DNA from: Ischnura elegans
Taxonomy: Eukaryota > Arthropoda > Insecta > Odonata > Coenagrionidae
DNA: 64,000 nucleotides
Assembly: GCF_921293095.1 (NCBI RefSeq)
Contig: NC_060248.1
Coordinates: forward strand, 82,963,243-83,027,242
Reading direction: 5' to 3'
The notes beneath the pieces are model-generated. The model was not told the origin of the DNA. It saw only the letters and a program-made list of their open reading frames with translations, and ran no database searches. This document shows, piece after piece, positions 1-64,000 of this stretch. Within the stretch, counting starts at the first letter, position 1. Each line of letters opens with the position of its first letter. The translations under genes and the position numbers were made by a program.

Positions 1-472
1 CCACGCTAGTTATGTGAAAATGTATCACACATTCTATTTTTATATAATTCGTGGAAAGGCAGCCATGAGAGCACATGAAAAATCGTAGACACATATATAG
101 AAGGTTTAGATATAGAGTGGTTGAGGTTTTAATGGTTTTAGGACAGCACCAACTGCTGTTTTAATTTTTCCACCAAATTTCCACGTGGGTTCCACGTTGA
201 TTCCACGACCAAAAACACGTGGTATCCACGTTAATTCTCCACGTGGGTTCCACGTGGATTCCACCACCCATTTCTCACTGGGTAGAAGGTTTAGATATAG
301 AGTGGTTGAGGTTTTAATGGTTTTAGGACAGCACCTACTGCTGTTTTAATTTTTCCACCAAATTTCCACGTGGGTTCCACGTTGATTCCACGACCAAAAA
401 CACGTGGTATCCACGTTACATCTCCACGTGGGTTCCACGTGGATTCCACCACCCATTTCTCACTGGGATGGA
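1..472 (+). repeat. CACGTG-rich dispersed repeat, partly duplicated in tandem
   Basis: Positions 1-285 form one unit that starts CCACGCTAGTTATGTG and ends CCCATTTCTCACTGGG. Its inner part (about 101-285) is repeated at once at 285-472 with few changes, a tandem period of about 185 bases. The unit carries many TTCCACGTGG and CACGTGG words. The whole 285-base unit occurs again, inverted, at 8616-8900, and a shorter piece at 9000-9095. It looks like the end of a mobile element or a mobile satellite. The window edge cuts it, so a target duplication cannot be tested. No coding potential is seen. Confidence 0.85.
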
Positions 473-1633
473 GAGAGATATTTCATGAAATACTAGGAAT
501 CAACAGTAGATATATATGATCAAATTCAATTTTATTAGGAGTCACAACATGAGTGCAATTTCAATAGCAAATAATAGAGATTTGGGTAAGCCCAAAAGTC
601 TTATTTAATCCTAAAACTGTCAATTTTGATATCAACAAGGTAATTACTATTCACAAGTGTCTTGAGCTTTCCCCAAGTGGTTTTCCCTGGTTTGAGATTT
701 CCCTTTTGTGCAGAAGCCTTGTGGAGGGAAATTCTTCCACGTTACGAGTCCTTCGAAAATTTTTTGCACTCCCCCGTACGAAGCTCTCTTGCGTCGACGG
801 AAGGCAGGGAAGGACCCGTCCCAAAATTGGGACCCATCTCAGTGGGACACTGATCCTTTTCCTCGGCTGCTGTCCAAGTCTATCTTCCAATTAAAAGACT
901 CCTTCAAAGTACGAGTCCATGGTCAACTGAGTGAAATGGCTGTCTTTTATGTAAACAAATATTCGTTCTCCCCATCGATTTTTTAAATATGTATTTAAAA
1001 TAAATTCCATGCATTCTTCTGAGGATGAAGAAATTTTAACCAAAGTTCTAGTGTTCATATTGTAGAATTTAATATACATATTTCCGTTCTATTTAGTATG
1101 TTTCTGTGCATATTTAACTATCTCTCCCTTTCAAAGAAACGCCGGGGAAAATTTCGAATACTTAAACAACTCACGGACACGTGACCCAAAAATGTTCCCT
1201 CAACCCTCCCCAACCCGCTAGAAGAATTCAAGTACTAAAATACTAAAATGCTGGAACTCCATTTGAAATTTCCATGCAATTAGTGAAAAAAGAAGAATTC
1301 ATTTCTAATGTTAGATTTCTAAAGTAAGCAACAAATATTTTTTTTAGAAAAAAAACACTGTAAATAGCTGCAGTTGACCGCATCAAGAGGATAAGAAAGG
1401 GTTCTGTGCAGCCGAGGAAGGGCCTGGGCTCCCGAAAAGCTGGGTCTCGTGGTGCGGTCATGTACCTGGGTGTATTGTTTCTGCTGCGGTCTCTTTCCTC
1501 CACCCCACACCGCACATACGCGGCTTTCATTCATTTGTGTCAGAAAATTTAAGCCACAAATGTGTGGCTTTTGTTTTTTTTGCAAAGAAAATCCTTGCTG
1601 CAAATGTGCGGCATTTGGTGCGAAAGGGTTAAG
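473..1633. other. Non-coding stretch, nothing recognised
   Basis: The open frames here overlap in several frames on both strands and resemble no known protein family. Bases 1500-1630 hold short words built around CAAATGTGCGGC or CACAAATGTGTGG that may be repeat debris. The signal-peptide exon of the downstream lectin could lie here or before the window, but no convincing Met plus hydrophobic stretch followed by a donor was found. Confidence 0.5.
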
Positions 1634-2236
1634 TTAACACCAGGAGGACGGGAGTTTCGCGCTACCAAGAAGGACGGCTGGGGGTCATTTGACCCCTAAA
1701 ATGTATTTTTGGAATAAAACGCCTAATTTTCAACCAATATTCAGTTTAATCGTATAAATTGTTGAATCAGTTAATTAAAAACACTATTTAACATTATTTA
1801 ATATTATTCCCATCGTCAAAAGTTAATAACAAGTATTTTAAAGAATCATGAATTAAATCGTATGTAGTAGTCGATTTTAAATCAAATAATGAAAATACAT
1901 ACTCTCAATACAAAAGTTGTGTTACATGTTTAAACAATAGGGGCTTACAAAATTTGCATTAAAATTTTTAAAACTTATTAATTGAAGTAATAACTTGCTA
2001 AGAAACTTATTACTTTGTTGTAAATCTCAGAGAGACAGTATTTTTTCAGCGCTGTTTCCACAAAATATTTTTTGTGCTGAATGCGTTTATTGGACGATTT
2101 ATTCATCTACATCTAAATCTACACACTAACCCGCAAGCCGCTTAAAAGCATGTGGCAGGGGGTGTTAGGACACCAGCCATTTGCACATGAAAAGGAATTT
2201 GGAAAATGGAAAGGAAATTGGTGCAATGATTCAATT

Positions 2237-2925
2237 TCATGGTATTTGGCACCTTTTTCTTTTTTGTGCCCGTGGAGATATGGCTGTTGGATTTGGAGAC
2301 GTGTAAATAAATTGGTACATGCTATCCATCATATCTACTCCCGCTTTGTTTTTATTATGAAATAGGATGGTCTCTGGTATTCTTTTATTCGTTTCGGAAA
2401 TAGTGTCGTCTGAGATCATGCTGGTGAGTGAAATTTACATTATTGTTCTAGTTTGCCTGATTCTACGTAAGAGTATGGCCTAAGGTATTTTTGAACACTC
2501 GCGTTGAATGGATTACATGGCTATTTTAGGGGTCATGGATATTTATGCGTCACGCCTGTTTTTTTCAGATCGTCCATGCAAGAGAAGTTTTCCATTTTTT
2601 TATGACTTCCTGTCAGCTGCATGGATGGAAAATAATTGTTACAAGTTACAATTATTCCTGAATTCTTGTATGTTACTGTCACTTTAGTAATTATTTATTT
2701 CCCCAACGCTTGATTTGATGGCCAATCATCATCTTTGCCACAATATGGAAATTCATTTAGGCAGTATTTTCATTTCACATGATCTGTCAAAAACCAGTAC
2801 TCGATTCCAAATTTGTCTGGTTTATTTGGAATTTACCTCATAAAAGGACAGCTGTATTTTGTTGGATAGAGCTGTGCATTTGCTATCACGCCAAAGTCGC
2901 CATCGGATTCACTATCTTGGACTTC
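2237..2925 (-). pseudogene. piggyBac transposase remnant
   Basis: Three collinear pieces are readable on the - strand. An acidic N-terminal run containing DSESDGDFG lies near 2890-2916. IPNKPDKFGIEYW, the conserved NKP motif of piggyBac transposases, lies near 2795-2840. ILFHNKNKAGVDMMDSMYQ, matching the conserved region around the last catalytic Asp (GGVD type), lies near 2300-2375. The gap between the last two pieces is about 400 bases, shorter than in intact transposases, and stops and frame changes separate the pieces. The gene is dead. In its family it would encode the DDD-type enzyme that excises and inserts the element at TTAA. Confidence 0.8.
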
Positions 2926-3764
2926 GTCGTTTCATCACACGCAGATGTTGATGGATTGGTCAGAATGTCCTTGAACTTGTGTTTACAATTCACTTCCAGA
3001 CTGATCTTCAATATTCCCAACAGCTATTTGAATCGCGACGATTCTCTTGATATATTTCTCGACTTCTTACTTTCTTCCTCAACTCACTACTGATATGCAT
3101 GCAAAAAAATCTACAAACGAAAGCAAATTATGGTAGAATCTTCTCCAGTTGCATTGGAGGTATAGAGAGCTAAAGAGCATTAGAAATTCATACAAAAGGA
3201 CAACATTTTCAAAAGTAACGCTAATTGCCGTTCGAAAGGCAGGGACTCAACCGCCAACCGTATCCTGATTAGTATATTCCAGGAACTTGCAGTAATGCTT
3301 CTTCTCCAACCTACGTGCGGATTCCAAGGGTAGGATTTACAGTAGAATTTTACAGTCCACCCAATTCCTCCGCTCTCTCAAAAAGAGACAGGATTTTTCC
3401 TCAGGACGCAGCGTGCAGTCAACCCACCCCAAACCCCGACGGGGTCAGGCAGCACTAATGCTGGACACACGGCAAAGGGGCTAGGTCAAGTGACAGTGCC
3501 GTCAGGCCAGAAAAATGAAAGTTATTCGTAAACCTGACGAGTCGATATTGAAAATAATGTCTCTAAGAGCTCTGAATCTTGGACGACGGAAAACAATTCT
3601 TGGGATACGTGACGATTTTCCGGTGTGGGTAATACAATAATCATTGAACGATAAATAAAACAAAATTAAAATATCACAATTACATGAATTTACGCAAATC
3701 AAGGATTGAAAAGGTTTTATTTCCCTTTTCTGCCCAAAAAATATCGAAAGATTGTGCACAACAA

Positions 3765-3890
3765 GTCGCTATGCCTAGGTTTTCGAATACAGATAGGAGC
3801 CCTTGGGACGAAACTGGCATTGAACCGGGTACTTCCAGATTCAAAATGAAGCAAATCATCTACCACACTAGCCTCTTGCTACTTATATGA
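3765..3890 (-). repeat. tRNA-derived SINE fragment
   Basis: Read on the - strand, the segment has a loose A-box region (TAGTGTGGTAGATGA) followed about 45 bases later by CCGGTTCAATGCC, close to the RNA polymerase III B-box consensus GGTTCGANNCC. The lack of a clean cloverleaf argues for a SINE head, not a working tRNA gene. It sits inside the piggyBac element. Confidence 0.5.
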
Positions 3891-4490
3891 TATACATGGC
3901 ACTAAAGTGCCCACGGGCAAGAAAAGAGCGCGAAAACCAGTTGTGGGTCAAATGACCCCTAGCCGTCCTTCTAGGTATAACACATCCTAAAAATTTAAAA
4001 CAAAACATTATTGTTGAATTTTCACTAATTTATCAAAATATAGACCAAAATGAACAAAGTCAAATAAAAAGTTTCAAAATTTAAAAAAATATTTTAATTG
4101 GAGAAAAATAAATTTGAATTCTGAAAATGGGTCAAATGACCCCTGCTGTCCTTCTTGTGTTAAACAATACACATTTGGCTATAAGTGTAAAAATTGGAAA
4201 TAAGCCAAAGAATGAATTGTCAATATGATAAGAAGGGACTGAGGGATCAGGTAGGAAAAAAAATGATTTGTACCACTGATTTTTCCCCATAGCTTCCCAT
4301 GAATGTGAACATTCCTTTATTAGACTCCTGTTAAAGGCTGGGTAAATACAAAGTGAATGAAGTAGACATGGTAGTGCGCTCAAAATTCTTCATGATTTTA
4401 AAAACTTGGATCAAACGCAATTTTCTTATCTCAAAATCATTTCTGAGAATTTACAAATGACTCTCTCTGCTAAAACCTTTTGTCTTCCAG

Positions 4491-4739
4491 TTCCAGCTCG
4501 ATACACACTTTATCCTGGTGTTGGCTACTATAAAATGTACAACCTTACAACAACTCATCTTTCATTCACGGAAGCATTTTATAACTGCTCATATGATGGT
4601 GGACACATGGCAATAATAAATTCTGAGGCAGAAGCAAATTTATTTAAGAGTTTCTGGAAAAAATTTCCGACTGGAGGGAGCTTTGTGTACCTGGGCTTCA
4701 ATGACCTTCATAAAGCAGGAGAATTCAGAACAATATTAG
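4491..4739 (+). CDS. C-type lectin, internal exon (N-terminal half of the lectin domain)
   Basis: This exon encodes the first 83 codons of a C-type lectin domain. It is preceded by a good acceptor (TTTTGTCTTCCAG at 4478-4490) and followed by the donor GTAAGT at 4740. It starts one base into a codon and ends with one base of a codon. Visible hallmarks are YTLYPGVGYYKMYNL (first strand), the alpha-1 helix with the first Cys (SFTEAFYNCSYDGGH), and the family signature GGHMAIINSEAEA, then VYLGFND in the core. Two N-glycosylation sequons (NLT, NCS) fit a secreted protein. It joins in frame to the exon at 8054. The exon with the start codon and signal peptide was not found. Insect lectins of this type bind sugars and often act in immunity, but the ligand cannot be read from sequence. 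Confidence 0.9.
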
Positions 4740-5280
4740 GTAAGTATTTAGCTACGTTTATGTATCATACCATACGTGAGATTTAAGAAGTTAATATATT
4801 GATTACTGTTAATCATTTAATTAAATAATTGCTATTTCAAAGCATTGATTTTTTATTGGCTAAATAAAACTACATTCAGTTAATTTTAAAAGAGCAAACA
4901 TAAAGAGGGGAAAGTAGAATAGAGCTAAGCAATGGAATGAATAATCCCATTCCAAGACATTGAAACATTGACCACAAAAATTTAGGAGTGCACCCTTATG
5001 AGAAAAAATCAAAACAGCTTGAAGACAATGTTTTCTAGGCATGCATGTGTACTGGGTCCTGGTCACTTTCAATAGCTTAATGAAATTGATATTTTCATAT
5101 CTGGAATGAAGTCTGCAGGCATGAAGTTGAGGGAAGTGGGTCTCTTACAGAGATGGGAGAAGTACCAGGAAAATGTAATGGGCCTCAGGTAGGTATAGTT
5201 AATTTTAAAAACTTGTTGCTACTTTAGGTACTGGTTACAATTAAAAAAAGTAACTATGCAGTTACTCTTAAAAATATAGT

Positions 5281-6228
5281 TATGAGGGGGTACCCAAAAA
5301 TAAGCGGAGAGAAATCGCTGTGCACGTCGCTCTTATATTTTGGGCTTCTCCCACTACATGGTTCTTATTTCATCATTTCTGAGTCAGTATGCAAAATGGC
5401 GTGGATTTGACGGTTGTTGCAAGCCACTGTGACAGTTTACCTTCGAAGAGTTTTTTGACCTCTTCGATTTTTTAAATAGCTGATATTCGAGAACATCATG
5501 AAGTGTTGAAATTTTGCTCTCTACTTGGCAAAATTGAGTCTGACACATTATATTGTTGTCTACAGCTTGTAAAGAACAGGCTTTAAAAATAACTCAAGTG
5601 TATGAGTGGTATTAGCAATTCAAACATTGCAACATGTCAATCGAAGACATTCAATGCCCGGACCGGCCTTCCAGGTCCAGAACTGATCAAAATGTGGAAA
5701 AAAACTCTTACCCTTGTGTACGAGGATAAGAAGGAATACTATTGATGGACTCACTGAAAAATTTGGTCATTTGTGGAGCTCATTACAGAGAATTTTAGCT
5801 GAAGATTAGCAATTGAAATGAATCGCGTAAAAATTCATTCCCAACTTATTGCCTCCTGATCAAAAGCGGCACGTGTTGCTGATTGTCGTGACTTGAGTTT
5901 TTGGTAAAAAATTGCATGATACTACCTCCTCGCCCACCCTACTTACCAGATCTTGCACCCTTAGAGTTCCTTTTGTTCAACTGGATGAAAATGGTGATGA
6001 AAGGGAAATTTTTTGTTCACATTATGGAGGTGAAAATGAAATTGAAGGTGGCACTGCAAAGCATCGGAAACGATGAGTACCAAAGGTGTTTCGAGTGGTG
6101 GAAAAAGCATTTTAACCAATGCATCAGTATAAATGGAGATTACTTCGAAGGTCCATATGTTTGTGAGACAAAATATTAAATCTTGAATTTTTTGAAGATT
6201 AATTGTCTGGTTATTTTTGGGTACCCTA
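5281..6228 (+). mobile_element. Degenerate mariner element
   Basis: Matching terminal inverted repeats are seen: GGGGTACCCAAAAATAA at about 5286-5302 and the reverse TTATTTTTGGGTACC at 6211-6225, with TA at or near both edges as expected for Tc1/mariner. The 950-base interior carries collinear pieces of a mariner transposase on the + strand. It lies in the lectin intron. Confidence 0.8.
5480..6179 (+). pseudogene. mariner transposase remnant
   Basis: The readable N-terminal part (IREHHEVLKFCSLLGK, about 5485-5535) is broken by stops and frame changes. The C-terminal part from about 5920 to 6179 is open. It shows PPRPPYLPDLAPLEFLLF, the conserved block with the third catalytic Asp (PDLAP), then FEWWKKHFNQCISINGDYFE, the typical mariner end. 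The catalytic core is missing or unreadable, so no active enzyme is expected. Confidence 0.8.
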
Positions 6229-6752
6229 TTGAACCATTACTTTTTGGTTAGATTTTTAAAATGAAACATGAGGTATAATGACCTCTAGGGGCGCAGCTAG
6301 GAATTTAGGCTGTGGGGGGTTTAGGTGGAACTAATACCGGGGTGTATGGGGGTATGGAATACCCACCAGGATAAGTGGTAGATGCGAGATAATAAATTGT
6401 GGAATTTTAAGATACATAAATGGTTCAAAATGGTGAGTTTTACAGCTTTCTGAGGGATATTTTATTAATCCTTACAAAATTCTATTAGTAATATTAATCC
6501 AATTCAGTAAAATGGATTAAACTTAAAATTTCTCTGAGCTCCCCAAAACCCCCCCTCGCAGCGCAACTGATAACCACAATTGGATGAGTTTTGTTTAATA
6601 ATTTAAAAATCTTTCCTTTGTATTGAAAATAATTCCTTCTTAATCCACAGCGTTACATTCTTGCATTGTCTTACATAGTGGGAGGTCAGAGTTAAAAATG
6701 GTATAAATTGTCGATGAGTACCTAATACTTGAAGGGTTCCTATGATTACACC

Positions 6753-7236
6753 CAGTGGTGTAACTAGGAATGTGCTTTGGGGAGGGTTGCGGGGCAACCC
6801 GACCGCCCCCCTCAGGCAACTCAGGTGTGGGGGTTAGTCACCGGTCAGTATTCGCTGTGACCATAGGCGGATCTAGGGGGGGGGGCACGGGGGCACGTGC
6901 CCCCCCCAGACCCTTAAAAATATGCAAGATTTTCAATAAGGTCCCACTATCATTGCGTTCGTTTTGTATTACGAGGTATCTTTATAGGCCCCCCCCCCCC
7001 CCCAGAACAAAATCCTGGATACGGCCTTGTTTGTGCCCCCCCCAGAAAGAAATCCTGGATCCGCCCCTGGCTGTGACTGGTCTCACTGCCATGGTATTAT
7101 TAAATGACCTTTAGCTCTAAGCAGATGCAGTTGTTATATGTCAAAACTAGGTAATAGTTTATATATTTTTATTATTTCTCTATGAGATTTTGGGGGGATC
7201 TATCCCCTCATCACCCCTCCCATAGTTATGCCACTT
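6753..7236. mobile_element. hAT-like non-autonomous element (outer, split by a second hAT MITE)
   Basis: The ends CAGTGGTGTAACTAGG (6753) and CCATAGTTATGCCACTT (to 7236) are inverted repeats of each other. They are flanked by ATTACACC (6745-6752) and TTTACACC (7237-7244), an 8-base target duplication with one mismatch, which points to the hAT superfamily. The interior is G-rich near one end and C-rich near the other and codes for nothing. The MITE at 6862-7069 is inserted into it. Confidence 0.6.
6862..7069. mobile_element. hAT MITE with perfect 8-bp target duplication
   Basis: The element starts CATAGGCGGATCTAGG and ends CCTGGATCCGCCCCTG. It is flanked on both sides by GCTGTGAC (6854-6861 and 7070-7077), an exact 8-base duplication typical of hAT elements. 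Long G and C runs lie next to the ends. A second copy of the end sequence inside (about 7010-7028) suggests a composite. Relatives are the MITE at 9867-10129 and a one-ended fragment at 7811-7850. Confidence 0.85.
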
Positions 7237-7810
7237 TTTACACCAGTTCATTTTTTCTTACCATTTGGGCTGCAACTACAGTGTTCATTACCTTACTTTA
7301 AGAAAGTTATGCTTCTAGGGACACGGTTTCCAGTTATATTAAAAAAAATGTATCCATTATAAGTAAAACATAAATGAAATGTAATCGTTACTGGAAACCA
7401 GGGCCAACCTTGAGGGGGAGCAGACTGCACCAGGCCACAGAGTTAAAGGGGTTAATTCTCCTCATGGGAGGGGGCCTCACGCCCAAACTCTACCTCGGGC
7501 CACAAGAAGTCTGTGGTAGGCCCTGCTGATAACTAAGTTGCTTTTACTCATTTACTTTGCAACTCTGGTCCCCTAAATACCTGTAATGTATTAGTAGAGA
7601 AGTGAAAAAATCGTCCTGGAGGTGAACTCAAGTATAAATTTGAGGGGGAAATAATCCCATTCCAGTATCACAATACATATATACCTAACCCTTCACTGCA
7701 ATTTGTATAATATATGATTATATGATTCATTAAACATAATGCTGATTATTTCTGAAGGACACAATTCTTCCTCTCCAATGCATGGTGTATCAGATATGAT
7801 ACAGTAAGCA

Positions 7811-7852
7811 AGGCCGTATCCAGGATTTTGTTCTGGGGGGGGGGGGGGGGTA
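7811..7852. repeat. Fragment of a GGATCCAGG-type hAT MITE
   Basis: GGCCGTATCCAGGATTTTG followed by a G-run repeats the inner end of the MITE at 6862-7069. Only one end is present, so this is a truncated copy. Confidence 0.6.
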
Positions 7853-8053
7853 TAATACTGTTATCTATAGTGATAATGCTTCTGTGGAGCTCAGCAGTGG
7901 CTCTAGCATGTGTTATACGAGTGGGCCTTACCTTGAGTTGAGTGGATAGACACAAAGGACAAAATATAGTTTATTGTGTATTTATTAATAATGATGTATG
8001 TATTTATTGAAATACGTATTTATTTTATTGCAAATTTTTGTCTATTTATGCAG

Positions 8054-8211
8054 GACAAACCTTGGAAGAATCTGGTTACAACAAGTGGGGACCAAACGAG
8101 CCTAGTGGGAAATCACTCTGTGGATTCTTTGATGAAAATGCATTGCATCGTGTAATGAGCTGCACAAGCAAGAGACCATTTTTGTGTGAATATCCTCATC
8201 CTGAACTATAA
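8054..8211 (+). CDS. C-type lectin, last coding exon
   Basis: The acceptor TTTATGCAG ends at 8053, and the first two bases complete a Gly codon begun at 4739. The exon encodes GQTLEESGYNKWGPNEPSG, then CGFF, MSCTSKRPFLCEY and stops at 8209-8211. The Cys residues of CGFF, MSC and FLC with the Cys of exon one give the four canonical disulfide cysteines. The usual calcium and sugar triplet EPN or QPD reads EPS here, and the second-site WND is replaced by residues around LHRVMSC, so calcium-dependent mannose or galactose binding is doubtful. An AATAAA overlaps the stop (8210-8215) and ATTAAA follows at about 8237. The intron is 3.3 kb and full of transposons. Confidence 0.9.
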
Positions 8212-8615
8212 TAAATGTCACTAAAATAACATCAGAATTAAAGCCTCTTTAAAGACCATAATGGCCGATAAAAAATGTATATCAGTGGTATTCACGATCT
8301 TAGTTCTGTTCATTCCAAATACTTAATTTTTTTATTTGCTAATTTGCAATGGAGGATACCATACAAAAAAGCCGATTAAGAAGACAGCTCTTACACTTCA
8401 ATAAGTAACACAGTGTGCGAATATTAATGTATACAGACATGCCTCAACATGGTGGTAACCCAGAGACCATGAGAGTAGGTATGCACCTACTGCTTGCTTA
8501 TTGTGGAAGTCTTAGCAAGAAAAATCAATCTACCAATCAATGTAACTGCATCTTATAATAAGACGAATAATTTATGCACACTGCCATTCAGGTTAAAAAT
8601 AAATTATTCTGTCTA

Positions 8616-8900
8616 CACCCAGTGAGAAATGGGTGGTGGAATCCACGTGGAACCCACGTGGACAATTAACGTGGATACCACATGTTTTTGGTCGTGGAAT
8701 CAACGTGGAACCCACGTGGAAATTTGGTGGAAAAATTAAAACAGCAGTTGGTGCTGTCCTAAAACCATTAAAACCTCAACCACTCTATATCTAAACCTTC
8801 TATATATGTGTCTACGATTTTTCATGTGCTCTCATGGCTGCCTTTCCACGAATTATATAAAAATAGAATGTGCGATACATTTTCACATAACTAGCGTGGT
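8616..8900 (-). repeat. Inverted copy of the CACGTG-rich repeat
   Basis: The segment is the reverse complement of 1-285 with only a few differences, from CCCAGTGAGAAATGGG through CTAGCGTGG. It lies about 400 bases after the lectin stop codon. The two units therefore bracket the lectin exons in opposite orientation. Confidence 0.9.
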
Positions 8901-8999
8901 TTCAGGATGATAAATGACGCAATGTCACCAGAGAGTTAAGTTCCACAAATTAGAAATTCTGTTTAACGTTTTATGATAATCACCACAAATCCATTTGAA

Positions 9000-9096
9000 A
9001 TCAACGTGGATTCCACGTGGGTCCAACCACTCAATATCCACCACCACCAAATATCCACCACTCAACGTGGATTCCACCACCCATTTCTCACTGGGC
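9000..9096 (+). repeat. Partial CACGTG-rich repeat
   Basis: This holds AACGTGGATTCCACGTGGG, a short CCACCACCAAATATCCACC variant, and the family end CCACCCATTTCTCACTGGG. It is a third, truncated member in the same direction as the copy at position 1. Confidence 0.75.
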
Positions 9097-9858
9097 AGAT
9101 CAGCGCAAAATTTTTTGGCAGAAAAATTTCAATCTTCTCAGTTTTAAATGGAGAAAATTTTTAAAAACTAAAAGTTTATTTTTTATGCCAATAATTATTG
9201 CATTTTCCCTCTTTCTAAAAGATTGAGATCAAATAGGAAAATGGGAAGCATAAATTTTTTCCATAGAAGACAAATTACATATATGTTGGTAGTTACTTTT
9301 TTATCTTTCCAAATCTTAATAATTTTGTCATTCTTTTACTAATAATATAGAAATACAGAACACACTCAATTATCTGTGTTAATGAATAAATGACAAGCGT
9401 GGGTAGTAAAAAAATCAGTCTGGAGGCCAAAGATCCATTGCATTCAGCACTAGTTTAAGATTTGCTAATATTACTTTTTATGCCAATCATTATTGCATTT
9501 TCCCTCTTTCTAAAAGGTTGAGATCAAATATAAAAATGAGAAGCATTAATGTGAGTAGCATTTTGAAAAGCAACTAATCAAACTTTACTGGACAGCGTAT
9601 TTTATTTTATGATGATAAGGAATGTTTTTAATGGTGAACATATTTTTCTTAGGAGGTTAAATCTTAATTTAACATAAGTTTATAAGACTACTATGTATAA
9701 ACTTACCTTTACAGCAAACGGCAGTAGAATGACAAAGAGTATACGGTAAAGAACAGATTCCATCAGCATATGAAAATGTCTCCAGTATAAAGTATGATTT
9801 GGGATTCAACGCATCACGAATGTTTCTTATTTAACCCTTCCGTGACTGTGCCTAGAAA
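9097..9858. other. AT-rich intergenic stretch
   Basis: No gene recognised. A segment of about 45 bases around 9175-9235 (TTTTTATGCCAATAATTATTG onward, through TTTCTAAAAG) recurs with small changes at 9474-9535, a direct repeat about 300 bases apart. Confidence 0.5.
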
Positions 9859-9866
9859 ACTTACAC

Positions 9867-10129
9867 CAGTGGCGGATACAGATGGGGGGCGCGCGCCCCT
9901 CCCTTGCGGGTCCGGCCGTATTGGCAAACATGGCAGAACCACGATTGTGACTTTTTTATATCATAAGATGGCATTGTCTTATATATGTGTATAATTACAT
10001 TAATTAAAATTTTATTTTACTCTGCCTGTGACTTGATTATTTTTTATTGCGATATCGCGATAAAAAGTAAAGGCAACTCAATATATCTTTTGCGCCCCCC
10101 CCCTTGAGTGTTTTCTGTATCCGCCCCTG
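9867..10129. mobile_element. hAT MITE with perfect 8-bp target duplication
   Basis: The ends CAGTGGCGGATACAGA and TCTGTATCCGCCCCTG form a terminal inverted repeat. ACTTACAC lies directly on both sides (9859-9866 and 10130-10137). Length is 263 bases. The C-rich flank next to the right end and the GCGCGCGCCCC block next to the left end match the layout of the MITE at 6862. Confidence 0.88.
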
Positions 10130-10137
10130 ACTTACAC

Positions 10138-11550
10138 AAACGACTGTGACCGGTCCCTGGGCATACCCAGCAAGGGGTAACTGCCCCCCCTAGAAGCAAA
10201 AATCGCTAAAGTCTTCGAGGAAAATCAGACTGAATTTAATCAAAAGTTTTCAACAATTTTTCTTTAATATTAGTTTAAGACATGTAATTAAAATGTTTTT
10301 ATTAAGCAAATAATTTTAAAATCTAATAAAGCACTGTTATAATAGCCTTAAAATATTGGTTTCATTGATCTTTTCCATGCTAAATGTAAAATGTTACAGC
10401 TTGAACAATCATGGCTTACCCTACCCCTCCCCCCCTACCCCCAACACCCCCGTGGTGGCTGGTGGTAATTTATCCAGGGTGTGCATTAGAGCAGATACAG
10501 GATGATTAATTTCTATTATACTAATTGTAATCTATGGGCATCATATTTCGTCGTTATAGAATACATAGCAAGCAAAGGCATACCACTGGTACATTCTACC
10601 CTTAAAACTGCAAGGACAGAAATAATATGAGCATGCTAATGAAAACAATTTTTCTAACCACACTTTTACAAGTGATGGTAGGTGAAATTTATTCTCCTTT
10701 CCTTCTTACGAGCAAACTTCTCTATCACCTTGTCATTGAAACCTTCGATACTATACTGGAACTTTTTTTCATTTGAAAACATTGCCAAAGCAGTGAGCCT
10801 GTCCTTGTGCATCTGGCTACGTGAGACATCCGGGCACTGGAGACTTTTCCGAAGTCCTCGTGCATGTAAATTATTTCAAGCTCAGTTTTCAAGCTCAATT
10901 TTCAAATGACCCGTAGGTTTTTGAAGTTAGCAGAGATTTGTGTTGTTTAAAACAAATCCACCAATTTTTGTGATGTAAAGAATTTGTGTTCTAAAAACTG
11001 TTAATAATAGATCTGGCTTTCATATATCAAAATTCCAAGTTATTGAAATGAAAACTATGAGAATACCAAGCAGGGCAACTTGATTTTACGTGCAAAAAAC
11101 GGGTATTTTTTTAGAAAAAGTGAAGTACAAGAAATACTTTGGTGCAAAAAATTTGTTTAAGTAAATGATCCAATGTAGAAATAAATTCTCTTTCATATGC
11201 TTTTTGTTACATTGAAATTGATTGCCTCGTTTGGATGATAGAGCTCCTTAAACTTGGGAGTCTTGCTTATTATTTTACAGACAGTAGGTTCCTGGGTGCA
11301 GGTAGTGTAGGCAGCAGAAGGATTTATCCTTCCCAATGTAAAGGAATAGTTATCTTTCATAATTCATTCATCTTTGGGTGTGCACTTGCTAACATGCGTA
11401 TATGCGTGCGCCGCCACTGCCCCCCCCTTCCTAGTTTTGATCCTGGGTATGCTCTCGGCACAGTCATGGGCTCTCTCAGGTACCCCATTTATAATTACAG
11501 TTATGGAAGGGTTAAACTTTCAAGAGATGTGGAAATGAGCAGCTCAATCA
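10138..11550. other. Intergenic stretch between lectin and dipeptidase genes
   Basis: No coding sequence recognised. GGGCATACCCAGCAAGGGG and a C-run at 10158-10195, a C-rich block at 10420-10460, and the partly similar CACTGCCCCCCCC with CTGGGTATGC at 11415-11452 look like pieces of one dispersed repeat. Confidence 0.45.
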
Positions 11551-11557
11551 ATAATTT

Positions 11558-11567
11558 TTTATTTATT
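11558..11567 (-). promoter_or_regulatory. Candidate polyadenylation signals of the dipeptidase gene
   Basis: Two overlapping or adjacent AATAAA hexamers on the - strand (TTTATT on the + strand at 11558-11563 and 11562-11567) lie about 300 bases past the dipeptidase stop codon. Position and spacing fit a 3' end, but AT-rich DNA gives such hexamers by chance. Confidence 0.4.
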
Positions 11568-11860
11568 TAACAACTGTTGAAAAAGGTCAACAAATGTATC
11601 TGTATGAAAAGCTTGCTGTAAACATTATTTCAATATTAATCATATCTATTTTGACTCACTTGTTCTCAGTCAATAACAGTCTATTATCATAATTCATGTG
11701 CTATTCTTTGTATAAATACTACAAATCTGAGATCAACTTGAATAGGGCATATTTTAGAAAAAGACTGGTTAAGCTCATTTGTAGGAGCTTTTTCAACTTT
11801 TGACTTCGTATGCGGCGCCCACAAGGCAATATTATATTTGTCTTCATGTAGATATGATTA

Positions 11861-12034
11861 TCAAGGGAGTGCCCACTGGGCATCTGGAACTTGAGGAACA
11901 GACGTATTGGTCCGATGGCCATTCTCAGGCAGCATAGAAATAGAAGAGATACATTGAGCTCTCCCCTCCAGAAGAGCTTCTGGCAAAGCTTCCTCTGATT
12001 CAAGGACAGACTTTTCTCTCCATCGTGTCTTGAT
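11861..12034 (-). CDS. Dipeptidase exon 10 (last coding exon)
   Basis: After the acceptor CATTTCAG the frame reads [20 protein letters not shown], then a Cys at residue 466, and ends PDAQWALP with TGA at 11861-11863. This tail is weakly conserved in the family, so the call rests on phase, acceptor and position. It has no hydrophobic end. A further downstream exon by alternative splicing is possible but none was seen. Confidence 0.75.
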   Translation of the reverse strand: MKTRWREKSVLESEEALPEALLEGRAQCISSISMLPENGHRTNTSVPQVPDAQWALP

Positions 12035-15000
12035 CTGAAATGAAACGTTTAACTATGTATTTAATCCATAACCCAATCACCCTTAGGATACCATTTATTT
12101 AACAAAGTACTTCATTTCATACCATGTAGGAAAAAAGGAACATTCAAGATAGCATCTACTTTGCTCTTAAAAATAAATATGTATTGAGCTTATTATGGCA
12201 ATACATTTATTATTTGTGACTTGAAGCTGTTTTCCTTTTTCTGGATATTTTGACAAACAGCCAGAAATATATAATGTCCTTGTATGCTTGATAGAGAATC
12301 ATTGCACAATTTTGACAATTAAAATAAAGTAGAAAACTTCTAATCTCATATAATAAGCACAAAAGAATTTACCATCTCATAATTCAGTTCTATCAATTAA
12401 CATAATTTTCATGATCACAAATTATGAAAATACCCAAAATGAAATGGTAAAGCTTGAGGTACCGACATTGTTGAGGTATCAGTCCCAAAGCCCCATTTTT
12501 ATAGTTAAACTTTTCACATACAGTAAAACTCCCAAACAATTTTGATACAACTGTGAAAATGGTAACTTCATTGCATAAGTTTTTCCTGCATGGAAGTGCT
12601 CTGCAGGCTGAGTCATTCCAGCATGAGTAAAGAGCTGAAGTAAATTGATGAGGTAAGTCACAACTATAGAAACTGCAGTGGACTCATGTAGAAAGGTTTT
12701 TTGTGAGAAGATAATAAATTCTGACTGCTCTAACAAATAAAGCATGTCCATAATGTATGAAGCCCCTTGTATTGCTAACTCACTGATGGAACAATGATCA
12801 CTTCCAGAAGTGCTGGAGAGATAATATTTTGCATGGGGGTAACAGACCAAAATTGATTTTGAGGAAAATTCCGGAAACCCTGAATTTCCCCACCCTTACC
12901 CTAAAAAAAATTCAAAGAAGCACAACTTCTCATTTTTCCATGTACACCTCAGACGTCCTGTGTATACAGGGGATATCTCACTACAGTAGAAGATCTGTAA
13001 TCCAAAAATCTAAATAATGGAATTATCAAAACAATGGAATGTTTCCGGAGTTTTTCCAAATTTCTATTTTTTTAAGTTCCATAGCCAAAAATACGGCTAG
13101 CTAGTTTTCTATTTTCTATTCTAGTTTTCATGAACAAAACTGATTGAACATTGTTAGAGCTGTCAGTGTCTTAAAACAGATGATAATGCCATTACGTTTG
13201 AAACAGCTGAAAGTACAAAACATATCTGGTTCTGAGGCAATTTCGTTATAAGTAGGACTCCTTACAGTATCCCTTCATAGAAAGCCTGATTTTTTACTCG
13301 GCAAAAAAGCCTATTTTGATTTGGAATAGCTTTCACTTTGTTTAAAGAGGGACTTTGTTACAATCGGGTTCCACTTTAATCACATGGTAAAATAATTTGT
13401 TAGCCAAAAATTTTTCATCTGAGAGTTTGTTTTCCTTACTTTAGCCCATATGTGAACTTATTTACATGGAGGTTTTATAAATATAGTGGTTTGTTATGGG
13501 AGGCTTTTCTCAATGCATGATGTGTGGGATGGGCCTGGGACTATGACTGCTTATCGTAAAATTTTCCTATTTTGAGGTTAATTTTATTGGAGTTTTACTG
13601 TATTTAGTCCATACCATGAATAATTTAGCACTTAACACTACCATTCACTACTTATCACTACAACCGTAATTCCAATTACCTCCTCTACAGCAGTAAGAAC
13701 ACGAAGAAAATTCAGCCCTGCTAATTTCTTCACATCATTTTCATCCCAATGAGGTGCACTTGATGACGATGGCGTTTTTGAGGTAGGCTTTGTAGTAGGA
13801 TGAGTTGAAGTAGGGTTGATTAGGCGTGCAAATAGATGAGGATAACGGGACACATCTTCAAGCCCAGCTGGAGTGCTGCAGAGAAAGATGGGTAGCTCAA
13901 AATGATCCAGAATATAGTCATGCATATTCAATTAATTTGCCATTGGTCATCAACTTAAGTTCTACTTGATGAGTTCAAGAGGTGATTACCACCACCAATG
14001 AGGTTTCCTCTTACAATAGAAATTTCAGTAGCAAAATTTCAACAATCATCGGCATAACTAGAAATATGCTTTGGGGTGTGGGGGGGACGAAGGAGTCTTG
14101 GGGACGATCCCACTTCCACCCTCCCCCAGACAACGAGAAAATTTTTGAAAACTGACATGCCTAGAAATACATTTTACACCATTTTGGAACTTAAAATTTG
14201 GATTTCACTCGTAATTCTGTGGGAAATCATTGCAGCAGGAAAAAATTAGTATACAGTACATTACCGATTATTCGGGCTAATGATGGGGAGAGACGGCACG
14301 AATAATCGGAAAACACGGATCAGCCAAACTTTTACATAAATGTCTTGCTATGCTCATAACTAACCTAAAAACATGATATATTATTTATACAGTTATTCTG
14401 TTATTTAAGAGTGCTTTCTGGACTCATTTGACGACTCTAGGAACTCAAACTCAGTTCCCATACCAAAGGTTGCAGCTTGCACTCCTCAGTAATAGGGTGG
14501 TTTCCTTCATCGAAGAGAACGAAATGCATTGATTGCGATTCCTTACCCACTATTAGTGTATTCAGAATATACAAATTATTTGGTTTTAGAAATTCCAGTT
14601 TAGACGAATGGCAACGGTCAATTTTAACCTCATTTGAAAAAGGCCAGATTGGTGCCCATGCAATTCCACTCCACGTGACGTCACAGGGACCTAGTTTCTA
14701 TACGAGTAGATAGGAGTTTTACATTGTCTGAGATTACTAATGCATGCATGAGGAACAGAGCTCAGGGAAACATCTCTTAATAATGACTTATTAAAGTTGT
14801 CTAAGGTCGGAAAGTTTCCTTTGTTTGATAGGGGAATAATAATCCCTATTTAAGCCAAGCGCTACCTGCTAGCAGGGTACTCAGCTACCTGCTAGGAGCC
14901 TGCGTCGTATCAGCGCTCAAGCCTCGCCCCAAGGCCACCTCGCACACCGACAGTTGGAACCAGAAATACATCACACGGACTTTTCCCATCATTCATACTT

Positions 15001-18000
15001 AGCCATCGAGTTTCCGTGCGCTTGAAAATTTTCACTTTTCGTTTGATCGTGAAAAATAGATATCGTCATTCGAAAATCTAAGAGCGTGAAATGCGCACTC
15101 CAGGAGTAATAATCTTTTGATTTAGGCAATAAAAAATAATAGGAAACCACCCTATTATGCAGTTATTACATTTTTTACAGCTGTTTACTCAGTTCTATTG
15201 GGGATGGTGCCATAGTGCAGGGTAGCGCTCTGGGTTGTAGAATGGACTGTGGGGGACTATCCCTCAGAAAGGTTAAAGACTCCCGGATATTTGCTTCGAA
15301 CAATGGGCAAAACTTTGCTTAACCATTTCGCTATGAATGATGAAAATATGCAGCAGAACGTTTCTTGATCCGGGTGACGGAAGCCGCAAATTTTCGTTGG
15401 AGATATTTCCATGCAGGAGAACAAATGCCGAAAATGTACATTTCCTTAGTCTCCCCCTTTTATGAGGGTCGTGGGTTTGCGAAGTCTTAGTCTCAGGACC
15501 CAAAAAAGCAGGAATTAGGCCATACCATAGAGTAAGTATATATACTTACTCTATGGCCATACCCTCGAAATCCCAGAGCAGGCACAAGGACCCCCACTCT
15601 TATATTACACCTCTTTGTGGTAAGGGTCATTCAATTGTTCATTCAGTCAGTTTTCGAAATAAATACTTGTTCCTTTCTCAAAAAATATGAACTAAGAATT
15701 GAATTATTTATCTTTTGAGCAGAGTTTACAATTTTTAAATGAAATTGTTTGATAAATATTAACTTTTATCTTAATTTTAGAATTAACATCAACATGAAAA
15801 TTACTGCTGCATTAAATGCATTGATATCAACTGTAGGGTTAAATTTGACGATTCTCAGTGGAATTCAATTCAAAGTATGCAATTTACGTGCAAGCAACAA
15901 TTATGTATATAGCTAATTCACATAAACAAAGCATGATTGACCGTGACCCAATGCCGCTGGTAGGGTTAGAAACCCCAAAAGGAGGGATCACAACTACCCT
16001 CAGAGTCTGAGATTATGTGGAGTGCCTGCTAGAAAGGGTCGAGAAAGGTTGGTGCTGAGAGTGTGTGATTATCTGCGAAACCCTTCTTAATGAATGTCCT
16101 GCAAAAATGCTCCATACAGAGGGGACAGAAGAGTCTCTTTGGCCTCAGTACAGCAGTCGTGTTAAGGAGAGAACTCCACCATCTCAAAAGGGTTAAGGTG
16201 CTATTTCTTAGGAAACTTACAGGTCTATTCCATCAAAACCTGCTCCTATTCCAACATGATCAACTCCAGCAACAGACCTGACGTGGTTAATGTGGGCTGA
16301 AAATAAAGAGTGTTAGATTAGAGGTAATTAAGGATTTTGATAATGCAAACTTTTATAAGTCCAAGTAAGTAACATAAAGAAAACATGAAAAAGACATAGC
16401 ACAGAAAATTATATTATATCTTACCTATGACATCATCCATAGTTGAAGTTTCATTACAGGTTAAAAAATGCGAATAAAAACTTATCATCACAACTCCCCC
16501 ATTTTTGGCCTGCAACAAGAAAATGACGCATTTGTATCAAATAAGCTATACATTATATTATTAAGATATACATTATATATTACACTATACATTTTAATAT
16601 CAAATTGAATCCAAAACAGACAAAAACGTGACATAATTTGACAATAAGATTGAAAATATAGAATTGACCTTGCATTCAGCCAATTCCACGGGTGCCAAAT
16701 AAAGCGTTACATAAATGTATGTACTATAGTTAGTGAAATTTTCCATTTTCAATTTGTAGGCAACCCATGTGTATTATAAAGAACAGGATTTGTAATCTAT
16801 ACTATGTATTTGTAATAATTTTTTGCCTTGGCACCAAAAAAATATACATTCAAATTTTATTTTCTCCTACCAAAAAAAAAAAATTACATATTTACATTTT
16901 TGTCATTGTATAAGGTACTTTGCGGCATCAGGAGATGATGCCCAAATTTAATATTTTTTCCTGTTCTTACATATCGCAAATTTCCTGAGCTAAAACAATA
17001 TTTGTAACTTGAGTTTTTTTGCATCACCCTATTCAATAGTGGTAAGGTGGATTTTGCACTTACTCGCAATAATTTTACACCTCAATGCATGCGCATGGCA
17101 TACATCGAGTTCTTTTTATCTCAATAAAATTTTTTCCACACAATGGAAGACATTTTTATCAGTAGAGCATTAAATTAAAATGTAACACCATTAACAATGT
17201 TTAGAATGAGCCAATTCCATCAGTTCCATATGTCCAATCTGGACATGGCCATACAGAACTGATGCAGATGTCTATCAGGCCTTAGACACAGCCCATAAGG
17301 ACAACTATGTGGAACAGAAGACTTGAACAAATTCCATGTGGCCAATCTGGATGGTTTTTCAAATAGCATGCCCACATCAACCACTAATCATTGATTTTTC
17401 CCATTATTATCATTCATGGTAAGTAAACATTTGTCAGCACAAGTTTTATTTTATAGAAATAACTAAGAAATACCTATATAAAGAAAGATATAAAGAAAGA
17501 CTGCAATAAATATTAATTCAATGTAGGGATGTAATTTGCCTGACCTCAACCAAATAAAAGTGGCTCTGAAAGCTCTGAGAATTTGTACTATTGTATGAAT
17601 CCAGCTCAAGAACTAAGTACTCTAATACCAAAAACTATACATATTAGTCCATAAGGGACTTGGTGTGGAACAATGTGGAAGGTTGGCAACTGAGGGGTGT
17701 CCACATTGTTTTCATCAACCACATTAACCACATGATTTTTTCTCAACAGCCATTTCATCCTTTAGACTTTTAATGTGGAACGTTTTAACCAGAGGGACCT
17801 TTCTTTTAGTACCTATCATTTTATTTTTTTGGTACTCAAACCACTAAAAAGAGAAATTTATGCCAGCATCAGACAGAACTAACAGTGGAAATTGGGCATC
17901 TAGTACATAGATTGGACATAATGGTTGACCAACACTCACCACTAGCTTGAGAATCTCATCCGGTAAGTTGCGAGGTGATGGGCAGAGAGCATGACTTGCA

Positions 18001-21000
18001 GTATGCGAAAAAACCACAGGGGCTTGAGAGACTGATAGCACCTCCTTCATTGTAGAGAAAGATGTATGTGCCAGGTCCACAATTATACCTAGGCGATTCA
18101 TCTCATGCACCACAACCTACACTTCACCATCAAGGAGAGATCCATACAAAAATGAGAGATAGCAGTCAAGTTAAAAACATGAATCTCAGCACTAAGCCCC
18201 TAGTGATATATGTAAAATTGACAAATAAAATCATTCTTCATTATTTATTTTGATAAAAAAACAATCTGCAATATCTATAAGTAATTATTAGTGGTCCTCA
18301 ATTAATAGTGACTCCTATAGTAGTCATTCCAACAATGTAATTAACTTATGCATTTATTAGTGAACAAAGTAAGTAAGCACAAATTTTAGCATTTCTGACA
18401 AAAAAATTGCCAGACCAACCAAAATTTTACTCTCTAATCACTCTCTTGCATGTATCAACTTTTTACAGATATTACTGATTTTTTTATTAAACCATTTGGG
18501 GGAAGCTCAAGGAAGTTAAAAAAACATGGTGAAAAATTTATACATTTTACCTAGCTCAAAAAGCAACTTTTCTGACATGCTTTTAGAAGCCTGATAAAAT
18601 TTTTCATGATCACTCCTTCTGTGTAACCCAATATCGCCTACTCATACTGCCTTCAGCCTTACTATGTAGTATGTTAATTCTGACTAGGTATTTAAAGTAA
18701 CATATAATACTCTTTGCATTTCCCTAGGTTAAGAGTCAATGGAGGATGTGTTAAGAGTAGGAGTGTCCCTAATATATTCCAATACCGGTATTCAACTACC
18801 CAGATAGTAATCGAATACCTAGGCAGGTTCCTGAATATCCATGTATGTTCCTATATACCCATATAGGTTCCTGAGTTTTTGGGGAAGAACACGACTCCTC
18901 AGCTCAATGCTTGAACACCTAGGTGAATACCTTCTAGAAGGGGATATTTCTTGAGGCAAATGCCCCCGTGGGCACTGAGTTACCTTGACAAATACAGCAA
19001 GGGAGTCTGCAAGAATACTGTCATTACTCTCAACCAACTGAGCAGGTAGCATAACACAGGCTATATTTTTTCCTTCTATGGGGAGCTCAAAATTCAGAGA
19101 AATTACCTGAATGCTTTTTTTTTTTTTTTTGTTTTTAAAGATTTAGCTGAATTTTTATTTAACCGTGCCATTCTCCGAAGACTGGATGCAACCTAGTAGT
19201 GGTGGTCTGCCAAGTGATGCCTTATTTTGCAGTCTCTAATTGTGTATGATTTGATAGTTGTAGTGTATTATCATGAAAGATTGTGATTTGACATAATCAT
19301 TTGTGGAACAGTACATACCTATATGGGTTCTCTCCAAACAGATTTGTTGAACCAGTGAAGGAACCAAAATGGAATCTTTAACGTTCATGCACTACAACTT
19401 TCTCATCACTGGGAACAAGGAATTGCAAAATAAGACGGCACTTGGCATGTAAACATAACTGGGCAGTATACAGTCTTTGGAGGTCAGTATGCTTAAATTC
19501 TAATTCAAGAAAATAGGGTAATCTTACTGGATTTTGAGCTTCCCAGAGAGAGAAAAACAAAGGTTCATTAAAGGTACCTATGCAGCCCAATGAGAGCAAT
19601 GACAGTATTATTGCAGACACACTTACTGATCTCTTTACGCATTATGATTCAATGTATTTTATGCTTTAATTTATGCATTTTCTCATGGTCTAATGCATGT
19701 ATTCTTTGAGTGCTCACAAGGCCATTTGCCTCCTGAAATATCCTCCTCAGGTCGGTAGATATTTGCCTGAGCATTCAGTTATTCAGCTGAGAAGTCATTT
19801 TCTTATCCAAGATCCCAGAAAACTACCTTGGTACTTAGTAGCCTTCATGGTTACTCAGGCATCTACCTAGGTATTTGAATACCACCTTGGTACTTGAATA
19901 CCACTATTCAAATACATTTGGCATATGCCTATTAAGAGTGATATTAATGGAGGCTTTAAGTGATGGAATGATGCGATGGCATGAGAAAAAATGTACTAAA
20001 ACTGGGATTTTTGGCATGATGGGTGGCAGAATGGTGAGAGCTTAGTAAAAGTCAAATGGCTTGATTACAAATAAGAGTAGAAATACATAAAAATTAATGG
20101 AGCACTTGATAAGGGGACTATAATAACAAGGTAGTATAACAAAATGATTCTTATATAGTTATTAGTGTCACAGAATAGATACATCAGCAAGTTAATCAGC
20201 CATCAAAAACATAATATGGCAACATCAACAAAAAATTCTAAAAATCTCTCCAGGTAAAGTTATTTCATAAGAGCACCCATCCAATTTGATTCCATTGGAG
20301 TGACAAATATCAATCAGCAAATATGGTTGGTATGGTTGGGTCTGGGTATCAGTCACTACAAACTACCCATACCATTGGTGAGTGAGTTTTTGCTATTGTG
20401 GGATGGAGATGCTAGTTCCTTTCCCAACCTAAACTTCCATTACAGTTCAATCTGGTAACCAGAAAATTACATGAAGAACACATTGTGTTTGGCTCAAACA
20501 CTTTATCTGAGTTTGAACCAAATATATAAAGAGCTTCTAGATGAAGTCAAAGACACCTTCACTAGGCATCTATGTCCCCAACTGAATTTATTATAATGCA
20601 ATAAATAAATAGTGCTGTACCTTGCCAAATTCCGAAAGGCCTGGTTGGTGGTCTTCAGGAAGGGAACCAAATGCCTTCACCTCTCCAGCTGATGAGCAAT
20701 CTGCCCTGCCATGGAGATGTTCATTAACTCATTGATCTGGGAATGATAATTGCCCATGGGAAAGCTACTTTGCTACCTACTATTAAGCAACAAGCTAATC
20801 ACCCAAGAAATCAGTTATTTTCGTTAATCAGAATTGTCAAAAATTCAATGAAAATTCATTTCATCCACTTGATATTAAGAATAAAATGTAAGAAGAAAAA
20901 TGTTCCTCAGAGATTTTGTTCAGGATAAGCCACCACTACTGCGTGAGAATTTAGAAAAACTGGAATCAATTCCATAGTGAACAAACAAAACAAACAAGTA

Positions 21001-24000
21001 TTCATACCACAAATATATGAGAGGTACATTTTAAGAGACACAATAAAATATATACACAGTCCTTTTGAATAGGTATCAAGGCTTACTAATATTTAAATAC
21101 ATTATTTAGTTGCAAATATATCTACTAGTGAGAAATCAGATATAAAAATGTCAACAACTAAAGGAATGGCAGTATAATGCATTTTCCATGCAAGGCAATC
21201 CCATATCACAATGCTTCACACTCAATAACAATGCTACAACCAATACATAAATTCAGTTCATGAGGAGCTGGCTCCATTGATGAATACATCTAATTTTATG
21301 GGGATATAATGTGTTCAGCAAGTTACTGCGAGTTGATATCCGAATATTACTGGTGAATATAACATTTTTGAGAATTAGCTTAAAAATAGAAGACTGTAGG
21401 TTATGTTACCACTTAAAAAAGCTGATGCAAAATTGAATAAATATCTCTTAAAGACCAAATGCCTTGACATTTGAAGGCATTTGACCTATAGCAGCTAAAG
21501 GCAATGTAAGAACATAAAATTGTGACTCACCATGGCGTATTGCATGCATGGGTAAGAGTGAGGAGACGAACTCCCAAATCATGGAATGAACGAAGAATTG
21601 CTAAACTGTTGCCAATTGCATGGCCGCCTTCTATTCCGAGAAGACTTGCTATCTTTCCCATTCGATGAGCCTCCCACACCTCTGAAAAAATATATATAAA
21701 ATCACTTTCCACGTCTCATACCACAAATTTTTGAAGGTAACAAGTAGCATTAAGAATGTGTAGATATAAGTGATGGTGAGGGGAGAAGATTCAGAAAGAA
21801 ATATGGTTCAACAAAAAACGATTAGATTCTGAACAAATATGAGTATGCCTTTAAGGGGCTATGAAGAAAGAATTGTTACAAGAATGAAAAATTCTCACAT
21901 CTATCTGGATTCAAGCATAGGCAACACCACAAATATAGCCAGTACATATGTAGTATTGCTATCCTACCAATAGTATAGCCTACATCATGACTCTCAGAAA
22001 GAATCCATTTAAATAATTTTAATTCTCCAACTCCTCTGTGATTGAATTTCAATCATAATAATAAGAACTGAGATTAATCATTTCCAAAAACTAAAAATAC
22101 ATTCAACAAACCTGAAGTGGTTGTTACAAACTGAAGATGCTGAGAATGAATGCGAACGAGTCGGCGAATAACATCAATTTGCTCCAAGGCTATTTGAACT
22201 GCATCCATATGCTGTGCCCTACACGGAACAAATGCAGACCACAGCTGAAATGGAAAAAGTATAGAAAACTATTTAAAACAGAAATGGGGAGTTTATATTC
22301 TCTGATGTAAGACATTGATGCATAGAATTCTCAACATATATTTGATAATGAAGAATTCCATGAATGTGACTGATTTAGATGGAAAATAAATTAAGTAAGT
22401 TGCAATACCTAATGAGAAGTGATTTTTATATGCATTAGAGGAGCTTGAATGAAAAGTATGTAGGCTATGTGAGAGTGAAATCGAAATTTAAATATGAATT
22501 CCAATATCCAGCCATATATACTCAAACTGAAATGATGGCATAATATGTTTACTTCTTCAAAAGGAAAAGGAAATGATGCACTAACTGTGCTCAAAGAGAA
22601 TATCTTTATTGATTCAATATATAATCAAAAGAAGCAAATGTAATACATTTAATATCTGAATAGCAAGTTGGTAAAGTAAGCACAAACCTTCAAAGGAATT
22701 AGGAAAAAAATAGGAGAGGAAAATGTAATATTTAATTATTATAATATACAATTTTTTTAAAGAATGAGGAATGGCTAAAACTGGTCATAAGATGATAGTG
22801 AAATTATTGCACAATTGAAATACGAACTTTAATTTTATCTGCTAATAATTAAATTGAAGCACTGAAACTGTAATCCCAAAAAATTGCATTGAATTGCAAC
22901 TTTTTGGGACTTCAGGATGCAGAAAAATTCTGACAGAAAATTTATAAATCTTATTTAGCAATAAAACTAAAAAAATGTTGGAGAGAAATATTGGGTGATT
23001 GTAAAGGCAGGTTATAATTAAAATGAATATAAATTTCTCTCATAAAATTGAGAATTTCCTTTACATTTTTTACTTAATAACATTAATTTCTCCTCCATAA
23101 TGATTACCTGAGCTCCGACCATTCCTTCACGCATTCGTGGAAGATCGGTTTGTGACCAATTGCTGCGTGCCCAGGGCTCAACCTTGCGCAAATCCGTGGC
23201 AAAGTCGAAGTTGAGGATTTGATTGCGCAGGAAGGTGCGAACATTCCAGGCTGCATCATTATGACTTTTGAGGGAAAAAATGAGAGAGAAACAGATAGAG
23301 ATTTAAGAATAAGGAAAATTTTGCCAAAAGATTGTGATAGTTTATACAGCTTACCATCAAAGGAATCACGCAAAAATAGAAAGATATATACAATGGACAA
23401 CTTTGTCCTTAGCTATGTCATTAATGGGAGTAACCAGTGACTTTGTACAGTTATATGTGGACCTAGGAATAAAGTTTCTAAATTTAAGGCTTTATTAAGC
23501 AGTTTATAAATAAAGCAGTCACATAAATATAACTGCTTATAGTCCAGGAAATGAAGCATTTTGGCTTGCAATTTTTTCAAACTGAATCGATTTTCTTGAA
23601 ATTTTCATAATAAGTAGGGAATATACCAAGAATGAAAATCTATATCATGCCGACGGGCGCTTTTACCCTGGGGGTGGTTTCCACCCCATCTCGGGGGTGG
23701 AAATTTTTAATTATATTTTGACCACAGGAATCGATAGAAAAATACATTCTAAGAATAAAATGTTATTTCAATTTTTTGCGTAAAATAAATATTTTTCAAG
23801 TTATTTGCGATTGAAAGTAACAGTTTTTTGACGAAAAAATCAACGATTTTAATCGATTATAGGCAAATAACTTGAAAAGTATTTATTTTATTAGGAAATT
23901 GTGAATTACAAAATTGTAGCTTGTAAAAAATTTAATAAAAATCTTATTTTAGATTTCCTTTATGACCAATTCGGACCGAGCTACAACTTGTTGATGGTTA

Positions 24001-27000
24001 TCTATTGTTTGTCATACGCTAAATTTGAAAGATTCAATACTAAATAGCGGGAAAAATGTAATTTTCGAGGAAACATTATGTAATATATTTTAAAGTGTTT
24101 TTAAAAAACTTTCTTATAATGACAAAAAATATTTTTTATCATGAAATTTGAGCGAGTAATGATTAAAAATAAGATCAGTCCCTACTTTTTTGTACGAAAA
24201 AATCAGTGAAAACAACTCCTTATTACCACGCTAGACAAAATTAATCAATGCCCTTCAGTATTTCTCTTTATTTAAGTATTGTTAATTGATCCTAGAAGTT
24301 TTTTTAATTTACAACTCTAAATTTTGAAAAAATTGAAGGAAAAAGTGAAAAGTCATTTTTTACAATTTCGTTAAAAATGCTCTTTTTTTCAAAATAACTC
24401 CAAAAAAGCTGGAGATATGAAAAAAATGCACGAGTGATAAATTGTAGCTCCTTTATTTTCAAATATTTTGGTGTGTTTAAATTTTCTATATAATAAATAT
24501 TTGGTGAGATATTGATAATTAAAACCTCTATTTCCAAGGGAGCTCCACCTTATTTAAACCCTTAAATCCCTCCCCTTTCAAAATTAATGACTCGAAAAAA
24601 ATTTAATTCGCATGATCTTGTAGTCAGTAAAAACCCTACAAAATACAATTTATATGAACTTTCTATCATAAAAAATAAAGGAGCTATGTTTGAAATACCA
24701 ATCAAATTTATTTTCGAAAAATTCGAAATCCACAATTCAGAGCATAATATTCCTCATAATCAGCATATTCTTCGTGTATTTTACGTTATAAGCTAACGAT
24801 ACACTCAAATTTGCTACAAAATAAACACACATACCCATAAGATGTATATATACATACACATATGTGAGTATGTGTGCTCTCGCTCACAGTGACCTGTGAG
24901 CATGCATGTGGTGGGAAGACTGGAAGCCATACAGTCTCCGTTTGATTGTGTTTCATGTAATGTCTACATAAATTTACATTTATTTGTTTATGTTACCATT
25001 ACGAAGTTTGTTCTGTTTATCCTATTGTTATACCTTTTCTGTGCTGTGATTAAAATCATGAGAGAAAAAAGTGAATACATAATGAAAGGAGTAAGAAAGT
25101 GAATAACAAGATACAATGTGATACATAATTTTTATTTTTAGGGTAAATAATTTTTTTTGCATTAACCCCCAGTAAGGGTTGATGATTATGGGTTGAAACG
25201 CCTTAAAATTCTTTTCCAAACAAAAAAAATAATTATGCAAATAATTTAAACTAAATTTTACCCGTATTTAGCTTTAAAATATAATTTTTTAAGTTCCAAC
25301 TTTTAGGGGTAGTTTTCACCCCTAAAAAATTAAACGCGCCCTTCGGCATAGTATAGATTTTGAAGAAGGGGGTATGATTAGTCTAATCTCAAATATTTTT
25401 GCAAATCAATTCGGTTTGAAAAACATTTTTAAAGGAGGTATGATTAGTATAAACACAAATTTTTATGCAAATCGATTCAGTTTGAAAATTCTTTTTTACA
25501 TTAACCCCCAATAAGGGTTGATTATTATGGGTTGAAACACCTTAAAATTATTTTTCAAACATAAAAAAATAATTATACATATAATTTGAACTAAATTTTA
25601 CACGTATTTAGCATTAAAAAATAACTTTTTAAGTTTCAGCTTTTAGGGGTAGTTTTCACCCCTAAAAAATAAAACGCGCCCTTCGGCATAATATAGATTT
25701 TGAAGATCGGGGTATGATTAGTCTAATCCGAAATATTATTGCAAATCGATTCGGTTTGAAAAACATTTTTAAAGGAGGTATGATTAGTATAAACACAAAT
25801 TTTTATGCAAATCGATTCAGTTTGAAAATTCTTTTTTACATTAACCCCCAATAAGGGTTGATTATTATGGGTTGAAACACCTTAAAATTATTTTTCAAAC
25901 ATAAAAAAATAATTATACATATAATTTGAACTAAATTTTACACGTATTTAGCTTTAAAAAATAATTTTTTAAGTTACAGCTTTTAGGGGTAGATTTCACC
26001 CCTAAAAAATAAAAAGCGCCCTTCGGCATAATATAGAATTTGAAGTAGGGGGTATAATTAGTCTAATCCCAAATTTTGGTGCAAATCGATTCAGTTTGAA
26101 AAAATTGCAAGGTTTTTCACTTTTATGAGCTTCATTTCCTGGACTATTATGTTTTTTTGTGAGATGTTTCTTTTGTCAATTGTTAGAGGTTCATCATTTA
26201 TGAAAAACTATCTTGCTTTCACGTGCATATGAAAATTTGATGACTTTCATTGGCACCAAGAGTTTTATGTTTATTTTATATTTTAAATACTTGTTTAGTG
26301 TATGATTCTTGAAATCCTCTGGTTTTCAAATTTAATTAGTATATTTTTATACACTAAGATAAAATATTTTCTCTACAATCTCATTTAACTTTTTCAGTAA
26401 ACAGTAAATTTTGATCTTAAAGAACCACATGGCTCAAATGAAAATTTATGCATTCCTATCTACTGTTGGGATGAATAAATGATGTGATGAAAAATATGTT
26501 TAACCAAATTAAATAAGCATAATGCATAAACTGCAACATCATCTACCACTAAAAATGGATTCCATTTTGTTAAGCTCAAGGCAAGTGATAGAGACATATT
26601 GTGATAGCTTTTCGGTTGGCATGTTCTAAAATGTTTTGACCAATTAGAACACCACCAACACCACTCATTAATTTTTTAATTTTCAGTAGTTCTTTGATCC
26701 AAGATTTTGAAAACATTTTAGAGAATGCCTATTATCAAATTAAGTGCAAAGTGTTCAATTCCACCTATGTTAATGTCGACTTAATGAGCGTTTGAAATAT
26801 TCTGGATGCTGACAATCCACTTTAGAAATTTCAATTAATATTATAAATTATACTAATACTCATACTGAATCACTTCCTTATTATATGTTCTTGCCATTAG
26901 CCAGAAGCCGAAACATAGACATATGTAATTGCACTTTCAGAATAAAGAAAAAGGAGGGGAATCGATTAATGATGACCTATGTTGGATGATAATTTTTTCG

Positions 27001-30000
27001 TTTTTACGAAATTTCGTTATTATTCGTATTAAGAAAAAATGAATAAAAATGATTGAGACGGGAGGGAGACTATTGAAACTATACAAAATTAGTGATCGTT
27101 TTTTTCATTGATGATCTTTTAAATTCCTCAGATTTTTGAGAGTTATATGGAGATAATTTTTAGAACATTTGGAGGTTATCAATAGCATTGATTGTTATCT
27201 GCCTACCAGGCTGCCACGCTCCCATCCATACATAAAGTGTGACTAAATTGACTCCCTGAGCTGTCTGGTGGATCCTGTGCAATCAACCACCATGCATTCC
27301 GTATGACGTTTGAGGGAAGCATACCACGAAGGATAAATGAGTCTTGGATCCATTTACTTGTGGAGAAAGAATAAAAAGGTTCCACTCCTGGTGACCACGA
27401 GAGGAATGTTTGAGTTTTACAAATAAAAAATAATACTTATAGTCGATAAAAAGAATAAAATTTCCCATTGCGGTGTTTTGGTCAAATATCGTCGTCATCT
27501 GCGGAGAGGAGAATTTTAAGACATCAAACTGAGGAGAAACATGCGTAAAATTATTCTAGTCATATCTGAGCCTTTTCCAGTAACGTTTTGATACATTTTC
27601 CGATTATCCTACCAGTAAACGACCGTATTATACAAGATAAAGAAAAATTGTCACGACCTTTTAACCCAGGATAGCTGATGCAAGTAGGAACCAAAATTAC
27701 TAATGATGTTTTGGTCGAAAATGCACCAAAACGCACAAACTACAGAAAAAGCAAAGGGAATACCTGAATAAGAGGGTGAAAAGTCCCCCCTCCGGGATTT
27801 TTCCCGTGCTCAGGGCACGCAATTCAAATAGGAATAAACTCCTCACACTTCCAAATTCTTCCACTTAGAAATTTTCAAATCGACGCCATTTCTCCTTGTC
27901 TCGCTGTAAATTCTTGAAAACAAGCGGAAATCTGCTCCACTAAAATGCTTTCGAATGCCGCAAACCGCATTAAAAAAATAAGCTTTTCAGTCCGAGATTT
28001 CTAAAAACACTGAAATTCGTATTTTTGAGCTAGCTTGCCCTGGTGGGCCTCTAGCAAGCTGGAAGTGTGGGGTGGTTGGTCCTATTTGATCTCAAATAGT
28101 ATGCCCTGAGTACAGGAAAAATCTCGGAGGGGGGACTTTTCACCCTCTTATTCAGCTGTGCCCTTTGTGCCAAGCGCTCCGATCGGCCATGAGTTGGCCC
28201 TATTGCCGGACGCTTTGGGTACATCGCCAATTCGCGATCTCCGGCAGGCTAAGTATTTGAAGTCATAAGTTGTCCAGAGTAGTGATGGGTCGCTCGCGAT
28301 CGATTCGTTGAAAAGGATCGAATCACCATATGAATCAAAAGACTCGTGATTCTTTTCTCGTAAGCAAGTCGATTAACAATCAGTCCCACTTCCGGAAATA
28401 AGTTCCGGGACATCTGAGGGAATTTGAAGGTTTTTACTTGCTTGAAATTTGGAAAACGCTCAGGAATTGATCGAGAAATAGAATGCCACAATAGTGATAT
28501 CGTGTATCGGTTCCTGATTTAGAAGTAACGGTTATGCGATTTTCAATATGTGTAACGTCGATTGTGCTGATCATGAAGGATAGAACCTCTATTGTGGTGA
28601 CCACCGAATCCTTCGAATCTCAAAATAGAAACTCCCATCGAGAAATGTTTTTTATAAATGAGGGCCCATAGTCATATAGATAAATAAGATTTAATGTAAA
28701 AACTCAAAATTGTAACTGTCAGCAGCGTGAATATGCATCTTAGGTTTGGTAACAAAATCTATGCATTAAATAATTATCAATACCTTAATTTAAAATAACC
28801 TATAAATTTGAAAAGTGCATTCATCACATCTTAGAGCATGTAATTGAAAGCACTGCGTAGAATATGATAATTTATATTTATTATATGATATTATAACGAT
28901 TAAAAAAAATCAAAATCTAGCGTTTTTAATCAACCAGTTAATTACAGTGGCGTAATAATGGGGGGTGGGGGTGGATGAGGGGATATCTCCTCCCACCCCA
29001 AAGCCCCAGAGAAATAAAAAATATTTAAAGCTATTGTCTAGTTTTGACAAGTAATAACTACATTTACTTAGAGTTAAATCTTTAGTGGCAAAATGATGTA
29101 AACATGTATTTTCAAGCATGTGATTTTTCAAAAATTTACCTTCTCTTCCCCCCCCCCCCCCCCACCCCGTCACTACCTCCGGCCATTCCAATCCCCCCTA
29201 AGCATGTTCATTGTTACCCCACCGAGTTAATACGTATATACCAGGCCCATGATGATCGAGAACGAGAATCGTGAAGGGGAACGGTGAATCCCACATGAGA
29301 GAAGAATCATGATTCTTCTATGATTGAATCATTCAAGTGAATTGGATCAAAATGATTGAATCAGCAAAATGAACGACTCGCCCCATCTATAGTCCAGAGG
29401 ATCTAGCGACAGGGCAATTTGACGGCCCATCGGAGCGCTTGGCCCAAAGTTTTTATAGTTTAAAAATGGTGAATTTTCGCTCTAAATATCATTAGTCATT
29501 TTGGTACTGGCATTAGCTACCCAGGGTTCATATTTCGTGACAAAATGTTTCTCCACCCAATATGGTACGAATACATGTGCGATAGTATAGATAGCCCTAA
29601 AGGTTCTCATGTTTTCGAATGCAATAATTTTCATGCAATTTTCTGTTCTCTTCCAATGCATTGAATACCCAGTAACATACATTTTCTAACATTCACAGTG
29701 GTATGAAAAGTTTTTAAAGAGAGTACGTACCTACGAATCGGTGCAGCCCATGATCAGGTGCTGACAAACATCATTGATTCAAAAATAAAAGTTGTTAAAT
29801 TCCACACAATATTCAATAAAACTACCGATTTCAATCATTGAAGGTCATTATCAAGAGGTAACAGACCTGATTTAGAACTTGGTAATGACCTGAAAAGATC
29901 GAAAGTGGTAGAGTTTTAATAAATACTGTGTGGAATATAACAGCGTTTCTTTTTGAACGTATCACGTCACCATTCCATTAAGTGAACTCGCGAACCATTG

Positions 30001-32993
30001 ATTTGATGCTGACAACATCACTCCTTCTTTAGGGCAGTCGTGTAGAAACAGCTCTTTTCTCCCTCACGTCCGTGGGATATTTTTGGGATCCCCTGATCTC
30101 TTCTTTTTATTTCGACCACCTCCTCCTTTTAATTTAGCGTCCGTTGGCAAAAATCCCTGAAGTCTTAGCGAGGGCGTAGAGATAAGACGGGACGCGATGA
30201 GGGGTTTGGGTTGTTAAGGGATGGCTCTCAACTTTATTTTTAAAGATATATTTTTTTCCGAATTCAATAAAGGGCGTCCTCCTTTTTCAATCGCCCCACC
30301 TTCTTCTCTTTCCTCCCGTCCTTATCTGACGCTGGCAAATTGGTAACCTCTCAAGTTGGGGTTACCGGAATAAAAAGGCCATAGTGTTCTCCTCGTGTGC
30401 CCTCGTGGTCTGAATGGGGATGGATGGAGACAATACTTTTTTTTTGTTTCTTCAGAGTGTTTTCTTCCGGCCGAAGATCTACTTTTTAAGCAGGTCGTGA
30501 ATGGAGAGAAAAAGGGTTCACCCTTGGATCTATTTTGTCCATCCTAGGGACACAGCCATTTTGATTCCGTTTCCATAATAAAAATGAAAAAAAATTATCG
30601 AAAAATAAGTTAGGTCAATCTATTTCCTTAGCTTTGTAACACTTACTGTGCGTAAAAATGTTGCGTGAATTCTGGCTGATGGAAAAGACTATTAATGAAA
30701 ACGGATTCTTAAGAATAGAAATCAAATTTAGAATGTAATAAATCTCAAACATTAAACGGAAATGCATGCACTAATTGCAATAATGCAATAATGCAACATG
30801 CAATAATGCATGCATCATGCACTAATTTGCTGTAGATATTCGTGGAAAACATTTTTTTTATCGTTCTTGTACCTCTTAAGTCTGAATGGTTAGAGATAAA
30901 CATTTAGTATCTTCCACGTATTTTTCTTACTGAAGATCTACCTTTCAAGCGGGTCGTGGGTTATGTGGATCGCCGCCTGCGTTACCGTAAAATAATGCAT
31001 TTCATTTCTATGACTGACCTAACTCCCTTGTATTTAAATGGGAAATTACGTAAAATTTTATCAAAAGAATGGAGTATTTGAGGAGAAAAATTGTCGTATA
31101 TGATCGAGATGATTCATTTCTCACGTCGCAATCTCATCTAAATCGTATGAGGTGAGAGAAAAAAATCTAAAATTTGCACGATTTATCATGAATGCAAATG
31201 GAGTGCAATTCCAGTGGTTTTCCTTAAGATGGATTGGTCAGAGTTCGGCGATGGTGCTGAATTTAGTGACGTCAATCCATGATTTTCAATCAACAATCGT
31301 TAGTCATAAAATCGATGTCAAATTACAAAATCAATGCTATCAATTGAAAGTCGTCAGCAGAAAACTTCCACTTCTTCGACTTTCAATTAGCAGGCATTGC
31401 ATTCTTGCAAAATCTCCACCGCGAAGAGGGACGCCTGCCAAATACGCGACATATAAAACGTTCATGACGTATCCGTTGCTGTTTAAAGGCGGGGGCGATT
31501 GGAATCGCCAATATCTCTACTACTGTGCCTCAGAAATAATCGATTGAGTTCGAAAACACTTCAGGGAGTCTAGACGTGCAACGTTTAGAAATATTTTGCT
31601 AAAACTGATGCATGTGACTTATATGATCTTTTGGATATGTCCACCTTAACATTAAATACAACCGAGGTTACTGGCGATAACCGCTCACGGCAGAATTTTA
31701 GCCATTGCTACGGGAACATTTGAAGTAGTAAAGAAACGAGTAGAACTAGCGGGTGTTTTTAAAAATTAATTTCAAATGATACAGAAAGGTTAGAGCTTTA
31801 ATTTATCAGTGAAATTAAGCTACCAGCAATGAACTCAGACAATAGTTCCGAAGCTTTAGGTAATTTTACTGCTGTGAAGATGTTATTTCATCAGTGCCCA
31901 CAAAGAAACTATGCGTGCGGAAATAATTAGAGAACATTTGCATGTGCACTTTCATGGGATAATATTCCTCAACTTTGGAGGTGGAAGAAAAGAGTGAATC
32001 AAGGTGAAGGCAAGTTATTCAGGAATTAAGTTACGGAGAAAACAAAAAATGAAGATAAAAATACGCTAAAGACAGGAATCACCAAGTCTTGAGACACCAG
32101 TAAACAGTCTTCAACCTTGGCTGGGAAAAACAAGGGTGACAAGTATGAAGTTAAGTGGACCGAACAAATGTTAGGAACACTAATCCAAGCGCAGCCACTA
32201 AGTTCTGCGACGTAAACAGTTCATGAAGGAGAGTGAAGGTTGGCAGGAATGAAATTAAGGGGAGCAAACAGATGACGATCGCACGACGACACCACCTCCC
32301 CGAAGCGGGAAACCACAAAGTTCTGCGGAATCCGTAAAAAAATCCTAAACTTTACCGGAGAAGAAAACAGCAGATAGACATGAGGCATTCGGGATGGCTA
32401 ACTTCATGTCTATCTCCAGAATATCTCATGTCTGCAAAAACAAAGGATTTGGGCCCTCACGCGTCGACGTCGAGAACCACCAAGTTCTGCGCACTAGTAA
32501 ACAATTTCTGTGGATAGGGGCAGATTCTAAAGTGAACGGGGATGAAAGTGAAGGTAAGAGTGGGCATGGATGAAGTTTTGGGGAAACCGCACAGGGCACG
32601 GGAACACTTACCCGTCGAAGTCGAGAACCATCAAGTTCTGCGACGCCGGTAAACAATCCTCGAGTGTAGAGGAGGACATTCCTTGGGGAAGGGAGGGTGA
32701 AGGTAGAGAGAGAGAGCAGAAGTATAGAGGGGCACTCACCCGTCGACGAGTGGCACTTCGGAGAGGATCCTGCGCACGAGAGCCAGCCGATCCTCCGGCG
32801 ACGCGAATGGCGAGGGGGCGGTGGGCGGGGGCGCCGGGGGAAGGAGGTCCGGCGGCGAGGGGGGCGCTGGCGCGGGAGGCGGCGAGGGCGAGGGCTCGGA
32901 CGAGGGCCCGCGGAGGGCCAGCGGCACCCCTAGCGCGATGCCCAGCGCCGTCACCATGAGCACGAGCAGGATGGCGAGGCAGGCGTTCTGCAT
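11861..32993 (-). CDS. Membrane dipeptidase (peptidase family M19), 10 exons
   Basis: Ten exons join in phase to 495 residues. M19 enzymes are zinc hydrolases that split dipeptides, including Cys-Gly from glutathione breakdown, outside the cell. Residues 5-27 are hydrophobic (signal anchor or signal peptide), about 30-60 form a Pro/Ser/Ala stalk, and the catalytic domain follows. Matches to human DPEP1 are His86 and Asp88 (HND), Glu199 (GIEGGH), His226 (THAC), His277 (DLAH), His298 (FSH) and Arg309 (PRN). Cys145-Cys227 and Cys305-Cys337 fit its disulfides; N338 is a sequon. Gly367 in GAGFDG stands where DPEP1 has catalytic Asp (GDFDG). A Ser/Thr/Pro-rich insertion covers about 393-415. No hydrophobic C-terminal tail for a GPI anchor is seen. 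Introns run from 128 to about 9,475 bases. Confidence 0.93.
12521..13600 (-). mobile_element. pogo/Tigger-like element in dipeptidase intron 9
   Basis: The terminal inverted repeats are CAGTAAAACTCC at 12521 and GGAGTTTTACTG ending at 13600, each flanked by TA as in Tc1/mariner-type elements. The open frame 12479-12850 on the - strand ([19 protein letters not shown]) resembles the C-terminal tail of pogo/Tigger transposases, a weak match by eye. CAGTAGAAGATCTGTAATCC near 12984 may be the end of a second related element inside. Confidence 0.65.
13680..13875 (-). CDS. Dipeptidase exon 9 (with Ser/Thr/Pro insertion)
   Basis: The acceptor TTTCTCTGCAG and the donor GTAATT bound [18 protein letters not shown], then a low-complexity run of about 23 residues ([19 protein letters not shown]), then [17 protein letters not shown]. 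The outer blocks match DPEP1 closely (GLEDVSKYPDL and NLLRVFEAVE); the run between them is extra. Confidence 0.93.
14045..14330. repeat. Fragments of two dispersed elements in intron 8
   Basis: GGCATAACTAGAAATATGC followed by a G-run (14051-14095) repeats the end type of the hAT element at 6753. CAGTACATTACCGATTATTC (14256) followed by a second ATAATCGG word about 50 bases on resembles one end of a Tigger-type element. Neither has a matching second end nearby. Confidence 0.45.
14490..15157. mobile_element. MITE with TAATAGGGTGGTTTCCT inverted repeats
   Basis: TAATAGGGTGGTTTCCT at 14490-14506 is exactly inverted at 15141-15157. If TA is the duplicated target, the element runs ATAGGG...CCCTAT. 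The interior is non-coding, with CACGTGACGTCAC near 14673 and a doubled CTACCTGCTAG word near 14862-14900. It lies in dipeptidase intron 8. Confidence 0.75.
15525..15556. repeat. Perfect 32-bp palindrome
   Basis: CCATAGAGTAAGTATA is followed without a spacer by its exact reverse complement. GGCCATA lies on both sides (about 15519-15524 with one boundary base, and 15555-15561). It sits in intron 8. Confidence 0.9.
16221..16296 (-). CDS. Dipeptidase exon 8 (GAGFDG, substituted catalytic Asp)
   Basis: The acceptor TATTTTCAG and the donor GTAAGT bound [19 protein letters not shown] followed by FDGID (residues 349-372). The intron before it is only 128 bases. DPEP1 has GGDFDG here; the first Asp of that motif is Gly367 in this gene (codon GGT). 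Confidence 0.92.
16425..16509 (-). CDS. Dipeptidase exon 7
   Basis: The acceptor TTGTTGCAG and the donor GTAAGA bound [18 protein letters not shown] (ending at Cys337) and the sequon NET, then STMDDVI. It matches LVMVNFYNNYISC of DPEP1. Confidence 0.92.
17940..18116 (-). CDS. Dipeptidase exon 6 (DLAH, FSH and RN motifs)
   Basis: The acceptor GAAGTGTAG and the donor GTGAGT bound 59 whole codons. [17 protein letters not shown] gives zinc ligand His277. [14 protein letters not shown] gives zinc ligand His298 and Cys305. PSPRNLPDE gives Arg309, which binds the substrate carboxylate in DPEP1. VVVHEMN stands where DPEP1 has RVVKELN. Confidence 0.94.
18117..20620. other. Dipeptidase intron 5, with an inverted-repeat element at about 18750-19930
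   Basis: No exon seen in this intron. Left part 18770-18945 (CCAATACCGGTATTCAACTACC, then repeated TACCTAGG and GGTTCCTGA words) is mirrored by right part 19735-19930 (GGTACTTGAATACC, ACCTAGGTATTTGAATACC). This suggests a decayed transposon of about 1.2 kb with long, divergent inverted repeats. Frames inside it (18819-19052, 19378-19620) match nothing known. Confidence 0.5.
20621..20705 (-). CDS. Dipeptidase exon 5
   Basis: It encodes [12 protein letters not shown] through GLSEFGK (residues 233-260), matching the WAD...GLSPFG stretch of relatives. The acceptor CATGGCAG has a weak pyrimidine tract, but the phase (one base to finish Trp232) and the donor GTACAG fit both neighbours. The middle of the exon is poorly conserved, as usual for this surface loop. 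Confidence 0.85.
21531..21681 (-). CDS. Dipeptidase exon 4 (GIEGGH and [11 protein letters not shown])
   Basis: The acceptor TATATTTTTTCAG and the donor GTGAGT bound residues 183-231. The exon holds the bridging zinc ligand Glu199 in LLGIEGGH, and His226 and Cys227 in [10 protein letters not shown]. Both are strongly conserved in family M19. Confidence 0.94.
22112..22244 (-). CDS. Dipeptidase exon 3
   Basis: Between the acceptor CCATTTCAG and the donor GTTTGT it encodes residues 138-181: LWSAFVPC, matching FWSVYTPC of DPEP1, then [17 protein letters not shown] and LQFVTTTS. It ends one base into the codon for Glu182. Confidence 0.92.
23108..23264 (-). CDS. Dipeptidase exon 2 (HND metal-binding motif)
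   Basis: The acceptor CCCTCAAAAG is followed by one base completing Gly85, then [15 protein letters not shown] and on to [15 protein letters not shown] (residues 86-137), with donor GTAATC. His86 and Asp88 match the first zinc ligands of M19 dipeptidases. The usual HNDLPW reads HNDAAW. Confidence 0.92.
23540..26146. mobile_element. 2.6-kb DNA element with TTA target duplication and internal tandem repeats
   Basis: TAGTCCAGGAAATGAAGC at 23540 is exactly inverted at the right end (to 26146), and TTA follows on both sides (23537-23539 and 26147-26149). A second inner inverted block, TTGCAATTTTTTCAAACTG, lies near each end. No transposase is readable, so it is probably non-autonomous. The superfamily was not identified. 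It lies in dipeptidase intron 1, 275 bases upstream of exon 2. Confidence 0.75.
25161..26100. repeat. Tandem repeat, about 340 bp, nearly three units
   Basis: Units start at ATTAACCCCC (25161), 25500 and 25840, a period of 339-340 bases. Each holds TTAGGGGTAG...CACCCCTAA, CGCGCCCTTCGGCATA and ends with CAAATCGATTCAGTTTGAAAA, which is also the inner block of the element's inverted repeats. The last unit runs into the right end. A diverged copy of the GGGTGG/CCACCC part lies near the left end (23650-23700). Confidence 0.85.
26150..27763. other. Dipeptidase intron 1 sequence, nothing recognised
   Basis: AT-rich, with no exon accepted. A frame at 27203-27385 on the - strand faintly resembles the end of exon 2 but fails on phase (see rejected items). 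Confidence 0.5.
27764..28155. mobile_element. MITE with inverted repeats of about 54 bp
   Basis: CTGAATAAGAGGGTGAAAAG at 27764 and its continuation CCCCCCTCCGGGATTTTTCC are mirrored at 28100-28155 with few mismatches. Length is 392 bases. No clear target duplication. Non-coding. Confidence 0.75.
28280..29391. mobile_element. hAT element, TAGTGATGGG family, exact 8-bp duplication
   Basis: It starts TAGTGATGGGTCGCTCG and ends CGACTCGCCCCATCTATA. GTCCAGAG lies on both sides (28272-28279 and 29392-29399). The subterminal GAATCA/GATTCA words and AAAAGACTCG are shared with the element at 49449-50359. No transposase is readable. A third element (about 28945-29225) lies inside. Confidence 0.8.
28945..29225. 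mobile_element. Nested small hAT-like element
   Basis: The left end CAGTGGCGTAATAATG and the right end CATTGTTACCCCACC are roughly inverted and of the same type as 6753-7236. The flanks GTTAATTA and GTTAATAC match at six of eight bases. The right border is uncertain. Long G and C runs lie inside the ends. Confidence 0.5.
29793..29943. repeat. Fold-back with hammerhead-like layout in both arms
   Basis: The left arm (29793-29854) and right arm (29878-29943) are imperfect inverted repeats of about 62-66 bases with a spacer of about 23 bases. Read outward from the centre, each arm has a CTTGATAATGACC or CTTGGTAATGACC word, a short loop, then GAAATCGGTAG or GAAAGTGGTAG, then an AT-rich run ending TGTGTGGAAT. 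The order resembles the 52.4-kb inverted repeat, but the CTGATGA core is not intact. Confidence 0.6.
31152..31547 (+). other. Open frame of 131 codons, no family recognised
   Basis: This open frame in dipeptidase intron 1, antisense to the gene, includes [20 protein letters not shown] and [18 protein letters not shown]. The base composition is less AT-rich than its surroundings. No domain, signal peptide or splice context is visible. It may be part of a repeat; it may equally be chance. Confidence 0.25.
32060..32690. repeat. Decayed repeats resembling the 3' end of dipeptidase exon 1
   Basis: Five units begin with a variant of CACCAAGTTCTGCG at about 32087, 32196, 32314, 32475 and 32626 (+ strand), spaced 109-161 bases. 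Read on the - strand the unit near 32475 gives GTGCGCAGAACTTGGTGG then GTCGACGCGTGAG. Exon 1 ends GTGCGCAGGATCC, then GTCGACGGGTGAG. The unit at 32626 has a full donor-like GACGGGTAAGTG. They lie in intron 1 within 700 bases of the true donor. Confidence 0.6.
32740..32993 (-). CDS. Dipeptidase exon 1 (start, membrane segment, Pro-rich stalk)
   Basis: This exon encodes residues 1-84 plus two bases of Gly85. It starts at the second in-frame Met, [19 protein letters not shown], because that places the hydrophobic segment at the N-terminus; an upstream Met at 33066 would add 25 residues but leave the same membrane segment. A stalk rich in PPAP and SPSP follows, then [17 protein letters not shown], the usual start of the M19 fold. 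The donor is GG|GTGAGT. The exon is very GC- and CpG-rich compared with the AT-rich surroundings. Confidence 0.88.
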
Positions 32994-33081
32994 GCTCAGC
33001 TCGACGACCACTGGCGAGCGGAAGAGACGGGGAGCAGGAAGGGAGAAAAAGAGGAGAAAAAAATTCATTAATATATTAGGA

Positions 33082-33089
33082 TGACGTCA
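33082..33089. promoter_or_regulatory. CRE-like palindrome upstream of the dipeptidase start
   Basis: TGACGTCA, the full cAMP-response element core bound by CREB/ATF factors, lies about 90 bases upstream of the chosen start codon, next to CpG-rich exon 1. The transcription start is not known, so it could lie in the 5' UTR or core promoter. Confidence 0.4.
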
Positions 33090-33417
33090 TGCGGGGAACC
33101 ACTCAAAACCCCACATACCCAACCCACGCAAGGTGTATCTATATGGCCGGAGCTGTTTCAGCGATATAGTCTCCATGAATAGAGATTTCGTTTCTCGCCA
33201 CGTACTTTATTTAGAAATCGTTAGTCAAGTAAATCGATAACTTAGCCGTCTTCACTCAGCTTTTATAGCCTTTTGTAAATTTGAAAAGTAATTCTCAAGT
33301 TGGTCCCGGGAGAAGGACGCTGAATTTACAAGTTAAATAATTATACATTGTCAATTTATTTTTCTATCGCGGGCTAAGTGAATGTAAAATACAAGGACAG
33401 GGTCAGAGTCTCCTTTC
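33090..33417. other. Region upstream of the dipeptidase gene, no gene seen
   Basis: Likely promoter-proximal DNA of the - strand gene. Apart from the CRE-like site no clear element was recognised. Confidence 0.4.
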
Positions 33418-33665
33418 ATTACTATTTCTGAAATTTTGGATTTTAAGAAAGTTTTCGACCCGATACCTCACAAAGAACTTTTATACACAGTTAAGTCATG
33501 TAGGTTTAACGAAACTGTAGAAAACTGGGTACGCGACTTCCTGAGCAGTCGTAAGCAAAAAGTACTCCTTGACGGAATTAGCTCTGATGCAGTTTAAGTG
33601 ACATCAGGTGTCGGACAAGGAAGTGTAATCGGCCCCCATTTGTTCATCATTGACCTCTGTTCCCG
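33418..33665 (+). pseudogene. Non-LTR retrotransposon reverse-transcriptase fragment
   Basis: The + strand reads ILDFKKVFDPIPHKELLYT, then NWVRDFLSSRKQKVLLDG, then (after one in-frame stop) VTSGVGQGSVIGPHLFII. This is the order and wording of the central reverse-transcriptase blocks of Jockey/CR1-type LINEs: the first catalytic Asp of LDFKKAFD, and the PQGSVLGP block. The FADD block and everything around it are missing. Dead fragment. Confidence 0.85.
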
Positions 33666-35563
33666 AATTAACTGTAAAATACATCACTTGCCCTTACAAA
33701 TGAAACTCGCATGAAAAAACTTTTTCAACGATAAATAAACAAGATGTGGAGGCTTTGTAAGCGTAAAGTGCTAAAAATAAGGCTATTTTTCAACAACAAT
33801 TTTTTCGTGTCCTTTCACGTAGTACATATTTTTTTGTCCCTTTACCGAATACTAATTGCATGTGACGGTGGGTATCATCTAACACCTCAACTAGGATATT
33901 ACAGCTGTTAATTTGTTAACCTCCTATATAGTTGGGCCAGAGTGGATTTAAATGATCTCACTTTTAACCTTACGTGGGTATTTCTCGAATTTTCAAGATG
34001 AAGTGTTGGCACATTAGTTATCCTTCTTCCTTAACAAAAAATCAAGTCATCTGTACTTCGTCTAAATAAAAAATAAACATATAAGCTATATTGGGAGTTT
34101 TTTTTAAGCATTTACCATTTTTAAATTAATAATAATAATAATTAAAAATGTAACAATATCTTCGACTACTGAGGTTTTCATACTTACATCAAAGACTAAA
34201 ATGAATGAAATCGTTATTTCGCGCCCTTCCTTTACTTCATGTGAGAACAAAAACAGCAAAAATATCCGTATTTTATTCTTCTATGCAAAATGAGAACGTT
34301 AACACGTGTATTTGTAATTACGTTGGAAGAAATTTCTAAAGATGTGAAAACGCTTCCTAATCGAATCATTGAATCGACCCTTGGCGGCGTTGTTATTCAT
34401 TGACAATTTTTGACATTACTTTACCAAGTATCCATATTTATATGTTACTTAAGGCATGGGTGATTTTGGATGTGGCTAGTCAATTTAAAAATGCTTTTTT
34501 TGGGAAAAAAGTAAGGGGGATATCATTACAGATGTTATATTACCTTTCGGTAGTGAATCGGAAGTTTTGGTGACCAAAGTAATTTTATGATGTCTGTATG
34601 CTGTTTCTGAAGAAGAATTTCAAAGTTAGGCATTTACTCCTTTATATAAATTTGAAATTAAATATGACGATGGAAATTCGCCTTCTCGTACTGAATTTGT
34701 GCTCGTCTGATTAAAAAGGATTAGTAACTTCCCCAGACATAAATTTGAATAGAAATTTTGCCAATAAATTCTGAATCAATCAATTCTGCTGAATAATTTA
34801 CAAGATTCATTATGGATAGAATGAAGACTTTATTTTTCGGAAATTTCATTCGCTTTAATTGGAAATGAACACCCTTGATTAGCAATTTACTGGAATCCTG
34901 AAAATGTCAGGCTAAAAAGCTGCTAACTTCACGTCCTTCTACTAGCAGTTTCAAAAAATTTTCAACATTCTACCTCGCCAGTCTAACTTACTTTAATCTT
35001 GTTTCAGTCCACCAAATTCTTTCTACTCCCCTAAAACAAACCACGGGGCCGGAAAACACCCGACCACAACCAACGGCTGGAGAATTCTCTGCGCCCGAGA
35101 TTATAAAAAAAAAAAAACTTGGGATTTATAAAAATATAAAATTTGAGATGCGAATGCAGCGCCACTACCGACGTTGGGGATGGGGAAGTTTTATTTTATT
35201 AATTCCCCATTGGGATTAATTCCATTCGAATATTATTATTTTTGAAATCGCTCAGGACAAGTGGATCAATGGAGTCGATTGAACGTGGAATTGTTTTCAA
35301 CGCGTCTGGGAACAAGCCCGCGAGATAAAATACATAAAGCAAAATACATAGAGAATCCATTAACTTCCTCAGTTTTTATGAGCAAGAGCCATCTGCTATC
35401 CTCACCGTGTATAATTTCCATTCAGTAACATATTGAAATGTATGATTGGTAAAATAATTCTCAAATGTTGAGGAATTTGGTTTCCCGGACAGAATGATGT
35501 TAAATGTGTAAACTATTGGAAAATTTCTTAGTCAGCTGTAATTTCTTCCTCGATTTACCTTGA
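33666..35563. other. AT-rich intergenic stretch, nothing recognised
   Basis: Long A and T runs and an AATAATAAT microsatellite (about 34124-34141). No coding signal. Confidence 0.5.
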
Positions 35564-36098
35564 TTAACCCGTTAACGCCTAGCGGTACCAAATGGTACCA
35601 GTTGATAGTGCAGTGCTAAACGTACATTTTTTGTCATTTATCGTAATTTATTAGGGGTTTTAAGAGTTTTAAATTCATTAAAATATTTTCAATAATATTT
35701 TCCGAAAAGTTTGCAATTTTAAAGATGTAATTAAAGCATTTAGAGCCGTTTGAAAATTGGGAATTATCAACTAGCCCAAAAAAACGGAATTTTTAGAGCA
35801 AAAATTTCGATTTTCTTTGCCTACGACTTATCTACTAGTAATACAAAAGTTATATTATGAAATTATGATTGTTATAACATGTATATCTCAGATAAAGTAT
35901 ATTTTTTTGATGTTAGCTTAAAATTTGGGATGTTATGGTACAAAACATTTTGGTGGCACCATATGGTACCGCTAGGCGTTACTGTTAGTGGTAATAGAAT
36001 AAATTTTGCACCTAATGGCTCAGAATTTCATTGAAATTTAGATACATGGTTACAACAAAAATCGTGCAAACTTTTTAATCCAGGCGTTACCGGGTTAA
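35564..36098. mobile_element. piggyBac-like MITE with TTAA ends
   Basis: TTAACCCGTTAACGCCT at 35564 and the reverse of AGGCGTTACCGGGTTAA at 36082-36098 are inverted repeats, each including TTAA. Subterminal palindromes GGTACCAAATGGTACC (left) and ATGGTACCGCTAGGCGTTAC (right) repeat the TAGCGGTACC word. Length is 535 bases, with no coding sequence. Confidence 0.75.
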
Positions 36099-38410
36099 CC
36101 TCAATGAACAGCATTTTAAGGAAAGTATTTTATAGCCATAATAAATAAAATAGCTGAGAATTGTCGCATTTTTAATGGCATAAAATAAATAAATTACGAA
36201 ATGGATAGATTTTGGGAGGAGTTTATATAAAATTCCTAAGTTTTACTTTCACTCATTTTCACCGCATGTCGAAGTAATTTTGCGTTTTCTCACCGTTCAA
36301 ATTATTTTAAAATTTTGTCGAACGGTTTGATCTCGTATAAACAGGTGAAAATGCTAGAGAAATTAATTCAAAATTGTTTACTTCGTAGGTACGCGTCAAC
36401 TTATTTATTTATGAATTCGGTTTGAATTTGAATAAAATCGACACTGGCCGAATTTCATTTGACCTGGTTGAGGTTTAAAGTTTTCATCAACGCTAGTTCA
36501 ACTCCGTTAGATGACTTTTTACGAGAGATTTTAATTCATAAATACACAATCGACAAAATTATGATAGTAGGTGTAGTTAATCACTCAACTTTATTAAAAT
36601 TGAGAAAATAGGCGATACCACGCTCGATGATATACGATACTAAAAGTATTATTTTTTCATCGAAAGTAAATTTTAGAATGATTCATTAAATTCTAACCCA
36701 TTTCATTTAGCCTGATTAAAGCTATAAAGTTCTACTACCGAGAAAGAGATGCTTCTTCACAAATAAGAAGATAACTGGCGTAACTTAGCGGGATTTATAA
36801 TTGATGTTGAATGAAAACTAAAAAAAGTAAAAAGATTGTTGGTTCAACAGAAAATGTTTCTTATTCTTATTTGTTGTTACCCACAACCAAACAAAGGGTT
36901 GCATTTTTCTACTCCCGCAAGATTTATTATTAATAAAGTGGAGAAATTATATTGAGGAGATTCGATTCGCTTTAAGACGAAGTGAACCCCTTCACTAGAA
37001 TTACTTGTATCCTTAAAAAATATGAGGCTAAAAATCCGATAGCTTCTTACCCTTCATATAGCAGCGTGAAAACATGTCGCAACATTCTAACTCGTCATTC
37101 TAACTTACTTTTATCTCTTTATTTTAATTACAAAAGCCATTGAGCGCTCTATCAGAGTATCCGAGGGCACGGAACGAGTGGGCTCCAAGGGGATGAGATT
37201 GTGGTTGGGTAGAGATATCCCAGTTCCACCTCTCTACCTCTTGGTTTACTCACTTTCTTTTCTCATCTCTTGAGAAATATCCAAGACTGAGGGCTTCGCC
37301 GGTGGAGTAGGAAATCTCATATATTCACTCCCTCCCCTCTCAATCCGTGCCTCTTTCACACTCTTTCAACATTTCCCCTTCCCCATCTCCTTCAAGGCTT
37401 CTTTTTCTCGCGAAAACATAGGCATTTCCCTCACTGGGAAAGCAAATTAAAGGAAAAGTTCAGCGGGAAAGAAAATGAAACCACATTCTATGCTCAATAG
37501 ACTGTGATGAAGCCTTGAGGTATCTCGTGGCTGAAATGACCCTCGGGAAGACACGGTAAATACCTACACCAAGGAACATATGAAGAGTTGACCTTTCTCT
37601 CTTCTTTTCCCTGCCACAACCCTCCCTGAGACAGAGGAAAAAGGTGGTTCACGTTAATTCACTACCTAACAATAAAGTTTCCCAATGACACTCGTGTGAA
37701 AGATTGAGCCATCGCGCCGAATTAGAGCGCACGCATATCACGTTTCAGATGTTTTGTTTATCGATGAGCACGAAGAAAATGACTAATGAGGCTAAGAGGT
37801 GGAGTGTTAGTAAAGATATTATTTAGCTGGATATATAATTGAAACATTAAAGCTTACCTTGGTGAGTAGTAAAGGCACTAGAAATACTACTAAAATATGG
37901 CGTTTGTATGAATGACAATGAAAGATAACGATGTAAATAATGGAGTTGCGCAACAGTGGAAACTATTAAAAGAGTTGTGGTAGTGGAAAATCAGGTAGAT
38001 GTTGAAAAAATAATATGATCCGTGAAAGGAGTAGAAGTTACAAAAAAACGTCTGAGGTAATAGCAGGAGCTACAAAAAAGTTGGCATTGATGTGGAAAGA
38101 GCAGAAGTAGTTGTAGCAACAACAGAGAACTTAAAAAAGCAGAATCTGCAAAAATAAATGAGCAGCAAAAAAAGCAGTCGTATAGATAAGAGTACTAGCT
38201 GATACAATAAATAGCTCAGTGAAAAGAGCCATAGTTGCGAAATAGAGTAAGAATAGATGGAGAAGTGACAGTTATTGGAACTTTAAAAGAGATGGAATTT
38301 CGGAAGGAGTAGAAATAGTAACAATAACAGGAACTGACGGGATGAGAAGCCAAGTGGTACAAGTGATTTTTGTTCTCGACAGAGTTAAGTGCAGAAATTG
38401 ATAGAATACG
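36099..38410. other. Intergenic stretch, nothing recognised
   Basis: AT-rich with a pyrimidine-rich block at 37205-37400. From about 37930 to 38340 loosely repeated words such as GAAAAGAG, GTAGAAGT and GCAGGAGC lead into the repeat at 38411. Confidence 0.45.
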
Positions 38411-38720
38411 TATACAAAAACTTTGTGGTCATAGGATACGAGTGAGTCTCTTTTCTGCGCTGAAATTTAGTGGAAAATAAAATGCAATACAAAGTATCTA
38501 ATTGATCTCATTTTTTTTCTTTACATAACTCTGTTTAGAAAAAAAATCACTTGCACCCAGTGGCTTCTTATCCCCTCATTTGAGATCAGAATTTTTTGTC
38601 GTGGAAAGAGCAGGAATCGTGAAAAGAGCAGTCGTCATCAAAAGAGCAAGTGTGGAGGACATGGAAGGAGTTGTGATGGCAGCAGGAGCAGTGAGAGGGA
38701 AAGACACAACGGCCGAGAGC
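38411..38720 (+). repeat. Dispersed repeat with a 12-15-bp AAAAGAGCAG pattern
   Basis: Contains GTGGAAAGAGCAGGAATCG then GTGAAAAGAGCAGTCGTCAT then AAAAGAGCAAGTGTGGA and GCAGCAGGAGCAGTGAGAGG. The same order occurs inverted at 41640-41935. In one frame both read RAGIxKRAVVIKRASVExMEGVV, but frames break outside, so this is a repeat, not a gene. Confidence 0.75.
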
Positions 38721-40284
38721 TCTCCTTACTCCTTTAACCACCACATTCCTCCCTCTCTCCCTTTTGGGCCGAAACTCCCCTCTTCCACGGTCAGGAAAGA
38801 CTCTGTCTCGTGTTTTGGAGAGATAATTAAGCTCTCTCCAGTGGGTGGAAAGGGAGAATCCTCTTTATGAAAATAGAGGAAACTGAGAAATGGAACGAGA
38901 CGGGTGGAGAAACGACGAGGATTAAAAGTAAGAATGATGGAAGGATACGACGAATGACCGAAATGAATGCGCTGCAGGGAAAGTAAAGAAAATAACCCAC
39001 CTAAGTATTTCATATTCGTAATTTAAAATACAAGATAGTTTTCGATGGTCCACTATAGGTTTGCAATAGCACCGACTCATTAATAGAGTTGAATTAATTA
39101 AATAAATTTTAGTTAAATACAGCGTTAATAAATTTTTTTCAAAGTGTACAAAACACAAGGGAATATAAATTAGGAATTAGCTGCTACATTTTTGCTAAAA
39201 AATCTTTTGCAGTCCATTTTTGTCCAAAGAAACTGATACAAAGTTAAAGATTCTGTCATAAAAATAAGCTAACACCTATGCGATGGGATTTGCTGAAAAT
39301 TATAATTATGAAAAGCTAAATAAAGAAAGGACAACAAAATTCGTGTCTTAAAATATTTCTTTTCTAATTTCAATAATTATGAGCAGCTTTCACTTCTGCG
39401 ATTTGGGCAAATAAAAAGCGATTTTTGCCGTTGTATTCGCATAAGAGCTATTTTCAATGGTTATCAGGAATTAAATAAATCAGCGATGCAGGTACCTATT
39501 AGTCGAAAGGAAAAATAAGGGTATTTGAAAATATCAAAGAACCATACACTTTTATATTTTTAACGATTACTATTAGACTGCAAAAGGCAATGAAAACTCA
39601 TCGAACTAGACAAACACTGTATGATCATGGTTAAATATTTAAAATTTCCAATCTGCAGTATTTTAGTCAGAAGTGTAGGATACAGCCATGAAAATGTATG
39701 GGTAAATCTAAAAGCACCATGATTCAAGAATTAAAACCACTTTGATTTCTTGGTTGCTACTATCCAGAAACTTTGCCCGCATATGAAAACTGTCCCTTTT
39801 GTTAAGTATGTTGATGTACATTACATAAGATAGCCACACCGCCCGCTTTAAATGATAATAATTAAATTCTAACACCAAGATTTGTACAATTTGCAAATTT
39901 GTATAGTAAATGAGCCTTCACGCAAGTTTACAAAAATAACATTCTCGGAGGGCATGCAATAGTAATACAAAGGATAAAAGAATGAAACCATCTCAATATA
40001 AATTTTCCACTGGGATAGTAAAACGGAAACTGCATATTCCAAGGCATAGAAATCATCATCAGGTGCCAAAGATAATCAGTTTTCACCAAGCTAAAGTTCG
40101 TACATTGCAGTAATTGGCGTTTTCGGGGATTAAAAATAAAAATAAGATTAGTATTCAGACTATGTATTTTATTTTTTAAAATAAAATTATTTAACTAGTA
40201 CTATGATTTTTTCCTTCCAATATCAAAAGTACAATTTAAGGTATAAAATCGTTTCCGGCTTAATTTTGTGGAATAATGATATAT
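38721..40284. other. Intergenic stretch, nothing recognised
   Basis: AT-rich. Short frames match no known family. Confidence 0.45.
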
Positions 40285-40722
40285 CCATGATTAAAGCACA
40301 AATGGTAATATCCACACTATTTTATTTATCACTTAACCGACTATGGTTCGACACTTGGTGTAATTTTCAAGGTAATCCAACAAAAATTTGTGAATTAATT
40401 TTAATTTTTTAAAAATTTTTGTTGGATTACCTTGAAAATGACACCAAGGGCCGGTTTTATAATGTCTAGTTAAGTTTTTTCGGAGCATGAAAATCAGAGT
40501 TAACAATATCTTCCACTTGAAGTCACCTGTTAAACTAACCGTAATCCTGAACTACTTTTCACTACATTAACTTTAAAATACCTTTAAGTTAAGGTTACGA
40601 CAGTATCATGTTCTGGTTAACGCTAGCTAGGCATTATTAAAATGGCCCCAAGTGTCGAAACCATGGTCGGTTAAGTGATAAATAAAATAGTGTGGATATT
40701 ACCATTTGTGATTTAATCATGG
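40285..40722. repeat. Fold-back repeat, right arm split by a MITE
   Basis: The left arm 40285-40389 (CCATGATTAAAGCACAAATGG through GGTAATCCAACAAAAATTT) is mirrored by 40413-40448 joined to 40653-40722. The two right-arm pieces become continuous when the insertion at 40449-40647 and one duplicated CCAAG are removed. The spacer is about 23 AT-rich bases. Confidence 0.85.
40449..40647. mobile_element. 199-bp MITE with 5-bp target duplication
   Basis: The ends GGCCGGTTTTATAATG and (reversed) GGCCATTTTAATAATG are inverted repeats, flanked by CCAAG at 40444-40448 and 40648-40652. The intact left arm of the surrounding fold-back shows the empty site (a single CCAAG), confirming the duplication. Confidence 0.8.
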
Positions 40723-40904
40723 ACAATTTAAGGCGATGAGGAAGTCGACTGAATAACTATGCTATACCGGAAAGAAAAATACTTTTTCCATCCTGGATTT
40801 ACATATCACAGCTAGGCATATTCAAGGAGCATAGGCATATTCTCCGGGAAAAGTAATGCGAACGCGGCACGTAAAAATTTGAACAAAGACAGGTAGCAGA
40901 GGGA

Positions 40905-40950
40905 AAGGGAGGGAGAATGCAAGAGACCCTCTCAATTGGATGCCCGGGGA
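40905..40950. repeat. Dispersed repeat, inverted copy at 53588-53640
   Basis: GAGACCCTCTCAATTGGATG then CCCGGGGAGG recurs inverted as CCCCGGGCATTCGATTGAGAG at about 53590. A purine-rich flank (here) and a pyrimidine-rich flank (there) are shared too. Confidence 0.6.
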
Positions 40951-41639
40951 GGAAATAAATATTAAAGAAGCGCGAGCACATCGCGCCGGGCAGTGCGGCT
41001 AGATGGAGAACAAAGAAAAAAATAAGTGCCGCGGGAACAAAAGATAAAAGAAAAGGACTCATTTACACGATCGAAAATCAACAAGCATGGCTAGATAAGG
41101 AGGTAGATTGAATATCTCGCAGCTGCGAGAAAAATATAAGTTACATACCGCGAATCTGAGAATTCGTTCGCAGCTATGAGAAACTACGATCCGTGAGCAT
41201 TAGAATAAAATTGCTACCATTAAAGTATTCTAGCAGTCAAGGTAGGCCGGCGAGAAGCATTATGCGTATTAACTTATACTTAATATTTCCACCCTTTTAC
41301 ATGGAATCATCTAATTCAAAATTGTTCACACTAATTTAAATAACAGTTACGCCCAATCCCTTTTGTTTGCTTCATAAACTCTTTTCAAGTACTCAATTTT
41401 CACGATTATCTTATATTCTTCTTCTATTATGGTTTTAATCATTTCTTCCTCTCTCCATACTCATTCCATTCCAAATTTTTCAATTTGATTCAAGTTTTCT
41501 TAAGGTGCTAGAGAAAAAGATATCATGCTCATGAGTGGATTCAAACACGGCTTTAAAACGCTATGATTTTTGGCACCACTCTAGACTTCGACATTGATAA
41601 GGAATTGGAAATTTATCACAATGAAAGCGCCCTCTTTAT

Positions 41640-41935
41640 ATTTTTGCTTTTCATGGAAACGTCTATAGCCTCTCCCACTCACTGCTCCTGCTGCCGTCAC
41701 AACTCCTTCCATGTTCTCCACACTTGCTCTTTTGATGACGACTGCTCTTTTCTCGATTCCTGCTCTTTTCACTACAGATATTCTTTTCCCAAATGAGGAG
41801 ATAAGGAGCCAAGGGGTACAGGTAATTTTTTTTCTAAACAGAGTTAGGCAAAGAAAAAAAATACCCATTCAGCAGTGCATTTGATTTTCCGCTTAATTTC
41901 AGCTCAGAACAGAGACTCAATCGTATCCCATGAAA
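41640..41935 (-). repeat. Inverted copy of the 38.4-kb repeat
   Basis: Mirror of 38411-38720: CTCCTGCTGCCGTCACAACT, CTTTTGATGACGACTGCTC, then GAGGAGATAAGGAGCCAAGG, then CTAAACAGAGTTAGGC, then CAGAGACTCAATCGTATCCC. Both ends of the shared block are recognisable. Confidence 0.75.
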
Positions 41936-44900
41936 ACCAAGCTTTTATATTTATTCTTTTCATGTATAATATCAATTTTGTAAGCATTTTCCATCTCAGA
42001 TATATGTTGAGAATGACTTGCAAAAATACCACCTACTATTGTCGCTCCCATAGAATATAAGACATGTTATTTTTGTTTCCCACTTTTTAACACCTTTCTG
42101 GCCGATACATTTGAGGATTTACGTAACGATACATACTTTGATAAAATCAAATGATTGCTAATTGTATTGTGTAACGATATCATACCCTACCTATTTAACC
42201 ATAAGGAAAGGTTTTTCGACAACCAACTTATGCAATTCCCAATGAATAAAAAAAATCGAAAATTTCGGGTTAATGTGAGAGCGTAAAAAATTATCACGAC
42301 GCAGAGAGAATATCGTCCCAATTGAAATTCATGGCGTTGTGATAGGAAAAAAATCCCAATCAAATGTCACAATAGACTAATTACTCGATAACATCATGTC
42401 CAAATATATGTATTAATATATCATCGGAAAACATTTTATTTGTAAAATAAAACAAATTACTTACCATAATTTAAGAAATAAAATTTAAAACATTAATAAT
42501 GGAAACAGACAAAGAGTTCATAGTTAATGGATACATAAAAACAATTCTAACAAAGTTTTGTTCAATCTCATGCCGAATTATTTAATTTGGATGGATTTTT
42601 GTCGGTTTTAAAAATCTCATTAAAGTTAACCACTATGCGACAGCAGCGACATATCAAATTACAGTGATAAAAACTGAGATCCTAATCTGATCAACATCAG
42701 AGACCATTGGGAATTTGAAAACTTAGTTGAACAGTTGAAATATTCCAACCGTAATTACTTGGTACAATTCATTTACAAAATGTTAACAACAGCCATTTCT
42801 TAGAGTATCTGCATGGAATTGGCTACTAGTCTTCTTCGTATGAAAATGATGAGGTAGGAAGGAAGTAAACGCTGGAAGCATAGGTAAAAATAATGAATAA
42901 GTTCAATGAAATAAACTTTATCTTTTCAATGGATAAATTTTAAAGGGTAAAAAACATTACCGAAAAATGCATTGAAGCATACCTTCCCAGCTCAAGTACA
43001 GCATAAAATAGTATCACGAAGACAAGAGAATGATATGTTTGAATCACTTATTTAAGAGAAAAAATGAAATTCCTAAACCCGCCTAGCCTAGTGAAGTCAC
43101 TGTCTCTTCCAAATTAAAATCGAGAGTCCACGGTGCAATGGCCATTATGCATAGATGGCGACCGATGGAGGCCTTTACACGCATAATTGAACTTCATTTC
43201 TGGGGAAAAAACAATCGGGCTCGAAATAAAATCTTCAATTATTTTTTTCTGTAGGCATTTTAAGGCACTCAGTTTTACATTTCAGTCACACTCGGAAATG
43301 CATGAAAGCAATTAAGCCAATTTGCTGATGCAAGTCGGATGCGTTTTATTGGATTTAATTAAAAACTGTCCAGACATATAAAGGTGATGGATAACGAATG
43401 GAGTATTTTCAACCACTCTGCATGTAACCTTTGAAATAGGGAAGAAACCTTTGAATTAGGAAAACTCTAACTTTTTTTCTTCGAAAGAGATTAAGTTCGT
43501 GAGCAGATGCTAATCAAAGTGCACAAAAAACTAGCATCTTTATTTGCAATGGAACTTAGCAGGAATTAACAGAGTAGAAAATAAAAGAAATAAAAATACC
43601 ATGGAATAAGGTTTGCATTTCACAAAGTAACACCACAAAGGCAAGCACAACAAGTTAATTCAGGACTCTTAGAATTTTATGGAATTTAATTTCACGGATA
43701 ACGATCGATGAAACAAATTAAGATGATTGCAACACTCATGTATCCTTTGAATTATTTTCTAATCAACAATATCCCAGGAAATTTTGCGCTCACTTTTGTG
43801 AAATTGAATGACAATCGAAACTGATATCGTTTGAAGCGTCAAAGCGAAATGATTTATAAGGTACGTTTATGAAACATTTTTTAAAGTCGAGCCAGTGAAA
43901 ACATTCACGTCTGCACATATATTATTTTGTCGATACATTAATGGCTGTCGCATATCCATTCCCGTACAACTGCTATTTAAAGTGAAGGTAGCTACTAATT
44001 GTTTCGAACTTTATTAGTATTTCAATTAAAACTCTTAAAGATGAATACGATGTCAAAAATATTTCAAATTTACATTTATCAAAAAGAAGGAGCATGAATA
44101 GCAGATATTCTTTTCCAACTATCTGATACGTTAACCTTATAAGACGCTTATACCATTGCCTCATCGGGATATTACAAGCCATGAAACACGACAAGATTAG
44201 GGTGTATACCGAATGAATAAAAAAATAGCATGGATGTAGACATTTTACATGAAGATTTTAGCACGGAACTACAAACGAAACACCCAAACTGAATAACGCA
44301 GCGATAGGTAAAATAAGCTAAAGATTTAGAAAATTTATCTGGCAGTGATAAAATGTTTCAAAATGTAAAAGAAATGTTTCTTCGAATCAAAATTTCAAAT
44401 ATTAAACATTTAATTATAAATCACTACGATAGAAAATATATCCAATAGATGCCGCGATAGGTGTTAACATTTATTAAAAGAGCGTGTTCCCTATTTTCTG
44501 GCAATAGTAACTAATACATTAAGTTATTATTACTAAGTATTATGTTGAACATGCCAGCTTGGATGTGCATGGAGCATTGAAAACTTTGCTAAGCTTTGTT
44601 AGTATATTAAATCACTTAAAGTAAATCCAATTCCCTTGCTCAATTAAAAAAAATGAATTAATCGACTAGGATAAACGGAAAAGTGTATGATAATTAGGTT
44701 AAAAGTTACCGAACAAAGTTTTCATCCTTTGGTACTGGACGGATAAAATTAGAAAAAAAGGCGAACAAGTACCGCAGAATGAGAGGCAGGACAGACATTA
44801 AAATGCAAAGAATTTGTATACAAAGGAGAGGAGAGAGGATGGCTTATCCCATCACTAATTCAAGAAAGAAGTTGTGAGAGATATTTTACGAGATAGCCCA

Positions 44901-45026
44901 AGGAAGACAAAGAGGAAAAATACAAGTCCATGGGGCTGCAGCGGTAAGTAGAAAGGATCCTGAAGAAAAAAGGAATTGGTATGGGAGAGTATCAAACAGA
45001 AAGTAGTAGTTAGGCAAGAGAAAGGT
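41936..45026. other. Intergenic stretch, nothing recognised
   Basis: AT-rich throughout. No exon, RNA gene or transposon end was recognised in about 3 kb. LINE-like sequence may begin near 44760 but only the part from 45027 is readable. Confidence 0.45.
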
Positions 45027-45210
45027 GGATTTGCCGCATAGTGAGATACAATAGTAACATGGAAAACACAATGGGAGGATAAATTGATAGAAAATTCCCC
45101 AGAGGAAGATCAAGGGACAAGTTCTTAAGGCATATGAAGAAGGATACGAAGAAAGATTTTCACAAAATTTTAACTGAAACACGACCATGGTTTCAATACA
45201 GAACAACTGA
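45027..45210 (+). pseudogene. C-terminal fragment of a non-LTR retrotransposon ORF2
   Basis: The + strand reads WICRIVRYNSNMENTMGG, a stop, then IDRKFPRGRSRDKFLRHMKK and PWFQYRTTD. A GHVxRHxN...GKRGRGRPRxxFL-type block followed by a charged helix is typical of the region after the reverse transcriptase in Jockey/RTE/CR1 LINEs. The match is by pattern and the clade is not determined. Confidence 0.65.
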
Positions 45211-45919
45211 TTTACTTAGAACTTGCTGTATGATAATTGCATACTAGAGAAGCCTTGGGAGAGAGGATAGAAATCAATTCTAGAGCGACTGAACTCCCTT
45301 AACGGTTATCCTCTCCGAGGGTTGACCCAGACATATGCCTGAGATCTTAGGATAGGGTAATGATTAACGACCACCCCTTCAGTCAAATGCCAAATACAAA
45401 GCGCGGGGCATGGCATTGTTTGGCGACTGGACCGAATTCTCCTTCTATAATGCAGGCTAGCCGAACTTACTCAATGACTGATATCAGAGGAAGCAGATGG
45501 CGCATACGCAAGTACTAGAGTACCCAATTTTTCCACATTAATAACTATTTTCGCAATAGGCTCAGCCAATGTGTTATAGGAAGTAAGGATGGGGAAATTT
45601 CTAATTACGAGAGGACTTTTCAAGGAGAAATGCCTACTCTTAGAATATGCTAATGATATACACGAGTAAGGGTAAATGAAAAGCTCAATGATATTTCGTT
45701 ACCCCGAATTAAGTATCAGTCCATTCGTTTGGGCATCCGAACACCTACACAAATATACGGTTAAGTGGCGGTATTCTCCCTGACACTCGTGTTGCATTCA
45801 TCGAGGTGATATAGTATTCAATGAGAAGTTCAAGTATCTTTAAAAATCTGGAGGGTTTCGTCTTGATATTCATGAAAACTAATGAGTGTGATATGTTTCA
45901 ATTCTACCGCGTGCACGGT

Positions 45920-46060
45920 GATGAAATTTACATTGATAGCCGTTGAAAAATTTTCCCCGATCCCGGCATCGAACCACGGGCGTTTGACATCCTTTGACCT
46001 TGGTGAAGAGCCTAGTCTCATTTCATAGAGCCTTGAAAATTGGTAAATTGCCATGGAATT
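45920..46060 (-). repeat. tRNA-derived SINE-like fragment
   Basis: On the - strand CGTGGTTCGATGCCGGGATC contains a near-perfect polymerase III B-box (GGTTCGATGCC). It is preceded by GAGACTAGGCTCTTCACCAAGG, a tRNA-like half. No cloverleaf closes, so a SINE head is more likely than a tRNA. Confidence 0.45.
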
Positions 46061-49000
46061 AAGGAAGCTGGATAGGATAGTGGCCCACGGGAAAGAGGTT
46101 AGGAGAAATAGCGAACAAAAATAGTGTTTAGGTGAACTAGAGCAGCCCAGGTAGCAAAGGCCAAATAAGGATAGGACAAAACCACAAATTAATTACTGTA
46201 GCTCGGACCAAAATAGTAAAAAATTATTGAAAAAAAGATAATCATTATAAACCGAAGATTAAAAATGCATCACTGCAAAGAAAGTTTTGGAAAATTTTCT
46301 ATCTTCTTTAGTTTTCTAGTACTTATGAAAGTAGTTTTGACGAACTGCCAGTAAAAACTCTTACTAGTTTTTTGGGTTTTAATTTAGTTAATCTCAGAAG
46401 CACATTATATGTATGTTTTACGGAGCCACTTCTGTGTATATTCACTACTTGATATAATAATAATTTCATACGGAATTTAATGGGATATTTTCATTCTATC
46501 AGAGTTTTTTCTCCTGAGGAACAGTTGGAACAATGCTTGTGATCGTAGACGAAAAAAGATGTCCAGTACGGAAGGTTTTCCAATCTCTGCGGAAATATTT
46601 TCGCACAAGAGACCAGCAAATAGGCACACTGTTGAATGAAACCTGTCCCTGTCTCTCGTTCACGGTCCACGCACGTTGCTATCAATAATGTTTAGACACC
46701 GTAAATAAATGGATATCGTTTCTATTTGCTCAAAAAGAGAAAAACTGAAGTTTCAAAAAGGCATAAAGAGTAACAAGTTGATTTATACTTTCCTTATGAT
46801 GTTTGGAGATTATATGAAAAACGAAATAGAGTTGAGTCAGCAAAGCTTTCTACAGAGTTTGAGTAATTGATGTTTTCAATCGAGAGTTGCCGGCTTTTCA
46901 GTCAATAATGACATTTTTTGACATTTATTCAGTAAATAATTGGATGATATTGATACAGGAACCACCGGTTTGACATTGTGTCTTTAAATCAAAGGACAAA
47001 TCGTATGAAAACTTTACCGGTTCATTTTGAGCAAACATGAGAAAGGCTACAAAAATAAACTAGAGATTATGAATTATGAAATATAGAGCAGAAAAGAGCC
47101 GAGTCTTTCATGTCTTTACGTATAAAATGTTAAAAACTCTCGAAGTTAAATTCCTTATACTGTACCTACACACAAAAACCTTGAGTTCCTCTCATTAGGC
47201 ATTCATTATAATCGGAAATCGTAGAAATAATAGATAAGTATATTTACAAAAGAATAGTAATATCATAAATAATATTTTATGCATTTAACATTATTTAATA
47301 ATATAAATATGGAAAATTTATAAAACTACACGAAATATATACGTTAACAATTTTAGCCTGAAAATCCTTACAAAATTTTAATTTCAACAGATCAACAACA
47401 CGAAATATTATATGCCAGAATTTTTCCCAGACATTCCTTTGATTAAACCTGGTTTAAGTTCCTCTTCAATGTTTCGCATTTTGAAATATAAGAGAAGAAA
47501 GGTAGAATTATATCTCCAATTATACCCTGCAGAAGATACTCGGAACAGCTCTCCATTCATGAAGATGTCAGTAAAAAGTGGGGTGATCGAGATATTACGC
47601 TTTGAATTGCGAACAAGAGCCGAATACATTAGAAAAAGAACGAAACGAAGCATGCCAGACACTCTTCACTAAAAAAAAGTCAAGGGATAAAACGATTCAG
47701 TCCTGAAGAGTTAAGGCGCGTGGATTTGGCACGTTAAGCTTCTTATTTTCATTTCTTCAAGCATATGAGATTAATAAATAACACTCCGACAGCACCAAAG
47801 CCGCTAGTAAAATTTCGATACCGCAACTACCCCATTGGGTCAAAGGAGTTTTAATGGAGGGACGTGGGAACACGCAGGACACTCACGTACTGGGGAGCTG
47901 ATAGGAGTTTGTTTTCTGGGAACTAATCAGAGTTCAACGGTTGACGACATAAATTTTGTACTTTATGCTTGACGTTCGATACTGAGTACTGTAATGACCT
48001 CCCTACATTTTCTCCACCTCTCACCGACTTCCGTTCGTCGCTCGCTGTTGATGACTCGCAATCCCACGGTAGAAGCGACCGCTCACCTCAAGGGATGGGT
48101 CGGCATGGGTCGACATGCACGAGGCGACGATGGTTGGACGATCGGGAGGCGCGTGGAGGAGGCGGCAGTCGGTTGGTAGAGCGGAATAAAGCATGTCGTA
48201 GAATGTACTATTGACTCCTTAATTCATCATCCAGTTCCCTTAATGCGTCTCCGACGAACTCCCAATAGTCAATCGATTTACAGTCGTTATTCATTTTACA
48301 GTAACATAGATGGAATCCGAAACATTCTCATAGGGCCATAGCTGCAGAGAATACGCAAACAAATTACAGTGAGGGGCGCTTTGGATCAAAAATAGATTAA
48401 CTTATTTATCTTTTAAAAAATTGTTCGTTACAGCCGCGCTGAAAATATTTAGCTGAGACGGGCTGTATAAATGGAGAGGAAATCTTTCGTACCGGAGACC
48501 ACCTATTTAATCAGTATATCGTCGAATAGTTACATCTACCGCTGATAGAATTCATTGATAATGATGACAGATTCTAGGCGCGTATAGACTGAATTATTTT
48601 TAATTAGATTGCGATAACATCTCTATCATCGCCTTATTTGTCACTGTCGGTATTTTCTCAACTTTTCAATGGCATGTTTTTATGTTAAAATTCTGTTAAG
48701 TTCATATTAAATCTTCACATATTTGTATCAGCAACCCTTATTCAAATGATTTACTTTTATATTTGTCTCTAAGGGTTCCTTCAGATTTTGTTGAATTTTT
48801 CTAACAGTATCGCCAGAAGAATTTTCTCCGTTAAATGCGCTCTTTCTCACCTTCCAAATAGCCTTAGCCTATTTTTTTACACGCTTTTTGTTAAGACGCT
48901 GCGTCAGCTTGCCTGTATCATCGATGGAATCTTTTGATTTTTTTACCCACTTTCCATTGTCGAATCAGTTTGAAATTTTGCACACTTTCTTGCCAATAGT

Positions 49001-49440
49001 CAGACACATGAAATTTTTTCCATCGCGCTCTGATTAGTTTACTAAATATGCAAATAGAAAAATAGTTTTAAAGTGTATTCCATAGATGGCGTTAATTATA
49101 TTTTTTAGAAAAAAATTTCGTTAAAAGCTGTAGTTTAATCTATTAAATCATTCACCACTAAAAAATGAGAAAATAAAATTAAAATAAAATAGTTAAAAGA
49201 CACGATTTTTCCAAAAAGAGAATAAATTGCACTAAAATTAAAATAAAGCTTTTCGTCAATCAAAAATAATGAGAGGGCTCTTATTAGGTTTAGACATTAA
49301 TATTGCGTGCCATTCCTGATTCTAAAATCATGCTCTTCGCCTTCATTAACTTTCTCCAAATGTAAATTTTACTTGACTGCTTTACGATAACAGTATATAT
49401 ACCACCTTCTTGACGTACATTCCCAACTAACGGGCCAGCT
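46061..49440. other. Intergenic stretch, nothing recognised
   Basis: A GC-richer patch lies at 48020-48190. The overlapping frames 47408-47662 (-) and 47412-47672 (+), and 47969-48214 (+), resemble no known protein. Confidence 0.45.
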
Positions 49441-49448
49441 CTCGTCAT

Positions 49449-50359
49449 TAGTGATGGGCAAAGTCGATCATTTTAGTGATTCAATCATTTTGACTCGAGT
49501 CACATCAGTGATTCAATCAATTGATTCAATCATAATGATCGAAAAGACTCATATGAATCAAGATCGAAAAGACTCAAAGGAATGATTGAAAAGACTCAAA
49601 GGAATAAAGATCGAAAAGACTCAAAGGAATCATGATCGAAAAGACTCAAAAGGAATCAAGGTCGAAAAGACTCGACCAATGGGTGTAATAAATCACTTTG
49701 AATAATCGAATAAATACTGCCTCATCTGCGAAGAGCATTGGTAACGCTGATTGCTATCCATATTATCATTTCATATACTATTTTGATTGTGAATTCCTAG
49801 ATGAGTAAATTAGATTGCAAAAATGAAGGAAGTAGTGTCATGAAAACATTTGGGAAGGCAAAACTGCCACAGTTTCTTAACAATAATAGAATAATTTCTA
49901 ACTATGTATCTCAAAATATAACACAAAATACACCACACACTATGCATGAATCTAATCTGCAGGATAATTTTATGAACGGCACAATAGAATGTTAACAGCT
50001 TTAACTTCTACTTCTTAACGTTCTCCTACAAGAGTCATCTTTCCTTTTACGTGTATTTGTGTTATTAATATTGATAACTGCTGGAAAACATATAAGAAAA
50101 AGATTACACAAGTATTCAGTTCTTTATAACATAGTATTTAATTTTCTCACAACTATTTCTGCCCTGTCGAAAAGAGACCAAGCATCGATCGTTCCAAATT
50201 TTGAAATAAACCGGAAACCGGGATGATTGGTATGAAACCGGAAGTCGGAGTGATTGATGATTGATGATCGACTTGTTTAACGAAATGAATCATGAGTCAT
50301 TTGATTCACCTATTGATTCAATCTTTTTGATCGAATCGTTCATGATCGACCCATCACTA
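49449..50359. mobile_element. hAT element, TAGTGATGGG family, exact 8-bp duplication
   Basis: It begins TAGTGATGGGCAAAGTCGA and ends TGATCGACCCATCACTA. CTCGTCAT lies on both sides (49441-49448 and 50360-50367). Length is 911 bases. A short frame at 49801-49995 (+) has no recognisable domain, so the element is probably non-autonomous. Same family as 28280-29391. Confidence 0.88.
49536..49680. repeat. Minisatellite of GATCGAAAAGACTCAAAGGAAT
   Basis: Six to seven imperfect units of about 22-26 bases lie 90 bases inside the left end of the hAT element. Variation is mainly in the ATCA/AATA linker between units. Confidence 0.85.
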
Positions 50360-50367
50360 CTCGTCAT

Positions 50368-52409
50368 TGAATAACGTCACTACTAATATCGTCCTTCAAT
50401 TATACCTATAAAGAATTTGTTGTAGCATTATTTAGTGACTTATTATTCTTTTTTTTGGAGTAAATTGTGCAAAAATATTCATTAGGTAAAATATTATATA
50501 TATATTAATATAATCGCAATATGATTTGACTGATGACATCTCCGCAGTGGTAATACTTGCACAGTCTAAGTTAATAACTGGAAAGAACAGAAGACAGAGA
50601 TAGTCGCTAACCAATTTCAATAGCTTTTACATTATTATAATTGAAATGAAAGAGATATTATCAAATATTATCGATTGGATCGCTGGTATCTCTTCAAAGG
50701 AAATATGTGCACGTATAAGTTAGCTTAACTTCTAGTTATGAAATCATAATACTCGAGTGTCACCGTCTAAATTTGAAGAAATTAAATGAAATCCATTCTT
50801 AACGAAAATATTAACAATGGTTGCCTTTCAATCTCTACCTCTATCCAAAAGTAAATTCCTCACAAATTTTCGGATACGGCGCGAGCCGAAACACAATCGG
50901 GGGACCTACAATTTTAGCGTGGAGACGGCTTTCCCAGCGTTGTATACGGTTCGACACGTTGGTTGTCACGATGGCTGGACGTTTACCTCTATGACCTTTG
51001 TCCTCCATATTAACCCTGGAAGTCAATTAATGGATAATACGAGTATTAGGACAATACCATTGACTTGGGCACCCTTTAAAACCCATGGATCGACACCTTT
51101 GTTGGTATACTATTCTTTTTGCCACCCTTATGACCTTGAATGTGATCTAACTTGGTCGAGGATTGATTTTTCGTAAATAAAAGTGTTATTTTCAGTTTTC
51201 TCGTGTCCGATAACCTAATAATTAACATTTTGGTAAATGAAATTCAGACTATTTTCTATCTCATTTTTTTTTAACATTGAATGAAACCCCATAAGGCAAA
51301 TTAAAATTTTTGGTTTGAACCCACATTGTGAGATCGAAATTGTAAAAGTTTGCTTATACTCAACAAAACTTAGAACCATTCTCCATAAGTATGCCGATTT
51401 TCAGGAATGTTGCTCGATGCGAAGTTACTAAAATTAGAGGTCAAAAATGACACACGACCTGTAGTCTGTACATACGAGCATTGAGGGAGCGGAGACAAAT
51501 CGGAGAGCGCCATGCGGGCGTAAATAGAATTTGCCGGGGCGGCATACAAATGGACGGTCATGATCTTAATGGATGATTCAACATCCCCGTATTCATCTCG
51601 CGACCATATGCCCCGGATCGCCGTGGGAAATCGAGCCAACCGCTTGCTTCATTACACGGGCCACGGTTTTCGGGGTGAAGGCTGGTTATTTGGCGGCGGG
51701 AGGTAGTGGAGAGGGTAAGTGCACGGAGGGGCACTTCATTTACAAATGCCATCAGGAAATAAGAGAGGAAATATTAATGATGTTATTAAAAATATGGCAT
51801 TTTAGGAATTATGGCACAGGCAAGTACCGCAAGGCTGGAGTACCTTACTAAATAGTATTTACCCGCGGCCTAGTTAAGTAAACTAAATGAGGACTGCTTT
51901 TATCATCATATGATCATAATATCATTTTTAGCAAAGAGCGGTATTTTTTAAGGCCGAGGCAAAGTTGATATTCGATCAAAAATGAAAATAGAAATTGTAT
52001 GATCTTCAAAACAGAGTTTCCGTACTTGGAGAAATGAAATAAGCAACATGAATTTATATCCATTCAAGTTGCCTCAGGAATAAACGCACTCTAATTGAAA
52101 AATGCCCAGTAGTTACTCGGTAAAACCTTAGAATTTCAATTTTCACTTGTAATATCCTACTGTTCTTTCTATTTTTGATAATTAACTAGTTATTTATCTC
52201 TGCGTACGAATTATCATAAATAGCACAACTGTTGAGTAGCTGGGTAAAATTAATTTCACATGAAAGAGAGTCCTTATGAAACACATTTTACTAAGAAATC
52301 TATCACTATGTCAGTGAATCAACCCAAATTGGTTTTGAATTCAGTGAAACGAAGATTAAGAGTGATATTGACCCAGCAATTTTGTGCATGCGTAATCATC
52401 GTTTTGCAT
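50368..52409. other. Intergenic stretch with unplaced open frames
   Basis: A 119-codon + frame at 50817-51176 (LYTVRHVGCHDGWTFTSMTF in its middle) and overlapping frames at 51370-51851 match nothing recognised. The composition at 51470-51720 is less AT-rich than its neighbours. They may be remnants of mobile elements; no motif proves it. Confidence 0.35.
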
Positions 52410-52587
52410 TGGTAAATGAAGAGCAAACTTAGTGCATGTCCACAGTAATTTTATTTGGTACGACGCGTTTCAGCGACCTTACTTCGCTATCATCAGGTAC
52501 AAAACGATAGCGAAGTAAGGTCGCTGAAACGCGTCGTACCAAATAAAATTACTGTGGACATGCACTAAGTTTGCTCTTCATTTACCA
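52410..52587. repeat. Perfect 81-bp inverted repeat, 16-base spacer
   Basis: The arms 52410-52490 and 52507-52587 are exact reverse complements at all 81 positions, with spacer 52491-52506. The left-arm inner end plus spacer, read on the - strand, contains the hammerhead-like motif reported separately. No terminal target duplication was seen. Arm identity implies recent origin or gene-conversion-like upkeep. Confidence 0.95.
52454..52503 (-). ncRNA. Hammerhead ribozyme-like motif (type I, minimal stem III)
   Basis: The - strand reads GUAC, CUGAUGA (52496-52490), one extra U, AGCGA, loop AGUAAGG, UCGCU, GAAA, CGCGUC, GUAC. Stem I would be GUAC with GUAC, directly before CUGAUGA and after the GUC cleavage triplet. 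Stem II is AGCGA with UCGCU (5 pairs). Stem III is only A-CG-CG-U; ACGCGU is self-complementary, so two molecules could pair, as known for dimeric hammerheads of Penelope-like elements and retrozymes. The extra U after CUGAUGA departs from the strict consensus. In the right arm (+ strand) the 3' half is kept but CTGATGA is replaced by AAAACGA. Activity is inference. Confidence 0.55.
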
Positions 52588-55500
52588 TTGTATCATTATG
52601 TTCCACAACATCTCGCCGAACACCGTTGAATACATCGTTTTGCATTCTTGACTTGTCAGTCAACATGCTTTATCAACAGAATCCAATGTAAGGTTGCTGA
52701 CAAATAATGTCATTTTTTCCCACTCGACCACAGAAAGCATATTGTGAAACTCGTTCTAAACAAATAACCTTACAAAGGTCTTGATTTTCCAGCGCGATTA
52801 TCAAAATTCTTATCCTTCCATTTCTCCCGACTTTAAATAACTAGCCTAAGTGGTCTCATCCAAATATGGCCACCAAATTAATCTGCATTCACACGAAATT
52901 TACTATCGAGCTCATTCTTCCCCAATTAATTCTTGAACTATCATTAATAAAATCTTTGCCTCTAGTTCCTCCGTTCATCATCTTACTAATAATGAAATGT
53001 TGTTTCTTGTGATGAAATATTATTTGAAGAAATAATAAGGATTTACTTCAAAGTATAGCTATTTATTTCACTGCAAAGTCTCTACAAAAATCAAGACCTG
53101 AGCTGCATAACACCACTTCAAATTTTAATAAAAAATATATCTATTCGAGAGATAGGGTACCATTATGAAACTTGGAATTACCGTTTTAGCATGATAATCA
53201 TTTAAAGCATTTAATTTTTAATTAGTATTCATTAAAAATTTAAAAAATTCTATAGCTTTTATATTTTTATAATTGAAATTAAAAAATACCAACTAATTCG
53301 CTGGAATCGGATAACATCAACATTTCAATTTCAGGTTTATGACGCAATGTAGCCTAATACTGAGAATAAAAGCTAAGCGTTGCAAGTATCATTTCCAATT
53401 GAAAACTTCCCGCACACACTCCGAGGTGTAATTTTTTCTTTTACCATCACATTCACGCCCAAAAAGTAAAGCATCAATGTCATTATTGAACTATCATGAA
53501 TATCATTTTGATAGGTTTAGCTAAAAAGTTAGTAACTTTTCTGTATCAATTAAGGGCACTTATTCGCTTCGTTAACGTTTATTGTCTCCCCGGGCATTCG
53601 ATTGAGAGGGTCTCTCGTTTCTTCCTCCTCTCCTTTCTGTCACTCTTTTGCTTTTTACGCACCAAATGAGTAAGAAAATGTTCCATTGAATTGAAAAATT
53701 GCATCTGCTGACACCACAGAGTCATATTATCTTTCACACAGGATACATAATGAAGCACTAATTATTTATGCAAAACTTTAACCTTTGATCATTTCAAAAT
53801 TAGTGGGAAATGACAGAGTGTGATAAAATATTTACCATGGATACTTATCGCGGATGACATTGATGCGAAGCAAATTATTCCGGGGATGTTGAGGCTAATT
53901 CTGCCCAAGTAAGAAATTATGCATGTGACTCATGCAAGCTACAAGCTCAGAATTCAGATCGCGTGCCAAAACCATTCAGCCCGAGCTTTTGCTGAGGCTT
54001 ACCAGGGTTTTTGAGCCAATGGTGCTTCACTGTGGGTCATGCAGCGACTACTATCCATACAAAAAGTCAAGCTACCTGACAATGAAGAATTTTATCTCGG
54101 TCACTTGTTCTTTCAACACAAATAAATTGATACAAAATAAAATGTATTCTTCCATCTTAAAATATTAATTAGTTGTTCAAATAACTAAATTTATGATTCA
54201 AAAAGTTTCCAACTTATGAAAAATTCACGATTTCTATCCCTTTCTAGATAATTATCAATTATAACTTAGGAAAGCTATATTTTTTAAAGCCAAATAGCAT
54301 TATTTTCGTTGAAAAAGGCGTTGTCATAAAAATATAAAAGCCACTCATTTTAGTTTGCTCTACTATGTAGATTAATAAGTTACAGTCCAAAGATACCATA
54401 AATATTCGATTATCCCAATTTCTATTGTTAGGACATTGTCTTTACACGCACAAAAAAATGCAGACTCCCAAATCAAAGAAAATAGGAAGATTTGTGAAAC
54501 TACTATCGCGAGGGCTAAGTTCGATTCTGCCTTTCGTGTTGAACTAATGCTCTAGTTCGTCACCAGTATTTGAAATTAAGAACTGATATATTTGACAAAG
54601 ATATAGAGGATGCATAAAGCAAGCCGCCAGCTTCAATATATTGGTTAATTCTAAGCAAATGAAATCACAGTTGACGAAAGACCAGGGTTAGAGATACATA
54701 TTTTCCTAGACAAGAGTCCAGTAAGAATTAAAGTTTACCTATTACTTTAATACGATATATATACGATATACGGAATATTGTAAGCAAATCATCATCATCA
54801 AGTGGTTTTCTGCCCATAATCAGGTCCCCAGCACCAATGCTGCTTCAACCTCCAAAGTCTGCAGGCATCCGCAGTCTCCCAGTCATCCGCATTGGTTTCT
54901 ACATGGTTAAAACTTAGATAACAAAGATTTTATGCATATAGGCCATGACTATAACTTAAAAATAGCATTTATATTTCTTAATCTGGAGAGGTTCTTTTTG
55001 TTTGATCCACAAACAACTATGTGCATCGTTACGATGCATGGAAGCGATAAAAAAGGCACCGCAGAGTTAATTAAATTTGGGAAGAGGGAAAATACACTCT
55101 TTCACTGCGTCAGTAGTGTTTAAATCAAAATTTTTGCGTAGTATCACGCTAAACATAAATCGATTATTTCATATTTTACACGTATGGAGTCAATAGTCTT
55201 ATTTTCTCCCTTCTTCACGCATTACAACGACTCATCTCTGCCACCTAATACCCACAGTAGGAAAAAAAATTCCCCACTCACCCGAAGTGGGCCAAAACAA
55301 ACCATTCTGATGAGAAAGCAAGCTATACAAATTTAAATGGCAGATACCAGATTTGATGAAGTACAATGCATAATTTTTATGCTAGATTAATTATTAATTT
55401 ACGTGACCGATAAATCCTATTTGATTCACAACTTCCTAATGACTTGCTAGTAGAGTTGGAGCACTCATGAGGGAAAACAGGAGATAAAACTATATACTAA

Positions 55501-56506
55501 GTGATTATGGAGGTGATTTCAAAACAAATTTTCTCTAATTACCACATTCACACTATCTATTATCCTGTTTTATATAATATTGAGAAATTCGATCTAACTA
55601 ATGGATATATATCATACACTATACATTTTACGGAGTATCCCATCTCATAAATCTTCGGAAAAAATCTCCAAGTAGCTAGTATAATACTAGTGACGTGTAG
55701 TATCTACCTGAGATAGATTCATGGAGAATAGGGAAAAAAGCGAAAAATCTGGACTTCGAAACGTGAAAGCAAACAAAAACGAGATAAATACGGAGGTTGG
55801 AACAGCAGCCTATAACTGTGGGCATTTTCAGAAAGTGATTATGCAACCAAGAAACGCGAGCCGAAATTCTCAAATATTTAGTCCACTGGGTTTAATTTAC
55901 ATAATGCTATGACAACCTGCTTAATATTCGAGTTGGGACTCTCATACAGAAAATCAGGAAGAAAATTTTATCCCGACTGATAATGGATGGGTTTTCAAAA
56001 CAGAAGGCAACAATACTTTGCACACGTTCTTATATTCCCTCAAGATGCTTCCCAGGGCTTATTTAAATTATATATATATTCTTCACTAAGCGTGATACAT
56101 ATCAACTAACCTCAAAACATAGACGAAGAGGACTCCTCTACGGAAAAAAACCTTGTTCAGTACCGCGTTGATATGGATTCACTGAATAAAGAAAAAAAAA
56201 CAAAAATGATACATAATGAGAGGATAAAGCGGCGGCGCTATATCTAGACTGTGGAAAAGAATTTTTATCCATCTGAGAGTTTTCAATCATATTTTTGTCA
56301 CTCAGAGTTCGACTTCTATCATCCTAAAACGCACAGCACACTGATTGAGTAGGAGCAATTGTAAGGAAAAGCAGGCAGGTTAATATTCCATCTGACTATG
56401 GAAGTGTTTTTAAAACAAAAGGCTGAAATATCTTGGAAATATTCTTTTATTCCCTCCAGATGCTCCCCAGAACATATGAGGACCCTAGAAACCGACGAAT
56501 ACGACC
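52588..56506. other. Intergenic stretch, nothing recognised apart from short repeats
   Basis: Contains the inverted partner (53588-53640) of the 40.9-kb repeat and a possible SINE head at about 54475-54560 (B-box-like AAGTTCGATTCTGCC). Otherwise AT-rich without coding signal. Confidence 0.4.
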
Positions 56507-56700
56507 GCAATTTTTATAATAATTTTGGAGGTAAGTGCAGATAATGGTTGATGGGGTCACACAATAGTTGGTTGATGGGGGTGGCAACTGGAAGGGATTG
56601 CAAAGGATACAAGTGAATCACTTGTTTCCCTTTTCCAAAACAGAACTGTGTACCCCACAAACTATCATCTGCACTTATCTCCAAAATTATAAAAATTGCA
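56507..56700. mobile_element. Fold-back MITE of about 194 bp
   Basis: GCAATTTTTATAATAATTTTGG and following GTAAGTGCAGATAATGGTTG are mirrored as CTATCATCTGCACTTATC and CCAAAATTATAAAAATTGC at 56661-56699. Arms are about 55 bases with few mismatches. No target duplication is clear. Confidence 0.75.
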
Positions 56701-59700
56701 CTTGCACCCCTTGTCTTCTATGATCCTCATATTAATGTCATCCATATTCGTGTCTTCGCAGAATAAATATCGTCACTTCAGCATAGAGAATGAACGGGAG
56801 GACCCATCTACGAGTAAAATCGAAGTGGCCAGTACCAATAGGTACCGTGTACCGATTAAACGTAATACCACGTTGAAGCACATTCATGGAATGCGGGGAA
56901 AAACAAGCAATGCAATTCATGTGAGGGCGAAATTCAAAGTAATGAGAAGAACGAGCGGCGAAGCCAAATCTGGACTACGGAAACGAGAAAGATCTCAGTA
57001 AAGGGGACGGGGAAGTTAGAACTGCAGACTACAGCTGTAGGCATTGTCAGCAGGTGATTATTCAACCAAAGGACCTCGAACTTCTCCCTCTTCCACACCG
57101 AATTAGGACGGCATGACCACACACTCGATTCAATTCAACGCTTTCAACGAGGCCATCGCATTAAAAAAAAAAAAACTATTCGCTCGAGTGTATACACACA
57201 CGCGGACACACAAATCCGTCGCGGGTCCGCGCTCAAAACATCGTGCGGCTGAAGCGGCGGAAAATAAAATTTTGCGACCCAAAACGTTTTTGATCGCTTG
57301 CCCCAGGTTAATTAGGTCGGAAAGATAATGCTTTAGTGGGACCGGATAAATTGCCAAACTCCAACCTACCCCACCCATCAAGTGAGCGATATTTTTCCCT
57401 TCACATTCTGTGCATTCAATAATATTTTTTTTTTAGCCCTTACGGACGTCGTCATCATACAAAATCCTCGTGAAAACATAAAATTCGTTCCAATGACGTC
57501 GAAAAGAGGTGGTATTCATAGGGATAATTTTAAAGCGACAGGCATAGTATGTTTTTAAGGGAAAACCAAAAAACACAAAATTTGGGGTAGCTATACTATG
57601 CAGAGGTAAGAAATTTCCAAGTACACTTTGGTACACCGGTACATTTCTTACGTTAATCCTTAATCCCTCTCCACAATAAGAGCAGCTTCTCAAATGCATG
57701 GTTGTATGCCAAATTATTACTAATGAGCCATTCAATACATGAATGTTTCCGAAGGAAGGCCGATCAATGAATAGGAAAACCTATACTAGTGGCGAAAGAA
57801 CTTTTGATCAATAAATTACCACGGCCGGAGAATCGCATCATAATGAAATAATGTCTTTGTGTATTAATCACTAATTCCGATAGGTTTGAAATCTCAGATA
57901 TGAAAGCGAGTCAATTTTTTCCTATCAATAGATGTCATTTTTTAAAGAGTTGTCAAATTTATAATGCTGACAATATTTCGCAGAAAGGTGTTAACTTTTT
58001 AATGAAGGAAAAAGTTATTATAAATAATGCATTTTCATTTTTTTGAATAAAATCACAATTTTCAGATTAAAAAAAAATAAATACATGATCGATTGTAAAT
58101 GATTAAATAATTATACTGCACCGATCGCCACAAAACAGAATGCAATTGAATGTCTTATTTACTGCAAATGGATTGAATATAATATATGCGGTCCAATTTT
58201 AAGCACTTCAGCTGAGTTGAGTGTTTCCTCAAAACATTAAATGTCAGAGTAAATAAATTTAAATTAAATTAATCTCACCGTACAACAAAAGTCCTTCACG
58301 TACCCCAAAAATCTTACAAAGTATAGCAGTAAGGGCTAATAAAAATGTATATTTGAAACTTTATTAGTTTTTCCCAATGGCCATTTTTTTAAATAATGGC
58401 CATAAAAGATATTCTAATACAAAACAAATTTCTCCAACCGCATGCCGCGATTTCATACGCGCACAGACTATATCCGCCGATATTAATTTCCGGAATTTAA
58501 ATCGGAGTTGGTGAGAGACATATGGCAATGATGCGTGCTATCGATTGACGAAACAGTTCAGGGCAAATATCGACTGGATGAATGTTTTTTTCCTTTTCTC
58601 TTGGCTAAAGCTTATTTTTCTCCCAGGGATTCTTCCAACAGATAAATCTAATTGCCAAAGTTTTACTGGGTCAAAATACTGAGCTTCCATTTCTGCGATC
58701 ATTGACCAACTCGCCACACAAGTCCCTGCGGAAGGGAGACATGGAAATCTATAACGCATCACTGATTGCATCAAATGACACGTTAAACACTTAAAACTCA
58801 AACATAGGGCAATAGGGCATTGAAAACTAATCAACCCTTAAAAATATAAAATAACTCATGTTATCACTGCATCAACTAGCATAGTAGACAAGGAATTATT
58901 CAAATTTATATCTGGCATATAGGTACTCAGATAATCAATCTCGCATTCATACATCAGACAATCTTTCATAAAAATATACCTCTTGGTTTACAAGGGATGT
59001 CTCTAGTTTAAATAAAAGTAAAGTTATGAAAAAAATATTACTATAAAACTGATGTAATATAATTTTCAAAGTGGGAAAATTCCTATTAAAATTGCTAGTA
59101 TCCTGCGAGTTCCCCTTTAACTACAGTATAAAACATTCACTTAGGTTTTGGTAAACTGTAATAGTGTCTAATTCTCAGCAAAAATATCAAAAAAGCCATA
59201 TAAAATAGTATTCCTGGAAAAATGGTTCGCTCCGGAACGCTGAATATTTGGAGGTATGTTTCAGAAAAAGTTGGGCATTTGGTATGATTTCGTGTCTAAC
59301 GAACTTGAACGAGAAGGTGATAAAAATCGAAGGCTTAAAATGTAATTTTAAGCCTTCGATTTTTTGCCTCAAGTAATCTGTAACTCGATTTGAAGACATT
59401 AAGGCGACGATGAAGGTGCATTTCAAATATATATACAACAATATCTAATTTTCGTAGCGTTTTGCCTTTACGACTCATCATATCACAAAGTTTAATTTTA
59501 ATTTTTGAATTACTACAGCAAATATGATATAAGGGATATGTATGGGATAAATACTAGGTGAGCCAAAATCAGCAGCAAAAGAATGAACAACATGGTGGAC
59601 TGTAATATATGCTTTGGGTCATTATTTACACATTGGATCATTTTCTGCACCCACTGGCTTGAATCACTCAGTGAATTTATTTTTATTATAAAAATATTCA

Positions 59701-61121
59701 TAGAGCACAAAAATTACTATGGGGGCACGAGGAATCTTAAAAATTTTTATAGATTACAAAAATAAGTCTATGACAACATTGAAAAACTTGAATAACTTGA
59801 AATGAAGATATTTTTTTTAGATAAACTTGATTATTAATTTAATTTTATCCGCGACTGGCATTATTATCGCTTGCCAGGATGAACCTTAAAATGCAATAAA
59901 ATATTTCTGCGACTTATGAGAGCCTTATTCTCGGCAAAACTCTTCAAAAGTAATGAAACATCCGGGATATAAAAAATACCTCCACATTAAACCCGCTTCC
60001 ACACATCACCCAAATTATACAACCCAATAAGTTTATCCATACAATACCTCACTTCCTATACTTTAAAAATGATAACCAGCATAATGAAATGGAAATTATA
60101 TAATCATAAAAAGGGTGATAATTACCTCTTCAATCATCTGACGAGCAGATAAAAGTCGCGTTTAAGAAGTAAAATAAATATTTTGAAAAGGATTTCTCTA
60201 AGATATAAATAAAGAGTACTAGAAAAAATAAGAAGACGCTCGTTCACGTGGAAAAAGAAATTCCATTCAAAAACACTGTTTGTAATAAAAACAATTGGAG
60301 CAGTTGATAGGACGCACAAAGGTCAGAAGAAAATATGGTTTGAAATGTAACTGTATCATGATCACTGAATACCAAGGACAACCTCTCGAGAATTATGTAA
60401 TGTATTTAGAATACAAATAACATATAATTGCTCACTACTATATTAGTTTCAATATTTATGACTACACAATAGTGTTTCAGACACAATTAAGATCAATTCA
60501 ATAGCACCTGTTTTGAGCTGGTAAGGCTGGTAAGGCTAAGCACCCACATAAACACACTGGATTAGCTACTACAATTAGGGCTACATTGATGAGCAGATAA
60601 AGAGAACAAGTGAGGAATAAAACGATCAATTAAAATCCACATCTGATTAAAAACGTATAAAAATGTATCAAAGAAAACTCTTTATTTTCTCTCAAAATTA
60701 TTTCTACTAAACGTTCCATTCATTCACCTCAGTATGCTGAGTCACTATCTCAATTCTTGAGGATTTGTAAGTGCGCGCGATAAGAAAGCACGGGAGATGG
60801 ATTGTGCTACTGAAGTGAACTCGCTCGAGAGGAGCTCTTATTTTAAAACTCCGCCGAGTGTAACCGAGGCCGCTTTTCAACATGCGACCCGGTATCCCCG
60901 CTTCACTGGAGTGAGCACTCGATGGAGCAATGCACCTTACCCAACCGTTTCATTTTATTCGAGTGAATTATTCACGCTCAGAATTCAGAGACGCGAAAAA
61001 TGTGCCAAAAATCGGGAGCGGCACAAGTCCTAGGGAGGCAGTAGTATCTTGAAGATGCACAGAAGCCACAAAAAATACTATTGTACCGAGATAGCAGGAC
61101 CAATAGGTGTACCTACACACT
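56701..61121. other. Intergenic stretch, nothing recognised
   Basis: Short frames overlap on both strands (for example 57113-57328 and 57130-57381) without family resemblance. A CA-rich patch lies at 57195-57215 and a strong hairpin at 59322-59364. Confidence 0.4.
59322..59364. repeat. Perfect 20-bp inverted repeat with 3-base loop
   Basis: AAAAATCGAAGGCTTAAAAT, a GTA loop, then its exact reverse complement. It looks like a hairpin but no gene is near; it may be a mobile-element relic. Confidence 0.85.
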
Positions 61122-61707
61122 CAGGGTTCCCACTCTAACTAAATCATAAAATTCACGGTTTTTTTCCAGGTTTTCACGGTCTAAATTGCGTCAAATTCAC
61201 GGTCTGTTGATAAGCCATTTTTGGAAGAAATATTGATCACATAAAAAATCACTGGCCGCACGTTAACTAAAAATATAGCAAACGCGATAAACGCCCGGAA
61301 TGCAAAACGCAGCAATGAAAGTTCTCTTATGACGTCGCCTATCGTTAGCAAAATTTAGGGCCGGCTAAGGGCTGTGAGTGAGAAAATGGAGGGTAACAGG
61401 GAAGTGAAGAGGTGCCTGATTTCGCGCCAGGGTTAATGATCACTTTGGCTAAAGGTTGTCCAATCACAGCCTTAAGGTCTGTGTGTCGTCATGATTCGCG
61501 GACCAATATTTGAGTTTCGAATATACGTGTGCAGATAAATGCATGGACAGTATCTGCGAGTGACTGACCTTTTGATCCGTCAATCGTACACCTAAAATCA
61601 AGTTTGAGAGGTTTTTAAGGTTTTACGACGAATTTCACGGCTATTTCCAGTTTTTTTTTCACGGTAGGCGAAATTCACGGCTTATTCACGGTTGAGTGGG
61701 AACCCTG
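61122..61707. mobile_element. hAT-like element with CAGGGTTCCCACTC ends
   Basis: CAGGGTTCCCACTC at 61122 is exactly inverted as GAGTGGGAACCCTG ending at 61707. Subterminal repeats of TTCACGG (AAATTCACGGTTTT, TTTTCACGGTCTAAA, CGAAATTCACGGC) crowd both ends. The flanks share ACACT words, but a clean 8-base duplication is not visible. Length is 586 bases, non-coding. Confidence 0.75.
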
Positions 61708-62024
61708 ACACTCAAACAATTCTCACCTACATACTTCGAGAATCCTTTTCGGGCCATTCACATGAATGGAGTAGCCATTTTAGACGAGATTGACATCATA
61801 ATGGGTTCCCATGGCGATGGGTGATCCATCCGTCAGACCTACTCGGGTGAAACCTGGTGTGTTTAGAGTGAATTGAACGTAAGGCTGTATCGAACGATTG
61901 GGAACAAGTCAATTCCTTGCTCACGGTTTTTGGTGCATTTAATATTTAATTTAAAAAGAGGGTGGTAAGAGTTGTGACTCGGGCCCCAATTACGGCTCCT
62001 TCCTTCCCCATGGGGATCGGGTTG

Positions 62025-62300
62025 GTGTGGTAACTAGAGTGTTGGCTTCCCACCCGGTGGGCCCGGGTTCAAATCCCGGCAGTGGCAAAGAATTTTCAGA
62101 GACTTCCCGATCCCTGCATTTCAAGCGTAACACTCCGTCTGTCGGATGGGACGTTAAGCCGTGGTCCCCTTGGCGCCTTTCGTTAAGAGCAGGCTAATGC
62201 CGACGCCGGGTGGGTTTCTCTCCACCCTTCCTTCCATACCCTAACCTCATCGCGCAAATCACCTCAGCTGTCGGTCGCCTCCTCCAAGAACCACACCATA
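62025..62300 (+). repeat. tRNA-derived SINE
   Basis: The head GTTGGTGTGGTAACTAGAGT matches a polymerase III A-box region. About 45 bases on, CCGGGTTCAAATCCCGG contains an excellent B-box GGTTCAAATCCC. A conserved-looking body follows: CACTCCGTCTGTCGGATGGG, then ACGTTAAGCCGTGGTCCC, then GCCGACGCCGGGTGGG. The length and downstream body fit a SINE better than a tRNA gene. Confidence 0.75.
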
Positions 62301-64000
62301 CCATACATTCTTTCCCCATATTTGAGAGGATGAATATTTTACCCTTGAGGCACTTATACATCTATAAGGTTTTAAGAATATTCTATAACCGTGGAGGAGA
62401 AAAAGTAAAACCCAGAATTTATAATCTAAGATCAAATTCAAAACATTACATTCCAAAATCAAATAAAAATTATTTAGAAGATCATTCATTTCTTTAGGCC
62501 CTAAAATGTAATAGATTGGTCATTTGAAATCAAGAAAATTATGTTTTGTATTAATTTTGTGAGTCAGCAAAACTACAGTGTGTTACGTAGGTTCTTGTGT
62601 TATGCAGCTCATATCTTAAAAGAGCGACTTTTGAAGGGTCGGTTATCCTCAAACAGGAATTATCCTAAGGGGGACCTAATGGTCCTTGTTTTATGTAAAC
62701 ATTTTTGTATTACTCAAGCTCTGTATATTATACAAGGAATAAATTTCAATTTCAAATTGTAACAATAATAATGACATGCAATACAAAATTTGAGGTTTAC
62801 CGGCTCCAATGTTAGACATCTTTACACAGAGAGAAATTGATAACGGTTTTTATGGACAGTATCCAGATAAAATTAATCGCTAATACACTCGTAAAGTATC
62901 CAGACAAATTTATACTGCACAACGAAACAAGTATTCCAAATCGATGAATTGCACACAAGTAAAAGTCTCGCAGTGCTATAGTACCATTCTGCGAGCCGAA
63001 AAACATATGACAATAGAATATTAGAACGCTTTAAATATAGATTATAAAGGGTCTGATAGAGGTAAAATATATAAAGGCTATAATAAAATGCGCTTTCAGA
63101 GCTGATTTTCCAATCTGATTTGTATTTGCTAATCATTAAGGCCAGGATTAAAACATTGTTGCTTGGAAGTTGTAATCTTTTAGAAGAATCTTGAACCCTG
63201 ATTTGGATGTTACAGCCAAATAACAAAATAAATAAATAAAAATATTTCAATAAATCATTCAATAATAAAAAACCAGCAAAATATAGTCTGCATTCCAACT
63301 GGGAGGTAAATCGTAGCACCCAGGGAACTTGGCGTCAAGTACCTCCAAGATTGACTTTCTCTCCGCCCTTCTCTTTCTCCCCAGCCCTCAGTAGAATAAG
63401 TGAGCTGAGCCGTCAATCACGTTCTCAAAATAATTAGCCGATCAACCGCAACCTCTAAATACTAGTATACAAGTAGCGACTGACCTAAAGCAATGAGGCG
63501 CTAATAAATTAGAAGAAAGATTGCCCCAATCTATCCGCTGAGAGACGAAAAACCAACCAGTATACAATCCATGTTCCACAATGCATATTACTGACAGGTG
63601 TACAATTGAAAGAGTTTGTAAATTTAAAATTAACATTATGAGTAGGTGTATACTTATCCTGATTTTTTTCCATTTCCATTCCTTTCCGAGAGGAATTTTT
63701 TGTATCAATTAAATTGCAACGCATTCATTCACCAAAAATAATACTTAGCAAATTTTGTGACAGCGACTATATATTAACGAACGTTAACCCATATGTTATT
63801 TAAATCCACATTTGGGGGATAACTTGACTCATTATGGATCAGACCAATTGTCTCACGAGAGTCAAAACTATCTTCCTTGCTACTTATTAATTTCAACTAT
63901 AACTTTTCTCAACTAGTGTCTATCTTAAGGCAAGTTACCCCATTTTAAGTTTTAGTGAACTAATAGACGCTCTATTTTAAGTTTTTAACCCCAAACACGC
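62301..64000. other. AT-rich stretch to the window end, nothing recognised
   Basis: The 148-codon - frame at 62873-63319 is rich in Phe, Tyr, Leu and Ser and lacks any recognisable motif or splice context; its composition follows the AT-rich DNA. No gene is called. Confidence 0.4.

Follow-up and report, generated by a model that had tools for sequence, protein, structure and literature searches.

A palindrome in a 64-kb window of the Ischnura genome (the window being the whole 64,000-nt stretch that was analyzed) raises two questions: how two identical sequences came to lie head to head, and whether the hammerhead-like motif legible on the minus strand is that of a ribozyme. A sequence-only reading had taken the palindrome for a head-to-head pair of ends from a Penelope-like element (PLE). 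Here, the locus is read alongside its relatives in the source genome.

Anatomy of the palindrome and its genomic copies

The palindrome described at the outset is confirmed, with arms identical over 82 bp (52410-52491 and 52506-52587) around a 14-nt centre. A repeat search of the window returned the same inverted repeat as 85 nt at 99%. The whole insertion is larger than first reported: it spans 52397-52646, with a tail on the right followed by a 14-bp target-site duplication. Its parts are listed below; leader positions, inner ends included, are counted relative to the first base of CTGATGA.

52397..52410 (+): left target-site duplication, CATCGTTTTGCATT, a 14-bp direct repeat flanking the insertion
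52411..52504 (-): inverted arm, PLE leader from ~+88 (outer) to -8 (inner), by alignment to the L046 reference
52453..52504 (-): hammerhead-like motif, by sequence reading, descriptor match and pairing across families
52504-52497 / 52461-52453 (-): stem I, UUU-U-GUAC / GUAC-C-AAAU, by sequence reading
52496-52490 (-): box CUGAUGA, with an extra U at 52489, by sequence reading
52488-52484 / 52476-52472 (-): stem II, with GAAA at 52471-52468, by sequence reading
52468-52463 (-): self-complementary stem III, ACGCGU, with C17 at 52462, by sequence reading
52462/52461 (-): predicted cut, from the hammerhead layout
52505 (no strand): single base at the centre join that fits neither arm, by alignment to L046
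52506..52587 (+): sense arm of the PLE leader, starting at +5 inside the box, by exact repeat and L046 alignment
52588..52636 (+): PLE tail, ~+87 to +135, by a 131-nt 100% match to L046 at 52506-52636
52633..52646 (+): right target-site duplication, CATCGTTTTGCATT, a 14-bp direct repeat

The inverted arm has its inner end near the presumed mRNA start and carries the hammerhead motif, complete but for the outermost A of stem I. Truncation of the sense arm leaves it without a complete motif. The earlier description of one copy with a full core is thereby upheld; the second copy, in which CTGATGA had seemed to be replaced, is instead an arm that begins 5 nt inside the box. The tail includes the first ORF codons (the ORF start being read in L044 and L077), and its final bases overlap the right target-site duplication. 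Since the window arms show no private change in 85 shared columns, the outer junction excepted, the window copy is young. A transcript of the whole palindrome is predicted to fold into one long hairpin (-155.7 kcal/mol) with almost nothing left of ribozyme stem II; the copy is probably an inert product rather than a working ribozyme locus. Because of the long hairpin, the palindrome matches Rfam microRNA models (E values down to 1.6e-12). A microRNA was rejected, as these matches score far below gathering (best, 59 versus 200 bits).

The palindrome was searched against the source genome (1.72 Gb in 110 contigs), which gave 648 first-look candidates, 40 scored places and 84 matches. Palindromic copies occupy 37 of the 40 scored places (the window copy and L008-L043), and the other 3 (L044-L046) are longer relatives. 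The 36 palindromes were selected by palindrome similarity, which biases arm lengths in that set. L022 has the target duplication of L014, and L032 has that of L027, so 35 of the 37 palindromes were counted as separate insertions.

In these copies, a conserved tail of ~45 bp prolongs the arm on one side only, and the target-site duplication sits outside the tail and outside the opposite arm. Among the 33 separate copies scored (L029 and L041 were left out), the duplication has a median length of 12 bp and measures at least 8 bp in 31 and at least 10 bp in 26, compared with a maximum of 9 bp in 1056 mismatched flank pairs. The centre join is variable and includes overlaps, blunt joins and inserts of up to 21 nt. 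By eye, there are ~30 distinct joins in the 35 insertions, with L012/L026, L015/L035 and L031/L042 alike; the insert at the L024 join is a repeat of arm sequence.

At the outer ends, 33 of the 35 palindromes combine one tail end (~+136) with one end at ~+91 (range, ~+81 to +102). The exceptions to this one-of-each rule are L029, which is without a tail, and L041, in which one arm is truncated. Inner ends cluster at -13 to -7 of the box: 21 of 35 inverted arms and 17 of 35 sense arms end there, as does at least one arm in 29 palindromes and both arms in 9. Apparent extensions past -13 in L033 and L040 look like alignment ambiguity at the palindromic centre. The base at +84 is identical between arms in all 32 separate copies covered by both (16 C/C and 16 T/T), and the same allele in both arms implies that the templates came from one locus, or from one molecule. 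With arm ends at ~-9, +91 and +136, and none at the predicted cleavage site at +35, hammerhead cleavage was rejected as the source of the arm ends.

Elsewhere in the window, the only longer exact inverted repeat is a 190-bp pair at 28-217 and 8683-8872, 8.5 kb apart. It is accompanied by a 185-bp tandem at 98-467 and may represent the ends of another mobile element. The window also holds a 340-bp tandem repeat (25149-26103; 2.8 copies, 93%), a membrane dipeptidase exon on the minus strand (17844-18116; Peptidase_M19, E = 3.5e-24) and a C-type-lectin-like exon on the plus strand (4361-4786), which at 17.7 bits lies below the Pfam cut-off of 22.6.

The parent Penelope-like element and its longer insertions

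The sequence upstream of the leader in L046, a relative without inversion, was used as a query and gave 198 candidates, of which 40 were scored. All 40 scored places matched, and 30 are given as loci; this query favors longer arms. At a locus other than the window, L077, a unit of 2705 nt is arranged in partial tandem and contains an uninterrupted ORF of 863 aa. The leader lies directly upstream of this ORF and again after it. The ORF matches RVT_1 above the cut-off (E = 1.2e-12), while its matches to GIY-YIG (E = 0.0017; 19.0 bits, curated cut-off of 22.6) and, at 722-799, to TIGR01453 (group I intron endonuclease; E = 8.6e-5; 22.7 bits, cut-off of 56.05) lie below theirs. The motifs GLSMGSPLSP, YVDD and GIY..YVGQT are legible in it. 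A 103-aa ORF piece of L046 was uninformative in Pfam and protein searches.

The element has an RT ORF with a C-terminal GIY-YIG, pLTRs in partial tandem or inverted, and a tail with a short target-site duplication. Judged by its sequence, the source is a PLE of the Penelope/Poseidon type, a clade assigned by layout (RT, then GIY-YIG). The leader that forms the palindrome also flanks the RT/GIY-YIG ORF of 863 aa, in agreement with the head-to-head pair of PLE ends proposed by the sequence-only reading. That reading had asked whether genome copies accompany Penelope-type reverse transcriptases or form tandem retrozyme units; the former association was found, and the latter units were not seen among the copies mapped.

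With A(-9) taken as r1, the first ATG of the ORF is r107, 97 nt past the first base of the hammerhead box, and the tail contains the start of the PLE ORF. A TATA box, TATATATA, is located 31 nt ahead of A(-9). Given this spacing, the natural reading of the inner limit of the arms is that it corresponds to a putative mRNA 5' end.

In the mapped longer copies, L044 excepted, the ends lie at r92-111 or r143-151. One end of each kind is present in 10 of the 11 separate longer head-to-head insertions with both ends visible (L045, L050, L054, L063, L067, L068, L071, L074, L078 and L079); L044, with ends at r193 and r99, is the exception. The target duplications of these 11 insertions measure 10-15 bp except in L078, where the length is 8 bp, and 110 mismatched pairs gave at most 8 bp; the L078 duplication is no better than this null, so its ends are not tied by it. 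An arm ending at the presumed start occurs only in L045, L050 and L044, the inner ends of the others lying elsewhere. In L045 and L050, the leader arm ends at r-4 and is joined to a partner that continues upstream or into the ORF, and in L044 both arms end at r2. The L044 insertion (L044:2728-3065), which begins past the usual tail (r193), consists of three leader pieces and has a 13-bp target duplication.

Proposed two-strand priming and its alternatives

The palindrome is quite probably a small, young, noncoding PLE insertion, made when the two target strands, each nicked, primed cDNA synthesis on RNAs from one locus. In such an event, a TATA promoter would start the PLE mRNA 9-12 nt ahead of a minimal hammerhead motif in the 5' leader. 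The PLE enzyme would cut the target with a stagger of ~12 bp. Each target strand would then prime reverse transcription inside the RNA, close to where the ORF begins, with the tail site (~+136) used by one strand and a site ~45 nt upstream of it used by the other. On RNA beginning at its own start, the cDNAs would run off after ~100-145 nt, or stop short, and the joining of the two cDNA ends would create a head-to-head palindrome of ~220 bp. Read-through RNA from a tandem copy would give longer arms with ORF sequence. L045 and L050 pair a run-off arm with a read-through arm, which favors two template molecules. We infer that both strands were primed in the same event in vivo, that the cDNA ends were then joined, and that the presumed start is the transcription start. 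Two-strand priming alone does not account for the use of each start site once and only once.

In LINE-1 twin priming, a 5' inversion with a variable join results when a pair of target-primed cDNAs come together. In the Ischnura PLE, by contrast, both cDNAs would span one leader from two fixed starts, producing a palindrome. An Anolis PLE protein was found to cut both strands of its target in vitro and to extend each of them (Frangieh et al., PMC11167929). Reverse transcription by this PLE begins at two sites within the RNA, and these delimit the tail; its ribozyme cut only with the protein present and was dispensable for insertion in vitro (PMC11167929).

For the PLEs of Adineta vaga, which are described in the available part of PMC3846280 as having inverted pLTRs, a one-sided tail, 8-10 bp duplications and palindromic junctions, the authors of that study favored self-priming on an antisense template. 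In the snap-back process proposed there for the rotifer palindromes, one cDNA folds back and copies itself, so that arms sharing the +84 allele come for free, and palindromes are usual at the inverted junctions of the rotifer elements (PMC3846280, as available in part). However, snap-back predicts a tail-bearing inverted arm complementary to the adjoining end, whereas the second arm observed here starts at a fixed site beside the target. Neither arm is consistently the longer (the inverted arm in 13 insertions, the sense arm in 10, and equal within 1 nt in 12 of the 35), and several joins have no loop. Snap-back also cannot yield the L045 and L050 joins, in which the neighbor of a leader-only arm is upstream-of-leader or ORF sequence, and on these joins self-priming was rejected as the general route. 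We regard snap-back as an unlikely origin of the palindromes; the insertion record favors two-strand priming over self-priming.

Repeated copies with perfect inverted arms are also what a MITE or foldback DNA transposon with long terminal inverted repeats would leave, and the arm ends of the window copy carry an apparent CATTG repeat. Yet only 4 of the 36 rows that could be compared show a 5-bp repeat at the arm ends, the longer shared stretches of ~12 bp lie outside the one-sided tail, the centre is variable, and the arms belong to the PLE (the L077 unit). A DNA transposon of this kind is scarcely credible and was rejected, there being no fixed-length duplication directly beside both inverted repeats. 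A retrozyme, that is, a nonautonomous tandem element producing circRNA with a type I hammerhead, would account for the ~220-bp size and the type I layout, both of which resemble animal retrozymes as described in the available part of PMC7229834. This origin is very improbable, as the arms end away from the cleavage site, the sequence is PLE leader, and no ~220-bp head-to-tail array was seen among the copies mapped, where direct tandem units bounded by hammerhead cleavage would mark an animal retrozyme.

The palindrome belongs to a system of known kind, a PLE with a minimal hammerhead. With Anolis PAc (PMC11167929) and Adineta vaga Pen (PMC3846280), as far as the available parts of these sources describe them, the element shares an ORF with RT and C-terminal GIY-YIG, a pLTR partial tandem, a TATA in the pLTR, an optional tail, inverted pLTRs with a short target-site duplication, a hammerhead at the pLTR/ORF boundary, and reverse transcription start sites bounding the tail. 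It differs from what is described there in that 37 of 40 scored places (a biased sample) are just two head-to-head leaders, and in features that recur over dozens of insertions: outer ends that follow the one-of-each rule, arms whose inner ends lie at the presumed mRNA start, and one allele carried by both arms. The tail of ~45 nt compares with 30-40 in those elements, and the duplication of ~12 bp compares with 8-10 bp in the rotifer (PMC3846280), again by the parts available. Among the papers listed by our literature search, we met no account of the one-of-each rule and leader run-off as traces of two-strand priming, and both the PLE integration route and the role of the ribozyme are left open in the available portions of PMC3846280, PMC7761336 and PMC11167929. 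Dozens of tiny insertions with readable ends, join and duplicated target constitute a natural record of single integration events.

The hammerhead motif across leader families

The minus strand of the window reads GUAC-CUGAUGA-U-AGCGA-7 nt-UCGCU-GAA-ACGCGU-C-GUAC, and the type I order is present as the sequence-only reading had described it. Nothing else in the 64-kb window fits a relaxed hammerhead descriptor. In 60 Mb of DNA simulated with a first-order model, that descriptor was matched 5 times, a chance rate of 0.005 per 64 kb. When much sequence is scanned, a single match could still be due to chance, and comparison among families says more. Within the palindrome's own family, the layout is that of a minimal type I hammerhead (box 3-9, GAAA, H17 and stem order) with CUGAUGA, GAAA and GUC, the departure being the extra U. 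Stem I of this family (AUUU-U-GUAC/GUAC-C-AAAU) pairs at 8 of 9 positions, for which the chance by composition is 0.0007.

The Rfam hammerhead models, a check that had been named beforehand as able to overturn the proposal, gave no match in the entire window at gathering thresholds, and at E <= 10 none around the palindrome, in six related loci or in one nonpalindromic relative. The unconstrained fold of a 56-nt window piece around the motif is not a hammerhead (z, -0.72). For the family's leader, the hammerhead-like fold (-6.5 kcal/mol) falls 3.3 kcal/mol short of the best one (-9.8), which includes stems I and II but also pairs core bases. Variation among copies of this family is 1.5% in hammerhead columns versus 1.9% in other columns, which is no difference.

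To extend the comparison, a protein search retrieved PLE families at 41-48% identity, and 20 of their leaders plus the palindrome's own gave 21 loci. A strict descriptor matched 3 of the 21 (L095, L096 and the own family), with none in antisense and 1 in 4200 shuffles. Allowing one box mismatch with a self-complementary stem III adds L083, for 4 of 21, with 0 of 21 in antisense and 0 in 6300 shuffles. In both descriptor matches outside the own family, the stem II sequences differ, as do stems I and III in L096; the extra T is found in all three leaders compared with the own family. A signature consisting of GAA, a self-complementary stretch of 6-10 nt and H occurs in 7 of 12 representatives and in none in antisense (null mean, 0.69; maximum, 4 in 2000); it is absent from the other five of these divergent representatives (L084, L091, L097, L100 and L101).

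In all, the hammerhead layout is kept in 8 of 13 PLE leader types (the 7 representatives and the own family), and in these eight, pairing that survives sequence change supports the minimal hammerhead with a tiny self-complementary stem III pointed out at first. The extra U, originally noted as a caveat, is indeed there, and it follows the box in all 8 of these leader types. By eye, the boxes of the eight are CUGAUGA in two, CAGAUGA in one, UUGAUAA in three and UUGAAAA in two. The last two forms, with U3 and A8, are found in five of L083, L086, L087, L089, L092, L096 and L098. Positions 3 and 8 pair in the active hammerhead ribozyme. Three of the eight leader types have C-G at these positions and five have U-A, and none shows a mispair. 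In the Anolis PLE work, C3G and G8C each abolish cleavage and together partly restore it (PMC11167929). An extra core nucleotide is on record for a viroid hammerhead (de la Pena and Flores 2001, as cited in the available part of PMC6155905).

Covariation was assessed in a hand-made alignment of 8 hand-cut rows, with loops omitted, the 5' box placed by eye and 5 of the 13 leader types absent. In this alignment, 95% of cells pair (shuffled mean, 72%), double-sided changes are found in 20 cells (shuffled mean, 6.9), and 0 of 500 shuffles were as high on either count; slid controls pair at no more than 59%. Two measures were weaker: 6 pairs carry a double change, a number reached by 65 of 500 shuffles, and there are 14 further pair types, a number reached by 38 of 500. 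L087 has 2 bp in stem I and a stem II mismatch, and L092 has 3 bp in stem I. A double change in stem II of L031 was left uncounted, because both changes could be CpG decay. By these comparisons the putative hammerhead motif is supported, with stems I and II appearing to covary across families, and the leader may act as a ribozyme, possibly as a dimer.

The opposing view is that the resemblance arose by chance or is a relic, in a PLE leader without ribozyme function. It accommodates the lack of an Rfam match, the inserted U and boxes such as UUGAAAA that depart from the textbook core, and the five of 12 divergent representatives in which the signature is missing; across many windows, moreover, the chance rate of the relaxed descriptor is not negligible. 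Against it, the motif recurs with different stem sequences in two further families whose proteins are 42-48% identical, and the descriptor, signature and pairing counts (4 of 21, 7 of 12 and 95% paired) exceed their respective controls. We consider chance or relic status rather unlikely.

The candidate hammerhead shares with the minimal type I PLE hammerheads (Cervera and de la Pena 2014; Lunse et al. 2017; both via the available part of PMC7761336) the CUGANGA box, GAAA and location in the pLTR, together with a short or absent stem III and stem III self-complementarity of the kind that suits dimers. It differs from those described there by the extra U in 8 of 8 leader types and by U3/A8 in place of C3/G8 in 5 of 8. 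Such variants did not turn up among the papers listed by our literature search; they may already be known from the key papers on PLE hammerheads. The leader families provide comparative evidence for a hammerhead variant with a swapped core pair 3-8.

Overall, the interpretation first made from the letters of this locus was largely right. The combined proposal, in which palindromes would arise by two-strand priming from two fixed sites, one per strand, on own-promoter mRNAs of a single source locus, and in which the leaders would also encode extra-U hammerheads with C3-G8 changed to U3-A8, has in our estimate about an even chance of holding in full. In L094 (380-521), a copy of the L096 family, a palindrome is centred inside stem III (CCATGG CCATGG), and its head-to-head join lies a few nucleotides upstream of the predicted cleavage site.
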